Below are positions 1-40,964 of a stretch of DNA of 40,964 nt, piece by piece; within the stretch, counting starts at the first letter, position 1, and every line of letters begins with the position of its first letter. A model generated the notes under the pieces. That model worked only from the letters and a program-made list of their open reading frames with translations, did no database searches and was not told the DNA's origin. A program made the position numbers and the translations under genes. Source of the stretch: a virus. The stretch is from positions 1-40,964 of IMG/VR virus record IMGVR_UViG_3300021197_000420; one strand, 5' to 3'.

Positions 1-104
1 AATTTGCACGCACACAGAATCCTACCTCCATCCAAAATTATTATTTTTTGAGTAATTCCCTGCACACCTGCCCAGAATTCGGGCACAATGAATAAAATAC
101 TTAC

Positions 105-129
105 ACAAACTAAGAAATATATGGTATAA
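105..129 (+). promoter_or_regulatory. Upstream late promoter (extended -10)
   Basis: TATAAT at 124-129 is preceded by TGG, giving the extended -10 form TGnTATAAT. A weak -35 (TTACAC) lies about 18 bp upstream. Initiation would fall near 136 and produce a leader of about 150 nt running through the nested repeats and the shared element before the small terminase gene. Sequence-based inference only. Confidence 0.5.
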
Positions 130-186
130 TATTGCTTATATTTTAAGTTAACTAAGCTACTATTCCTAGAACCATGCTACTAAAGT

Positions 187-234
187 TACATTGAACCAAT
201 ATTAATTGTTTATATAAATTAAATGAATAACTTT
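187..234 (+). repeat. Three-block element shared with the replication control region
   Basis: Three blocks, TACATTGAACCA (187-198), ATTGTTTATATAAAT (205-219) and AATAACTTT (226-234), occur in the same order on the opposite strand at 36889-36929 with slightly different spacing. In both places the element lies between a promoter-like sequence and the first gene of an operon. An ATTCCTAGAA-type half-palindrome precedes it here (162-171), and ATTCTAAGAA precedes the other copy. It may be a binding site for a phage regulator or a replication element; neither is proven. Confidence 0.75.
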
Positions 235-267
235 GTATATATTCTAGGAACACAATAAGCAATTTTA

Positions 268-276
268 TGGTATAAT
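268..276 (+). promoter_or_regulatory. Proximal late promoter with extended -10
   Basis: TATAAT (271-276) with an upstream TGG repeats the extended -10 found about 147 bp upstream. There is no recognisable -35. The predicted start point (about 283) lies one or two bases before the ATG at 285, so any transcript from here would be leaderless or nearly so. This agrees with the absence of a Shine-Dalgarno sequence before that ATG. Confidence 0.5.
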
Positions 277-284
277 ACTAGTAT

Positions 285-872
285 ATGGCAAATAAAGGTA
301 AAATTTCTGTAGACTCAGAAGATGAGATTAGAGAAATCGAAAAAGAACTCGAAGAAGAACTGAGATATGCAGTAGCATCAGCTAAGGGTGTCGTACCAGC
401 AGATGCTGTATTAAAAATAGAGCGTAAGCGAGGTCGACCTACTGGTGGTCTTAGTTCAGAATCTAAAAAAGCTGGTGGTAAAAAGTCTAGAATCAAAAGA
501 GGGCAGACGTATAAACCTACAGATGACGATTATTCTAAAGTAGAAGAGATGGTTACTATAGGACTAGACCAGCACACTATAGCTAAGATTATGGGTATTA
601 GTAATGCGACCCTAACAAAATATTATGCACACAATTTACTAGTAGGTAAGGAAAAACGCACCGCCCGAGTAGCAGGTGTAGCCTATGAAATGGCTGTTAG
701 CGGTGAATCTCCTAGCATGACTACGTTTTGGTTAAAGACTCAGGCTGGATGGTCTCCAAAACACCACGTTGTTGTAGAAGATAGACAGTTTGACATACAA
801 TGGGCCAGCGATGAAGCCGACATTGCAGACGCAAATCAAATATTAAGGGACAAGGATAGCAAGATACACTAG
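285..872 (+). CDS. terS: Terminase small subunit
   Basis: Predicted DNA-recognition subunit of the packaging motor; it would bind the packaging site and load the large subunit. The N-terminal third is charged and coiled-coil-like, followed by a basic stretch with an AT-hook-like KRGRP (about residues 48-52). A helix-turn-helix-like segment follows (HTIAKIMGISNATLTKYY, about residues 97-114), and the tail after TFWLKTQAGW is typical of small terminases. It lies directly before the large subunit with a 5-bp gap. The chosen ATG has no Shine-Dalgarno sequence and lies 8 bp after a TATAAT. No other in-frame ATG occurs for about 85 codons, so a leaderless start is likely. Identification rests on the HTH and gene order. 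Confidence 0.85.
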   Translation: MANKGKISVDSEDEIREIEKELEEELRYAVASAKGVVPADAVLKIERKRGRPTGGLSSESKKAGGKKSRIKRGQTYKPTDDDYSKVEEMVTIGLDQHTIAKIMGISNATLTKYYAHNLLVGKEKRTARVAGVAYEMAVSGESPSMTTFWLKTQAGWSPKHHVVVEDRQFDIQWASDEADIADANQILRDKDSKIH

Positions 873-877
873 CATCT

Positions 878-2167
878 ATGCAAGAGGAGAGGAAATCCAT
901 AGTAATTCCCTATACACCTAGGGATTTACAGAAACACTTACATACTAATCTAGATAGATTTAATGTTGTTGTATGTCACAGAAGGTTTGGTAAGACTGTA
1001 TTTGCTATTAATCAGTTAATCAAAAGTTCTGTAGAAGATATACAAGCTGGTAAGAGACAACCTAGATATGCGTACATAGCACCACTATTTAAGCAGGCTA
1101 AGACAGTTGCTTGGGATGAATTAAAAAGACTATGCAGCGTATTCCCTGAAGTTAAGTTTAATGAAGCGGAACTAAGAGCTGACTTCATGGGAGCTAGAAT
1201 ACAACTGTACGGAGCTGATAACTATGACACTCTCCGTGGAATTTATCTTGACGGTGTAGTATTAGATGAGTATGCCCAGATGAATCCTAAGATGTTCTCT
1301 GAGGTTATAAGACCGGCACTCTCAGATAGGAAGGGGTATGCAATATTTATTGGTACACCTAAAGGGAAAAACGAATTTTATGATTTATATCACTCTGCTC
1401 CAGAGAGGAAGGGATGGGCCAGATTCTTATACAAAGCGAGTGAAACAGGGATACTAGATGATGAAGAGTTGGAACTTGCGAAACAGGATATGGCAGAGAC
1501 TGAATTTGAACAAGAATACGAGTGTTCTTGGTCTGCTGCACTTAGAGGTGCGTATTATGCTAAAGAGATTGAAACTGCTTATGAAGAAGACCGAGTGGGG
1601 AAAGTCCCTTATGACCCGGCTAAACAAGTAGTAACAAGCTGGGACCTCGGAGTCTCAGACGCAACTAGTATATGGTTCTGTCAATTTATAGGTAAAGCAG
1701 TACACGTTATAGATTATTATGAAAACTCTAACGAAGGATTGCCTCACTATATAGAGGTACTAAACAGAAAGGGTTATCATTATGGTGCACACATAGCACC
1801 ACACGACATAGTAGTTAGAGAATTTTCTACTGGTAAGTCAAGACGAGACCTAGCATTTGACCTAGGCATTGACTTCCAAGTAGCACCAAAGTTAAAAGTT
1901 ATGGATGGTATTGACACTACCAGAACTTTTTTAAACAAGTGTTGGTTTGATGCAGAAAACACTAAGAAAGGACTAGAAGCATTGCTACAATATAGAAGTA
2001 GTTATGATGACAAGAAAAAGATTTGGTCACAAAGACCAGTCCACGATTGGACATCACACGCAAGCGATGCGTTTAGGTACTTGTGTATAACAGATGTAGT
2101 GTTCACAGGTAATGATAGTGTCTGGGGAAGGGAACTCCCTGAGACTGATTTAAGTTGGATAGTATAA
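878..2167 (+). CDS. terL: Terminase large subunit (ATPase-nuclease)
   Basis: Packaging motor that pumps DNA into the prohead and cuts the concatemer. The ATPase domain has a Walker A-like CHRRFGKT (residues 33-40) and a Walker B GVVLDE ending at D130-E131. The RNase H-fold nuclease domain begins at SWDLGVSD (D256 and D261 as metal ligands), with a late acidic residue in SHASDAFRY near residue 393. Length (429 aa) suits a compact phage terminase. Spacing to the small subunit is 5 bp. The ATG has no clear upstream ribosome site; a purine-rich GAGGAGAGG lies just inside the gene. Confidence 0.96.
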   Translation: MQEERKSIVIPYTPRDLQKHLHTNLDRFNVVVCHRRFGKTVFAINQLIKSSVEDIQAGKRQPRYAYIAPLFKQAKTVAWDELKRLCSVFPEVKFNEAELRADFMGARIQLYGADNYDTLRGIYLDGVVLDEYAQMNPKMFSEVIRPALSDRKGYAIFIGTPKGKNEFYDLYHSAPERKGWARFLYKASETGILDDEELELAKQDMAETEFEQEYECSWSAALRGAYYAKEIETAYEEDRVGKVPYDPAKQVVTSWDLGVSDATSIWFCQFIGKAVHVIDYYENSNEGLPHYIEVLNRKGYHYGAHIAPHDIVVREFSTGKSRRDLAFDLGIDFQVAPKLKVMDGIDTTRTFLNKCWFDAENTKKGLEALLQYRSSYDDKKKIWSQRPVHDWTSHASDAFRYLCITDVVFTGNDSVWGRELPETDLSWIV

Positions 2168-2177
2168 GGAGAAGTAT

Positions 2178-2321
2178 ATGCCAATGAACCCAAGATGGTT
2201 AGAAAACAAATTAATGGAAATGGCACAGGACATTAAAGACCTAAAGGAAATAATGAAGGCAGTCAGTAATAACGAGCCACCTAAAAAAGAAACAACATAC
2301 CCTATAAATAAAGGTAAATAA
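2178..2321 (+). CDS. Small hypothetical protein between terminase and portal
   Basis: A 47-residue reading frame starting MPMNPRWLENKLMEMAQDIK follows a good ribosome site (AAGGAG, 7 bp before the ATG). It fills the gap between the terminase and portal genes, ending 3 bp before the portal ATG. It is helical and charged, with a K/P-rich tail (EPPKKETTYPINKGK). Packed position and ribosome site support a real gene; I do not recognise a family. It could act in portal or terminase assembly, but that is only positional. Confidence 0.72.
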   Translation: MPMNPRWLENKLMEMAQDIKDLKEIMKAVSNNEPPKKETTYPINKGK

Positions 2322-2324
2322 TTT

Positions 2325-4373
2325 ATGGCTAAAATGACAAAGCGTGAGCTATCTGCTCACCTAGAGCAAGAAATACAATCTGCTTTAGGATACAAAGACG
2401 GAAAGCTAACAGAACAACGCTCCGATGCATTAGACCGTTACTATGGTAAGAAGTACGGTAATGAGCAAGAGGGTCGTTCACAAATTGTCACAAGAGATGT
2501 TGCTGATGTAATAGAATGGATTATGCCAAGCCTTATGAAGATATTTACTTCAGGCGATAAGGTAGTACAGTTTGAGCCACAAGGTCCAGAAGATGTAGAA
2601 ATGGCAAAGCAGTCTACTGATTATGTAAACTATGTAATCATGAGACAAAACCCGGGATTTCAAACTATATACCAATGGTTTAAAGATGCACTACTACAAA
2701 AAAATGGTATAGTAAAACACTATTGGGATGACAGTAGTGAGACATTAAGAGAAGAGTATAAGAACTTAACAGAAGAAGAGTTTACTGCACTCTTAATGGA
2801 TGACAATGTCGAGGTAAAAGAACACACAGCTAATGGCGGTGAAGAGAACATGAATGAAGCAGCTCTTGCACCACAAGCTGTAACACACGATGTTGTTGTT
2901 AATAGAACGTATGAGGATGGACAGGTTAGAATAGAGCCTGTACCACCAGAAGAATTTTTAATAAACAAGTATGCCAAGACAATTAAGGATGCTCGTTTTG
3001 TAGGACACAGGGTAAAGAAAACTAAATCTGAGCTGTTACAGCAAGGATACCCTAAGAGTAAAATAGAGAATATATTTAGTAATGACGAAGCTGACTACAA
3101 ATCAGAAAGACTTTCTAGATTCTCACACGAACAAGACAATGCACCAGAAGGTGACATTGATGATGGAATTTGGGTTACAGAATGCTACATGCGTGTTGAC
3201 TATGACAACGATGGTATTGCTGAACTAAGAAAAGTAACGAAGGTTGGAGACGAACTGTTAGATAATGAGGCTGTGGATAGTGTTCCCTTCTCCTCCCTTA
3301 CACCTATACCAATGCCTCATAAGTTTTACGGTCTGAGTATTTATGACTTAATCTCCGACCTTCAACTAATTAAGACTACACTAATGCGTAACTTGTTAGA
3401 CAACATGTATCTAACAAACAATGGGCGATACGAGGTAGTGGAAGGTCAAGCGAATTTAGATGACCTAATGACTTCTAGACCGGGTGGTATTGTAAGAGTA
3501 CGCACACCGGGTGCTGTTAACCCTCTGGGAACACCACAACTAGACCAGAACTCTTTTAACATGCTAGGGTATTTAGATAGTATTAGAGAAGAACGAACTG
3601 GTGTTAGTAAACAGTCAATGGGTCTATCTGAGGGTGCGTTAAAATCGCATCAAACTGCTACAGGTGTCGGTCAAGTTATGACTGCTGCACAGCAAAAAAT
3701 AGAATTAATAGCCAGAATATTTGCAGAAACAGGTATGAAAGACCTAGCAAACTCTGTTTATATGTTAGTACAAAAATATGAAAAACCTGAAAAACTTGTA
3801 CGATTAAATAACAAGTGGACTACACTGTACCCACATGAGTGGAAAGAAAAAGTAGATTGTGTAGCTCAGGTTGGATTAGGTTTTGGTAATAAAGATATGA
3901 ACCTGATGCACTTAGGTAGATTGTCGCAAACAATACAAATGATTGCCGGACATCCAGCAGCAGGTATGCTACTTAAACCTAAGCATGTATACAATTTGGT
4001 AGCTGAACAAATAAAAGCTATGGGCATGAAGAATGTAGATGACTTCATACAAGACCCGGGTGAAGAAGATGTACCGCAGCAGCAAGGACCTTCTCCAGAA
4101 GAACAAGCCAAGCAAATGGAATCTCAGCTTAAAGCCGAAGAAATAAAAATTAAGTTACAAAAAATACAAGCAGAATCTCAACTTAAACAACAAGAGATGC
4201 AAATTGATGCTCAAATAGCACAACAAAATTTAGAATTAAAAGCACAAGAAGCAAAAGTAGAAATGCAAATTAAAGCACAAGAACTTGAAATTAAAAAAGC
4301 AGAACTTGCACTTAAACAACAAGAGCTTGTATTAGAAAGAGAGCAAGAACGAGCAGTTAAGATAGGGAACTAA
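2325..4373 (+). CDS. Portal protein
   Basis: Forms the dodecameric ring at the packaging vertex through which DNA enters and leaves. The 682 residues match podovirus-type portals: N-terminal TRDVADVIEWIMPSLMKIF (about residues 58-76), a central region with VPPEEFLI and HKFYGLSIYDLISDLQ, and the long helix region around TGVSKQSMGLSEGALKSHQTATG. The last ~95 residues are a Q/K/E-rich coiled coil resembling the C-terminal barrel of P22-like portals. It lies between terminase and scaffold as expected. Ribosome site is weak (AAAGGT). Confidence 0.93.
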   Translation: MAKMTKRELSAHLEQEIQSALGYKDGKLTEQRSDALDRYYGKKYGNEQEGRSQIVTRDVADVIEWIMPSLMKIFTSGDKVVQFEPQGPEDVEMAKQSTDYVNYVIMRQNPGFQTIYQWFKDALLQKNGIVKHYWDDSSETLREEYKNLTEEEFTALLMDDNVEVKEHTANGGEENMNEAALAPQAVTHDVVVNRTYEDGQVRIEPVPPEEFLINKYAKTIKDARFVGHRVKKTKSELLQQGYPKSKIENIFSNDEADYKSERLSRFSHEQDNAPEGDIDDGIWVTECYMRVDYDNDGIAELRKVTKVGDELLDNEAVDSVPFSSLTPIPMPHKFYGLSIYDLISDLQLIKTTLMRNLLDNMYLTNNGRYEVVEGQANLDDLMTSRPGGIVRVRTPGAVNPLGTPQLDQNSFNMLGYLDSIREERTGVSKQSMGLSEGALKSHQTATGVGQVMTAAQQKIELIARIFAETGMKDLANSVYMLVQKYEKPEKLVRLNNKWTTLYPHEWKEKVDCVAQVGLGFGNKDMNLMHLGRLSQTIQMIAGHPAAGMLLKPKHVYNLVAEQIKAMGMKNVDDFIQDPGEEDVPQQQGPSPEEQAKQMESQLKAEEIKIKLQKIQAESQLKQQEMQIDAQIAQQNLELKAQEAKVEMQIKAQELEIKKAELALKQQELVLEREQERAVKIGN

Positions 4374-4375
4374 TT

Positions 4376-4633
4376 ATGGGAAAGGGAGAAGAGATAGCAA
4401 GGGCAGACCAAGCTAAACAGATTTTAGAACATCCTCTATATGTAGAGGCTCTAGCCACAGTCAAAGAAGCGTTAGTACAACACTTGTTAGACACCAGAGT
4501 TGCCGAGGAAGTGGAAAGAGATAGATTGTATATAACAATTAAAGCATTGGATTTAGTTAATCAACATATAACTTCGGTGCTTGAAACAGGCAAACTTGCT
4601 GAAAGGGAGCAAGAAGATTTTTTAACACAGTAG
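4376..4633 (+). CDS. Small helical protein between portal and scaffold
   Basis: An 85-residue helical, acidic protein beginning MGKGEEIARADQAKQILEHP and containing LYITIKALDLVNQHITSVLETGKL. Short helical proteins with this look (charged N-terminal helix, KALD motif) often sit between portal and scaffold in marine podovirus-like genomes, but their function is unknown. It starts 2 bp after the portal stop and 13 bp before the scaffold gene, clearly in the same operon. A head-assembly role is inferred from position only. Confidence 0.8.
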   Translation: MGKGEEIARADQAKQILEHPLYVEALATVKEALVQHLLDTRVAEEVERDRLYITIKALDLVNQHITSVLETGKLAEREQEDFLTQ

Positions 4634-4646
4634 AGGAGAATAACCT

Positions 4647-5678
4647 ATGGATTCTGTAGAGAACACCCAAGAAGGTAGATTTGAAAGAGCACAAGCAGGT
4701 TCGTCAGAAGAAGCTGCAAACCAAATCCTAAGTATGTGGGACTCACAAGAGCAAACCGCAAACGAGGAAACCGAAGCCACTGTTGACGAGGAAGTGGTAG
4801 AGGATACAGAGGAAGCTGAAGAGGTAGAAGAAGAAGCCCCCGAAGAAGAGGGACAAGCTGAAGAAGAAACCGAGGAAGAGGTAGAAGAAGAAGAGTTTGA
4901 TGTAGTAGCCGAAGAAGATTTGAAGTACACCATTAAGGTAGACGGAGAAGAACTAGAGGTTGGTATTGAAGAACTTAAAAACGGATACCAAAGGCAAGCT
5001 GACTATACTCGTAAGTCTCAAGCATTAGCAGAGCAGCGTAAGGAGACGGAATCAATCCAGTCCGAGCGTATGCGACTAGAGCAAGAGAGGCAAATGTACG
5101 CAAATGGTTTACAAATGTTGCAAGAGCAACAAGCAGCCAAACTAAAGCCTTTTGAAAGTGTTGATTGGGAGTCATTAAAATCAGAAGACCCTTATCAATA
5201 CATGATTAAAAAAGATGAGTACAGAGATGCACAGGAAAGAGTTACTAATATACAACAGCAACAACACCTTGTTCAACAAGAACAAGCTCAACAAGCTCAA
5301 CAAGCAAGAGCACATTTTGTTCAACAAGAGTACAGTAGATTAGTAGAAGCCTTACCTGAATGGAATGATAGCAAGTCTACAATTAAAAAAGATGTACAAG
5401 ACTATGCTATTTCTGCTGGATTTCTTCCAGAAGAAGTTAACCAACTAGCTGACCACCGTAGTGTTTTGTTAATAAAAAAAGCTATGGAATATGATAAGCT
5501 AACAACAAAGGTAGCTCCAAAGAAGAAAGCAGTAAAGAAAGTTCCTAAAGTACAAAAGTCTGGAAGAGGAAATTCAAAAGAAGAAGTAGCTGCGGAGACC
5601 ATTAAGAAAAAGCGTGCAAGGTTACAGAAGTCAGGCAAGCAAGACGATGCCGCTTCTATATTTTATGATATGCTTTAA
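4647..5678 (+). CDS. Capsid scaffold protein
   Basis: Predicted internal scaffold for prohead assembly, absent from the mature virion. The N-terminal 90 residues are extremely acidic (runs of E between about residues 40 and 90). Then comes a short folded module KYTIKVDGEELEVGIEEL and GYQRQADYTRKSQALAEQRK, typical of phage scaffolds. A long Q-rich coiled coil (about 130-220) follows, then a basic C-terminal tail (KKKAVKKVPKVQKSGRG). A basic tail that contacts the capsid subunit is usual for scaffolds. It directly precedes the major capsid gene. Good ribosome site (GAGGAG). Confidence 0.9.
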   Translation: MDSVENTQEGRFERAQAGSSEEAANQILSMWDSQEQTANEETEATVDEEVVEDTEEAEEVEEEAPEEEGQAEEETEEEVEEEEFDVVAEEDLKYTIKVDGEELEVGIEELKNGYQRQADYTRKSQALAEQRKETESIQSERMRLEQERQMYANGLQMLQEQQAAKLKPFESVDWESLKSEDPYQYMIKKDEYRDAQERVTNIQQQQHLVQQEQAQQAQQARAHFVQQEYSRLVEALPEWNDSKSTIKKDVQDYAISAGFLPEEVNQLADHRSVLLIKKAMEYDKLTTKVAPKKKAVKKVPKVQKSGRGNSKEEVAAETIKKKRARLQKSGKQDDAASIFYDML

Positions 5679-5689
5679 GGAGATAGGAA

Positions 5690-6592
5690 ATGCCTACGCA
5701 ATTTAAGACATACGATGCAACTGCAATCCGTGAGGATTTGTCAGATGTTATCTATGATATTTCACCAACAGATACTCCATTTATGTCCAGCATTGCTGGC
5801 AAGGGTTCAGTATCTAACACTCTATTTGAGTGGCAAACAGACGCACTAGCTGCTGCTGTAATTAATAACTACCACGTTGAAGGAGCAGCTGCCGGAACAG
5901 CAGCTACTACTGCTACAACTCGTGTAACTAACCAAACACAAATCTCTAAAAAGGTTGTTGAGGTTACAGGTACTCACGAGACTGTAAACAACGCTGGTAA
6001 AAAATCTGAGATGGCTCACCAACTCGCAAAGGCTTCTAAAGAGCTTAAGCGTGATATGGAAGGTTCACTACTAGCTGACAACGCTGCTGCTGCGGGTGAC
6101 GCATCTACAGCTCGTGAGACTCGTGGTGCTGCTAACTGGATTGCAACTAACGTAACTGACGCTGGTACTTCTGGTTCACACGCTGCGGTTGTTGAAGATG
6201 ACATCATTGCAGTAGCAGAAGCTACTTGGAATGCTGGTGGCGAGCCTTCAACTATGTTGCTTGGTGCTACTAACAAAAAGTTAGTAACAGCTATGTCAGG
6301 TCGTGCTGATGCAGTGCGTTCAGTATCAGATGAGAATATGTCAATCTACAATGCAGTAGATGTATATGTATCAGATTTTGGTACATTTAATATTACTCTT
6401 GACAGATACTGCGACCAAGACGTAATCTACTTCTTAGACCACGATATGTGGTCAGTTGATTACCTTCGTGATTTCCAAACTGTGGACATCGCTAAAGAAG
6501 GTGACTCAGAGAAGAAGATGCTTCTAGTTGAGTACGGTCTACGTTGTGGCAACGAAGCTGCTAACGGTAAGATTAGATACACTACAGGTTAA
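5690..6592 (+). CDS. Major capsid protein (DUF5309-like)
   Basis: Predicted HK97-fold shell subunit. The N-terminus (AIREDLSDVIYDISPTDTPFMSSI, residues ~10-33) and SNTLFEWQTDAL are typical of the DUF5309 capsid family. The C-terminus ends in a strand-rich segment with MLLVEYGLRCGNEAANGKI. Length of 300 aa suits the family. Codon use is cleaner and more GC-rich at third positions than in neighbours, as expected for a very highly expressed gene. Strong ribosome site (AAGGAGATAGG). A hairpin follows the stop. Confidence 0.93.
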   Translation: MPTQFKTYDATAIREDLSDVIYDISPTDTPFMSSIAGKGSVSNTLFEWQTDALAAAVINNYHVEGAAAGTAATTATTRVTNQTQISKKVVEVTGTHETVNNAGKKSEMAHQLAKASKELKRDMEGSLLADNAAAAGDASTARETRGAANWIATNVTDAGTSGSHAAVVEDDIIAVAEATWNAGGEPSTMLLGATNKKLVTAMSGRADAVRSVSDENMSIYNAVDVYVSDFGTFNITLDRYCDQDVIYFLDHDMWSVDYLRDFQTVDIAKEGDSEKKMLLVEYGLRCGNEAANGKIRYTTG

Positions 6593-6603
6593 TATAACCA
6601 ACT

Positions 6604-6627
6604 ACCACCCTAGGCAACTGGGGTGGT
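6604..6627 (+). terminator. Hairpin after the capsid gene
   Basis: ACCACCC (6604-6610) pairs with GGGTGGT (6621-6627) across a 10-nt loop, followed only by TTTACATT. The short U-run suggests a leaky terminator or mRNA 3'-end stabiliser that would leave capsid mRNA more abundant than downstream genes. Confidence 0.55.
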
Positions 6628-6634
6628 TTACATT

Positions 6635-6928
6635 ATGGCAGTAGAAACAAAAATCATAACAAATTTAGATGGAAGCCTTACGGTTGCTAGTGGTCAAGAT
6701 GATAGAGCAGTTAAAAAAGTAGCTGACTTTAACAAACAAGATAAGTTCAAAACTAGCAATGACAAGTACAAAGGTGACTCACAGTTTTCACACCGAGTAG
6801 CAAGAATACCCCTGATTGTAGTAGAAAAAATGATGAGGGAAGGTGTGTGGGGAAACAAAGAAAGAATGAAAGAGTGGTTAAACCACCCAGACAACGCTCC
6901 TTGGAGAACTACTAAAGGAAAAGTATAA
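6635..6928 (+). CDS. Hypothetical head-region protein
   Basis: A 97-residue basic protein starting MAVETKIITNLDGS and ending in a helical part, VARIPLIVVEKMMREGVWGN then WLNHPDNAPWRTTKGKV. An in-frame GTG at 6623 lies inside the preceding hairpin, so the ATG at 6635 with GGGGTGG upstream is preferred. The stop overlaps the next ATG (TAATG), implying translational coupling with the adaptor. Similar small proteins sit between capsid and adaptor in related phages; role not established. Confidence 0.8.
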   Translation: MAVETKIITNLDGSLTVASGQDDRAVKKVADFNKQDKFKTSNDKYKGDSQFSHRVARIPLIVVEKMMREGVWGNKERMKEWLNHPDNAPWRTTKGKV

Positions 6929-7578
6929 TGGCATTAAGTACATTTACAGAATTAAAAGAAGCAGTAGCAGATTGGTTAGATAGGTCAGACTTGACCGCAA
7001 GGATACCAGACTTTATTGCACTAGCAGAAGCTAGGATTAATAGGGAGCTACGCATTCGCCCTATGGAAGTAAGAAGTACAATGTACGCTACATCGGGCCA
7101 GCAATATTTTAATTTGCCCGGTGGTTATATACAGATGCGTAACATACAATTAAACACAAACCCAACAACACCTCTTGAGTACATTACACCAGAAATGTTA
7201 GATAGGTTATATGGTAGCACTACAACAGGTAAGCCAAGGGCCTATACTTTGATTGGAGACGAGATTCAACTAGCACCAATACCTGACTCAGCCTACCAAG
7301 TAGAAATGGCTTTCTACGAGAAATTTACAGCACTGGGTGATGGCACATCAGGTACAGTTACAAGCAATTGGCTAACTAAAAATGCACCAGACATTTTATT
7401 ATATGGTGCTCTTATGGAAGCAGAGCCTTTTATTAAGAACGATGAGCGTATACCAGTATGGCTTAATGGATACAGCAACGCAATAGACAAACTACAAAAA
7501 GCAGACGAAAGAGATAGACACTCTGGCTCTGCGATGAGAGTAAGAAACATATACTCTGGTGTTGAGGGCAGAAACTAA
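6928..7578 (+). CDS. Head-tail adaptor protein (P22 gp4-like)
   Basis: Predicted ring protein that joins the portal to the tail and helps close the head after packaging. The N-terminal helices (STFTELKEAVADWLDRSDL, then IPDFIALAEARINRELRIRPME) are characteristic of podovirus adaptors. They are followed by a strand-rich centre (YFNLPGGYIQMRNIQLN; PRAYTLIGDEIQLAPIPDSAYQVEM) and a helical C-terminus. Length (216 aa) and position after the capsid gene fit. Overlaps both neighbours by start/stop fusion. Confidence 0.85.
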   Translation: MALSTFTELKEAVADWLDRSDLTARIPDFIALAEARINRELRIRPMEVRSTMYATSGQQYFNLPGGYIQMRNIQLNTNPTTPLEYITPEMLDRLYGSTTTGKPRAYTLIGDEIQLAPIPDSAYQVEMAFYEKFTALGDGTSGTVTSNWLTKNAPDILLYGALMEAEPFIKNDERIPVWLNGYSNAIDKLQKADERDRHSGSAMRVRNIYSGVEGRN

Positions 7579-8009
7579 TGGCTTCTAGCACTTGGGCAGC
7601 AGATACATCTACTTGGTCAGGCAATTCCTACATATGGGATAACAGCACATACCAAGTCACAGCAACGATGACACAGACCATATTATCTAAGAGTGGTCTA
7701 GAAGATACAGTATTCCCTAGGTCTTTGTCTATGGGCAGTAACTATGGAATGTCAGGCACAACAGCACACGTTATGCCAGCAGCAGCTACACTAGAAGGAA
7801 CAAGTGCAGTAGCTAACAGTCAGACAGCACAGCTTCCAGTTAGTGGAACTCTGGCAGGAACAAGTAACATAAAGAACAACGTAAACTTTGAAGAGAGTGG
7901 AACAATGGGTATGACAGGTTCTGCCTCAAGTGACAACACCTTCTTATGGAACGATGTAGCGGAAGACACGGATACACTTTGGACAAAGATAAGTGACCCA
8001 GATGAATAA
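7578..8009 (+). CDS. Hypothetical structural protein, Trp-rich ends
   Basis: A 143-residue Ser/Thr/Ala-rich protein with similar Trp-containing motifs at both ends (STWAADTSTWSGNSYIWDN at the start, TFLWNDVAEDTDTLWTKI near the end) and a low-complexity centre with repeated 'GTSxxxN' and 'SGTxG' phrases. Its first base overlaps the adaptor stop. Composition suits a virion surface or connector protein. I recognise no family; the paired Trp motifs suggest an internal duplication or a self-associating fold. Confidence 0.78.
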   Translation: MASSTWAADTSTWSGNSYIWDNSTYQVTATMTQTILSKSGLEDTVFPRSLSMGSNYGMSGTTAHVMPAAATLEGTSAVANSQTAQLPVSGTLAGTSNIKNNVNFEESGTMGMTGSASSDNTFLWNDVAEDTDTLWTKISDPDE

Positions 8010-8024
8010 TAACAGGAGTAAATA

Positions 8025-8516
8025 ATGGCATTAGAAAATGTAAACATAGGGCTTGCTAACTATTGGAAAGTTACTTGTCTTGACAAAGACGGAAACGTCA
8101 AATGGGAAGAGAATAAAAAGAACCTCATTACTACAGTAGGTTTGAACCATATTCTAGATACACAATTTCACGCAAGTACACAGAACACAACTTGGTACAT
8201 AGGACTGAAAGGAGCTGGTACTCCAGTAGCAGCAGACACTATGGCATCACACTCAAGCTGGGCAGAGCTTACTGGCTATGCTGGTAACAGAAAAGAGTGG
8301 ACAGAAGGTGCAGCATCAGGTGGTAGTATGACTAACAGTTCTAGCGTAGACTTTACAATTAACGCAACAGCTACAATTGCTGGTGCTTTTCTAAACACAG
8401 CAGCGACAGGAACAGCAGGTACACTATACGGTGTAGTTGACTTTAGTTCTTCAAGAGCAGTAATCTCTGGTGACACACTACAGGTAACAGTAACAGTAAC
8501 AGCTGCTTCAGCATAA
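8025..8516 (+). CDS. Hypothetical virion protein (beta-rich)
   Basis: 163 residues with the pattern KNLITTVGLNHILDTQF, TTWYIGLKGAGTPVAADTMASHSSWAELTGY and a C-terminal strand-rich SAVDF-like segment ending ISGDTLQVTVTVTAASA. Proteins of this form are common next to fibre genes in many phages and are usually annotated only as structural. It has an AGGAGT ribosome site and lies between the connector genes and the fibre genes. A decoration or fibre-attachment role is inference. Confidence 0.8.
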   Translation: MALENVNIGLANYWKVTCLDKDGNVKWEENKKNLITTVGLNHILDTQFHASTQNTTWYIGLKGAGTPVAADTMASHSSWAELTGYAGNRKEWTEGAASGGSMTNSSSVDFTINATATIAGAFLNTAATGTAGTLYGVVDFSSSRAVISGDTLQVTVTVTAASA

Positions 8517-8527
8517 AGGAGTAGAGA

Positions 8528-9082
8528 ATGGCTTTAGAGGATTTAACAGGTACTAAGTACATAGATGACCTCGTAGCGACTAACCCAGCAGCAGGCGATA
8601 ATGTCTCTGAGGGTGATGACCATATACGAGGAATCAAGAATGTACTAAAGACTACATTCCCCAGCATTGATGGTGCAATAACTGCAACAGATACTGAGCT
8701 TAACTATGTAGATGGTGTTACCTCTGCTATTCAAACTCAGATAGATACTAAGGCAGCAACTACTGCGGTAGTAACTAAGACATCAGCCACAGGTTCAGGA
8801 GCACTCCCCGCAGGTACAACAGCACAAAGAGATGGCTCACCTTCTGCTGGATTTATTAGATTTAATACAACAGATACGAGTGCTGAGATTTATGATGGTT
8901 CAGCTTGGACAGCAGTAGGTGGTGGTAATACTACAGACAAAGGTTTGTACGAACACGCACACACTATAGCTAGTAACTACAGCATAACGAGTGGCAATAA
9001 CGCTATAGCTGCTGGTCCGATTACAATCAACTCAGGAATTTCAGTTACGATTCCAACGGGTTCAACTTGGGTGATAGCATAA
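8528..9082 (+). CDS. Tail fibre-like protein with virion-anchor-like N-terminus
   Basis: The N-terminal ~70 residues (MALEDLTGTKYIDDLVATNP, GDDHIRGIKNVLKTTFPSIDGAITATDTELN) form a module frequent at the start of phage fibres. The same module opens the gene at 16991, so the two are paralogues. The rest is Gly/Thr-rich with the 'RFNTTDTSAEIYDGSAWTAVG' fibre phrase and a beta-strand end. Only 184 aa, so probably a short adaptor fibre onto which other fibre proteins attach. Its stop fuses to the next start (TAATG). Confidence 0.8.
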   Translation: MALEDLTGTKYIDDLVATNPAAGDNVSEGDDHIRGIKNVLKTTFPSIDGAITATDTELNYVDGVTSAIQTQIDTKAATTAVVTKTSATGSGALPAGTTAQRDGSPSAGFIRFNTTDTSAEIYDGSAWTAVGGGNTTDKGLYEHAHTIASNYSITSGNNAIAAGPITINSGISVTIPTGSTWVIA

Positions 9083-9870
9083 TGAGTAAAGTTAAAATAC
9101 AAGGTAACGCATCAGGCACAGGGGTACTAACTGTAACTGCTCCGAATACGAGTACAGACAGAACGATTACACTACCTGATTCTACAGGTTCACTTATTGC
9201 TGATGATGGCTCAGGCAAAGTTGGTATTGGCACAGCTAGTCCAAATCATAAACTTTCTGTTTCAGGAGCAGGTAGTCAAGGAACATTAGGATTGTATTCA
9301 AGTGGTACTTCTAATGAACTTCGATTAGAACACGATGGTGGAAGTCATTGGGTGATGAACGGTGTTTCAGACGGTATTAGATTTAAAGCAAGTAACTCTG
9401 AAAAAATCAGAATTGATGGAGATGGATTAAAGTTTAACGGTGACACAGCAGCAGCCAATGCTTTAGACGATTATGAGGAAGGCACTTGGACTCCTATGCT
9501 TACTGATACATCCAACAATGCAACTATGCACGCTCTTAATGGTGGTGTTTATACAAAGATTGGGCGAGTAGTTCATTGTACAGCAAATGTTAGAAATAGT
9601 GGGTTAGGCTCTGTTTCAGGAAACTTATATCTTTCAGGATTTCCATTTACTTCAGGTAACACTAACGGTAATCACGGAGCTGGTGCAGTAGCTAACGCAG
9701 AAAATATGGCTATAACTGCTGGTCACGCTATAACTTTATATTATAGTAAAAATTCTTCTTCCGCTCGTTTTGATATTTATGACAATGCTGGAGGAGTTAC
9801 TGTATTGCAAGCTAGTGAATGGTCATCTGATGGTCAAGCATCAATTCAGGTTACATTTTCAATTGCATAA
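9082..9870 (+). CDS. Tail fibre/spike protein
   Basis: The ATG at 9082 is chosen because it overlaps the preceding stop. The 262 residues have fibre hallmarks: TLTLPDSTG-like start (DRTITLPDSTGSLI), KVGIGTASPNHKLSVSG, ALDDYEEGTWTPMLT and GGVYTKIGRVVHCTANV, then a beta-rich C-terminus. These are typical of trimeric receptor-binding fibres from marine phages. No S74 chaperone is present, unlike the fibre at 11559. Receptor unknown. Confidence 0.82.
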   Translation: MSKVKIQGNASGTGVLTVTAPNTSTDRTITLPDSTGSLIADDGSGKVGIGTASPNHKLSVSGAGSQGTLGLYSSGTSNELRLEHDGGSHWVMNGVSDGIRFKASNSEKIRIDGDGLKFNGDTAAANALDDYEEGTWTPMLTDTSNNATMHALNGGVYTKIGRVVHCTANVRNSGLGSVSGNLYLSGFPFTSGNTNGNHGAGAVANAENMAITAGHAITLYYSKNSSSARFDIYDNAGGVTVLQASEWSSDGQASIQVTFSIA

Positions 9871-9919
9871 TTACGCTTAGTGGATTCTAGGCACGGACAT
9901 TTAATAACAGGAGATTAAA

Positions 9920-10195
9920 GTGGCATTAACAAAAGAAACAGTAGTAGACAAAATTGAAGTATTAGAGATGGGGCAAGTGCAAGTTCGCACAGCAACAAGA
10001 GTCAAGGAAGATGGAGCAGTATTGTCATCATCATTTCATAGACACGTTGTAGTACCTAGCACTAAGTCAGGTGACACTTGGGCAGACACAGACATTAGCG
10101 GTGAAGATGCTAGAGTACAGGCAGTAGCTAATGCCACTTGGACTGACTCAGTAAAGACAGCCTATCAAGAGATGGTAGACGCAAACAGCTTATAG
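9920..10195 (+). CDS. Small fibre-associated protein
   Basis: 91 residues with a GTG start, well placed after AGGAGATTAAA. It carries the motif IEVLEMGQVQVRTATRVKED followed by SFHRHVVVPS and a helical C-terminus. This short protein type recurs beside fibre genes in marine phages; a role as fibre-tip cap or assembly factor is guesswork. It is preceded by 49 bp without a gene, the largest gap in this fibre block. Confidence 0.78.
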   Translation: MALTKETVVDKIEVLEMGQVQVRTATRVKEDGAVLSSSFHRHVVVPSTKSGDTWADTDISGEDARVQAVANATWTDSVKTAYQEMVDANSL

Positions 10196-10204
10196 GAGTA
10201 ACGA

Positions 10205-11044
10205 ATGGCAATAGTAATTAATGGTTCAGGCACAGTAACAGGACTAGCTGTTGGTGGATTGCCTGATGGTACAGTCGATGCTGGAACACTAGCAACAAAT
10301 TCAGTTGACTCAGCAGAACTTGTTGATGGTTCTATTGATAGTTCACATTTAGCTAGTGGAGTTGGTGGAGTAGCTGGTATTTCGTCTAGTGCTGATGCTA
10401 CAGCTATGACTATTACTTCAGATGAAAAAGTATTAGTAAACGAAACTGTATCAGGTCACGCTGATGCTGGTACAACAGTTATTACTAATAAAGCATTAGG
10501 AAAGGCAGCTTTAACTTTAAAGTCTTTGCAAACCCACGTTGCTGGAGTTGGAACTGAAATTGTAGCATTAAACTTTGCAGCACATAATTATTATAGTGCT
10601 TCAAATCCGGGTATTTATGGTCAGATTTCTTGCGAAAATGGTAACGGTAGTTATTCCGACAGAGGTCAATTAGTATTAAGTACAGGTTATGGGGGCAATC
10701 AAATAACTGAAAGACTTGTTTTAACCTCAGATGGCAGAGGCTTGTCACAGTTTACTGCAAGGGCTTGGGCAAGGATAAATCAAACGGGTACACAAGCAAT
10801 TACTATGTCGCACAACTGTAGTAGCGTTTCAGATAACGGAACAGGCGATAGTACAGTTAATTTTACTAATGCTATAGGCAGTACTCAATATTGTGTTGTA
10901 ACAGGCAATGCTGCTGAAAATGAATGGAGTGAAAGACCAAATCCTACTGTTACTGCAACAGGAAGTGTAAGGTTACAAAATGTTAATCATAGTAGTACTT
11001 TTAGAGATAGCTCAAGAGTTCATTTTGCAGTCTATATGACTTAA
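10205..11044 (+). CDS. Tail fibre-like protein
   Basis: 279 residues beginning MAIVINGSGTVTGLAVGGLP, a common fibre start, followed by repeated 'DSAELVDGSIDSSHLASGVGG' trimer-forming phrases. It then has ADATAMTITSDEKVLVNETVS, a phrase also present in the fibre at 11559 (ADATAMTITSAEKIGIGETAP), so the two share a module. The C-terminal half is beta-rich and unlike the others, as expected of a receptor-binding tip under diversification. Ribosome site AGGAG. Confidence 0.82.
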   Translation: MAIVINGSGTVTGLAVGGLPDGTVDAGTLATNSVDSAELVDGSIDSSHLASGVGGVAGISSSADATAMTITSDEKVLVNETVSGHADAGTTVITNKALGKAALTLKSLQTHVAGVGTEIVALNFAAHNYYSASNPGIYGQISCENGNGSYSDRGQLVLSTGYGGNQITERLVLTSDGRGLSQFTARAWARINQTGTQAITMSHNCSSVSDNGTGDSTVNFTNAIGSTQYCVVTGNAAENEWSERPNPTVTATGSVRLQNVNHSSTFRDSSRVHFAVYMT

Positions 11045-11059
11045 GAATAGGATATTAAT

Positions 11060-11338
11060 ATGAGAATAATTTATGACAATAGTGGAGTGGCTTCAGTATT
11101 AATACCAGCTACAGAATTTTTAGCTACTTTAACAGGAACAGATGAAGAAAAGATGATTCATCTTGCTAACAAAGATTTACCTACTGGAACTAAGTACGAA
11201 ATCATAGGTGATGATGTTGACTTATCTGACAGAACTTTTAGAAATGCTTGGACATATACTGCTGGTTCTGATGAAAAGACTTCAGCAGACTTGAGTGCAG
11301 AGGACTTAGCTAAATACAATATGAAGGAGAATCTCTAA
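11060..11338 (+). CDS. Small fibre-associated protein with DRTFRNAW motif
   Basis: 92 residues containing 'TGTKYEIIGDDVDLSDRTFRNAW' in parts, a motif seen in small genes beside marine phage fibres. The last residues are helical (SAEDLAKYNMKENL). It is coupled to the next gene by a TAATG overlap. Together with that gene it forms the pair usually found just before or after a fibre, suggesting fibre assembly; this is inference from context. Confidence 0.78.
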   Translation: MRIIYDNSGVASVLIPATEFLATLTGTDEEKMIHLANKDLPTGTKYEIIGDDVDLSDRTFRNAWTYTAGSDEKTSADLSAEDLAKYNMKENL

Positions 11339-11562
11339 TGCCAATTACTGTAGACATTAACAAAGCTAAAGTTATTACTAAAGACAGACTTAGAACAGAG
11401 AGAAAACCTCTGTTAGAAGAACAAGACATTCTGTTTATGAAGGCACAAGAAGCTGGCTCAGATACTTCTGCTATTGTGACAGAGAAGCAAAGGCTCAGAG
11501 ATATTACAAATCAAGTAGATAGTATGACTACTACTGATGAATTAAAAGGAGCGTCAGTATGA
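11338..11562 (+). CDS. Putative tail fibre assembly/chaperone-like protein
   Basis: 74 residues, helical, with RTERKPLLEEQDILFMKAQE, then AIVTEKQRLRDITNQVDSM and TTDELKGASV. The pattern (ERxxLLxxxDxxFxxAxExG followed by KQxLRDxT) matches small tail-assembly chaperone-like proteins found next to fibres. Its stop overlaps the next fibre start (ATGA), so it is translated with it. Name is by pattern, not by a confirmed family match. Confidence 0.75.
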   Translation: MPITVDINKAKVITKDRLRTERKPLLEEQDILFMKAQEAGSDTSAIVTEKQRLRDITNQVDSMTTTDELKGASV

Positions 11563-12728
11563 GTACAATAAAATCAAGTGACGAACATCTAACACTAAAC
11601 GCTGATGGTTCTTCTAAGGATATAAAGTTCCAAGCCAACGGAGTAGAGAAAGCGAGTATCAGTTCTAGCGGTGCGTTTACTTCTACTACGATTGATGCGA
11701 CCAAGCTGACAGGTACGATACCTAACTTTACTTCGACAGGTATTGATGACAATGCTGATGCGACTGCTATGACTATTACTTCTGCTGAAAAAATAGGTAT
11801 CGGTGAAACAGCACCTTTAGGACAACTGCACATTAAAGAACAAGATAGTGGTGTTAGTTCTATATCTTCAAATGGCGACCAGTTAGTTCTTGAAAATAGT
11901 GGTCATTGTGGTATGCACATATTGAGTGGTACTGGTAGTGATGGTGTTCTGTATTTCGGGGATTCAGGTGGCTCTGGTATGGGGCAATTAAAGTATCAAC
12001 ACGCTTCTAACCAGTTTGCATTTGAAACTAATCAATCTGGTGCTTTAATTATTGATTCTGATGGTCGTTTGTTATCAGGAACAACTTCTAACGGTAATGT
12101 AAATCCTAACGGAATAAGTGTAAATGCTGGTGCTTATGGTAATTGGGCAATGAAAGTTGCTCATAGTGCTGGAACTGGTGATGGTTACGGAATTATGATA
12201 AATATTCCAAGCTATACAGGTTCAGGTGGACAGAATATGGTTAATTTTTATACTGCTGGTGGTGCAGTTGGAAGTATTAAATCTAATCAAAGTTCAACTG
12301 CTTATAACACTTCATCAGATTACAGACTAAAAGAAAATGTAGATTACACTTGGGATGCTACAACTAGGCTCAAACAACTTAAACCAGCTAGGTTTAATTG
12401 GATTTCAGATGATACTAATACTTTAGTTGATGGCTTTATTGCACACGAAGTATCAAGTGTAGTGCCTGAAGCTATTAGTGGTGAAAAAGATGCTACAAAA
12501 AATTTAACTAATGTTGTTTTAAAAGCTAATGGTAAATGGATTGGAGATGGAATAACTGAAGAAGAATGGGAACAAGGAAAATCTGATGGTGAATATCCTT
12601 CTGATTCAACTTGGAAAGCTAGTCACACAGAAAATGTTTATCAAGAAATTGACCAAAGCAAACTTGTACCTTTGTTAGTTAAAACAATACAAGAGTTGGA
12701 AGCTCGTATAGCTGCATTAGAAGCCTAA
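11559..12728 (+). CDS. Tail fibre with C-terminal S74 intramolecular chaperone
   Basis: 389 residues. The first ~250 form a fibre with IGIGETAPLGQLHIKEQDS, FGDSGGSGMGQLKYQHASN and GALIIDSDGRLLSGTTS, typical of trimeric fibres. From about residue 250 the S74 chaperone begins: TSSDYRLKENV with S252/S253, D254, R256 and K258, then LKPARFNWI, DGFIAHEVSSVVPEAI and a terminal coiled coil QELEARIAALEA. In the S74 family this domain guides trimerisation and cuts itself off at the serine. Tightly coupled to both neighbours (ATGA and TAATG). Confidence 0.92.
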   Translation: MSTIKSSDEHLTLNADGSSKDIKFQANGVEKASISSSGAFTSTTIDATKLTGTIPNFTSTGIDDNADATAMTITSAEKIGIGETAPLGQLHIKEQDSGVSSISSNGDQLVLENSGHCGMHILSGTGSDGVLYFGDSGGSGMGQLKYQHASNQFAFETNQSGALIIDSDGRLLSGTTSNGNVNPNGISVNAGAYGNWAMKVAHSAGTGDGYGIMINIPSYTGSGGQNMVNFYTAGGAVGSIKSNQSSTAYNTSSDYRLKENVDYTWDATTRLKQLKPARFNWISDDTNTLVDGFIAHEVSSVVPEAISGEKDATKNLTNVVLKANGKWIGDGITEEEWEQGKSDGEYPSDSTWKASHTENVYQEIDQSKLVPLLVKTIQELEARIAALEA

Positions 12729-13297
12729 TGTCTAACAGACTGCGTAACAATGTAATAGCTGGGTTTATAGTCCTAGCGTTTTGGATAGTGTTTGTAGTGC
12801 CAGTAATGGCTGCTGACCCTATTGTTACAGATTCGACAAGCGTTGTTACAACTACAGGTGAACAGACTACAACAGTTAAGTCACCACCACCTAGTGCAAT
12901 AGCACCTCAGTTTGGTAGTGGTAATACCTCAGACTTATGTACGATTAGCTCTAGTGGTTCAGTACAGACACAGATACTCGGACTCTCAGTAGGTACAACG
13001 TACACAGAAGAGAATTGTTTAAGACTTAAAAAGGCACAGAAGCTGTATAACTTTGGTATGAAAGTAGCAGCAGTTAGTGTGATGTGTCAAGACCCTGATG
13101 TATGGGAAGCGATGATGTCAGCTGGGACTCCGTGCCCTATAGATGGACTCATAGGACAGCAAGCAAAGGATGCTTGGGCTGTACACACAGACACAATACC
13201 AATGCCAGAGGAGGAAGATGAAATTACTGCACAAGAAAAACGTGATAAGGCTCTTAGCATTATGGGTACTGTTGCAGCAGCCTTCATACTCTTCTAG
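12728..13297 (+). CDS. Exported protein of unknown function (cassette gene 1)
   Basis: 189 residues with a strong signal peptide or membrane anchor (hydrophobic from about 10 to 28, VPVMA then ADPIV as a signal peptidase I site). The mature part has four cysteines: LCTISSS, EENCLRLKKAQ, SVMCQDPDVWEAM and GTPCPIDGLIG, consistent with periplasmic disulphides. The end is hydrophobic (ALSIMGTVAAAFILF), possibly a second anchor. Fused by TAATG to the S74 fibre gene. Similar small exported proteins occur in other marine phages; function unknown. No muramidase or peptidase motif is visible. Confidence 0.82.
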   Translation: MSNRLRNNVIAGFIVLAFWIVFVVPVMAADPIVTDSTSVVTTTGEQTTTVKSPPPSAIAPQFGSGNTSDLCTISSSGSVQTQILGLSVGTTYTEENCLRLKKAQKLYNFGMKVAAVSVMCQDPDVWEAMMSAGTPCPIDGLIGQQAKDAWAVHTDTIPMPEEEDEITAQEKRDKALSIMGTVAAAFILF

Positions 13298-14099
13298 TTA
13301 TACCTTTGGATATACAGGTAACGCAGCAGTAGATAGTCTGGTATGGAGTATGACATCTGGAACGCTAGGAGTTAGCGTAGAGGATGGGCTAGACATAAGT
13401 GGAGTAATATACAAGTACAAGGTAACTAAGGAAGCTGGAGAGGAGTACCTAGTTACAGTACAAAATGAAGATGTAGATGGTGGGTATATCTTTCAAGATA
13501 CACAAGATTGGACCGATGGTACGGGTATGAAGATACAAAGACTTGTGCCCTTACCATACACACCAGTCAGTAAGTTCGGCACAGGTTCTATTAAAACAGT
13601 AGGAACTGGTACGATAGAGGATGCAAGTGTGGTTTATATGTACAGATTTGATAAGTGCTTTGACCCACAGAATGATGAAAGTTGTCCGGGCTATGTCGAG
13701 CCTATGCCAGTTATACCTGAGATTGAAGTGTATGATGCACTAGATGATGACGCAGTTATAGACGCTACTGAAGAAACTGACAGTGACTTGTATGAAAAGG
13801 AAGAAGAAGAGAGGGAAGAGAAAGACGAAGATGAAGAGAATGAAAGCAGATTAGAAATGGCTTTAGCTGCATCTGAAAATGCTTTGACAATAGCTAACAC
13901 AGTCTCGCAAGCTGCTTTATTGCAAACAATTAATGATGCTACTAATGTGAACAGTTACTACGAAAAGAAGATTTCTGGTAAAATGTACCCTGAATCTATA
14001 GCACTACAAGGTGGGGAAATTGTAGACAATAGAAGAGCATTAAGAAGTTTAGCACAAGATAACCTACATAACAAAATGATAGAGGAACAATACAAATGA
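13218..14099 (+). CDS. Exported protein of unknown function (cassette gene 2)
   Basis: The start is set at the ATG following GAGGAGGAAG, which overlaps the previous gene by 80 bp in another frame. It gives MKLLHKKNVIRLLALWVLL and a signal peptide ending near PSYSS. The open frame continues further upstream without a better start. The mature protein (~265 aa) has a beta-rich first half with TFGYTGNAAVDSLVWSM and YTPVSKFGTG, a D/E-rich linker (about 190-220) and a helical C-terminus. Two Cys (FDKCFDPQNDESCPG). Unrecognised; possibly an outer-surface or periplasmic structural protein. Confidence 0.78.
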   Translation: MKLLHKKNVIRLLALWVLLQQPSYSSSYTFGYTGNAAVDSLVWSMTSGTLGVSVEDGLDISGVIYKYKVTKEAGEEYLVTVQNEDVDGGYIFQDTQDWTDGTGMKIQRLVPLPYTPVSKFGTGSIKTVGTGTIEDASVVYMYRFDKCFDPQNDESCPGYVEPMPVIPEIEVYDALDDDAVIDATEETDSDLYEKEEEEREEKDEDEENESRLEMALAASENALTIANTVSQAALLQTINDATNVNSYYEKKISGKMYPESIALQGGEIVDNRRALRSLAQDNLHNKMIEEQYK

Positions 14100-14614
14100 A
14101 TAAATTATTATTAACATCTTTAGTTCTTGCCCTCACTGGCTGTTCTTTGTTTGCAAGCAAAGTAGAAGCTAACGCAGAAATCAATGGCTCAGTAGAGTCT
14201 AGATGTACAGTAAACACGGACACACCCGGAGTATATGGAAACCCTAATGCATACACTCTTACAACAACACCAGCTAGTGGTGGACAAAAACCTATCGTAA
14301 GGTTTGACGTATCACTTGCTAATGCTTATTACGCACAGGTAAGCTACCCTACTTCTTTTAGTTCTAGCCCTAGCTTAAGTGACACCGTTGCTTGGACAGG
14401 TGCAGTAGCAGTAGCACAATCATCTGGCAGTGACTTTGATGGATACCAGACAGCTAGTACAACCACTGGTGCTCTAAGACAATACGCTATGGCACACGCT
14501 GGGACTTTGTGGGTAGATGTTCAGTCCGAAGCTACTTATGGTGGCGGACAACAGAAAGCATTTCCCGGTGGTGCGTATACAGCAATTGTAGTTGCTGAAT
14601 GTGTCGCTCAGTAA
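14096..14614 (+). CDS. Exported pilin/coat-like protein (cassette gene 3)
   Basis: 172 residues starting MNKLLLTSLVLALTGCSLFA: a signal peptide with a lipobox-like LTGC, though cleavage by signal peptidase I near SKVEA-N is also possible. The mature sequence (AEINGSVESRCTVNTDTPGVYGNP, PIVRFDVSLANAYYAQVSYP, ending YTAIVVAECVAQ) is beta-rich with a Cys near each end. This resembles spore-coat-U/fimbrial-type Ig-like subunits in outline only. Overlaps the preceding stop by ATGA. If lipidated, it would sit in the outer membrane. Confidence 0.8.
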   Translation: MNKLLLTSLVLALTGCSLFASKVEANAEINGSVESRCTVNTDTPGVYGNPNAYTLTTTPASGGQKPIVRFDVSLANAYYAQVSYPTSFSSSPSLSDTVAWTGAVAVAQSSGSDFDGYQTASTTTGALRQYAMAHAGTLWVDVQSEATYGGGQQKAFPGGAYTAIVVAECVAQ

Positions 14615-14970
14615 TACTGTGGGCACTGTTATGTACATCTGTAGCAGCTCACGAAATGACACCTACTTACCCGAAGTGGCAAACTTCATACATAAGTGGT
14701 GTACACAAGACTACAATGAGGCTGTTCAACAAGAGGGAAGATGTAGAGTTTTATGAGGTAGGGGTATTTACAGAAGAGTGGAAGCCAATACCTTTTGTTA
14801 CTGACTACAAGATAATGAAGGTGGATTACTTGAAGTCTGTGAAGTTTGATGTTTACATTAATTCAAGCAACAAAGACAAAGCAGAATACATATGCTCGTT
14901 GTCTAAACTTAGAGGGAATGGGGAGACTAAAACGATGGTGGCAACAAAGATATGTTCGAGGTTTAAGTGA
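14599..14970 (+). CDS. Exported chaperone-like protein (cassette gene 4)
   Basis: 123 residues with a signal peptide (MCRSVILWALLCTSVAA, then HEMTP). The mature part looks like one Ig-like beta domain: TYISG-like start, RLFNKREDVEFYEVGVFTEE, WKPIPFV, VKFDVYINSSN and a final ICSLSKLRG...KICSRF with two Cys. The order and phrases resemble the first domain of periplasmic pilus chaperones but it is much shorter. It overlaps the pilin-like gene by 16 bp, so the two are likely partners. The resemblance is by eye only. Confidence 0.75.
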   Translation: MCRSVILWALLCTSVAAHEMTPTYPKWQTSYISGVHKTTMRLFNKREDVEFYEVGVFTEEWKPIPFVTDYKIMKVDYLKSVKFDVYINSSNKDKAEYICSLSKLRGNGETKTMVATKICSRFK

Positions 14971-15380
14971 AATGGTTAAGGTACTTGGTACTACTGCTTT
15001 GCACACAAACCATAGCAGACAGTAACTCGATGACCTTTTCTTTGCCAAGTGCTGGATACAGCAGTGGCACAGACAGCATTAGAGCTGGTGACTTAGATTG
15101 TAAGAATAGTATAGGCGGTACTACTAACTTTGAGTTAGGTATGACTGGGATAATAAACAACGCAATTACACCAATCATAGGCAAAGAAGGAGACAGGCCA
15201 CAGACTAAAGACATAGGCTTGTATGCCAGAATAATAATTCCTTTAGATGGACCTAGCGAAAGAATAAACTGCAACACACTGTACCAACTAGAATTACAAC
15301 GCAGAAGACTAGAAGTACAAAAACTTAAGCAAGAGATAGAGTACCTTAAGCAATTACAACTAGATGGATTTGATAACTAA
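14967..15380 (+). CDS. Exported protein with C-terminal coiled coil (cassette gene 5)
   Basis: 137 residues with a signal peptide (MKWLRYLVLLLCTQTIA, then DSNSM). The mature part contains DSIRAGDLDCKNSIGG, FELGMTGIINNA, DIGLYARIIIPLDG and RINCNTLYQLELQRRRLEVQ, ending in a Q/L/K coiled coil. Two Cys may form a disulphide. The layout (small beta domain then helix) resembles proteins seen in marine phages and in bacterial surface-fibre operons, but I do not assign a family. Overlaps neighbours at both ends. Confidence 0.78.
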   Translation: MKWLRYLVLLLCTQTIADSNSMTFSLPSAGYSSGTDSIRAGDLDCKNSIGGTTNFELGMTGIINNAITPIIGKEGDRPQTKDIGLYARIIIPLDGPSERINCNTLYQLELQRRRLEVQKLKQEIEYLKQLQLDGFDN

Positions 15381-15847
15381 TGGCAGACCTAGAAGAATTA
15401 GTAAGCAAGGGCGAAGGCATAAAAGATAAGAAACTTACTTTGTTTGGTTTGCGTTTAAGTGGCACAAGTATAGTTGCAGCATTTGCCTTTATTTCAACGA
15501 TTATTGGTACTCTTTATGGTGGCTTTCTTATGTACCAGAAAGTTGAAGGAATAGCAAATTTGGACCTTGACGCTATAGCTGGACAGATGGCAAAGACATC
15601 ATCAGATGTAATACGAATAGAAGAACACGCTAACGCAATTAAGATTGAACTCAAGAAAGATATGACTGATTTAAGAAACGCACAGTGGAATCTTGAGTCA
15701 AAGGTAGATGGTAAGCTACAGTCAGTAGACACTAAACTTACTAACTATGATGACAAACTAGATAGGTTTGAAATTAAAGTAGAAAAAACAAAGTTGGATA
15801 TGGAAAATCGTATTCAACAGTCATTAGATAACCCATTAGCAAATTAG
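15380..15847 (+). CDS. Membrane-anchored coiled-coil protein
   Basis: 155 residues: a 28-residue cytoplasmic start, one membrane segment (SIVAAFAFISTIIGTLYGGFLMY, in two parts about 30-52) and a long periplasmic coiled coil (DVIRIEEHANAIKIELKKDM, then KVDGKLQSVDTKLTNYDDKL). The topology is that of an inner-membrane spanin or of a haemolysin XhlA-like protein. It begins on the last base of the exported cassette stop (TAATG), suggesting joint expression. Possible lysis or envelope-spanning role; inference. Confidence 0.78.
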   Translation: MADLEELVSKGEGIKDKKLTLFGLRLSGTSIVAAFAFISTIIGTLYGGFLMYQKVEGIANLDLDAIAGQMAKTSSDVIRIEEHANAIKIELKKDMTDLRNAQWNLESKVDGKLQSVDTKLTNYDDKLDRFEIKVEKTKLDMENRIQQSLDNPLAN

Positions 15848-15856
15848 GAGAATAAT

Positions 15857-15964
15857 ATGCCATACGGACCGGGAACATACGGAAGTAAAAGAGGTAGACC
15901 ACCTGTTAAAAAAACTGTTAAGAAAAAAGCTATGACTAAGCGACCACATATGAAAAAGAAGTAA
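15857..15964 (+). CDS. Small lysine-rich protein (MPYGPGTYG family)
   Basis: 35 residues, starting MPYGPGTYGSKRGRPPVKKT and ending in more lysines. Ribosome site TAGGAG, 7 bp before the ATG; the stop overlaps the next start (TAATG). Very short basic proteins with this MPYG..TYGSK.GRPP pattern are widespread in phages. The KRGRPP part is AT-hook-like, so DNA contact inside the head is plausible but unproven. Confidence 0.82.
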   Translation: MPYGPGTYGSKRGRPPVKKTVKKKAMTKRPHMKKK

Positions 15965-16224
15965 TGTCTAAAGACTCACGACTAACCAGAGCTGGGGTTT
16001 CTGCATATAACAAACCAAAGCGTACACCTAGTCACAAAACTAAAAGCCACGTTGTTGTAGCCAAGGAGGGTGGTAAAGTTAAGACTATTAGATTTGGACA
16101 ACAAGGAGTTTCTGGTGACAGAACCGCTACCAAAAGGTCAGCATCATTTAAAGCGAGACACGCTAAGAATATAAAAAAAGGTAAGATGTCTGCTGCTTAC
16201 TGGGCTAACAAGGTGAAGTGGTAA
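15964..16224 (+). CDS. DUF6321-like basic protein
   Basis: 86 residues, strongly basic: SRLTRAGVSAYNKPKRTPSH, KVKTIRFGQQGVSGDR, then SFKARHAKNIKKGKMSAAYW and the end NKVKW. This pattern is well known in marine phages (DUF6321). Function is unknown; the basic charge suggests a nucleic-acid-associated virion component. Start and stop are fused to both neighbours. Confidence 0.88.
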   Translation: MSKDSRLTRAGVSAYNKPKRTPSHKTKSHVVVAKEGGKVKTIRFGQQGVSGDRTATKRSASFKARHAKNIKKGKMSAAYWANKVKW

Positions 16225-16349
16225 TGGCTAGACGAGGACTGTACGCAAACATAAACGCTAGGAAAAAAGCTGGCACAAGTAGAAGTAAAAAGAATTCTAC
16301 TATTAGCAAAAAAGCCTATGCTAAGATGAAAAGAGGATTCAAAAAGTGA
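16224..16349 (+). CDS. Small lysine/arginine-rich protein
   Basis: 41 residues (MARRGLYANINARKKAGTSR, then SKKNSTISKKAYAKMKRGFK). The start overlaps the preceding stop and the stop overlaps the next GTG. The pattern RRGLYANIN.RK.AG.SR recurs in phages beside the DUF6321 gene. Function unknown; basic charge suggests DNA or capsid interior contact. Confidence 0.82.
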   Translation: MARRGLYANINARKKAGTSRSKKNSTISKKAYAKMKRGFKK

Positions 16350-16555
16350 GTGATGAAACTAAGAGACTTCAGGTGCAACTAGACAAGCATTCTACACAGA
16401 TTGCTAAGTTGTTCAGTAAAGTTGATGACACTAATGCAAGCATACAAAAAATTGTAAACACTTTAAATCAAATTAGGTGGACATTTTTTGGTGCTATAGG
16501 CTATTACGCAGTGTCTGAAATAGGTATTATAGAAGCAATGAGGATAGCAGTATGA
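16346..16555 (+). CDS. XhlA-like membrane protein, possible lysis accessory
   Basis: 69 residues from a GTG start (GAGG about 8 bp before). The N-terminal half is a coiled coil (RLQVQLDKHSTQIAKLFSKV), followed by one hydrophobic segment (WTFFGAIGYYAVSEIGIIEAM). Coiled coil plus C-terminal membrane helix is the form of XhlA-type proteins that work with holins. It overlaps the holin-like gene by ATGA, supporting that reading. Confidence 0.75.
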   Translation: MSDETKRLQVQLDKHSTQIAKLFSKVDDTNASIQKIVNTLNQIRWTFFGAIGYYAVSEIGIIEAMRIAV

Positions 16556-16989
16556 TAGCGTTATTAACAAATGTAGCACCAATAGCACTAGGTTTTGTTG
16601 CTAAGTTGTTTGCACTTAAGAGTCAAGCAGCAGCAGAAAATCAAAAGTTAATGATACAGAACTTGCAGGCACGCAATGATTCTATTAACCAAGCAAGAGA
16701 CAGAGCAGACAAAGAAAGTCCAATGGCTGCACTTAACAGGCGAGTTATTATATTTGTTATATTGGCACTTATAATATTTACACAAGTAGCTCCAGTGTTC
16801 TTTAATGTACCAACAGTAATACCTAACACTATAAAAGGCTTTAGTTTTTTTGGTATACAGTTTACACCAGACATAGTGGAGTATATAGAAATACAAGCTG
16901 GTTCAGTATTAAAGATGGATGAAATCTTTGGCTGGGCTACAATGATAATAGAGTTCTACTTTGGAGCACAATTAGCAAAAGGAAAATAA
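16552..16989 (+). CDS. Holin-like membrane protein (3TM GTA-holin type)
   Basis: 145 residues. An N-terminal hydrophobic helix (ALLTNVAPIALGFVAKLFAL), a charged coiled helix (QNLQARNDSINQARDRADKE), then LNRRVIIFVILALIIFTQVA as a membrane segment, and a final amphipathic part ending GWATMIIEFYFGAQLAKGK. The 'LNRRV' start of the second membrane segment and the three-segment layout resemble the holin_3TM family of gene-transfer agents and many phages. Role: inner-membrane permeabilisation at lysis, inferred. Confidence 0.75.
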   Translation: MIALLTNVAPIALGFVAKLFALKSQAAAENQKLMIQNLQARNDSINQARDRADKESPMAALNRRVIIFVILALIIFTQVAPVFFNVPTVIPNTIKGFSFFGIQFTPDIVEYIEIQAGSVLKMDEIFGWATMIIEFYFGAQLAKGK

Positions 16990-16990
16990 C

Positions 16991-17611
16991 ATGGCACTAG
17001 AATCCACAACATACATAGACGGGTTAGTAGCAACAAACCCTACCGGTACAGACCCAAGAAGTCAAGGCGATGACCACATAAGACTAGTTAAGTCAGCAGT
17101 AGCTGCTACCTTTCCCAACATTGCTGGTGCTGTAACAGCTACGCACACAGAAATAAATAAGATAGATGGTTACACTGGCACAACAGCAGAGCTAAACTAC
17201 AATGATGTACCAACACTAGGCACAGTAGAGGCATCAAGAACTGTGACTGCTGATGCTGTAGGAACAACAACTAATTTAAAGACCAAGAAGCAAACAGAAA
17301 TTGTTAATGCAGTAGGTACAGTTAGTACCTCAACAGCAATTAACTTTGCACTAGGCAATGTAGTAACTGCTGTACTTGCAAGTGGCGGAGCGTTTACAAT
17401 AACTAACGCACCAACATCTGGCATATATGGTAAGTTTAAACTAATATTAACTAATGGTGGTACAGTAGCAGACCCTTGGCCAAGCAGTGTTAAGTTTGCT
17501 GGTGGTACTACACCTACATTAACAACAAGCGGAATAGACATTCTTACCTTTGAAACGATTGACAACGGTGCTAACTGGTACGCAGTTGTTGACGGTTTAA
17601 ACATGAGCTAG
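16991..17611 (+). CDS. Tail fibre-like protein, paralogue of the gene at 8528
   Basis: 206 residues. The first ~75 (MALESTTYIDGLVATNP, GDDHIRLVKSAVAATFPNI, GAVTATHTEINKIDGYTGT) match the N-terminal module of the protein at 8528-9082 almost position for position. The C-terminal part differs: a beta-rich fold with NFALGNVVTAVLASGGAFTI, GIYGKFKLILTNGG and FETIDNGANWYAVVDGLNMS, a strand pattern common in phage tail tips. Starts 1 bp after the holin-like stop. Two proteins with one anchor module suggest two fibre sets on one base. Confidence 0.82.
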   Translation: MALESTTYIDGLVATNPTGTDPRSQGDDHIRLVKSAVAATFPNIAGAVTATHTEINKIDGYTGTTAELNYNDVPTLGTVEASRTVTADAVGTTTNLKTKKQTEIVNAVGTVSTSTAINFALGNVVTAVLASGGAFTITNAPTSGIYGKFKLILTNGGTVADPWPSSVKFAGGTTPTLTTSGIDILTFETIDNGANWYAVVDGLNMS

Positions 17612-17618
17612 GAGATAC

Positions 17619-18437
17619 ATGGCTGTAAAAGATACATTATATGGAGCGGGAATTTTAGGGCTAAATAAATTGGCTGCTGGTTTTGATTTGACGGAAGAAG
17701 AACTTAAAAGACATTTAGCAGGAAAACCTTACCACAATCAAACAATTGTAAATAATGCTGTTTCAGATGCTACTGATGGATACCATATACGCTCTGGAAA
17801 AGATTATGGTCAGTTAGCAAAAGGTAATTTGCCTTTAGGTGGAATTCCAGCAGCTTTGGCAGGCATTGCATACCAACAAATGGATGGCATAGCTGATAGC
17901 AGTATATGGGATGGAAACCTTAGCAATCCTTTTGGTACTTTTGGAAAAAATGCATTTTTACAATCTGTTGACAATATAGAAGGTTTAAGACAAAGTGGCA
18001 ATGCACCTGCTTTAGATGCAATGTATGAATTTGGTGGCAATGTGTATAATCTTTTTAATTCACCAAGTACATCTAGTCTTGACATTACAGCATTAGGTGG
18101 TCCTAGAGCTAAAGGAAACTTTACTAAAGGCACAATTAATGTAGAAGACTATGCTACTAAAGTAGCTAGAATAGCATCAGAAAAAGAAGCAGCAGCTAAA
18201 GCACAAGCAGCAGCTAAAGCACAAGCAGCAATACAACAAAGGCAGCAACAACAGGCACAACAACAATCACAATTAGCTGCTATGAATACACCTAGAAACA
18301 TAACAAAGTTTGGGCCTGCTAGGTCAACAACAATTAAAGGTGGCAGGGGTGGTAGAGGAAATGTAGGGGCAAGAAGAAAAGCAGCTTCTGCACCAGTATT
18401 TAAAAGCTATGGTCCGCCTAATATGCAGAGGTTCTAA
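17619..18437 (+). CDS. Hypothetical virion protein, Q/A-rich
   Basis: 272 residues. A helical N-terminal half with ILGLNKLAAGFDLTEEELKR and a glycine/asparagine-rich middle, then an A/K/Q-rich helix (EKEAAAKAQAAAKAQAAIQQ) and a basic R/G-rich tail (RGGRGNVGARRKAASA). Such composition is common in internal virion and tail-adaptor proteins of podoviruses. No family recognised. Stop abuts the next ATG. Confidence 0.75.
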   Translation: MAVKDTLYGAGILGLNKLAAGFDLTEEELKRHLAGKPYHNQTIVNNAVSDATDGYHIRSGKDYGQLAKGNLPLGGIPAALAGIAYQQMDGIADSSIWDGNLSNPFGTFGKNAFLQSVDNIEGLRQSGNAPALDAMYEFGGNVYNLFNSPSTSSLDITALGGPRAKGNFTKGTINVEDYATKVARIASEKEAAAKAQAAAKAQAAIQQRQQQQAQQQSQLAAMNTPRNITKFGPARSTTIKGGRGGRGNVGARRKAASAPVFKSYGPPNMQRF

Positions 18438-19985
18438 ATGCCAGCACAAGTAACAGTATTAAACCCTACAGGAATTAACAGAGATATTGATTCTTATGAA
18501 TTACCAGAAACGCAGTGGTCTGATGGTAATAATATACAATTTGACAATGACAAAACTGCTAAAGTATTAGGACAACAACAAGTATTCGGTACACCTACAG
18601 TAGCACCTTATTGGTTATTGCCTTTTAACACTACAACTACTGACTATTGGATTTACCCTAGCTTAACTAAAATATACAGGGTAAGTACATCTGGAACTAC
18701 AACAACTCACGCTGATGTAACTCGTTCTAGTGGTGGTGACTATTCAGCTACTGCTGCTAAAGGATGGAACGGTGGAGTTTTGGGTGGTGTAGCTATACTT
18801 AACAATGGTGTTGATGACCCGCAAATGCTAGGAACAGCATCGTCTAACTTTGCTGACCTAACTAACTGGCCTGCTAGTACAAGCTGTCAAGTTATTAGAC
18901 CATTTAAAAGATTCTTAGTAGCACTAGACACAACAGAATCAGGCACACGTTACCCATTTAGAGTTAAGTGGTCACATCCAGCAGAAGGTGGTACAGTACC
19001 TACTACTTGGAATCCAGCAGATGCAACTAAAGATGCTGGCTATGTAGATTTATCACAGTCTAATGGTTATGTAATTGATTGTTTGCCACTAGGTGACGTT
19101 AATATTATATATAAAGAAGATTCAATTTGGTCTATGGCGTTTGAAGGTGGACAGTCTATATTTGGATTTAGGCAACTTTTTGATGATGTTGGTATACTAG
19201 GTAGGCACTGTGCAAAAAGTTTTGATAACAAGCATTTTGTGGTGTCTGAGGATGATGTATATGTACATGATGGTCAAACTAAAGAATCAATTGTAGACCA
19301 GCAAATTAGAGACGAGTTGTTTAATTCTATGCACCCAGACTACAAGACAAGAACTTTTGTAGCTGCGGACAGAGAAAAGAATGAGATGTGGGTATGCTTT
19401 GTATCTAACACTAATGACACAAATGCTTTTGCAGACACAGCTTATGTATACAATTTTAGAAACAACAGTTGGTCTAAAAGAGACTTACCTTATGTAAGTT
19501 ATATTTCTTGGGGCATTGTAGACACAGTAAGTACAAGTGACTGGTCAGAAACAGGAGACTGGGACACAGACAGTGAGTCTTGGGATTCACCACTTAAACC
19601 TAGTTTATTATTAGCTGCTACAAGTGCTACTAAATTATATGTGTTAGGTAGTAATCAGAATGCAGGAACAAACTTTAGAGCATATGTAGAAAAAGAACAT
19701 ATGAATTTAGGGTATCCGGGTACTAAGACTATACAAAAAATTGTACCGAGAATAAGTGGTACAGGTTCAGTAGATTTTTATGTAGGTCAAGAGATGATGC
19801 CACACGAAGGCACAACATGGAAAGGACCATATACATTTACTAGTGGTGTACATTCAGAGATACCAGTAAGAGCCACAGGAAATTATGTAGGCATTAGGGC
19901 AGAGTCTACTGATGCAAACACATGGGCATTAGCTAACTTAGAAGTACATTGGAGTCCGTCAGGAAACAGAGGTAAGGGAGTATGA
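18438..19985 (+). CDS. Tail nozzle / stabilisation protein (P22 gp10-like)
   Basis: 515 residues, beta-propeller-like. It starts QVTVLNPTGINRDIDSYELP, then QWSDGNNIQFDNDKTAKVLGQ, and continues with RYPFRVKWSHPAEG, YVIDCLPLGDVNIIYKEDSI, HFVVSEDDVYVHDG, NEMWVCFV and AYVYNFRNNSWSKRDLP. These phrases are typical of the tail stabilisation/nozzle protein of short-tailed phages. It would extend the tail tube below the adaptor and hold the fibres. Located next to internal virion genes as usual. Confidence 0.86.
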   Translation: MPAQVTVLNPTGINRDIDSYELPETQWSDGNNIQFDNDKTAKVLGQQQVFGTPTVAPYWLLPFNTTTTDYWIYPSLTKIYRVSTSGTTTTHADVTRSSGGDYSATAAKGWNGGVLGGVAILNNGVDDPQMLGTASSNFADLTNWPASTSCQVIRPFKRFLVALDTTESGTRYPFRVKWSHPAEGGTVPTTWNPADATKDAGYVDLSQSNGYVIDCLPLGDVNIIYKEDSIWSMAFEGGQSIFGFRQLFDDVGILGRHCAKSFDNKHFVVSEDDVYVHDGQTKESIVDQQIRDELFNSMHPDYKTRTFVAADREKNEMWVCFVSNTNDTNAFADTAYVYNFRNNSWSKRDLPYVSYISWGIVDTVSTSDWSETGDWDTDSESWDSPLKPSLLLAATSATKLYVLGSNQNAGTNFRAYVEKEHMNLGYPGTKTIQKIVPRISGTGSVDFYVGQEMMPHEGTTWKGPYTFTSGVHSEIPVRATGNYVGIRAESTDANTWALANLEVHWSPSGNRGKGV

Positions 19986-20230
19986 TTCGTTATTCTCCTG
20001 CACCAGTACCTGATGATGCAAAGGATTTACCTGCATATTTAAGACAAGAGTTTTCTAGGATGTCTGCTATAATAGGTAACATAGCTGATGGACATTTTGA
20101 AGAATCTAATGTAGTTCCATCAAAACCAAGAGCTGGAGATGTTAGGTACGCAGATGGCACTAACTGGAATCCCGGTAGTGGTGAAGGATTGTATTTATAC
20201 TTAAGCACAGGAGCGTGGAGTAAACTTTGA
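19982..20230 (+). CDS. Small tail-tip-associated protein
   Basis: 82 residues: RYSPAPVPDDAKDLPAYLRQ, a short helix, then NVVPSKPRAGDVRYADGTNW and GEGLYLYLSTGAWSKL. The final part is like the end of many phage fibre or needle proteins ('GDVRYADGTNWNPGSGEGLY' pattern). It overlaps the nozzle gene by ATGA and the next gene by TTGA. Possibly a tail plug or needle-like component; inference from position. Confidence 0.8.
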   Translation: MIRYSPAPVPDDAKDLPAYLRQEFSRMSAIIGNIADGHFEESNVVPSKPRAGDVRYADGTNWNPGSGEGLYLYLSTGAWSKL

Positions 20231-20640
20231 TTGAAGGGATTAAGGGAGAGAGTGTAGAGGCTTGGTGGCCTCTTGTTGAAGAATACTTGAATGCAGCCTT
20301 GAAACATGGTTTAGGCGAGTATAGTACTAGTGACATAAAAAGTGCTTGTAAATCAAAGAATATGCAGCTTTGGGTAAAAATAGGTAAAGATGTAGAAGGT
20401 GCTTTTGTTACAAAGATTAGTAAATATCCACAGAAAAACATATTATGTGTATTATTATTAAGTGGAAAAGAATTTATGACATGGAGAGATGAAGCAGATG
20501 CACTCCTAAATGCATTTGGAAAAGAAAACAATTGTGAGTATGTAGAACTATTTGGTCGCAAAGGATGGGGAAAGGTACTTAAAGATATTAACTATAAAGA
20601 ACAAACAAGATTATTTGCAAAGGAGATAAACAATGTCTAA
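20227..20640 (+). CDS. GNAT-like protein of the tail/internal virion module
   Basis: 137 residues from a TTG start overlapping the previous stop. MIEGIKGESVEAWWPLVEEY and YLNAALKHGLGEYS, then NMQLWVKIGKDVEGAFVTKI, ILCVLLLSGKEFMTW and the end CEYVELFGRKGWGKVLKD. This resembles the GNAT-fold proteins encoded by T7-like and P22-like phages next to internal virion genes ('GRKGWxxxL' motif). In those phages enzymatic activity is unproven and a structural role is possible. Confidence 0.82.
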   Translation: MIEGIKGESVEAWWPLVEEYLNAALKHGLGEYSTSDIKSACKSKNMQLWVKIGKDVEGAFVTKISKYPQKNILCVLLLSGKEFMTWRDEADALLNAFGKENNCEYVELFGRKGWGKVLKDINYKEQTRLFAKEINNV

Positions 20641-21427
20641 AGGTGACAACACAAGTACAGTAAACCAAGACCCTTGGGATGTCGCTGTACCTTATATGGA
20701 AAGTGGCTTTAAAGAAGCTGCTAATTTATATAACAACAACACACCTCAATACTACAGTGGTCAAACACAAGCAGGGTTTACACCAGACCAATTAACAGCA
20801 CAACAAGGTATTAGAGACTTTGCAACACAAGGTGCTCCTAGTATAATGAATCCTGCGTTAAGTGCTTATCAGCAAAACCTTGACCCTAGTATGATTGACG
20901 TGGCTAATAACCCATATGTTAATAATATGGCACAGGCAGCAGCAGATAGAGCAATGTCAAGTGTACAAGATAATTTAGCAGACATACGAGGTGGTGCTAT
21001 TATGTCAGGAGGTTATGGTGGTGGCAGACAAGGTATTGCAGAAGGTAATGCTATAGCAGGGGCAGCTGACGCAGCTAACCAAGCAGCAGCACAGATATAT
21101 AGTAATGCATATGGACAAGGATTAGGACAGCAAAGAGCTACATTAGGAATGACTGGTGGTTTAATGCAAGCTGGCTTTAGTCCTTATAGTGCATTAGGTG
21201 CTTCCGGTGGTCAACAGCAACAAAGAGAGCAGGCATTAATACAAGATGCTATGGCTCAACAAGAGTTTGAGCAAAATTTACCATACCAGCAATTAAAACA
21301 GTATCAGTCTGGTATTACAGGGTTTAGTCCTTTAGTTGGAAACGCTGGACAATCCATATCTACAACACCGGGTGCTAGTGCTATGAGTAACTTAGGTGGT
21401 TTAGCTCAAATGTATAGTTTATTTTAA
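20633..21427 (+). CDS. Internal virion / ejection protein
   Basis: 264 residues, G/A/Q/N-rich: starts MSKGDNTSTVNQDPWDVAVP, then YSGQTQAGFTPDQLTAQQGI, and a glycine-rich part around IRGGAIMSGGYGGGRQGIAE. The second half is helical with QREQALIQDAMAQQEFEQNL. This is the usual form of the small ejection protein that sits with the large internal virion proteins in podoviruses. Overlaps the GNAT-like gene by 8 bp. Confidence 0.82.
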   Translation: MSKGDNTSTVNQDPWDVAVPYMESGFKEAANLYNNNTPQYYSGQTQAGFTPDQLTAQQGIRDFATQGAPSIMNPALSAYQQNLDPSMIDVANNPYVNNMAQAAADRAMSSVQDNLADIRGGAIMSGGYGGGRQGIAEGNAIAGAADAANQAAAQIYSNAYGQGLGQQRATLGMTGGLMQAGFSPYSALGASGGQQQQREQALIQDAMAQQEFEQNLPYQQLKQYQSGITGFSPLVGNAGQSISTTPGASAMSNLGGLAQMYSLF

Positions 21428-21436
21428 GGAGATAAA

Positions 21437-23119
21437 ATGGCAATAGGCCCTATAAAAATTACTTTAGCAGATAGGTACGAAAACCCATATCCAACAGATG
21501 TGCATTCTCCTTATACTGCTCCGGTGTCTACCCCAGCACAGAACACTAGTGGCCCCGGTCCTTGGAATAATTTTAATCCAGTACAGTCTCCAAGTCTTTT
21601 TGATGATAGTAACTGGATGAGTAATAATATGGACTTAACATATGACATACCAGCAGATGATATGCAAGCAAACTATGAGTATGAGGCATATGGTGGCTCA
21701 AGAGGTCCAGACTGGAGCTTTAATCCTATACCTCCTAACACAACTCCATCAGAGCCAAGCAGAAATCCATCGCCAGTAAATACTACTGGAGGAAACAATG
21801 CTGCTGTTGTAGCAAATGCAGTACCAACAACACCAGTATTAACTCCAAAAGTTTTTAGACAACGCACACCTTCTGGAACTATATACGCACCAGATTTGTC
21901 TGCATACAATGACTCGTCTTTATTTAATTATACTGGTCCGGGTGGCTTAGATGAGTACACTTATGGGCAAGGATTAAGAACAGGTGGTGCAGATTATAGT
22001 ATCTTTGGTACACCTGCTAATGCAATAAATCCTTATTATGAAGGACAGTTTGGTGAAGGATATACAGAACCAGCAGGAGTAGCGGATGCTGCTATAAATA
22101 TGCCAGCAGTTGAATTGCCAGAAGGAGTACAACCGGTAAGTGCTGATGTTAGCATGCCTGCATTTAATGGTATAACACCTAGACCACCTAACTCTGCTGG
22201 AGATTTAACATACCAGCAAACAATAGATGAGATGGGTATATTTGGGCCTAACAACCCACCGCCTAGTACTATGTTTCCTAGTCCTAACAATGCAGAGACT
22301 TCTATATTTTTAAGCCCTGAACAACAAGCTATATTAGCAGAACAAAATAGAATGCAACAAGGACAAATAGGAAGTATACCATATGCTCCAGCAATGGATG
22401 ACACTGCTGATGTCGAGTTAGGTATGCAACCATCAACTCTTCCTAGACAACCAACGGTTCAAGAACAGGCTGACCAACTACAAAATATGGCTGACCAAAT
22501 GGCACTTAATTTAACAACAGAAGAATTAAGAGATGGTTTGTTTATTGAGCCTACATTTAGTAGAGATAGTGATGGAAACTTTGTAGGTAAAATGGGAATA
22601 CCTGATACATTTTTACAAGACAAAACACCAATAGAATCTAGAGCAGATTATTCTTTTGATGATAGTATGTTGTTTAATCAACCATTAACTCAAGCAGAAA
22701 TGGATAATCAAGATTTGTATCAAAGCAGTGATGGCAATTACTATAAAAATTATGATGATTTAGGTACACAACCAGTAACACCAGAGCCAGTTGCTGGTCC
22801 TAAAGAAGAAACTCTTAATGAAATTTATGATGACATTGCTAGGTTAGAGAATGATACTAAGTTTAATAACATGTATGCTGAAGTATTAAAAGAAGTAACT
22901 GATTTTACTGAAGCTAGAACAAATCTTGTTAATGAACAAACAGCAGCAACAGTAAAGAAAACTAATGATGCTAGGGCTGCGGTACAAGATGCAGCTAGGA
23001 GACCTACACCAGCACCTACACCAGCACCTAGACCAGTTGCTCCATCAGGAGGATACAGCACAGGAAATTTAAACAACAGTTTTTCAACACGCAGAGATGT
23101 TAGAAATCTTTTTGCTTAG
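21437..23119 (+). CDS. Hypothetical virion protein, Pro/Asn-rich
   Basis: 560 residues of low-complexity, P/N/T/Y-rich sequence, with little predicted structure until a coiled stretch near 470-520 (DIARLENDTKFNNMYAEVLK) and a Pro-repeat (RRPTPAPTPAPRPVAPSGG). Strong ribosome site (AAGGAGATAAA). No family recognised. Position between the two ejection-type genes and its flexible composition suggest it is ejected or tail-lining; that is inference. Confidence 0.72.
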   Translation: MAIGPIKITLADRYENPYPTDVHSPYTAPVSTPAQNTSGPGPWNNFNPVQSPSLFDDSNWMSNNMDLTYDIPADDMQANYEYEAYGGSRGPDWSFNPIPPNTTPSEPSRNPSPVNTTGGNNAAVVANAVPTTPVLTPKVFRQRTPSGTIYAPDLSAYNDSSLFNYTGPGGLDEYTYGQGLRTGGADYSIFGTPANAINPYYEGQFGEGYTEPAGVADAAINMPAVELPEGVQPVSADVSMPAFNGITPRPPNSAGDLTYQQTIDEMGIFGPNNPPPSTMFPSPNNAETSIFLSPEQQAILAEQNRMQQGQIGSIPYAPAMDDTADVELGMQPSTLPRQPTVQEQADQLQNMADQMALNLTTEELRDGLFIEPTFSRDSDGNFVGKMGIPDTFLQDKTPIESRADYSFDDSMLFNQPLTQAEMDNQDLYQSSDGNYYKNYDDLGTQPVTPEPVAGPKEETLNEIYDDIARLENDTKFNNMYAEVLKEVTDFTEARTNLVNEQTAATVKKTNDARAAVQDAARRPTPAPTPAPRPVAPSGGYSTGNLNNSFSTRRDVRNLFA

Positions 23120-23157
23120 GAAACAAATATGAATTACAAATTTAAAGGAGAAAGATA

Positions 23158-24261
23158 ATGGGTTATTGTACAAATGCTAATGGAGCATTAGTTCCATTTG
23201 CTAATGACAAAGCATCTTGTGATGCAGTAGGAGGTACATTCTCAGAAATAAACCAAGTTCGCAATGCTTTTAATAGAGAAGAAATAGAAGAAGTTCCTGT
23301 TGGACAAGTTGGTTCTTTAGATAGAGACAATATAATAAGTGGTTTTAAAAACTTAGCAAGTCCGGATGCTTGGATAAGTAACTCAGCAGAATTAGCTGAA
23401 ACTCCTTATGTAGGTGGTTTAATCGATGTGTTAAACCCTGCTCCTGAGATTGCTACAATGATAAAAAACATGACTGACCCAGAGTTAAGGGCTGCTACTG
23501 TTAAGTTTATACAAGAAAATCCTGTAAAAGCTGCAAGTACTGGAACAGTAATGTATTTTATTAACAAGTATTTAAAGAAAATGGGTAAATCACCTATAAA
23601 AACTACTGCCAAAGCAGGTTATGCTGGTAATGTTGTAACAGAAGCATTAGAAGCTGAAGATTTACCTTTTCAAGAGTCTATTACAGCAGAACTTGACAGA
23701 GGTATTTTTAATATAACAGGCGAAACACCTGAAGAAGAAACAACTGAAACTAAAACTGAAGAAGAGCAAAGAATAGCAGATGAAAAAGCAGCAGATGATT
23801 TAGCTAAGGGTAGAGGAAGTAAAGAAGAAGAAGAAGCAAAGAAAAGTTTTTCTGATAGATTTAAAGCAGGCATGAAAGACCCAGCTACTATAAATAAGTT
23901 AGGTATGCTTATGGATTACTATGGTAGAAACTTACAAGACAGGGGAGAAAATCCTTTAGTAGCTTATGAAAAAGCTCAGGCAACTAAGGCTGCTGCTGGT
24001 AAGCCAGACACTGCTGCATTTAATGCTGTTGACATGAGCAGAGAAGATTTAGAAAATATATTTACACCGAAAAAGGGATGGTTTAAATTTAGAAGCGAAG
24101 CTGATAGAGAAAAAGCAGCTTCTAATATGATAGGCAGATATAGAACTATACAAAACGCAGCTTTTACTAGACATGGTGTTATACTTACGCATGCAGAAAT
24201 AATGAAATTGTTAGAAGACGAAAGAGACCAAGCAGCAGCAAGAGCAGCAGCAACTAAATAG
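23158..24261 (+). CDS. Internal virion protein, second
   Basis: 367 residues. Begins MGYCTNANGALVPFANDKAS, a small Cys-containing start, then hydrophobic helices (KAASTGTVMYFINKYLKKMG), an E/K-rich linker (about 190-240) and a helical C-terminus (EADREKAASNMIGRYRTIQN). Ribosome site AAAGGAG. It lies between the Pro-rich protein and the 1115-residue protein and probably belongs to the ejection set. Family not recognised. Confidence 0.72.
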   Translation: MGYCTNANGALVPFANDKASCDAVGGTFSEINQVRNAFNREEIEEVPVGQVGSLDRDNIISGFKNLASPDAWISNSAELAETPYVGGLIDVLNPAPEIATMIKNMTDPELRAATVKFIQENPVKAASTGTVMYFINKYLKKMGKSPIKTTAKAGYAGNVVTEALEAEDLPFQESITAELDRGIFNITGETPEEETTETKTEEEQRIADEKAADDLAKGRGSKEEEEAKKSFSDRFKAGMKDPATINKLGMLMDYYGRNLQDRGENPLVAYEKAQATKAAAGKPDTAAFNAVDMSREDLENIFTPKKGWFKFRSEADREKAASNMIGRYRTIQNAAFTRHGVILTHAEIMKLLEDERDQAAARAAATK

Positions 24262-24270
24262 AGGTAGTAA

Positions 24271-27200
24271 ATGGCTACAAGAAAAGAAGAAGAAGAACAT
24301 CCTTTTGCCGATTTTGATTTTGGCAGTGCTTCGTCTCCTGAACTAAGTAAAGACTATTATAACAACTTTGATTTTAATTCAGGTGGTAGTGGCTCAGCTT
24401 TTGATTATTCAATAGATAGATTAATGAGGGCATCAGGCAGGGGCTTGTCTGAGTTGTTGCCTAGAATGGGTACTGAGCTTCCTTTAAACGTAAGAGATTA
24501 CGCAGGTAAAATGCAACAGGCAGGTGAGCAAGGCATGGAAGAATATATTCCTGAGTATGAGGGAGGAATATTTGACCAGTCTTTGTCAGACATGCCGGGA
24601 TTTATTGGTGAGAAGTTAGCAGAGAATGGTGCTGCTTCTGCAATAACTATGTTTGGTTTAACACTAGGTCAAAATCTTATGATGAAAGGGCCGGGTGCTA
24701 CTAAACTTATTGGTGCTGGTATAACAGGTGCTGCTGCCGGATTAAACTATTTAATGTTATTAGATGAAGCAGTAGAAACACATGCTGCTGCTGATAATAA
24801 AACAGTAGATGAATTAACAGATAAGGAAATAGGCAGGGCTAGTTGGACTGCTATACAAAATGCAGGATTAGATTTTGTACTTCCTAATGTATGGGCTAGG
24901 TCTTTAAACAAAGCAGGATTGCCTGCTAAGAAATCTTTAAAGCAAATAGCTAAGAATTTAAAAAAAACAGATAAAGAAAAAATAGGTGCTATGCTGTACA
25001 AAGGGGCAAAACAAACTGCTCAGTCAGCAGGCATAGAAGGTGCTACAGAAACTGCACAACAAATAAACACAATGCGTACTTCTGCATTAGGCTTAGAAGG
25101 GTTAGACAAGAATGATTTAGCTACTGATTTTGTAGTAGGTGCTGCTGGTGGTGGTGTCTATGGTTCTCCTGTTGCACTTAGTAAAGCTACAGATGTAAAC
25201 AGAAGTCGTAAAAAAGATAAATTAATTTTAGACTTTGAAGATGCTCGCAGAAAAGCTGCTGCTGGTGAACAATATACTTTAAACGTAGACCAATATAAAA
25301 AACAGTATGATGAGTTACTAAAACAATTTAATACAATGACTGGAGCAGGTGTGGCTACTGCTGGTGTAGGTCCAGTTGTTAGACAGCCAGATGCAATGGT
25401 GAATATTAGGCCACCTAAAAAAGACATTGATGCAAATGTAGAGGATGTAATTCCTGAGCTGTTTAATGCAAAGGAAGACCCTAAAGGGTTTCTTACTAAT
25501 ATTAAAGACGCAGCTGCTAATGTGTTACTAAGAAGAGCAACGGATGGTCTTCCTGATATACGAAACAAAGTACAGACAGGTAAAGAAATGGCAGCATTTA
25601 TGGCTGTGGCTTCTCCAATTACAGATGTTTCTACTGGAAGCGGTGAATCTCAAAATGTATCTAAGTCTTTTGAAACATTAAGACATAAGTACATAGGTGA
25701 TTATATAAACAAGTTTGAGAAGATTAAAAATAAATGGACTCGGCATGTTGCACTTATGGGAGAAATGGCCAGTAGTGTTAGACCTTCTGTTAATAAATAT
25801 ATAGCAGCTAAATTAGAAGAAGGCAACGCTAGTCCTTTGTACAATTTACAAGAAGCTGAAGCTGAAGTAACTAGAGCTTTAGGTAAAAGAAAGAAAAAAG
25901 AATTAGATGCTAGTATAAAAGACATTGCTGATATACAAGAAAGTATTTATCAGGCTTTAAGTAAAACACTGGGCAAAGATGGTTTAACTATTGGACACCA
26001 AGAAGGTTACTTAAGCAGAGGTATTGATTACAAAAAAGTAAAAAAGAATCCAGAAAGATTTAAAGAAAGTTTAGTAAGAGATGTTGGTCTTAAAACAGTC
26101 GAAGCAGATTTAGTATTGCAAAATGTATTAAATGATGTTGACCCAAATGTATTTACTTCTGAGCAAATTAGGGCAGAAGCTACAGATGGTGGCATGGGAA
26201 TATCTTCTTTTGAAAGAGCAAGAGATGGTAAGTGGGATAATCTTTCTCCTGAGTTTAGAAATGAAGATACATTAGATTCTATAGAAAGGTACTTGTTTAG
26301 TGCTGTTACAAGAATGGCATCAGCAGAGGCATTTGGTGGAGACAAAGCTAATAGGTATAACGATGCTATTAACACTTTAATTAAATCAGGTGCAGTTGAC
26401 TCAGCTCAAGTAGAAAAACTATGGGGCATTTATGATGCATACCATAATGTGTACAAAAAACCAAAGACACCTGAGCAACGGGCTGCTATACAAGCTATGA
26501 AAGGTTTGTCTACAGTAACTTCTATTAGTTACTTAGGACTAGCTACTATAAGTTCTTGGACTGAACCTATGTGGATTGGACAAAGGGCTGGATGGTACAA
26601 CATGCTTAAGGCTTCACCTACTGTAGCTGGGTATGCGTTAAAAGGGTTAGCTCGTTCTATTTATGGAGGAGCGGAAGGAAAAGATGCAAGAACTTCTTTT
26701 GGCCGAGATTTGCTTAGGGTTATGGGCATGGCAATGCAACCACAAATGTCTGAAAGAATAGACAAACTAATGGCAGGGGATAGGAATGTTGCATTAAACT
26801 ATTTCTTCCGTAGTCCGGGTGCTATGTTTTTAACACAGTACACAAATGCTGTAAGAGTATGGACTGCTGCTGCTGGTTTAAATATGATACAAGACCAGTT
26901 AAACAACATGAATAATTTAAGTAAGACAAAGAAAAGATTGTTGTTACAAGAGCTAAAAGAAAATGGATTAAGCATGTCAGACTTTGAAAAGGTAGGTGCT
27001 CTTGCTAATGGTAACATTAAGAATGCTATATTGGATGATGCATTCTTAGACAGTACATTTATAAATTCAAAAGGTAATACTATTTCCGTAAGAGATGTAA
27101 TGATTCCTTGGATGCGTAAAATAACAACAGACGTAGCACTTGAGCCTACTGCTGGTAATCGGCCACTTTGGATGTCAGACCCTAATCTCATGTTAATTGC

Positions 27201-27618
27201 TCAGCTTAAATCTTTCCCTATATTATTTGGTAATACAATAGCTAGGAGAGTTAACGCTAAGTTAAATCCTAAGTTCTGTTCTTCTGATTTCGTTGGCAAA
27301 ATGGCTGCGATTTCATCCATAAGTGCTGCAATAGGAATGGCTGCATTAGCTATGGCAATCAAGGATGCTATTAAAGGAGTAGAGGAAGAAAGGGGTGTCT
27401 TAGAAACAGTAAGTGCTGTGGGTATTCCGTTGATAGGAGAGCTTGGGGATGCTAAAGTTGCAGGTTACATTGCAGGACCGGGTCCGGCATACGTTGATGG
27501 TTTCTTGAAAAAGATAATGGGTGATGAACCTATGGGAGATACTGCGGAAGAAATGTACAAGATATTTTTAAATGCCACTACTGGTAGAATTGGACAAGAA
27601 TATTTCTTAGGAGATTAG
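24271..27618 (+). CDS. Large internal virion / ejection protein
   Basis: 1115 residues, the largest gene. An acidic start (ATRKEEEEHPFADFDFGSAS), a hydrophobic stretch at about 125-170 (AASAITMFGLTLGQNLMMKG then GAGITGAAAGLNYLMLL), long helical regions, a hydrophobic segment near 1030 (AISSISAAIGMAALAMAIKD) and a short end (FLNATTGRIGQEYFLGD). Size, helicity and position as the last large gene of the late operon fit the large ejection proteins of podoviruses (T7 gp16-like role). I see no clear transglycosylase active site. Confidence 0.8.
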   Translation: MATRKEEEEHPFADFDFGSASSPELSKDYYNNFDFNSGGSGSAFDYSIDRLMRASGRGLSELLPRMGTELPLNVRDYAGKMQQAGEQGMEEYIPEYEGGIFDQSLSDMPGFIGEKLAENGAASAITMFGLTLGQNLMMKGPGATKLIGAGITGAAAGLNYLMLLDEAVETHAAADNKTVDELTDKEIGRASWTAIQNAGLDFVLPNVWARSLNKAGLPAKKSLKQIAKNLKKTDKEKIGAMLYKGAKQTAQSAGIEGATETAQQINTMRTSALGLEGLDKNDLATDFVVGAAGGGVYGSPVALSKATDVNRSRKKDKLILDFEDARRKAAAGEQYTLNVDQYKKQYDELLKQFNTMTGAGVATAGVGPVVRQPDAMVNIRPPKKDIDANVEDVIPELFNAKEDPKGFLTNIKDAAANVLLRRATDGLPDIRNKVQTGKEMAAFMAVASPITDVSTGSGESQNVSKSFETLRHKYIGDYINKFEKIKNKWTRHVALMGEMASSVRPSVNKYIAAKLEEGNASPLYNLQEAEAEVTRALGKRKKKELDASIKDIADIQESIYQALSKTLGKDGLTIGHQEGYLSRGIDYKKVKKNPERFKESLVRDVGLKTVEADLVLQNVLNDVDPNVFTSEQIRAEATDGGMGISSFERARDGKWDNLSPEFRNEDTLDSIERYLFSAVTRMASAEAFGGDKANRYNDAINTLIKSGAVDSAQVEKLWGIYDAYHNVYKKPKTPEQRAAIQAMKGLSTVTSISYLGLATISSWTEPMWIGQRAGWYNMLKASPTVAGYALKGLARSIYGGAEGKDARTSFGRDLLRVMGMAMQPQMSERIDKLMAGDRNVALNYFFRSPGAMFLTQYTNAVRVWTAAAGLNMIQDQLNNMNNLSKTKKRLLLQELKENGLSMSDFEKVGALANGNIKNAILDDAFLDSTFINSKGNTISVRDVMIPWMRKITTDVALEPTAGNRPLWMSDPNLMLIAQLKSFPILFGNTIARRVNAKLNPKFCSSDFVGKMAAISSISAAIGMAALAMAIKDAIKGVEEERGVLETVSAVGIPLIGELGDAKVAGYIAGPGPAYVDGFLKKIMGDEPMGDTAEEMYKIFLNATTGRIGQEYFLGD

Positions 27619-27620
27619 TA

Positions 27621-27773
27621 ATGAGAAAATGTATAGACTTAGATAACCAACCGGGATTTCAGAATATAAAATCTCCGCCATTACAACAGGCTATTGACAA
27701 AGGCTTGTCAAATATTAATTGGGGTTATGATAAAAAGAAAGGGTCTAAGAAGAAACAGCCTTCAAGAGCTTAG
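27621..27773 (+). CDS. Last late gene: small basic protein
   Basis: 50 residues starting MRKCIDLDNQPGFQNIKSPP and ending in a lysine-rich tail (KKKGSKKKQPSRA). It starts 2 bp after the stop of the large ejection protein, with AGGAG 8 bp upstream inside that gene. Its last 29 bp overlap the end of the convergent nuclease gene on the other strand. Real gene likely from spacing and ribosome site; function unknown. Confidence 0.7.
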   Translation: MRKCIDLDNQPGFQNIKSPPLQQAIDKGLSNINWGYDKKKGSKKKQPSRA

Positions 27774-28143
27774 CTATATTAACTAAGTACATCTTAGATG
27801 CTTTGTTGTCTCCGCCCATGACAGTGTAAGGTTTCATTTCTTCCATTGTCTTTCGTAGTTTGTCTGTGTTAAACACTAGGCTACAGCATAGCTCTCCATC
27901 TTTAACTAAATTATGTACCCATAACTCAGCCTCTGTGCTAGTTAATCCTGATGGCTTACCATAGCTTTCAGTCTCGATACAGATGTTCCCTGTAGTTGCC
28001 CACTTATCTCTCTCTGTTTTAACTTCGCACTTCTTAGCACCTGAGAACATCTCATCTATGTGCTTCTCCCACTGCTGACCAAACTCTAAGTCAACATCAA
28101 ACTTCTTTAGTTCTTTTATGTCCTTGCTCTTGTTTAGTGACAA
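27745..28143 (-). CDS. PD-(D/E)XK-type phage nuclease
   Basis: 132 residues from a TTG start with a strong site just upstream (AAAGGAGAGG). Pattern GAKKCEVKTERDKWATTGNI, then CIETESYGKPSGLTSTEAEL and WVHNLV. This is a known phage nuclease-like pattern: E-x-K in VEVKTER-type strand, TGNIxIE, and a conserved GKPSGLxxTxAxxW. Substrate unknown; recombination, packaging clean-up or host DNA damage are all possible. Overlaps the RusA-like gene by 47 bp. Confidence 0.78.
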   Translation of the reverse strand: MSLNKSKDIKELKKFDVDLEFGQQWEKHIDEMFSGAKKCEVKTERDKWATTGNICIETESYGKPSGLTSTEAELWVHNLVKDGELCCSLVFNTDKLRKTMEEMKPYTVMGGDNKASKMYLVNIAKLLKAVSS

Positions 28144-28537
28144 GTTCCTCTCCTTTTATTTCAACAACAACATAGTTGTCCGTATCTAATCCACCAATCT
28201 CTGTAGTAACCTTAGTTACAATCTCGTAGTGGTCGTCTTCAATGACTTCACCTTCTACTAATGCATCCATAAGAAACTTATGCATAGTAAATGTATAGTT
28301 ATCTAAATCTCTTTTGTGTTTTGTTTTAAAGTATAGCTTGTAGTGTGGCTGTATGGTCTTGTACTTGGGCAGTGTTTGTACCCAATCCATAACAGTATCA
28401 TGATAGGCTCGTTTAACATTGTTCTTTTGTATGTAATGCATAGGAAAGAAGTTGTTTAAACTAACTAAGTGTTCCCTTTTCTTTTCCCCTCTGCCTCTAG
28501 TGAACACAGGCAAGGGCAGTATTCCTTTTTGTTTCAT
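28097..28537 (-). CDS. RusA-like Holliday junction resolvase
   Basis: 146 residues starting MKQKGILPLPVFTRGRGEKK; this ATG overlaps the stop of the lipoprotein gene (ATGA), which fixes the start in preference to a GTG 18 bp upstream. The RusA hallmark is present: KRDLDN (D77 and D79), then FLMDALVEGEVIEDD (D91, E100, D101, D102), then a beta end GLDTDNYVVVEIKGEE. RusA cuts four-way junctions as a dimer; in phages it resolves recombination and replication branches before packaging. Confidence 0.88.
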   Translation of the reverse strand: MKQKGILPLPVFTRGRGEKKREHLVSLNNFFPMHYIQKNNVKRAYHDTVMDWVQTLPKYKTIQPHYKLYFKTKHKRDLDNYTFTMHKFLMDALVEGEVIEDDHYEIVTKVTTEIGGLDTDNYVVVEIKGEELVTKQEQGHKRTKEV

Positions 28538-28680
28538 ACTTTCCACCCTATGCACAACGTAGCCTCAGGTGGAGAGCATATTATTTGTTCTTGTTGTTGT
28601 TTGTGTAGTAGTAGCTTTTCTTCAAAAGCATTACATCCTGTTAAGGTAGCAATAAGAAGTGGTACAATTAGTAACTTCAT
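28534..28680 (-). CDS. Small lipoprotein, possible outer-membrane spanin
   Basis: 48 residues: MKLLIVPLLIATLTGCNAFE, an ideal short lipoprotein signal with lipobox LTGC (Cys16), followed by FEEKLLLHKQQQEQIICSPP and EATLCIGWKV. Ribosome site GGAG, 6 bp before the ATG. Its stop overlaps the RusA-like start (ATGA). Outer-membrane spanins of the Rz1 type are short lipoproteins of similar size, and a holin-like gene lies just upstream, so a lysis role is plausible. No inner-membrane partner is adjacent. Confidence 0.78.
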   Translation of the reverse strand: MKLLIVPLLIATLTGCNAFEEKLLLHKQQQEQIICSPPEATLCIGWKV

Positions 28681-28752
28681 TATTTTCTCCAGTCTGTTTG
28701 CCAAAGTCTTGGGTTTGTTTTTTTCTTTTGTTGTTTGAGTGTCAAGTATAAC

Positions 28753-28785
28753 TTGGAAGTCTCATCCAGACGGACAAGACCCCAA
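28753..28785 (-). terminator. Strong hairpin after the holin-like gene, no U-tract
   Basis: On the minus-strand RNA about 14 pairs form around a GTCT loop: CTTGTCC with GGATGAG (two wobble pairs inside) plus outer TTGG with CCAA, one base bulged. The same stem on the plus strand has several mismatches, so it appears shaped for the minus transcript. No U-run follows, so processing or mRNA stabilisation between the holin-like and lipoprotein genes is more likely than intrinsic termination. Confidence 0.6.
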
Positions 28786-28797
28786 GAGTTTTTAGAC

Positions 28798-29040
28798 TTA
28801 GTCTTTGAGTTCATCGACTATATCTTTGTCGAGTAATCTCCATATGATGACAGCTGCGATAATGCCAGCCAGTCCACCGTTTCCTAAAGTCCAAACTATG
28901 CCTAGTATAGAGCCAATTACATCTCCTGTAAGGAAGGCTACCTTCGGACCGAAGATAATCTGCAATATAATTGAAAGGCTTATCAGTTTGATGCCAACAT
29001 CTATCGCTCCGTCAGCACCATTCTTTATCTTATCTAACAT
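28798..29040 (-). CDS. Holin-like small membrane protein
   Basis: 80 residues with two hydrophobic segments: SLSIILQIIFGPKVAFLTG (about 22-40) and the stretch IGSILGIVWTLGNGGLAG with IIAAVIIW (about 42-68), plus charged ends (MLDKIKNGADG; RLLDKDIVDELKD). Size and topology suit a small holin. Ribosome site TAGGAG, 8 bp before the ATG. It lies just after the reductase gene, in an operon otherwise devoted to DNA metabolism, and a second holin-like gene lies in the late block. Function inferred. Confidence 0.7.
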   Translation of the reverse strand: MLDKIKNGADGAIDVGIKLISLSIILQIIFGPKVAFLTGDVIGSILGIVWTLGNGGLAGIIAAVIIWRLLDKDIVDELKD

Positions 29041-29084
29041 ATTTTACTCCTATATTAGTCTAACATTTTTAAATAGCTAAAGAA

Positions 29085-31049
29085 TTATTCTACGTCTCTT
29101 TCTTCTTCAACTAAATCTACAAGTTCACACACACTACCAGTACACGCTAAAGTCTTAGTGCCTACTGTCATGTCCGTCAGCTCGTACTCGCTAATCAAAT
29201 CCCAGTCAACAGACTTAGGCATTGTCTTAGCCAGTTCATCATACTGTTTCTTAGTGCAATCCTCATAAGGTGCTTGTTGATAAGAATGGTCAGAGTGTGG
29301 TAAGAAACTTACACCACTGACTTCATCGAAGTGCTTATATACCCATGCACCTACTTCCATCCACTCATGTTCTCTTACACTAACAGTAACGCTAGGTTTA
29401 TGCTCACAGTAATATCTTTGATAGGTAAGCCATAGTTCTAGCTGTTCGATAGCAGTCCTTTCATTTCTAAGTACAGCACCTTTGGGTGCTTTCATTGGAA
29501 AGGTAAAGACTTTAACGCTATTAGGTTTCATTACATCAGCCTCACAAGGTATGCCTTGGTCTTCCATAAGTTGAGCGATAGGGTCTTTAGCATCTGCTCT
29601 TACTCTACGGAAATAGTAGTCATTGTGCCTAGTGTGTATACCACTTGCACTGTCTACTAATTGACTGACTGTGCCACTAGGTTTAATCGCTGTTGTTGCA
29701 GTAGCTTGACTAATACCTAGTAGTTCTGACCAGTCCTTATTGACTTTAACTGTTTCTTTTCTTACGTCACTAAGGAAGTCAGGTAAACTTCTTTTACCAT
29801 AGTAGCCTCTGTCTCCACTGCTACCATTCATAAAACTGTTGTCCATTATACCAGTTAATGACACTCCAAGCAAGGCTTCTTCTTCTGTATTTTTAACCCA
29901 TTTCGGTCTAAGTCTTTTAATGTTGGTAAGACTTGCTTGAAACGTGCCCAGTATGGTGGCTAATCTTGCCTTACGGAGTATATCTTTCTGTGTGTCTTCT
30001 GCCCGTATGACTACCTCAGTTAAGTTACAAAACTGACCATCTCTTAGGATTATTTCACTACATGGATTACAACCAAAGTCATGCTCAGTATCTCTTCTAC
30101 CTATGGATGCTACTTGTTTGATAGCCGCTTCTCTGTTGAAGATGCCACGCTCACCTGACTTAGACTCATAAAGAGAAGTCCATTCCTTCATGAATATACC
30201 CATGTCAGGCTTCTCTGTATAGCATACACTGTTGTTACTGAGTGCCATTTCCGGTGTGTCTGACCACCACTGACCTGACTTAGCGTTACGCATACGCTCA
30301 TCAGTTAAGTTTGATAGAGATATAAGTGCTGACCTACGCACACCACCTACGACTACCACCTCTGCTATCTTACACATCATTCTATGACACTCATAACTTG
30401 TTAGCTTTCTTCCTACTGCCTCTTTAAATAAGTTAGTAGCGAAGTTAAATAAATCAAGCAATGGTTCAGGTCCACTTGCTCTGCCACCAAAGGTAGCTAA
30501 CCTAGAACCCTTGGGTCTTATCTTAGAAAAATCCCACTTAGGCATTTCACCATTGTACAAATAAGTAATAAGTTTTCTAAACGCAGACTGCCAACCCTCT
30601 TTACTATCCTGTACCACCACTGTGTCCTCTACATCTATCATTTCCTCAGGTACTTCGGGTAGCTTAGAAATGAATTGTCTTTCTACACTAAACCCTACAC
30701 CAGTACCATGCATTAGAATGTATAAGCACTCATCAAATGCTTTTGGATGGTCAACGCTTAGGTATGCACAGTTATATCCGGCTATGTTGTTGTCTTTAAG
30801 TGCTTTGCCTGAGGTCATTAGTGCTCTCATGCTTGGCATAACCTCTAGGTTTAATACTGCATCTTCTAATATCTTTCTAGTCTTAGGTACTAACTCATGG
30901 TTACAGTTTTCTTTTAAATGTTCTTCCATGAAGTCAAAGTATCGAGCAACTGTTTCTTGCCACGTTTCTCTTCTGTTCTTCTCAGGTAGCCACCTTGCAT
31001 ATCTGCTCAGTGCTATAAAATTTTGGTAGTCATTGGGTAGTATGTTCAT
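29085..31049 (-). CDS. nrdJ: Class II ribonucleotide reductase, monomeric (adenosylcobalamin)
   Basis: Reduces ribonucleoside triphosphates to deoxy forms using vitamin B12, supplying nucleotides for phage DNA. The 654 residues follow the monomeric Lactobacillus-type layout: C94 (GYNCAYL), then the N-x-C-x-E core N328-P-C330-S-E332, and C341 eleven residues on, the same spacing as in the known enzyme. A C-terminal redox pair with five-residue spacing is present (ACTGSVCEL). PSMRALMTSG near 72 is also typical. A B12-using enzyme needs no oxygen or partner subunit. Its start overlaps the preceding stop (ATGA). Confidence 0.95.
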   Translation of the reverse strand: MNILPNDYQNFIALSRYARWLPEKNRRETWQETVARYFDFMEEHLKENCNHELVPKTRKILEDAVLNLEVMPSMRALMTSGKALKDNNIAGYNCAYLSVDHPKAFDECLYILMHGTGVGFSVERQFISKLPEVPEEMIDVEDTVVVQDSKEGWQSAFRKLITYLYNGEMPKWDFSKIRPKGSRLATFGGRASGPEPLLDLFNFATNLFKEAVGRKLTSYECHRMMCKIAEVVVVGGVRRSALISLSNLTDERMRNAKSGQWWSDTPEMALSNNSVCYTEKPDMGIFMKEWTSLYESKSGERGIFNREAAIKQVASIGRRDTEHDFGCNPCSEIILRDGQFCNLTEVVIRAEDTQKDILRKARLATILGTFQASLTNIKRLRPKWVKNTEEEALLGVSLTGIMDNSFMNGSSGDRGYYGKRSLPDFLSDVRKETVKVNKDWSELLGISQATATTAIKPSGTVSQLVDSASGIHTRHNDYYFRRVRADAKDPIAQLMEDQGIPCEADVMKPNSVKVFTFPMKAPKGAVLRNERTAIEQLELWLTYQRYYCEHKPSVTVSVREHEWMEVGAWVYKHFDEVSGVSFLPHSDHSYQQAPYEDCTKKQYDELAKTMPKSVDWDLISEYELTDMTVGTKTLACTGSVCELVDLVEEERDVE

Positions 31050-31249
31050 TCTTCATCCTCTAGTGGTGCGATTTCAATGTCAACCATCTTATCGCCATTC
31101 TCGTCATAATAATCTTTGTACTTTAATCTTCCGTTTCTATGTAACAGTATTGCTGTTGTTATTCCTTTGTCATATGCTCTCTTGTGTGTAAAGTAAATAG
31201 CAACTGCACCTAGTAACATAAAAGCTAGGCTTATCTCTATGTATTCCAT
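31046..31249 (-). CDS. Small membrane protein
   Basis: 67 residues: one membrane segment near the start (EISLAFMLLGAVAIYFT), then a basic turn (HKRAYDKGI) and an acidic, cytoplasm-like tail (YYDENGDKMVDIEIAPLEDE). Ribosome site GAGGAG just before the ATG, inside the upstream gene. Overlaps the reductase start (ATGA) and the upstream gene by 13 bp. Function unknown. Confidence 0.8.
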   Translation of the reverse strand: MEYIEISLAFMLLGAVAIYFTHKRAYDKGITTAILLHRNGRLKYKDYYDENGDKMVDIEIAPLEDEE

Positions 31250-31410
31250 TCAGTCTCCTCGAAGTCCTCTAAGAATCTATCTTTTTTCTCGATAAGTTTA
31301 CCTTCAAATGCATCAAGTAACTCATCAGGCTCTATCTCTAACTCATCACATATTAAACAAGTGTCATAAGTGGCAGAGATAAAAGCCTTCAACTCTGGTA
31401 GTAGCTTCAA
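31237..31410 (-). CDS. Small acidic helical protein
   Basis: 57 residues from a TTG start fused to the exonuclease stop (TTGA), with GGAG 7 bp upstream. Sequence begins MKLLPELKAFISATYDTCLI and continues CDELEIEPDELLDAFEGKLI, then a charged end. Helical and acidic, with 'CDELEIEPDELLDAFE' resembling short acidic proteins found in other phages near replication genes. Fills an otherwise empty gap between exonuclease and membrane protein genes. Function unknown; could be a regulator or host-protein binder. Confidence 0.72.
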   Translation of the reverse strand: MKLLPELKAFISATYDTCLICDELEIEPDELLDAFEGKLIEKKDRFLEDFEETEWNT

Positions 31411-32216
31411 AAACTTGCTCCTTTATTGTCAACAAAATAATTGGTTATCTTGCCAGATGGAATAGGTCTAGCATCTAAGCTACCATAACAATCATTCTTA
31501 AATCCGCAGAAAGCACAAGTCATACATAACTTTTCTTCTCCACTTTTTGTCATAGTAGTAGCGTTAGCTATTCTCATAGGCGGTGTATCCGAGGCCATTT
31601 TATTTTTAAGGTCAACAATAAAAGTATCTACATCTTGTTCAAGTTCCTGTTTGCACAACTTGAGAGTTGATTTGTTTTTATTTAAAGCAAGGAAGTATCC
31701 ATGCTTTCTGTTGTCTCCTTTACCATAGGCTGATAGTTGCTTGATGTAGCCGAAGCCATCATCTTTAATACCATCCTCGGCAAACTTGTTATCCCAAGAC
31801 CAAGCACTAGCGGTCTTAATATCTACAAGTTCTCCATCAATAGTACAATCTTGAGAACCATCCACTCCCTCTACAGTATGTTTCTTCTGTTGGTCTGTCA
31901 CTGAGTGTCCTGACAGTTTAATCAAGGCCACAAGCATAGCCTCTAGCACATGACCTTGTAGAAAGGTAAGGTACACACTCCCATCTATCTCCTCTGGTGT
32001 GTACCCCTTCACAGTATACCACTGTGCCCTTTCACAACGACCAATGCTAGACATTCTCAAGTTTGTCTTTGCTTCATAAGGTTCAAAAGCATTCTTAATT
32101 GCTTGTTCAACCTCTCTACCACATTGCATAGCTATAGTGTCTAGGTCTCCAGAATAATTCTTTGACTTCATCACCTCGTACACATCGGGTATTATAGTAT
32201 TTATACTCTTTTCCAC
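31407..32216 (-). CDS. RecB/Cas4-like exonuclease with likely Fe-S cluster
   Basis: Predicted DNA exonuclease of the PD-(D/E)XK superfamily, probably the phage recombination or host-DNA-degradation exonuclease. Motifs: C61 (GRCERAQWY), E92 in GHVLEAM, D127 and D132-x-K134 in TIDGELVDIKTAS, and Q160 in QLSAYG. The C-terminus has C231, C234-x2-C237 and x5-C243; together with C61 this is the four-cysteine arrangement that holds a 4Fe-4S cluster in Cas4/AddB-type nucleases. 269 aa is usual. Four bases separate it from the DUF3310 gene. Confidence 0.88.
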   Translation of the reverse strand: MEKSINTIIPDVYEVMKSKNYSGDLDTIAMQCGREVEQAIKNAFEPYEAKTNLRMSSIGRCERAQWYTVKGYTPEEIDGSVYLTFLQGHVLEAMLVALIKLSGHSVTDQQKKHTVEGVDGSQDCTIDGELVDIKTASAWSWDNKFAEDGIKDDGFGYIKQLSAYGKGDNRKHGYFLALNKNKSTLKLCKQELEQDVDTFIVDLKNKMASDTPPMRIANATTMTKSGEEKLCMTCAFCGFKNDCYGSLDARPIPSGKITNYFVDNKGASF

Positions 32217-32220
32217 TTTC

Positions 32221-32463
32221 TTACTCCTCTCTTGTTGTAATTTCTATTAGCCGATTTAAATACCATTGTGCTTTCTTTAAATCTTCTAATCCATTCTTCA
32301 TTTTGTAACGAGTTACATATTTTATCACATTGCCTTCCAGAAAACTCATGTTTTTTGAAGTGATATAATCTATGCACTCTATCCCTTGTGTGTAATGCTC
32401 CGGATTGATGTTATCTTTCTTTCTATTCTCATTCCATTGCACTTTAAATTCATTATCCTTCAT
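32221..32463 (-). CDS. DUF3310 protein
   Basis: 80 residues. The signature is complete: INPEHYTQGIECIDYI, FLEGNVIKYVTRYKMKNGLE, DLKKAQWYLNRLI. This family is frequent in phages next to replication and nucleotide genes; it is sometimes called a nucleotide-kinase-like protein without experimental proof. Its start overlaps the preceding nuclease-like gene by 11 bp. Confidence 0.9.
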   Translation of the reverse strand: MKDNEFKVQWNENRKKDNINPEHYTQGIECIDYITSKNMSFLEGNVIKYVTRYKMKNGLEDLKKAQWYLNRLIEITTREE

Positions 32464-32947
32464 GTTTAACTAGTTCCCTTATATCCTTTAATTTGCTTAT
32501 AGGTAAATTATGGCAGTCTGTTGAAACTTTCCAATTATTGTCAGGGTCTATACTCCCCTTCTTTAAAAACTTTGAGTCTTCTAAATACTTTTCTTTTTCT
32601 AAGTAGCCTAATATCCACCCTTCTGACAAATCATTTTTTATTCGGGTAAAGACATAAAAGTCACACTTTTGTTTAGTATTCAGGTCGGCTACAGAACATT
32701 CATAGTAATCTCTAGGTGCTGATGTTACCCTCTTGCTTTTAACATCTATTTTTTTGTTATTAAATACTAAATCATAGTCATAAGTATTGTTCAAGGAAAT
32801 TCCTAGTTCCTCTGCCACAATAATCTCACCTAAAAACCCAATTACATTTCCTTTTCCTTTTGTTATTGAATTATTTAAAATGCCCATATCACTTGACATT
32901 TCATTAGCCAAGTTAACATTTTCTTTTGTAATTTTAATGTGTTTCAT
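32453..32947 (-). CDS. Predicted PD-(D/E)XK-fold endonuclease
   Basis: 164 residues: helical start with KGNVIGFLGEIIVAEELG (conserved E in the helix), then DYDLVFNNKKIDVKSKR (D...D-x-K active-site strand) and DYYECSVADLNTK, CDFYVFTRIK. The pattern helix-E then beta D-x-K fits small restriction-like nucleases. Start overlaps the polymerase stop by 14 bp, with GGGAG about 9 bp upstream. Substrate unknown; together with exonuclease and resolvase it adds to a dense nuclease set. Confidence 0.75.
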   Translation of the reverse strand: MKHIKITKENVNLANEMSSDMGILNNSITKGKGNVIGFLGEIIVAEELGISLNNTYDYDLVFNNKKIDVKSKRVTSAPRDYYECSVADLNTKQKCDFYVFTRIKNDLSEGWILGYLEKEKYLEDSKFLKKGSIDPDNNWKVSTDCHNLPISKLKDIRELVKHEG

Positions 32948-34649
32948 TCCAACTTCTCCCTATTTTATACTCTCCAGTTATTGGACAGTTTAGTTTGTAA
33001 TAATCTGTTGTCTGCTCCATGGCCTTGACAACCAATGAGCCAATCTCATCTGCATCATCAGGACTGCACTCTAATTGTATCTCATCATGTATAACACCCA
33101 GTTGCCTGTACTCTAAGTGTAGTGCAAGCGAGTGAAAAATAACCCATGCTCTCTTGCTTATTATAGCACCCGCACTTTGTAGTAGAAAGTTAAGTGAGGC
33201 ATGTTCGCTCCTAACTCTGACGTGTCTGCCATCTAATGCCTTGAGGTATCCCTTGTCTGATGCCTTGCCTACTCTTTCCCTGAGTACCTTAAGGGCGGGT
33301 GTATTATCAAGAAAGTTTTTCTTAAGCACCTTGCCTTCTTCTATACCGCCACCCGCTATGCTACCTATCTTCTTATCGCCCGCACCATAGAGGAATGCAT
33401 AGATAAATGTCTTGGCCTTATCTCTTGTGTCTAATCCGGCTGACTTCTGATTGGCAGTGTGTATGTCACCTGTTAGTATCTCTTGTGTATAGTTCTCATC
33501 TCTCATATAGTGGGCGAGGCATCTTAGTTCTAGTCCACTGAGGTCAGCACCTACTAGCACCTTATCCTCAGGCACAGTAAACAAGGCTCTCATCTCAGAG
33601 CCATACTCTTTGCCACTAGCAGTTACTTGTTGTAGGTTTGGATTGCTACTGCTCATCCTGTGAGTCACAGTTCCCATAGTATGTACTCTGCTATGTATCC
33701 TACCAGTTCTCTCATCTACAGCATCAAGCCATGAGTTAATCTGACCTTGTCTCTTTTGCAACATGAGGTAACGACCAATCAACTTTGCCTCAGGTATGTC
33801 TACATCCTTGAGTGTGGACTCATCAACCTTGGGTCTGCCAGTTTCAGTAAACACCTCAGGCTTCCAGCCATAGTGCATAAGATGTCTGCCCACCTGTTGT
33901 CTGCTACCCAAGTTTAGTTCAGGGTATGCCCAGTAACCATAGTCACCTTCTTCATTGGTATGACATTGCAAGTCTACCTCTGCTTGGTATCCCTTGGTTC
34001 TAGTAAAGTCCTTCTTAAATCTCTGCTCCACTGGTTTCTTGCTTTTCCACACAGGTAGGGGCTTAAATGTTTTATGTACTTCTTCCTCTGCATTTCGTAG
34101 GTCATCATTAACTTGTTGTAGTATTTCTATTGCACCTCGCTCATCAAAGAGCCAACCTGTCCTCTCTTGCCAAGAGCAGTGTCTTTTAGTGGCATACTCT
34201 AATTGCTTGGCATCCTCACTTAATCTCTTTTGCTTCATGAGTTTGTAGACCTTAGTTGTTATCTCTACATCTCTCAAACAATACTCAACCATCTCATCAC
34301 TTAGCTTTGACCAATCCTCATGGTCTCCCTTAGGATAGCCTAAGTACTCACCCCAGTTAGCTAATGAGTGGCCACCCTCTCTGCGTGGACTGTCTAGCTG
34401 ACTGAGTATTAGCGTGTCCTCTATCGTTGTGCTACTAAAGTCTGTGCCCCATATTTTTGCAAGTACAGGGATGTCAAATGCTATGCCATTATGAAACACC
34501 AACGTCTGTGAGTCTATCCACTCGTTAAAGTCTTTAGACTCATAGAATACTTGTGTTTCTTCGGTGTAAATATCTTGCACTGCTACGCACCACACTCTAG
34601 TGGCTTCTATACCATCAGTTTCTATGTCGCAACTAAAAGTCTGCGTCAT
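32934..34649 (-). CDS. polA: Family A DNA polymerase with 3'-5' exonuclease
   Basis: Phage replicative polymerase. The ATG at 34649 is chosen; an upstream in-frame ATG would extend further into the primase gene. With this start (571 aa) the exonuclease domain has D8-x-E10 (SCDIETDG), HNGIAFD and the EYCLRDVE motif near 125. The polymerase has motif A (GADLSGLELR, D369), motif B (R409-x3-K413-x3-Y417-x3-Y421-G) and motif C H521-D522-E523. The residue equal to E. coli Phe762 is tyrosine, as in T7, and is associated with efficient dideoxynucleotide use and with virulent phages. Overlaps the primase stop by 17 bp. Confidence 0.95.
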   Translation of the reverse strand: MTQTFSCDIETDGIEATRVWCVAVQDIYTEETQVFYESKDFNEWIDSQTLVFHNGIAFDIPVLAKIWGTDFSSTTIEDTLILSQLDSPRREGGHSLANWGEYLGYPKGDHEDWSKLSDEMVEYCLRDVEITTKVYKLMKQKRLSEDAKQLEYATKRHCSWQERTGWLFDERGAIEILQQVNDDLRNAEEEVHKTFKPLPVWKSKKPVEQRFKKDFTRTKGYQAEVDLQCHTNEEGDYGYWAYPELNLGSRQQVGRHLMHYGWKPEVFTETGRPKVDESTLKDVDIPEAKLIGRYLMLQKRQGQINSWLDAVDERTGRIHSRVHTMGTVTHRMSSSNPNLQQVTASGKEYGSEMRALFTVPEDKVLVGADLSGLELRCLAHYMRDENYTQEILTGDIHTANQKSAGLDTRDKAKTFIYAFLYGAGDKKIGSIAGGGIEEGKVLKKNFLDNTPALKVLRERVGKASDKGYLKALDGRHVRVRSEHASLNFLLQSAGAIISKRAWVIFHSLALHLEYRQLGVIHDEIQLECSPDDADEIGSLVVKAMEQTTDYYKLNCPITGEYKIGRSWNETH

Positions 34650-36291
34650 TATTCCATCCGCCCACATCAGGGTTAACACCTTTCTCTAGCCTAGCTGTCT
34701 CAGGATTAAAGTATGTCCAACCGGCTTCTCCTGTCTGACCTGTTCTTCTTAGCTTGGGTACTCTAATGCGTGTTGAGTTCTTAGTGTAATCATCCTCTGC
34801 TAACTTATCTCTTGAGAATAGTATGTTAGTGTGACAGGCCTGAGGTATAGCACCACTACCTTTAACATCATACTCACTAATCTTATGAGGATGTGAGCCA
34901 TCATCAGGCTTCCTTGTGTGTGTACTCAGTATGACTGCACACTTAGTTTCTTTACATAGCTTTATGAATCTGTCCATGACTTCTTCAATGTTCTCATTAC
35001 TTAGGTTTTTAATTGCAGTATGTAATGGGTCTACCAATATTATACTACAACCTAATCCTTTTACAAAATATCTTATCTTAGAAAACATTTCCTCAAGGTC
35101 AATACTACCACCACCATCATTGTGTAACTGTATCTTTGTACCAAATCCTATCTCAATAGCCTTGTCCATGATGGTGTCAACATTTAGTTCTGTTGGCTTA
35201 ACAAGTTGTAAGTTCTCTGTTGTGTGTACACTTACTACTTTCCTTATCGTCTCATCAATGTTATCCTCTACCATGAAACAACCTATCTTCTCATCAGTCT
35301 CTGTGGCAAAGTGATAAATGAGTTCGTTAAGTACAGTAGTCTTACCAATGCTGGTATGTGCTATGATTGATACCAGTTCTCCCTTTGCTATACCACCTCT
35401 CATCATATGGTTTAGGTCTCCGAAAGAGTCGGGCAGTGGTACAAGTTCTGTGTTCTTGTAGTTAAGCATGGCCTCTCGCATGTCCTCAACTGTAGCAACA
35501 CCGCTAACTGTGTAATCTTTTGCATAGTTCCACCACTCATCTAAGAATTCTTTACCATCACCATGCTTAAGGTAATCGCTTGCATCCTTGTGCTTGGCTA
35601 ATGTGAGTATCTTACATTTATTCGGACCAAGTATAGGTGCTACTCTCTCTACTGCTTCTCGGCCTACCTCGTCATTATCAAAACATAATACTACAGTTTC
35701 AAATGAGTCAAGCCATTCGAGGTTAGCTTTAATATTTGCAGTAGCATGTACTCCATTGTTAATTGATACAGATGCCCACCGACTACCGCACATCTCATAT
35801 ACTGACATAGCATCCAACTCACCCTCGCATACTGTGACATACTTACCACCACCTTGAAACAAGTTCTGGCCAAATAACATATTCTTGTTAGTGGTGTCTC
35901 CCTTGCCATAGAAAGACTTACTAGCAACCACCCTTGTTTTCATACCAACCATGTTATTCTTATGATTGTAGTATGGGTAGTGATGTTTAATCACTTTGCC
36001 TTTGCCATCCTTCTCACACTTGACCTTGTATCTCTCTAAGGTTTCGGCTCTTAGCTTTCTATCATGTAGAGTATAGTAATCTCCCTTGTACTCATGCTTC
36101 CAAGAGTCATCACTTTTCTCTGTAATCTGTATAGGTTTGTTACTGTGTTCAACAAAGCCATGCTCTCCACAAGAAAAGCAATGTGTCTGTCCATCTGAGT
36201 ATACTGCTAAGTTATCTTTGCTACTGTCTTTGCCTAGCTTTGCACAACTAGGGCATTGTTCTTTCCGTATTACTTTATTATTCTTTTCCAC
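34633..36291 (-). CDS. Primase-helicase (T7 gp4-like)
   Basis: 552 residues with both activities fused. Zinc finger C13-x2-C16...C38-x2-C41 for primer recognition; TOPRIM domain with CEGELD (E156) and FDNDE (204-208); DnaB-like helicase with Walker A AHTSIGKTT (K317) and Walker B IILVDPLH (D421), then STHTRKP and KGSGAIPQACHTNILFSRD. Opens the fork and makes primers for the family A polymerase. Start is GTG after a clear AGGAG. A stable hairpin precedes the gene and may limit its expression. Confidence 0.95.
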   Translation of the reverse strand: MEKNNKVIRKEQCPSCAKLGKDSSKDNLAVYSDGQTHCFSCGEHGFVEHSNKPIQITEKSDDSWKHEYKGDYYTLHDRKLRAETLERYKVKCEKDGKGKVIKHHYPYYNHKNNMVGMKTRVVASKSFYGKGDTTNKNMLFGQNLFQGGGKYVTVCEGELDAMSVYEMCGSRWASVSINNGVHATANIKANLEWLDSFETVVLCFDNDEVGREAVERVAPILGPNKCKILTLAKHKDASDYLKHGDGKEFLDEWWNYAKDYTVSGVATVEDMREAMLNYKNTELVPLPDSFGDLNHMMRGGIAKGELVSIIAHTSIGKTTVLNELIYHFATETDEKIGCFMVEDNIDETIRKVVSVHTTENLQLVKPTELNVDTIMDKAIEIGFGTKIQLHNDGGGSIDLEEMFSKIRYFVKGLGCSIILVDPLHTAIKNLSNENIEEVMDRFIKLCKETKCAVILSTHTRKPDDGSHPHKISEYDVKGSGAIPQACHTNILFSRDKLAEDDYTKNSTRIRVPKLRRTGQTGEAGWTYFNPETARLEKGVNPDVGGWNNDADF

Positions 36292-36314
36292 TTTTCTCCT
36301 CGTTTAAATTAAAA

Positions 36315-36332
36315 GGGCAACCGAAGTTGCCC
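36315..36332 (-). terminator. Hairpin with cUUCGg loop between SSB and primase genes
   Basis: On the minus RNA GGGCAAC (36332-36326) pairs with GTTGCCC (36321-36315) across a UUCG tetraloop closed by C-G, an exceptionally stable loop, followed by UUUUAAUUU. This looks like a partial intrinsic terminator that would let SSB be made in excess over primase and polymerase. Confidence 0.75.
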
Positions 36333-36366
36333 CAATATTATAACCTAGATTAATTTAAAAGTACAA

Positions 36367-36753
36367 CTAAAATTCAGATGGGTCGTATTCTTCTACTCCA
36401 TCTGCCTTCTCATCCACCCTCACACGCTCTAAGTAAGTGTATCCATCGTAAGGTGCTTTGCCTTTCTTAACAAGCATAGTAACCTTATCTCCAAACAAAG
36501 ATAGGTGAGTAGCATCCACCTCGGCCTTGTCTGAGTTGTAAATCTTAGGCTGACCAAAGTCTACCTTACGCTTAGAAGTAATCTGAGTCTTGCCTTCATA
36601 CTCCTTAGTCACTAAGCCATTCTTCTCCGCTTCCTTGATACCTGACTTATCTAAGGATACAGTAAGTGTGTACTTACTTTGTCCTTTGAATACATCGGGC
36701 TGAGTTACTTTGTTAAACACAACTTCACCAGTCAATGATATATAATCACTCAT
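36367..36753 (-). CDS. Single-stranded DNA-binding protein (gp2.5-like)
   Basis: 128 residues: beta-rich OB-type body (SLTGEVVFNKVTQPDVFKGQ, YTLTVSLDKSG, VDFGQPKIYNSDKAEV, VTMLVKKGKAPYDGYTYLER) and an acidic tail ending EEYDPSEF. An acidic tail with C-terminal Phe is a feature of T7-type SSBs, where it contacts polymerase and helicase. It is the first gene of the replication operon. Ribosome site AGGAG (TAAGGAGATG). Family call is by form and position. Confidence 0.8.
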   Translation of the reverse strand: MSDYISLTGEVVFNKVTQPDVFKGQSKYTLTVSLDKSGIKEAEKNGLVTKEYEGKTQITSKRKVDFGQPKIYNSDKAEVDATHLSLFGDKVTMLVKKGKAPYDGYTYLERVRVDEKADGVEEYDPSEF

Positions 36754-36813
36754 TTCTACATCTCCTTATAGTTAACATTTAATTTTACATCTAGCAGTAT
36801 TCTAAGTAATACT

Positions 36814-36863
36814 ACTAAAAGTGTAGTAGAAAAAATGGAAGTAAAAACTACTACACTCTTAGT
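36814..36863. repeat. Long inverted repeat upstream of the SSB gene
   Basis: Arms of 16 bp (36814-36829, ACTAAAAGTGTAGTAG; 36848-36863, CTACTACACTCTTAGT) match at 15 positions, separated by an 18-nt A/T-rich spacer. The one mismatch becomes a G-U pair on the minus transcript. Outer TATTCTAAGTAATACT and AATACTAAGTAAGTAAC extend the symmetry with breaks. It lies between the promoter and the SSB gene, so would be in the mRNA leader as well as in DNA. Candidate operator, origin component or leader hairpin. Confidence 0.8.
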
Positions 36864-36888
36864 AATACTAAGTAAGTAACATTGATTA

Positions 36889-36929
36889 AAAGTTATTTAT
36901 TTATATAAACAATAAACTGGTTCAATGTA
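36889..36929 (-). repeat. Second copy of the three-block element
   Basis: Reads on the minus strand TACATTGAACCA, then ATTGTTTATATAAAT, then AATAACTTT, the same order as at 187-234 on the plus strand, with 4 instead of 6 bp and 1 instead of 6 bp spacers. A preceding ATTCTAAGAA (36935-36944) also has a counterpart there. It lies downstream of the predicted promoter start. Confidence 0.78.
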
Positions 36930-36950
36930 TTTCTTTCTTAGAATGGTAGT

Positions 36951-36979
36951 ATTGTATCATAGATTTTATACTTTGTAAA
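36951..36979 (-). promoter_or_regulatory. Sigma70-type promoter of the replication operon
   Basis: On the minus strand TTTACA (36979-36974), 17-bp spacer, TACAAT (36956-36951). Near-consensus. The transcript would start near 36944 and have a leader of about 190 nt containing the three-block element and the long inverted repeat before the SSB gene. Confidence 0.72.
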
Positions 36980-36991
36980 GCAATCGTACAT

Positions 36992-37020
36992 AAAAAAAGG
37001 TAGACATTTCTGCCTACCTT
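36992..37020 (-). terminator. Intrinsic terminator after the zinc-ribbon gene
   Basis: On the minus RNA AAGGUAGGCA pairs with UGUCUACCUU around a GAAA tetraloop (37020-36997, one G-U), followed by seven U. This is an almost ideal intrinsic terminator. It isolates the single-gene unit upstream from the replication operon, which has its own promoter immediately after. Confidence 0.9.
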
Positions 37021-37026
37021 CTTAGG

Positions 37027-37224
37027 TTACTTGGCTCTACAAGTATGTGTACTACCATTCTTGTTTCCTGCATGGTAAGAACCACATGCCCTGCACTTGT
37101 GTAGCTCCCTTCCATTGGCATACCTTTTTATTAATCCAAACTTAGGTTTACCATTATTAAAGAAACCATCTTCATTAGCAATCTTATTAAGAACATTGCT
37201 TAGCTCTAGTTCAATGTTAGTCAT
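37027..37224 (-). CDS. Small zinc-ribbon-like protein
   Basis: 65 residues: helical start (MTNIELELSNVLNKIANEDG) then a basic part with CRACGSYHAGNKNGSTHTC, which gives C-x2-C...H-x-C, likely one zinc. The gene has its own promoter upstream and terminator downstream, so it is transcribed alone, unusual in this genome. Leader ribosome site ATGGAG. A host-takeover or transcription-control factor is plausible; no family match claimed. Confidence 0.75.
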   Translation of the reverse strand: MTNIELELSNVLNKIANEDGFFNNGKPKFGLIKRYANGRELHKCRACGSYHAGNKNGSTHTCRAK

Positions 37225-37308
37225 TGTAACTCCATTTTAATTAAAAGAATGTACCACATTAGATTGTTAAAGAGCCTCGACCTTCTGGCAGTGACGAGTA
37301 GAAATTAC

Positions 37309-37337
37309 ATCATACCATTAAAACTTGCTCTTGTCAA
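37309..37337 (-). promoter_or_regulatory. Sigma70-type promoter for the zinc-ribbon gene
   Basis: On the minus strand TTGACA (37337-37332), 17-bp spacer, TATGAT (37314-37309): nearly perfect consensus. Start near 37302, leader about 80 nt. A Fur-box-like palindrome lies about 46 bp upstream of the -35. Confidence 0.82.
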
Positions 37338-37382
37338 ATTTATTTTGAAAAGCCTATTGTGTAGGGGCTTGGAGATTAAAGC

Positions 37383-37406
37383 TGAATGATTATCATTCGC
37401 ATTTAG
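37383..37406. promoter_or_regulatory. Fur-box-like operator, copy 1
   Basis: Contains GAATGATTATCATTC, a perfect 7-1-7 palindrome whose central 13 bases equal the centre of the Fur 19-mer consensus, followed by GCATTTAG. A second copy (40699-40722) differs at one of 24 positions, the central base. Located upstream of the promoter at 37309-37337. Confidence 0.72.
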
Positions 37407-37410
37407 ACAT

Positions 37411-37433
37411 AAAAAAGGGGGAATCGAACCCCC
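37411..37433 (-). terminator. Terminator ending the small-gene operon
   Basis: The T-arm-like hairpin of unit 2 (five G-C pairs, 7-nt loop) is followed by six U, which makes it an intrinsic terminator for the operon that begins near 40750. The same sequence thus serves as T-arm mimic and terminator. Confidence 0.85.
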
Positions 37434-37499
37434 CATGAGAAATTCTCCTCATGCACCATGTAGAGGGATTTGAACCCCCGTTAGGATATTCACCCTAAC
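37417..37499 (-). ncRNA. Two tandem 37-nt tRNA-like hairpin units
   Basis: On the minus strand each unit is a 6-bp hairpin with an 8-nt loop directly joined to a T-arm-like hairpin (5-bp stem, 7-nt loop). Unit 1 (37499-37463): GTTAGG/CCTAAC, loop GTGAATAT, then GGGGG-TTCAAAT-CCCTC. Unit 2 (37453-37417): CATGAG/CTCATG, loop GAGAATTT, then GGGGG-TTCGATT-CCCCC. Loops are alike (6 of 8 and 5 of 7) while the 6-bp stems differ yet pair fully. Spacer 9 nt. There is no D-arm or acceptor, so these are not complete tRNAs. The first unit overlaps the stop of the preceding gene. Confidence 0.7.
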
Positions 37500-37734
37500 T
37501 CCCTTTTAAATCCTTGTGCCTTTGTACTAAGTAGCCTAGCTTGTGCATCATACCAAACAAGGAGTCCTCGTCAGCCTCGCTTAAAGCTACCTTCAAGGCC
37601 TGTTCTCTCTGTTCCCTTTCAAACTCCTCGGTTTCTAGGTATTCGTCTACAAAATCCATGCTCTCGACCTCACCAGCCTCGTTAACATAGCCCTTATCTT
37701 CACACCAACTAATATATCTTTTAATTCCACTCAT
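37495..37734 (-). CDS. Small acidic protein
   Basis: 79 residues: SGIKRYISWCEDKGYVNEAG, then an acidic helical stretch (FVDEYLETEEFEREQREQAL) and SLFGMMHKLGYLVQRHKDLK. Last gene of the early operon; the stop lies in the first tRNA-like hairpin. Start overlaps the upstream stop. No family recognised. Confidence 0.78.
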   Translation of the reverse strand: MSGIKRYISWCEDKGYVNEAGEVESMDFVDEYLETEEFEREQREQALKVALSEADEDSLFGMMHKLGYLVQRHKDLKGS

Positions 37735-38021
37735 TATGACTCCTCTACTGCTTCGGGATGATTACTAAGAACATAATCACCATAATAATACCCACCATCT
37801 TTACCTTTCTTACGTTTAAAGTTTAGATAGTCTGCCATTCTCCACTCAAGAGTTTCTAGTTTACCTAAATCTTCTAAGTAAATTGTGTGACACTCATGCA
37901 TCATACTAACCATATTCTTTAAATCTTGACTGCCTTTCAGCAATCTTCTATAGTTATCCATTGGCATTATTAATTTAACTTTATCGTTTTTTAAATATGT
38001 AACTTTAGTTTCGTTTCTCAT
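37734..38021 (-). CDS. Small hypothetical protein
   Basis: 95 residues starting MRNETKVTYLKNDKVKLIMP. This ATG is preferred over one 33 bp upstream because AGGGAG precedes it and the gap to the upstream gene is then 16 bp rather than an overlap. Contains DNYRRLLKGSQDLKNMVSMM and a Tyr-rich end (KDGGYYYGDYVLSNHPEA). Helical core, no family recognised. Confidence 0.75.
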   Translation of the reverse strand: MRNETKVTYLKNDKVKLIMPMDNYRRLLKGSQDLKNMVSMMHECHTIYLEDLGKLETLEWRMADYLNFKRKKGKDGGYYYGDYVLSNHPEAVEES

Positions 38022-38037
38022 GTTGTTTCTCCCTATT

Positions 38038-38235
38038 TTAAAATTGAGGCTCAAACTCTATGCCTCTATCCACTAAAGACTTGAAATGCTCCGCCTTACC
38101 CTTGTAAAACAAAGCATCACTAAGTCTATCCTCGAAGTCAGCATCTAAGTATAAGTTATGCAATCTCTTGTACTCGACTGCACAGTCTAATAACTTATGC
38201 TCAACTTCCCAATTTCTACCTGTCATATCACTCAT
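38038..38235 (-). CDS. Small hypothetical protein
   Basis: 65 residues: SDMTGRNWEVEHKLLDCAVE, YKRLHNLYLDADFEDRLSDA, FYKGKAEHFKSLVDRGIEFE. Predicted all-helical, acidic and basic patches. Overlaps the upstream coiled-coil gene by 8 bp. No family recognised. Confidence 0.75.
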   Translation of the reverse strand: MSDMTGRNWEVEHKLLDCAVEYKRLHNLYLDADFEDRLSDALFYKGKAEHFKSLVDRGIEFEPQF

Positions 38236-38455
38236 TGAGTCTATTATACATCAAATCAAACTCAACATCTTCTCTTGATGGTGTGTTACCACCAAGATAT
38301 TTCTTGAGTATTGCCTCAGTATCTTCTTCAATGAGCCTAATCTTTTCTATGCGGTCATCAATCTCTTGTCTGAGTTTCTTCTTGACCTTGTTCTTTCTAG
38401 TCAGTTCTTTCTCAAGTTCTTTGAGCCACTCATTACTCTCTGTTGCACCTTTCAT
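38228..38455 (-). CDS. Small coiled-coil protein
   Basis: 75 residues, mostly one charged coiled coil (WLKELEKELTRKNKVKKKLR, then QEIDDRIEKIRLIEEDTEAI), ending EDVEFDLMYNRLNE. Overlaps its neighbours by ATGA-type junctions. Possibly an oligomer or partner of the next coiled-coil gene. No family recognised. Confidence 0.76.
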   Translation of the reverse strand: MKGATESNEWLKELEKELTRKNKVKKKLRQEIDDRIEKIRLIEEDTEAILKKYLGGNTPSREDVEFDLMYNRLNE

Positions 38456-38685
38456 GTGTACTCCTTGTCTATGAAATCACTACGACTCATACCTTTGTCA
38501 GCGTACTCATCCTCAACCAAGTGAGCATCATTATCAGTATGCCAAGCTAATTTCTGCTCAAGCTCACTAATATCTGCCCAAAGACTTTTAATCTCTAGCT
38601 TGAGTGCATCATTTTCTTTCTTGAGAGTTCTATTAATTCTCAAGGCCTCATCATTGAAGTGCTTATTGTTATTTGGATTGCTCAT
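38452..38685 (-). CDS. Small coiled-coil protein
   Basis: 77 residues: FNDEALRINRTLKKENDALK and LEIKSLWADISELEQKLAWH form a heptad-like coiled coil; the end (VEDEYADKGMSRSDFIDKEY) is acidic. Fused by ATGA overlaps to the genes on either side. Two adjacent coiled-coil proteins suggest a complex. No family recognised. Confidence 0.76.
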   Translation of the reverse strand: MSNPNNNKHFNDEALRINRTLKKENDALKLEIKSLWADISELEQKLAWHTDNDAHLVEDEYADKGMSRSDFIDKEYT

Positions 38686-38933
38686 GATGATAATGCCCCC
38701 CTTTTTATGTCATACTCTACATCTCTAATAATTATCTCGGCCATCTCATTATCAAATAAGTATTCATTCCTATCTGCTCTTGCACAAGCCTCATTCCATA
38801 CATCTATAGTAAGGTTAGGCATTGGACAAAGCTCATCACCATTTAAATCTTCAATGGCTTTCCAACCAATCATTATATGGTCATCTAACTTATTATATTT
38901 AGTTAGGTATTCTATTGCTTCTTTTACTTGCAT
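38682..38933 (-). CDS. Small hypothetical protein
   Basis: 83 residues: MQVKEAIEYLTKYNKLDDHI, MIGWKAIEDLNGDELCPMPN, TIDVWNEACARADRNEYLFD, AEIIIRDVEYDIKRGA. Mixed alpha/beta, one or two Cys. Ribosome site ATGGAGAAG. First gene after a ~340-bp gap. No family recognised. Confidence 0.76.
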   Translation of the reverse strand: MQVKEAIEYLTKYNKLDDHIMIGWKAIEDLNGDELCPMPNLTIDVWNEACARADRNEYLFDNEMAEIIIRDVEYDIKRGALSS

Positions 38934-39275
38934 TACTTCTCCATTTCTTAGTTAATAGGAGTATAGACTATCGCCCTCATGAGTTAATAGCAATAGCCTA
39001 TATTTCTAACAACTAATTTATACTTACTTCGGTTATGTAACTTGATTTGGTTCGCATACTTGTGTACTGCCTTTTATAACCTCATCCCTTTTAATTTTTC
39101 TGCCTAGTATAAACAAGTGAGCAGTTTTATGTCATGCTCAGGACTCCTCTCTAGATTTTCAGGACTTCCACCAATTGGCACTAGATACCTGTGAGATGTA
39201 GCTGAAGGGGTATACATTCATGCTACAAATTTGGGAGCAGTTTAGTAAGTCATGCTCAGGACTCGGAGATTATCT
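38934..39275. repeat. Gene-poor gap with repeated motifs
   Basis: No convincing gene in ~340 bp. It holds (a) an imperfect 28-30-bp direct repeat, GAGCAGTTTTA...GTCATGCTCAGGACTC at 39119-39146 and 39235-39264, which on the minus strand can form GAGC/GCTC stems; (b) AGTTAATAG repeated at 38950-38958 and 38982-38990, upstream of the gene at 38682-38933; (c) a near-palindromic TATAGACTAT. A tiny frame MRTKSSYITEVSIN is not convincing. Reads as a control region within the early operon. Confidence 0.6.
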
Positions 39276-39431
39276 CTATAGGCTATTAAACCATGTATCG
39301 AAGGTTAAGTCAAGCCAATTATGTGAATTATTAAGGCTGATAATCACTTGTACTTGCCATAATAATATACTTGTATTAATTATAACACCGATTGCACCTA
39401 ATGTCATAAGTATTTTATAAAGTGTTTTCAT
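39276..39431 (-). CDS. Small membrane protein (51 aa)
   Basis: 51 residues: MKTLYKILMTLGAIGVIINT and SILLWQVQVIISLNNSHNWL, one or two membrane stretches, then DLTFDTWFNSL. Start fused to the preceding stop (ATGA). Part of a three-gene coupled run, which supports that it is translated. Function unknown; may act on the host envelope early in infection. Confidence 0.68.
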   Translation of the reverse strand: MKTLYKILMTLGAIGVIINTSILLWQVQVIISLNNSHNWLDLTFDTWFNSL

Positions 39432-39544
39432 TCTTGTAATTCCTTGTCTATTTTATTGTTAATCTCTTTTGCATAGTCCTGAGTTACTACAACACAACAC
39501 AGGCCTATAATAACCAGTAAAGCAATGAATATATCCAATAACAT
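39428..39544 (-). CDS. Micro membrane protein (38 aa)
   Basis: 38 residues: MLLDIFIALLVIIGLCCVVV forms one membrane helix, followed by a short charged tail (TQDYAKEINNKIDKELQE). Start is fused to the preceding stop (TAATG), stop to the next start (ATGA). Size and shape recall small phage membrane regulators and anti-holin-like or superinfection-exclusion peptides, but nothing in the sequence decides this. Confidence 0.68.
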   Translation of the reverse strand: MLLDIFIALLVIIGLCCVVVTQDYAKEINNKIDKELQE

Positions 39545-39738
39545 TATTTACCCCCTGATTTGGCCAATGTACTGCTTTTAATCCAACCTAAAGGAATATT
39601 ACAATTATCTCTAACTATTGCCATTGCTTCATAATCATTTTTAGCATTAATAAATTTAATTGATACGCCTAAGTTTTCGCTTAGGTTATCAAGTTCTTGA
39701 TAGTGTACTATCTTATAAGTATTAAGTATCTTTTCCAT
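39544..39738 (-). CDS. Small hypothetical protein
   Basis: 64 residues: MEKILNTYKIVHYQELDNLS, ENLGVSIKFINAKNDYEAMA, IVRDNCNIPLGWIKSSTLAK. Compact alpha/beta. Ribosome site AAGGAG, 8 bp before the ATG. Lies 5 bp after the Gp88-like gene and is coupled to two micro membrane proteins. No family recognised. Confidence 0.76.
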   Translation of the reverse strand: MEKILNTYKIVHYQELDNLSENLGVSIKFINAKNDYEAMAIVRDNCNIPLGWIKSSTLAKSGGK

Positions 39739-39743
39739 TTGTT

Positions 39744-40358
39744 TTATCTCCTTTTTACCTTTTCAATTATAACTGTATTTTCGTTGTGTCTATAACATGC
39801 CATACAATCTACACATTTTTGGCCTGTGCAATGCACTTGGCCTTCCTTAACACTATCATCATATGAAGCATTAAAAACCTTGTGAAAGCCTTCTGGGGGC
39901 TTTTCTATTATTCTATTGGTTTTTGGATTAGAATAAATAAAAATGATGTTTTTGGGTGCTTCTTGGACTTCTAAGAATTGTTTTACTAAGTTGCTTCTCT
40001 TAGTCCATAAAGCAAAATGAGTATCAGGGTTCAATTTAGCTATGTTAATAAAATTAATTAAATGCTCGTAGTTGATTAGCTCCCCATGTGCATGAAATCG
40101 GAAAGTATGAGCGTTTATCGAGGGTAAATTATCAAGCGGTATAATACTTTCTAAGGCCTTTGAATTCTTCTCCCATGATGGAGCGCAATTCTTCCTTGAA
40201 CCTTCTAACATTGAAGCACTATAACAAACCTTGCATATTGTGTCTGTGCTTCTCATTTTTGTACAATATTCATTTGTCAAGGTGTTGGTATTCAGGGCGG
40301 GTATTCCTTTCAATTTACCCGTCATTTTTGACTCTGTGAGCCTGTTTAAGTATTCCAT
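39744..40358 (-). CDS. Cys-rich Gp88-like (radical-SAM-fold-like) protein
   Basis: 204 residues. Cysteines at EYC (32), TICKVCYSAS (42 and 45), KNC (58), then VHCTGQKCVDCMACYRH near the end (C-x4-C-x2-C-x2-C). Between them FRFHAHGELINYEHLINFIN, DTHFALWTKRSNLVKQFLE and IIFIYSNPKTN look like strands and helices of a barrel. The layout matches the phage Gp88 family, whose barrel and cysteine clusters recall radical-SAM enzymes, though the canonical C-x3-C-x2-C is not present (C-x9-C-x2-C). Likely binds Fe-S or zinc; function unknown. Second gene of the early operon, ribosome site ATGGAG. Confidence 0.7.
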   Translation of the reverse strand: MEYLNRLTESKMTGKLKGIPALNTNTLTNEYCTKMRSTDTICKVCYSASMLEGSRKNCAPSWEKNSKALESIIPLDNLPSINAHTFRFHAHGELINYEHLINFINIAKLNPDTHFALWTKRSNLVKQFLEVQEAPKNIIFIYSNPKTNRIIEKPPEGFHKVFNASYDDSVKEGQVHCTGQKCVDCMACYRHNENTVIIEKVKRR

Positions 40359-40391
40359 TTTCTTTATATCTCCATTTTATAATAAAGGGTA

Positions 40392-40414
40392 AAGGCTCTC
40401 ATACTGAAAGCCCT
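40392..40414 (-). terminator. Hairpin between the first two early genes
   Basis: On the minus RNA AGGGCUUUC pairs with GAGAGCCUU (two G-U) around AGUAU, followed by UUACCCUUU. The U-run is interrupted, so partial termination or attenuation of read-through into the Gp88-like gene is likelier than full stop. Confidence 0.5.
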
Positions 40415-40420
40415 TAGCTT

Positions 40421-40669
40421 TTATCCTTCGATTGCTTCTACTTGCCTTTGGGCTTCTCTCTCCCATACGATATTAAAGTGCTGAATAGCTAGTTCTTCGT
40501 ATAGCTTCTCAATCTGTTTTACTTTGTCGTTCATTGGCTCGAAATACTCCCCGTATTGTATGAGTTTATGGGCTTGGCTGTCCTTACTCCATTGCTCAAT
40601 GAATTCAGCTTGTGTCACTTGTATTTCACCTTTGAAATAATCTTTAACTGTTATTGTTTTGTTTTTCAT
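40421..40669 (-). CDS. First early gene, small hypothetical protein
   Basis: 82 residues: MKNKTITVKDYFKGEIQVTQ, AEFIEQWSKDSQAHKLIQYG, EYFEPMNDKVKQIEKLYEEL, AIQHFNIVWEREAQRQ. Mostly helical. Directly follows the Fur-box-like operator and the strong promoter, so probably the first protein made on infection; this would suit a host-takeover or anti-defence factor. No family recognised. Ribosome site ATGGAG. Confidence 0.75.
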   Translation of the reverse strand: MKNKTITVKDYFKGEIQVTQAEFIEQWSKDSQAHKLIQYGEYFEPMNDKVKQIEKLYEELAIQHFNIVWEREAQRQVEAIEG

Positions 40670-40698
40670 TTGTTTTATTCTCCATTTTGTTAAAAGAT

Positions 40699-40722
40699 TG
40701 AATGATAATCATTCGCATTTAG
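40699..40722. promoter_or_regulatory. Fur-box-like operator, copy 2
   Basis: Contains GAATGATAATCATTC, the same 7-1-7 palindrome as at 37383, with the other base at the centre, and the same GCATTTAG flank. It lies between the promoter (start near 40741) and the first gene, in the mRNA leader, so a bound protein would act as a block after initiation. Confidence 0.72.
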
Positions 40723-40747
40723 TACTTTTCTCTGTCTTTCAAGGGTT

Positions 40748-40775
40748 AATATACACAGATTAATTCATATGTCAA
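40748..40775 (-). promoter_or_regulatory. Early sigma70-type promoter
   Basis: On the minus strand TTGACA (40775-40770), 16-bp spacer, TATATT (40753-40748): close to consensus, as needed for immediate use by host polymerase. Start near 40741 and leader of about 70 nt containing the Fur-like palindrome. Confidence 0.8.
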
Positions 40776-40779
40776 GGGA

Positions 40780-40964
40780 TTTATGCATTAATTATAAAAC
40801 TTTGTACACCTTGTGTATTAAGATAATGATATATAAAAACTACGAATTCGACTCCGAATAAAAAACAAAAGGGGAGTTTATACCCTTCGAGAGTCTACGA
40901 ATAAAAACGAGGGGAGAAAAGCCCAGAAAGGCGAGGGGCGGAGACCCTTTCCACGAATTTGCAC
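40780..40964. repeat. Right-end gap with purine-rich repeats
   Basis: No gene. Two similar purine-rich stretches, CGAATAAAAAACAAAAGGGG (from 40855) and CGAATAAAAACGAGGGGAG (40898-40916), and three copies of a CACGAAT/CTACGAAT-type phrase. A half Fur-like GATAATGATA is at 40822-40831. The last 9 bases equal the first 9 of the window. In a circular map this lies directly upstream of the terminase genes, so a packaging site (pac or cos) here is possible. Confidence 0.6.

Follow-up and report, generated by a model that had tools for sequence, protein, structure and literature searches.

A marine podovirus-like phage carries on one strand two tandem units, each a hairpin set directly against a T arm, and we give about an even chance to the reading that this is a mobile, serine-tRNA-like RNA element which would engage a host tRNA-binding protein. 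Its fold and its recurrence are read from the genomes compared below; the target is one that we infer. Among viruses, tRNA-like structures are most familiar at the 3' ends of plant RNA virus genomes, whereas phages carry whole tRNAs, some of them directed against tRNA-cutting defences. For the doubled variable arm plus T arm, with its covariation, neither Rfam nor the phage collection has a match at the sensitivity used.

The window, that is, the whole stretch of DNA analysed, is the 40,964-base virus record IMGVR_UViG_3300021197_000420 (positions 1 to 40,964), and its source is a podovirus-like marine phage. The plus-strand genes specify terminase, portal, scaffold, capsid and tail proteins. 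After this block the minus strand carries the genes for ribonucleotide reductase, a Cas4-type exonuclease, a family A DNA polymerase and a primase-helicase, together with small early genes. The best matches of the DNA polymerase are those of pelagiphages and roseophages, at identities of no more than 43%.

Architecture of the tandem element and its setting

The element (minus strand, 37499-37417) reads GTTAGGGTGAATATCCTAAC GGGGGTTCAAATCCCTC - TACATGGTG - CATGAGGAGAATTTCTCATG GGGGGTTCGATTCCCCC, followed by TTTTTT (Table 1). Set between two early genes, it lies between the end of a 79-aa ORF, which has no match in Pfam or PHROG, and a strong sigma-70-like promoter from which the next transcript probably starts. 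The coordinates, the spacing of 9 nt between the two units, the loop identities (6 of 8 and 5 of 7) and the complementary stems are all as given by the first-pass annotation. That annotation had drawn each unit as a 6-bp stem with an 8-nt loop abutting a T arm; the abutting arrangement holds, and the hairpin itself refolds as 8 bp capped by a GAAU loop. The same loop caps every hairpin of the tandem family except that of L377 unit 2 (GCAU). The loop TTCRANT is the tRNA T-loop signature, and the T arms are canonical (5 bp, TTCRANY) in both units of all members. One pair of T arm 1 is G-U in the window genome and A-U in L003, L005 and L017, and the family alignments have an invariant GG shortly before each unit. 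In the alternative fold of minimum free energy the T arms are cross-paired.

Table 1. Features of the tandem element and its flanks in the window
Feature	Position	Strand	Remarks
79-aa ORF, upstream of the element	37495-37734	minus	3' end overlaps unit 1; stop codon inside the first stem
5' flank AAAAGGGA	37500..37507	minus	part of model R2
Unit 1 variable-arm-like hairpin, GUUAGGGU GAAU AUCCUAAC, 8 bp	37480..37499	minus	contains the stop codon of the 79-aa ORF (37495-37497)
Unit 1 T arm, GGGGG UUCAAAU CCCUC	37463..37479	minus	
Linker UACAUGGUG	37454..37462	minus	GGU invariant across the family (A3 and A4 alignments)
Unit 2 variable-arm-like hairpin, CAUGAGGA GAAU UUCUCAUG, 8 bp	37434..37453	minus	
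Unit 2 T arm, GGGGG UUCGAUU CCCCC	37417..37433	minus	doubles as stem-loop of the terminator-like site
U-tract directly after T arm 2	37411..37416	minus	terminator tail; absent in L371, L377 and L400
Sigma-70-like promoter, TTGACA-17-TATGAT	37309..37337	minus	11 of 12 matches; second hexamer preceded by TG; lies downstream of the element

The tandem is not a product of chance. The descriptor used asks for a T arm (5-bp stem, TTCRANY loop) and, 0-4 nt away from it, a hairpin with a stem of 6 bp or more. In 4.1 Mb of randomised sequence, made up of 100 Markov copies of the window, 68 T arms arose, of which six had such a hairpin before them, and there were no tandems. Both T arms in the window (2/2), and all nine (9/9) in 80 relative loci (806 kb), are preceded by such a hairpin. 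A covariance model of the unit, R1, which its source members match by construction and which by design favours any hairpin followed by a T arm, matched only tandem or unit loci in 847 kb, after which came noise at an E value of about 5.

Elsewhere in the window a near-perfect long hairpin (about 23-25 bp) occupies 36803-36873 on the minus strand, and it is found also in L002-L037 and L081 upstream of the gene at 36367-36753. Its T-rich loop, TTTTT(A)CTTCCATTTTT, is almost invariant and its stem varies among relatives with the pairing kept (GTAGTAG/CTACTAC, GTGACAGG/CCTGTTGC, GCTACAG/CTGTGGC); possibly it serves for control within a 5' UTR or as a signal in replication. A palindrome, AATGATAATCATT, occurs in a GAATGATAATCATTC context at 37385-37397 (minus strand) and 40701-40713 (plus strand), upstream of two leftward genes. 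It is close to the Fur box core, and the core is also present in L006 and L059.

Likeness to serine tRNA

In class II tRNAs the variable arm is a hairpin set against the T arm, as in each unit of the element, and tRNA-Ser shares with it a hairpin of 6-8 bp, 0-4 nt and then a 5-bp T arm with a TTCRANY loop. Among 190 alphaproteobacterial genomes R1 found a match at E<=1e-4 in 65, and ARAGORN called tRNA-Ser in 29 of the 30 loci retrieved. Since these best matches are tRNA-Ser genes, the unit matches a class II variable arm plus T arm, which supports the tRNA mimicry proposed at first pass, with tRNA-Ser as its model. Of the 111 matches listed for a DNA pattern of V-loop (GAAT) and T arm in GTDB contigs, 64 fell within genes for tRNA-Ser, -Leu or -Sec. 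The variable arm measures 6-8 bp in 93 of 106 tRNA-Ser from selected loci; the arms of the element are of 8 bp (7 bp in L012). Many tRNA-Ser genes of alphaproteobacteria have a T arm identical in every base to that of L037 unit 1, GAGGGTTCGAATCCCTC. Beyond the T arm, likeness to real tRNA-Ser rose above shuffles only for unit 1 of the window and of L005, the library being enriched for GAAT loops. Primary-sequence descent from tRNA-Ser was rejected, as unit 1 alone exceeds the shuffles and the library was a selected one.

Unlike tRNA-Ser, the element is doubled in tandem. In every member the T arms lack an acceptor stem and a CCA after them, and nothing resembles an anticodon arm, so that we regard the element as tRNA-like and not as a tRNA; a real tRNA is excluded in the window, where ARAGORN finds 0 tRNA genes. 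One might still try to fold the whole tandem as one odd tRNA, with AAAAGGG and CCUUUUUU forming the acceptor, hairpin 1 as the D arm, hairpin 2 as the variable arm and T arm 2 in its usual role, while T arm 1 would supply the anticodon CAA from its UUCAAAU loop and so stand for the anticodon arm. The Rfam tRNA-Sec model (RF01852), which also has a long variable arm and T arm, does align end to end across both units in L005 [31.3 bits], but this is under the gathering score of 47, L037 reaches only 22.1 bits and the acceptor is not conserved. By inspection no such acceptor stem is present in the flanks of L371, L377 and L400, the single unit of L012 does not fit, and ARAGORN calls none; a cloverleaf of either kind, whole tRNA or tRNA-Sec, is very improbable and was rejected.

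Temperate phages often carry tRNA 3' ends, which counts in favour of an attP core, in which the phage would integrate through a copy of the 3' portion of a host tRNA gene. Here the tRNA-like part goes no further than the T stem and lacks both acceptor and CCA, the window genes scanned include no integrase, and a search of contigs from 84,980 species genomes with the V-loop plus T-arm pattern of unit 1 gave no match. With neither an integrase among the scanned genes nor a host match, we see hardly any likelihood in attP and rejected it.

Stable RNA C of phage T4 (species 1 RNA, T4s001) is also a small phage RNA with a hairpin and T arm at its 3' end, and it gives a weak R1 match (19.4 bits). 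It differs in being a longer, single unit within a tRNA cluster, and R2, the model of the whole tandem, gives it only 12.6 bits.

Rfam 15 has no family that reaches threshold on the element, the tRNA family RF00005 included. When the region or the element was compared by blastn with 50,697 phages and 72,556 plasmids, no record covered the element; only short pieces were returned, for the most part single T arms belonging to tRNAs, besides a stretch of 23 nt next to a capsid gene of cyanophage S-TIP37. The S-TIP37 piece (L511 20530-20552) is a GGGGGGTTCGATTCCCCCC hairpin in the gap between the capsid gene and a small ORF after psbA. In 385 alphaproteobacterial genomes R2 scored no higher than 32.4 bits, as the tRNA background does, and a search of 398 genomes from the phylum, run with stricter filters and no positive control, gave no match at 1e-5. 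Tandem T arms less than 50 nt apart occur in one of 385 bacterial genomes and look there like acceptor plus T arm with CCA. These copies (L488 and L489, genome G179 contig 52) are 44-nt tandem repeats, apparently acceptor, T arm and CCA, right after a tRNA-Ala gene; with that layout they are a different thing, and were rejected as copies of the tandem element. No such element was found in the literature covered, chiefly open-access papers.

Recurrence, covariation and exchange among phages

Pairs of T arms separated by 20-50 nt, a spacing too small for two whole tRNAs, were found by scanning in at least 120 viral stretches. Among the matches listed, these pairs are mostly broken tRNAs in tRNA arrays; 74 of 127 have one arm inside a called tRNA and one outside, and 47 of 127 have neither arm in one. 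A second recurrent group of pairs outside called tRNAs (L416, L425, L426, L446, L465, L466 and L486; GGCGGGTTCGATTCCCGCTCGCTGGCCGAG...GGGTTCGAATCCC) has in most members a tRNA-Ser-like TGGCCGAG between the T arms, and R2 scores it at background.

The whole tandem design is common to L371 (identical in sequence in L473), L377 and L400. The shared order is GGTAC/GGAAGC, a variable-arm-like hairpin with GAAU, a T arm, a linker with GGTGGC/GGTAGC, a hairpin and a T arm. In these three there is no U-tract, and the element is placed just upstream of a gene, before the ribosome-binding site. L371 and L377 are T4-like, carrying sliding clamp, CobS-like and SbcC-like genes, and by inspection the gene which follows the element in both, starting MKE..LFVEKYRP, looks like a clamp loader. 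L400 carries genes for MazG and thymidylate synthase.

A covariance search had been set beforehand as a test able to refute the element, and it returned more than chance matches. L400 was left out of model R2, which was built from the window, L005, L037, L371 and L377; the model recovers it with a score of 59 bits (E = 1.2e-11), and nothing in the tRNA-rich background exceeds 34.4 bits. Two-sided changes affect 7 of 26 pairs in five sequences and 12 of 26 in six, out of a family of six to seven distinct sequences, with 98% of cells paired; this upholds the proposal of selection on RNA shape. The covariation score was reached by 0 of 500 shuffles, and slid-structure controls gave at most 2 two-sided pairs. 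Alignment A4 was fitted to the model and leans towards the structure; alignment A3 was made by sequence alone, with the structure supplied by the analyst. The comparison shows the predicted fold to be conserved across podovirus-like and T4-like marine phages, and its recurrence in unrelated marine phages suggests a virus-borne tRNA mimic and not a chance hairpin.

Alternatively, the tandem may be a neutral relic, the functionless remains of a tRNA array spread by phage recombination. This would agree with the frequency, noted above, of close T-arm pairs with one broken tRNA in phage arrays, and with the T4-like phage C48C1, in which a tRNA-Thr gene lies in the clamp/clamp-loader interval, the kind of interval that holds the element in L371 and L377. 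It agrees poorly with 12 covarying pairs and with T-loops and GAAU loops that are intact in phage groups differing elsewhere, nor does ARAGORN find a whole tRNA in any (0/80) of the podovirus-like loci, and we consider it quite improbable.

Among these 80 relative loci, retrieved via the primase-helicase, the tandem is kept at the same site as in the window in L003, L005 and L017. L002, L006, L009, L010, L011, L013 and L076 have there a plain terminator and no tandem, either GGAGCAGAAATGCTCC-U6 or GGGC..GCCC with a U-tract, and L012 has a single different hairpin (7 bp), a T arm and U7. Because close relatives have an ordinary terminator at the site the element is dispensable, and because many of them lack it we regard it as accessory. 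Insertion of DNA downstream is independent of the type of terminator: the window has tandem and insertion, L005 and L017 tandem and none, L006 plain terminator and insertion, L002 plain terminator and none.

In L037, from a lineage about 77% alike in primase protein, the tandem sits between other genes at a site different from that of the window. Homology between the two, at 95%, is confined to about 86 bp, while the DNA of the adjacent primase genes agrees at only about 67%; at the stem base L037 has ACTAGG/CCTAGT and the window GTTAGG/CCTAAC. In L027 and L035 the insertion place of L037 is empty. From these comparisons we infer that the element is probably mobile.

Termination and a possible protein target

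At the window locus a GC-rich stem (37434-37417) is followed immediately by U6, the pattern of an intrinsic terminator, and the second T arm with its U-tract probably also ends the transcript in the window phage. The first-pass annotation had taken the second unit for a terminator and the element for the 3' end of a transcript. The former looks right at this locus and does not hold generally, since L371, L377 and L400 have no U-tract immediately after the stem; the latter fails as a general feature, the elements of these three being just upstream of a gene. Termination is accordingly unlikely as the shared purpose. Nor would an intrinsic terminator need a T-loop or a second upstream unit.

Fragments of class II tRNA genes might nonetheless have been captured by recombination and kept only as a GC-rich T arm and U terminator shielding the mRNA 3' end. 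In favour of this are the terminator-like unit 2 with U6, the strong promoter downstream, and the terminators which relatives carry at the same place, including the single unit with U7 of L012. A T arm with immediate U6 was found, among the matches listed, in about nine apparently unrelated viral contig groups, in nearly all of which the stem has 5 bp; the one control loop scanned gave two groups, and their stems were imperfect; general enrichment of T-loop terminators is thus suggestive, the control being a single loop. L371, L377 and L400, which lack the U-tract and have the element just before a ribosome-binding site, argue otherwise, as does unit 1, which is unneeded for termination and yet has covarying stems and a canonical T-loop. 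We hold capture for termination alone to be possible but rather unlikely.

L210, L211, L212 and L213, which come from phages that seem unrelated, have U6 immediately after a T arm. In some of them a hairpin adjoins the T arm and the T-loop shows a purine exchange (TTCGACT/TTCAACT), as though pieces of tRNA had been put to new use as terminators. Permuted tmRNAs (RF04321, 64 bits) were seen on viral contigs of 123-128 kb (L205 8755-9020, minus strand, and L207 242-504, plus strand), with another T arm and U6 downstream.

Returning to a serine-tRNA-like element that engages a host protein, we would assume that it is transcribed together with the neighbouring early gene, T arm 2 and U6 probably serving the window phage as terminator besides. 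The two modules would present features of tRNA-Ser, its elbow and its long variable arm, and, decoy-like, may bind a host protein which reads both, either SerRS or a defence nuclease that cuts the variable arm. SerRS is a dimer, which two tandem modules would suit.

The variable arm of tRNA-Tyr is the site of cleavage by Septu and retron-Eco7, defences which a phage can counter with tRNA of its own (PMC13096335). The likeness lies in a phage-borne variable arm readable by a defence nuclease; those phages use whole tRNA-Tyr genes, whereas the target of the element is presumed. Bolder, and in our view unlikely, is the suggestion of a dedicated, horizontally exchanged family of viral RNAs, each a double mimic of the tRNA-Ser elbow and variable arm, that would occupy dimeric SerRS or soak up variable-arm nucleases (PtuAB of Septu/retron-Eco7), acting as an anti-defence or host-takeover agent and not as a translating tRNA. 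If binding to SerRS or to a defence nuclease is true, the element would be a minimal way to mimic a tRNA, and a small RNA that is directly testable. It bears, too, on the role of the broken tRNA pieces in phage genomes.
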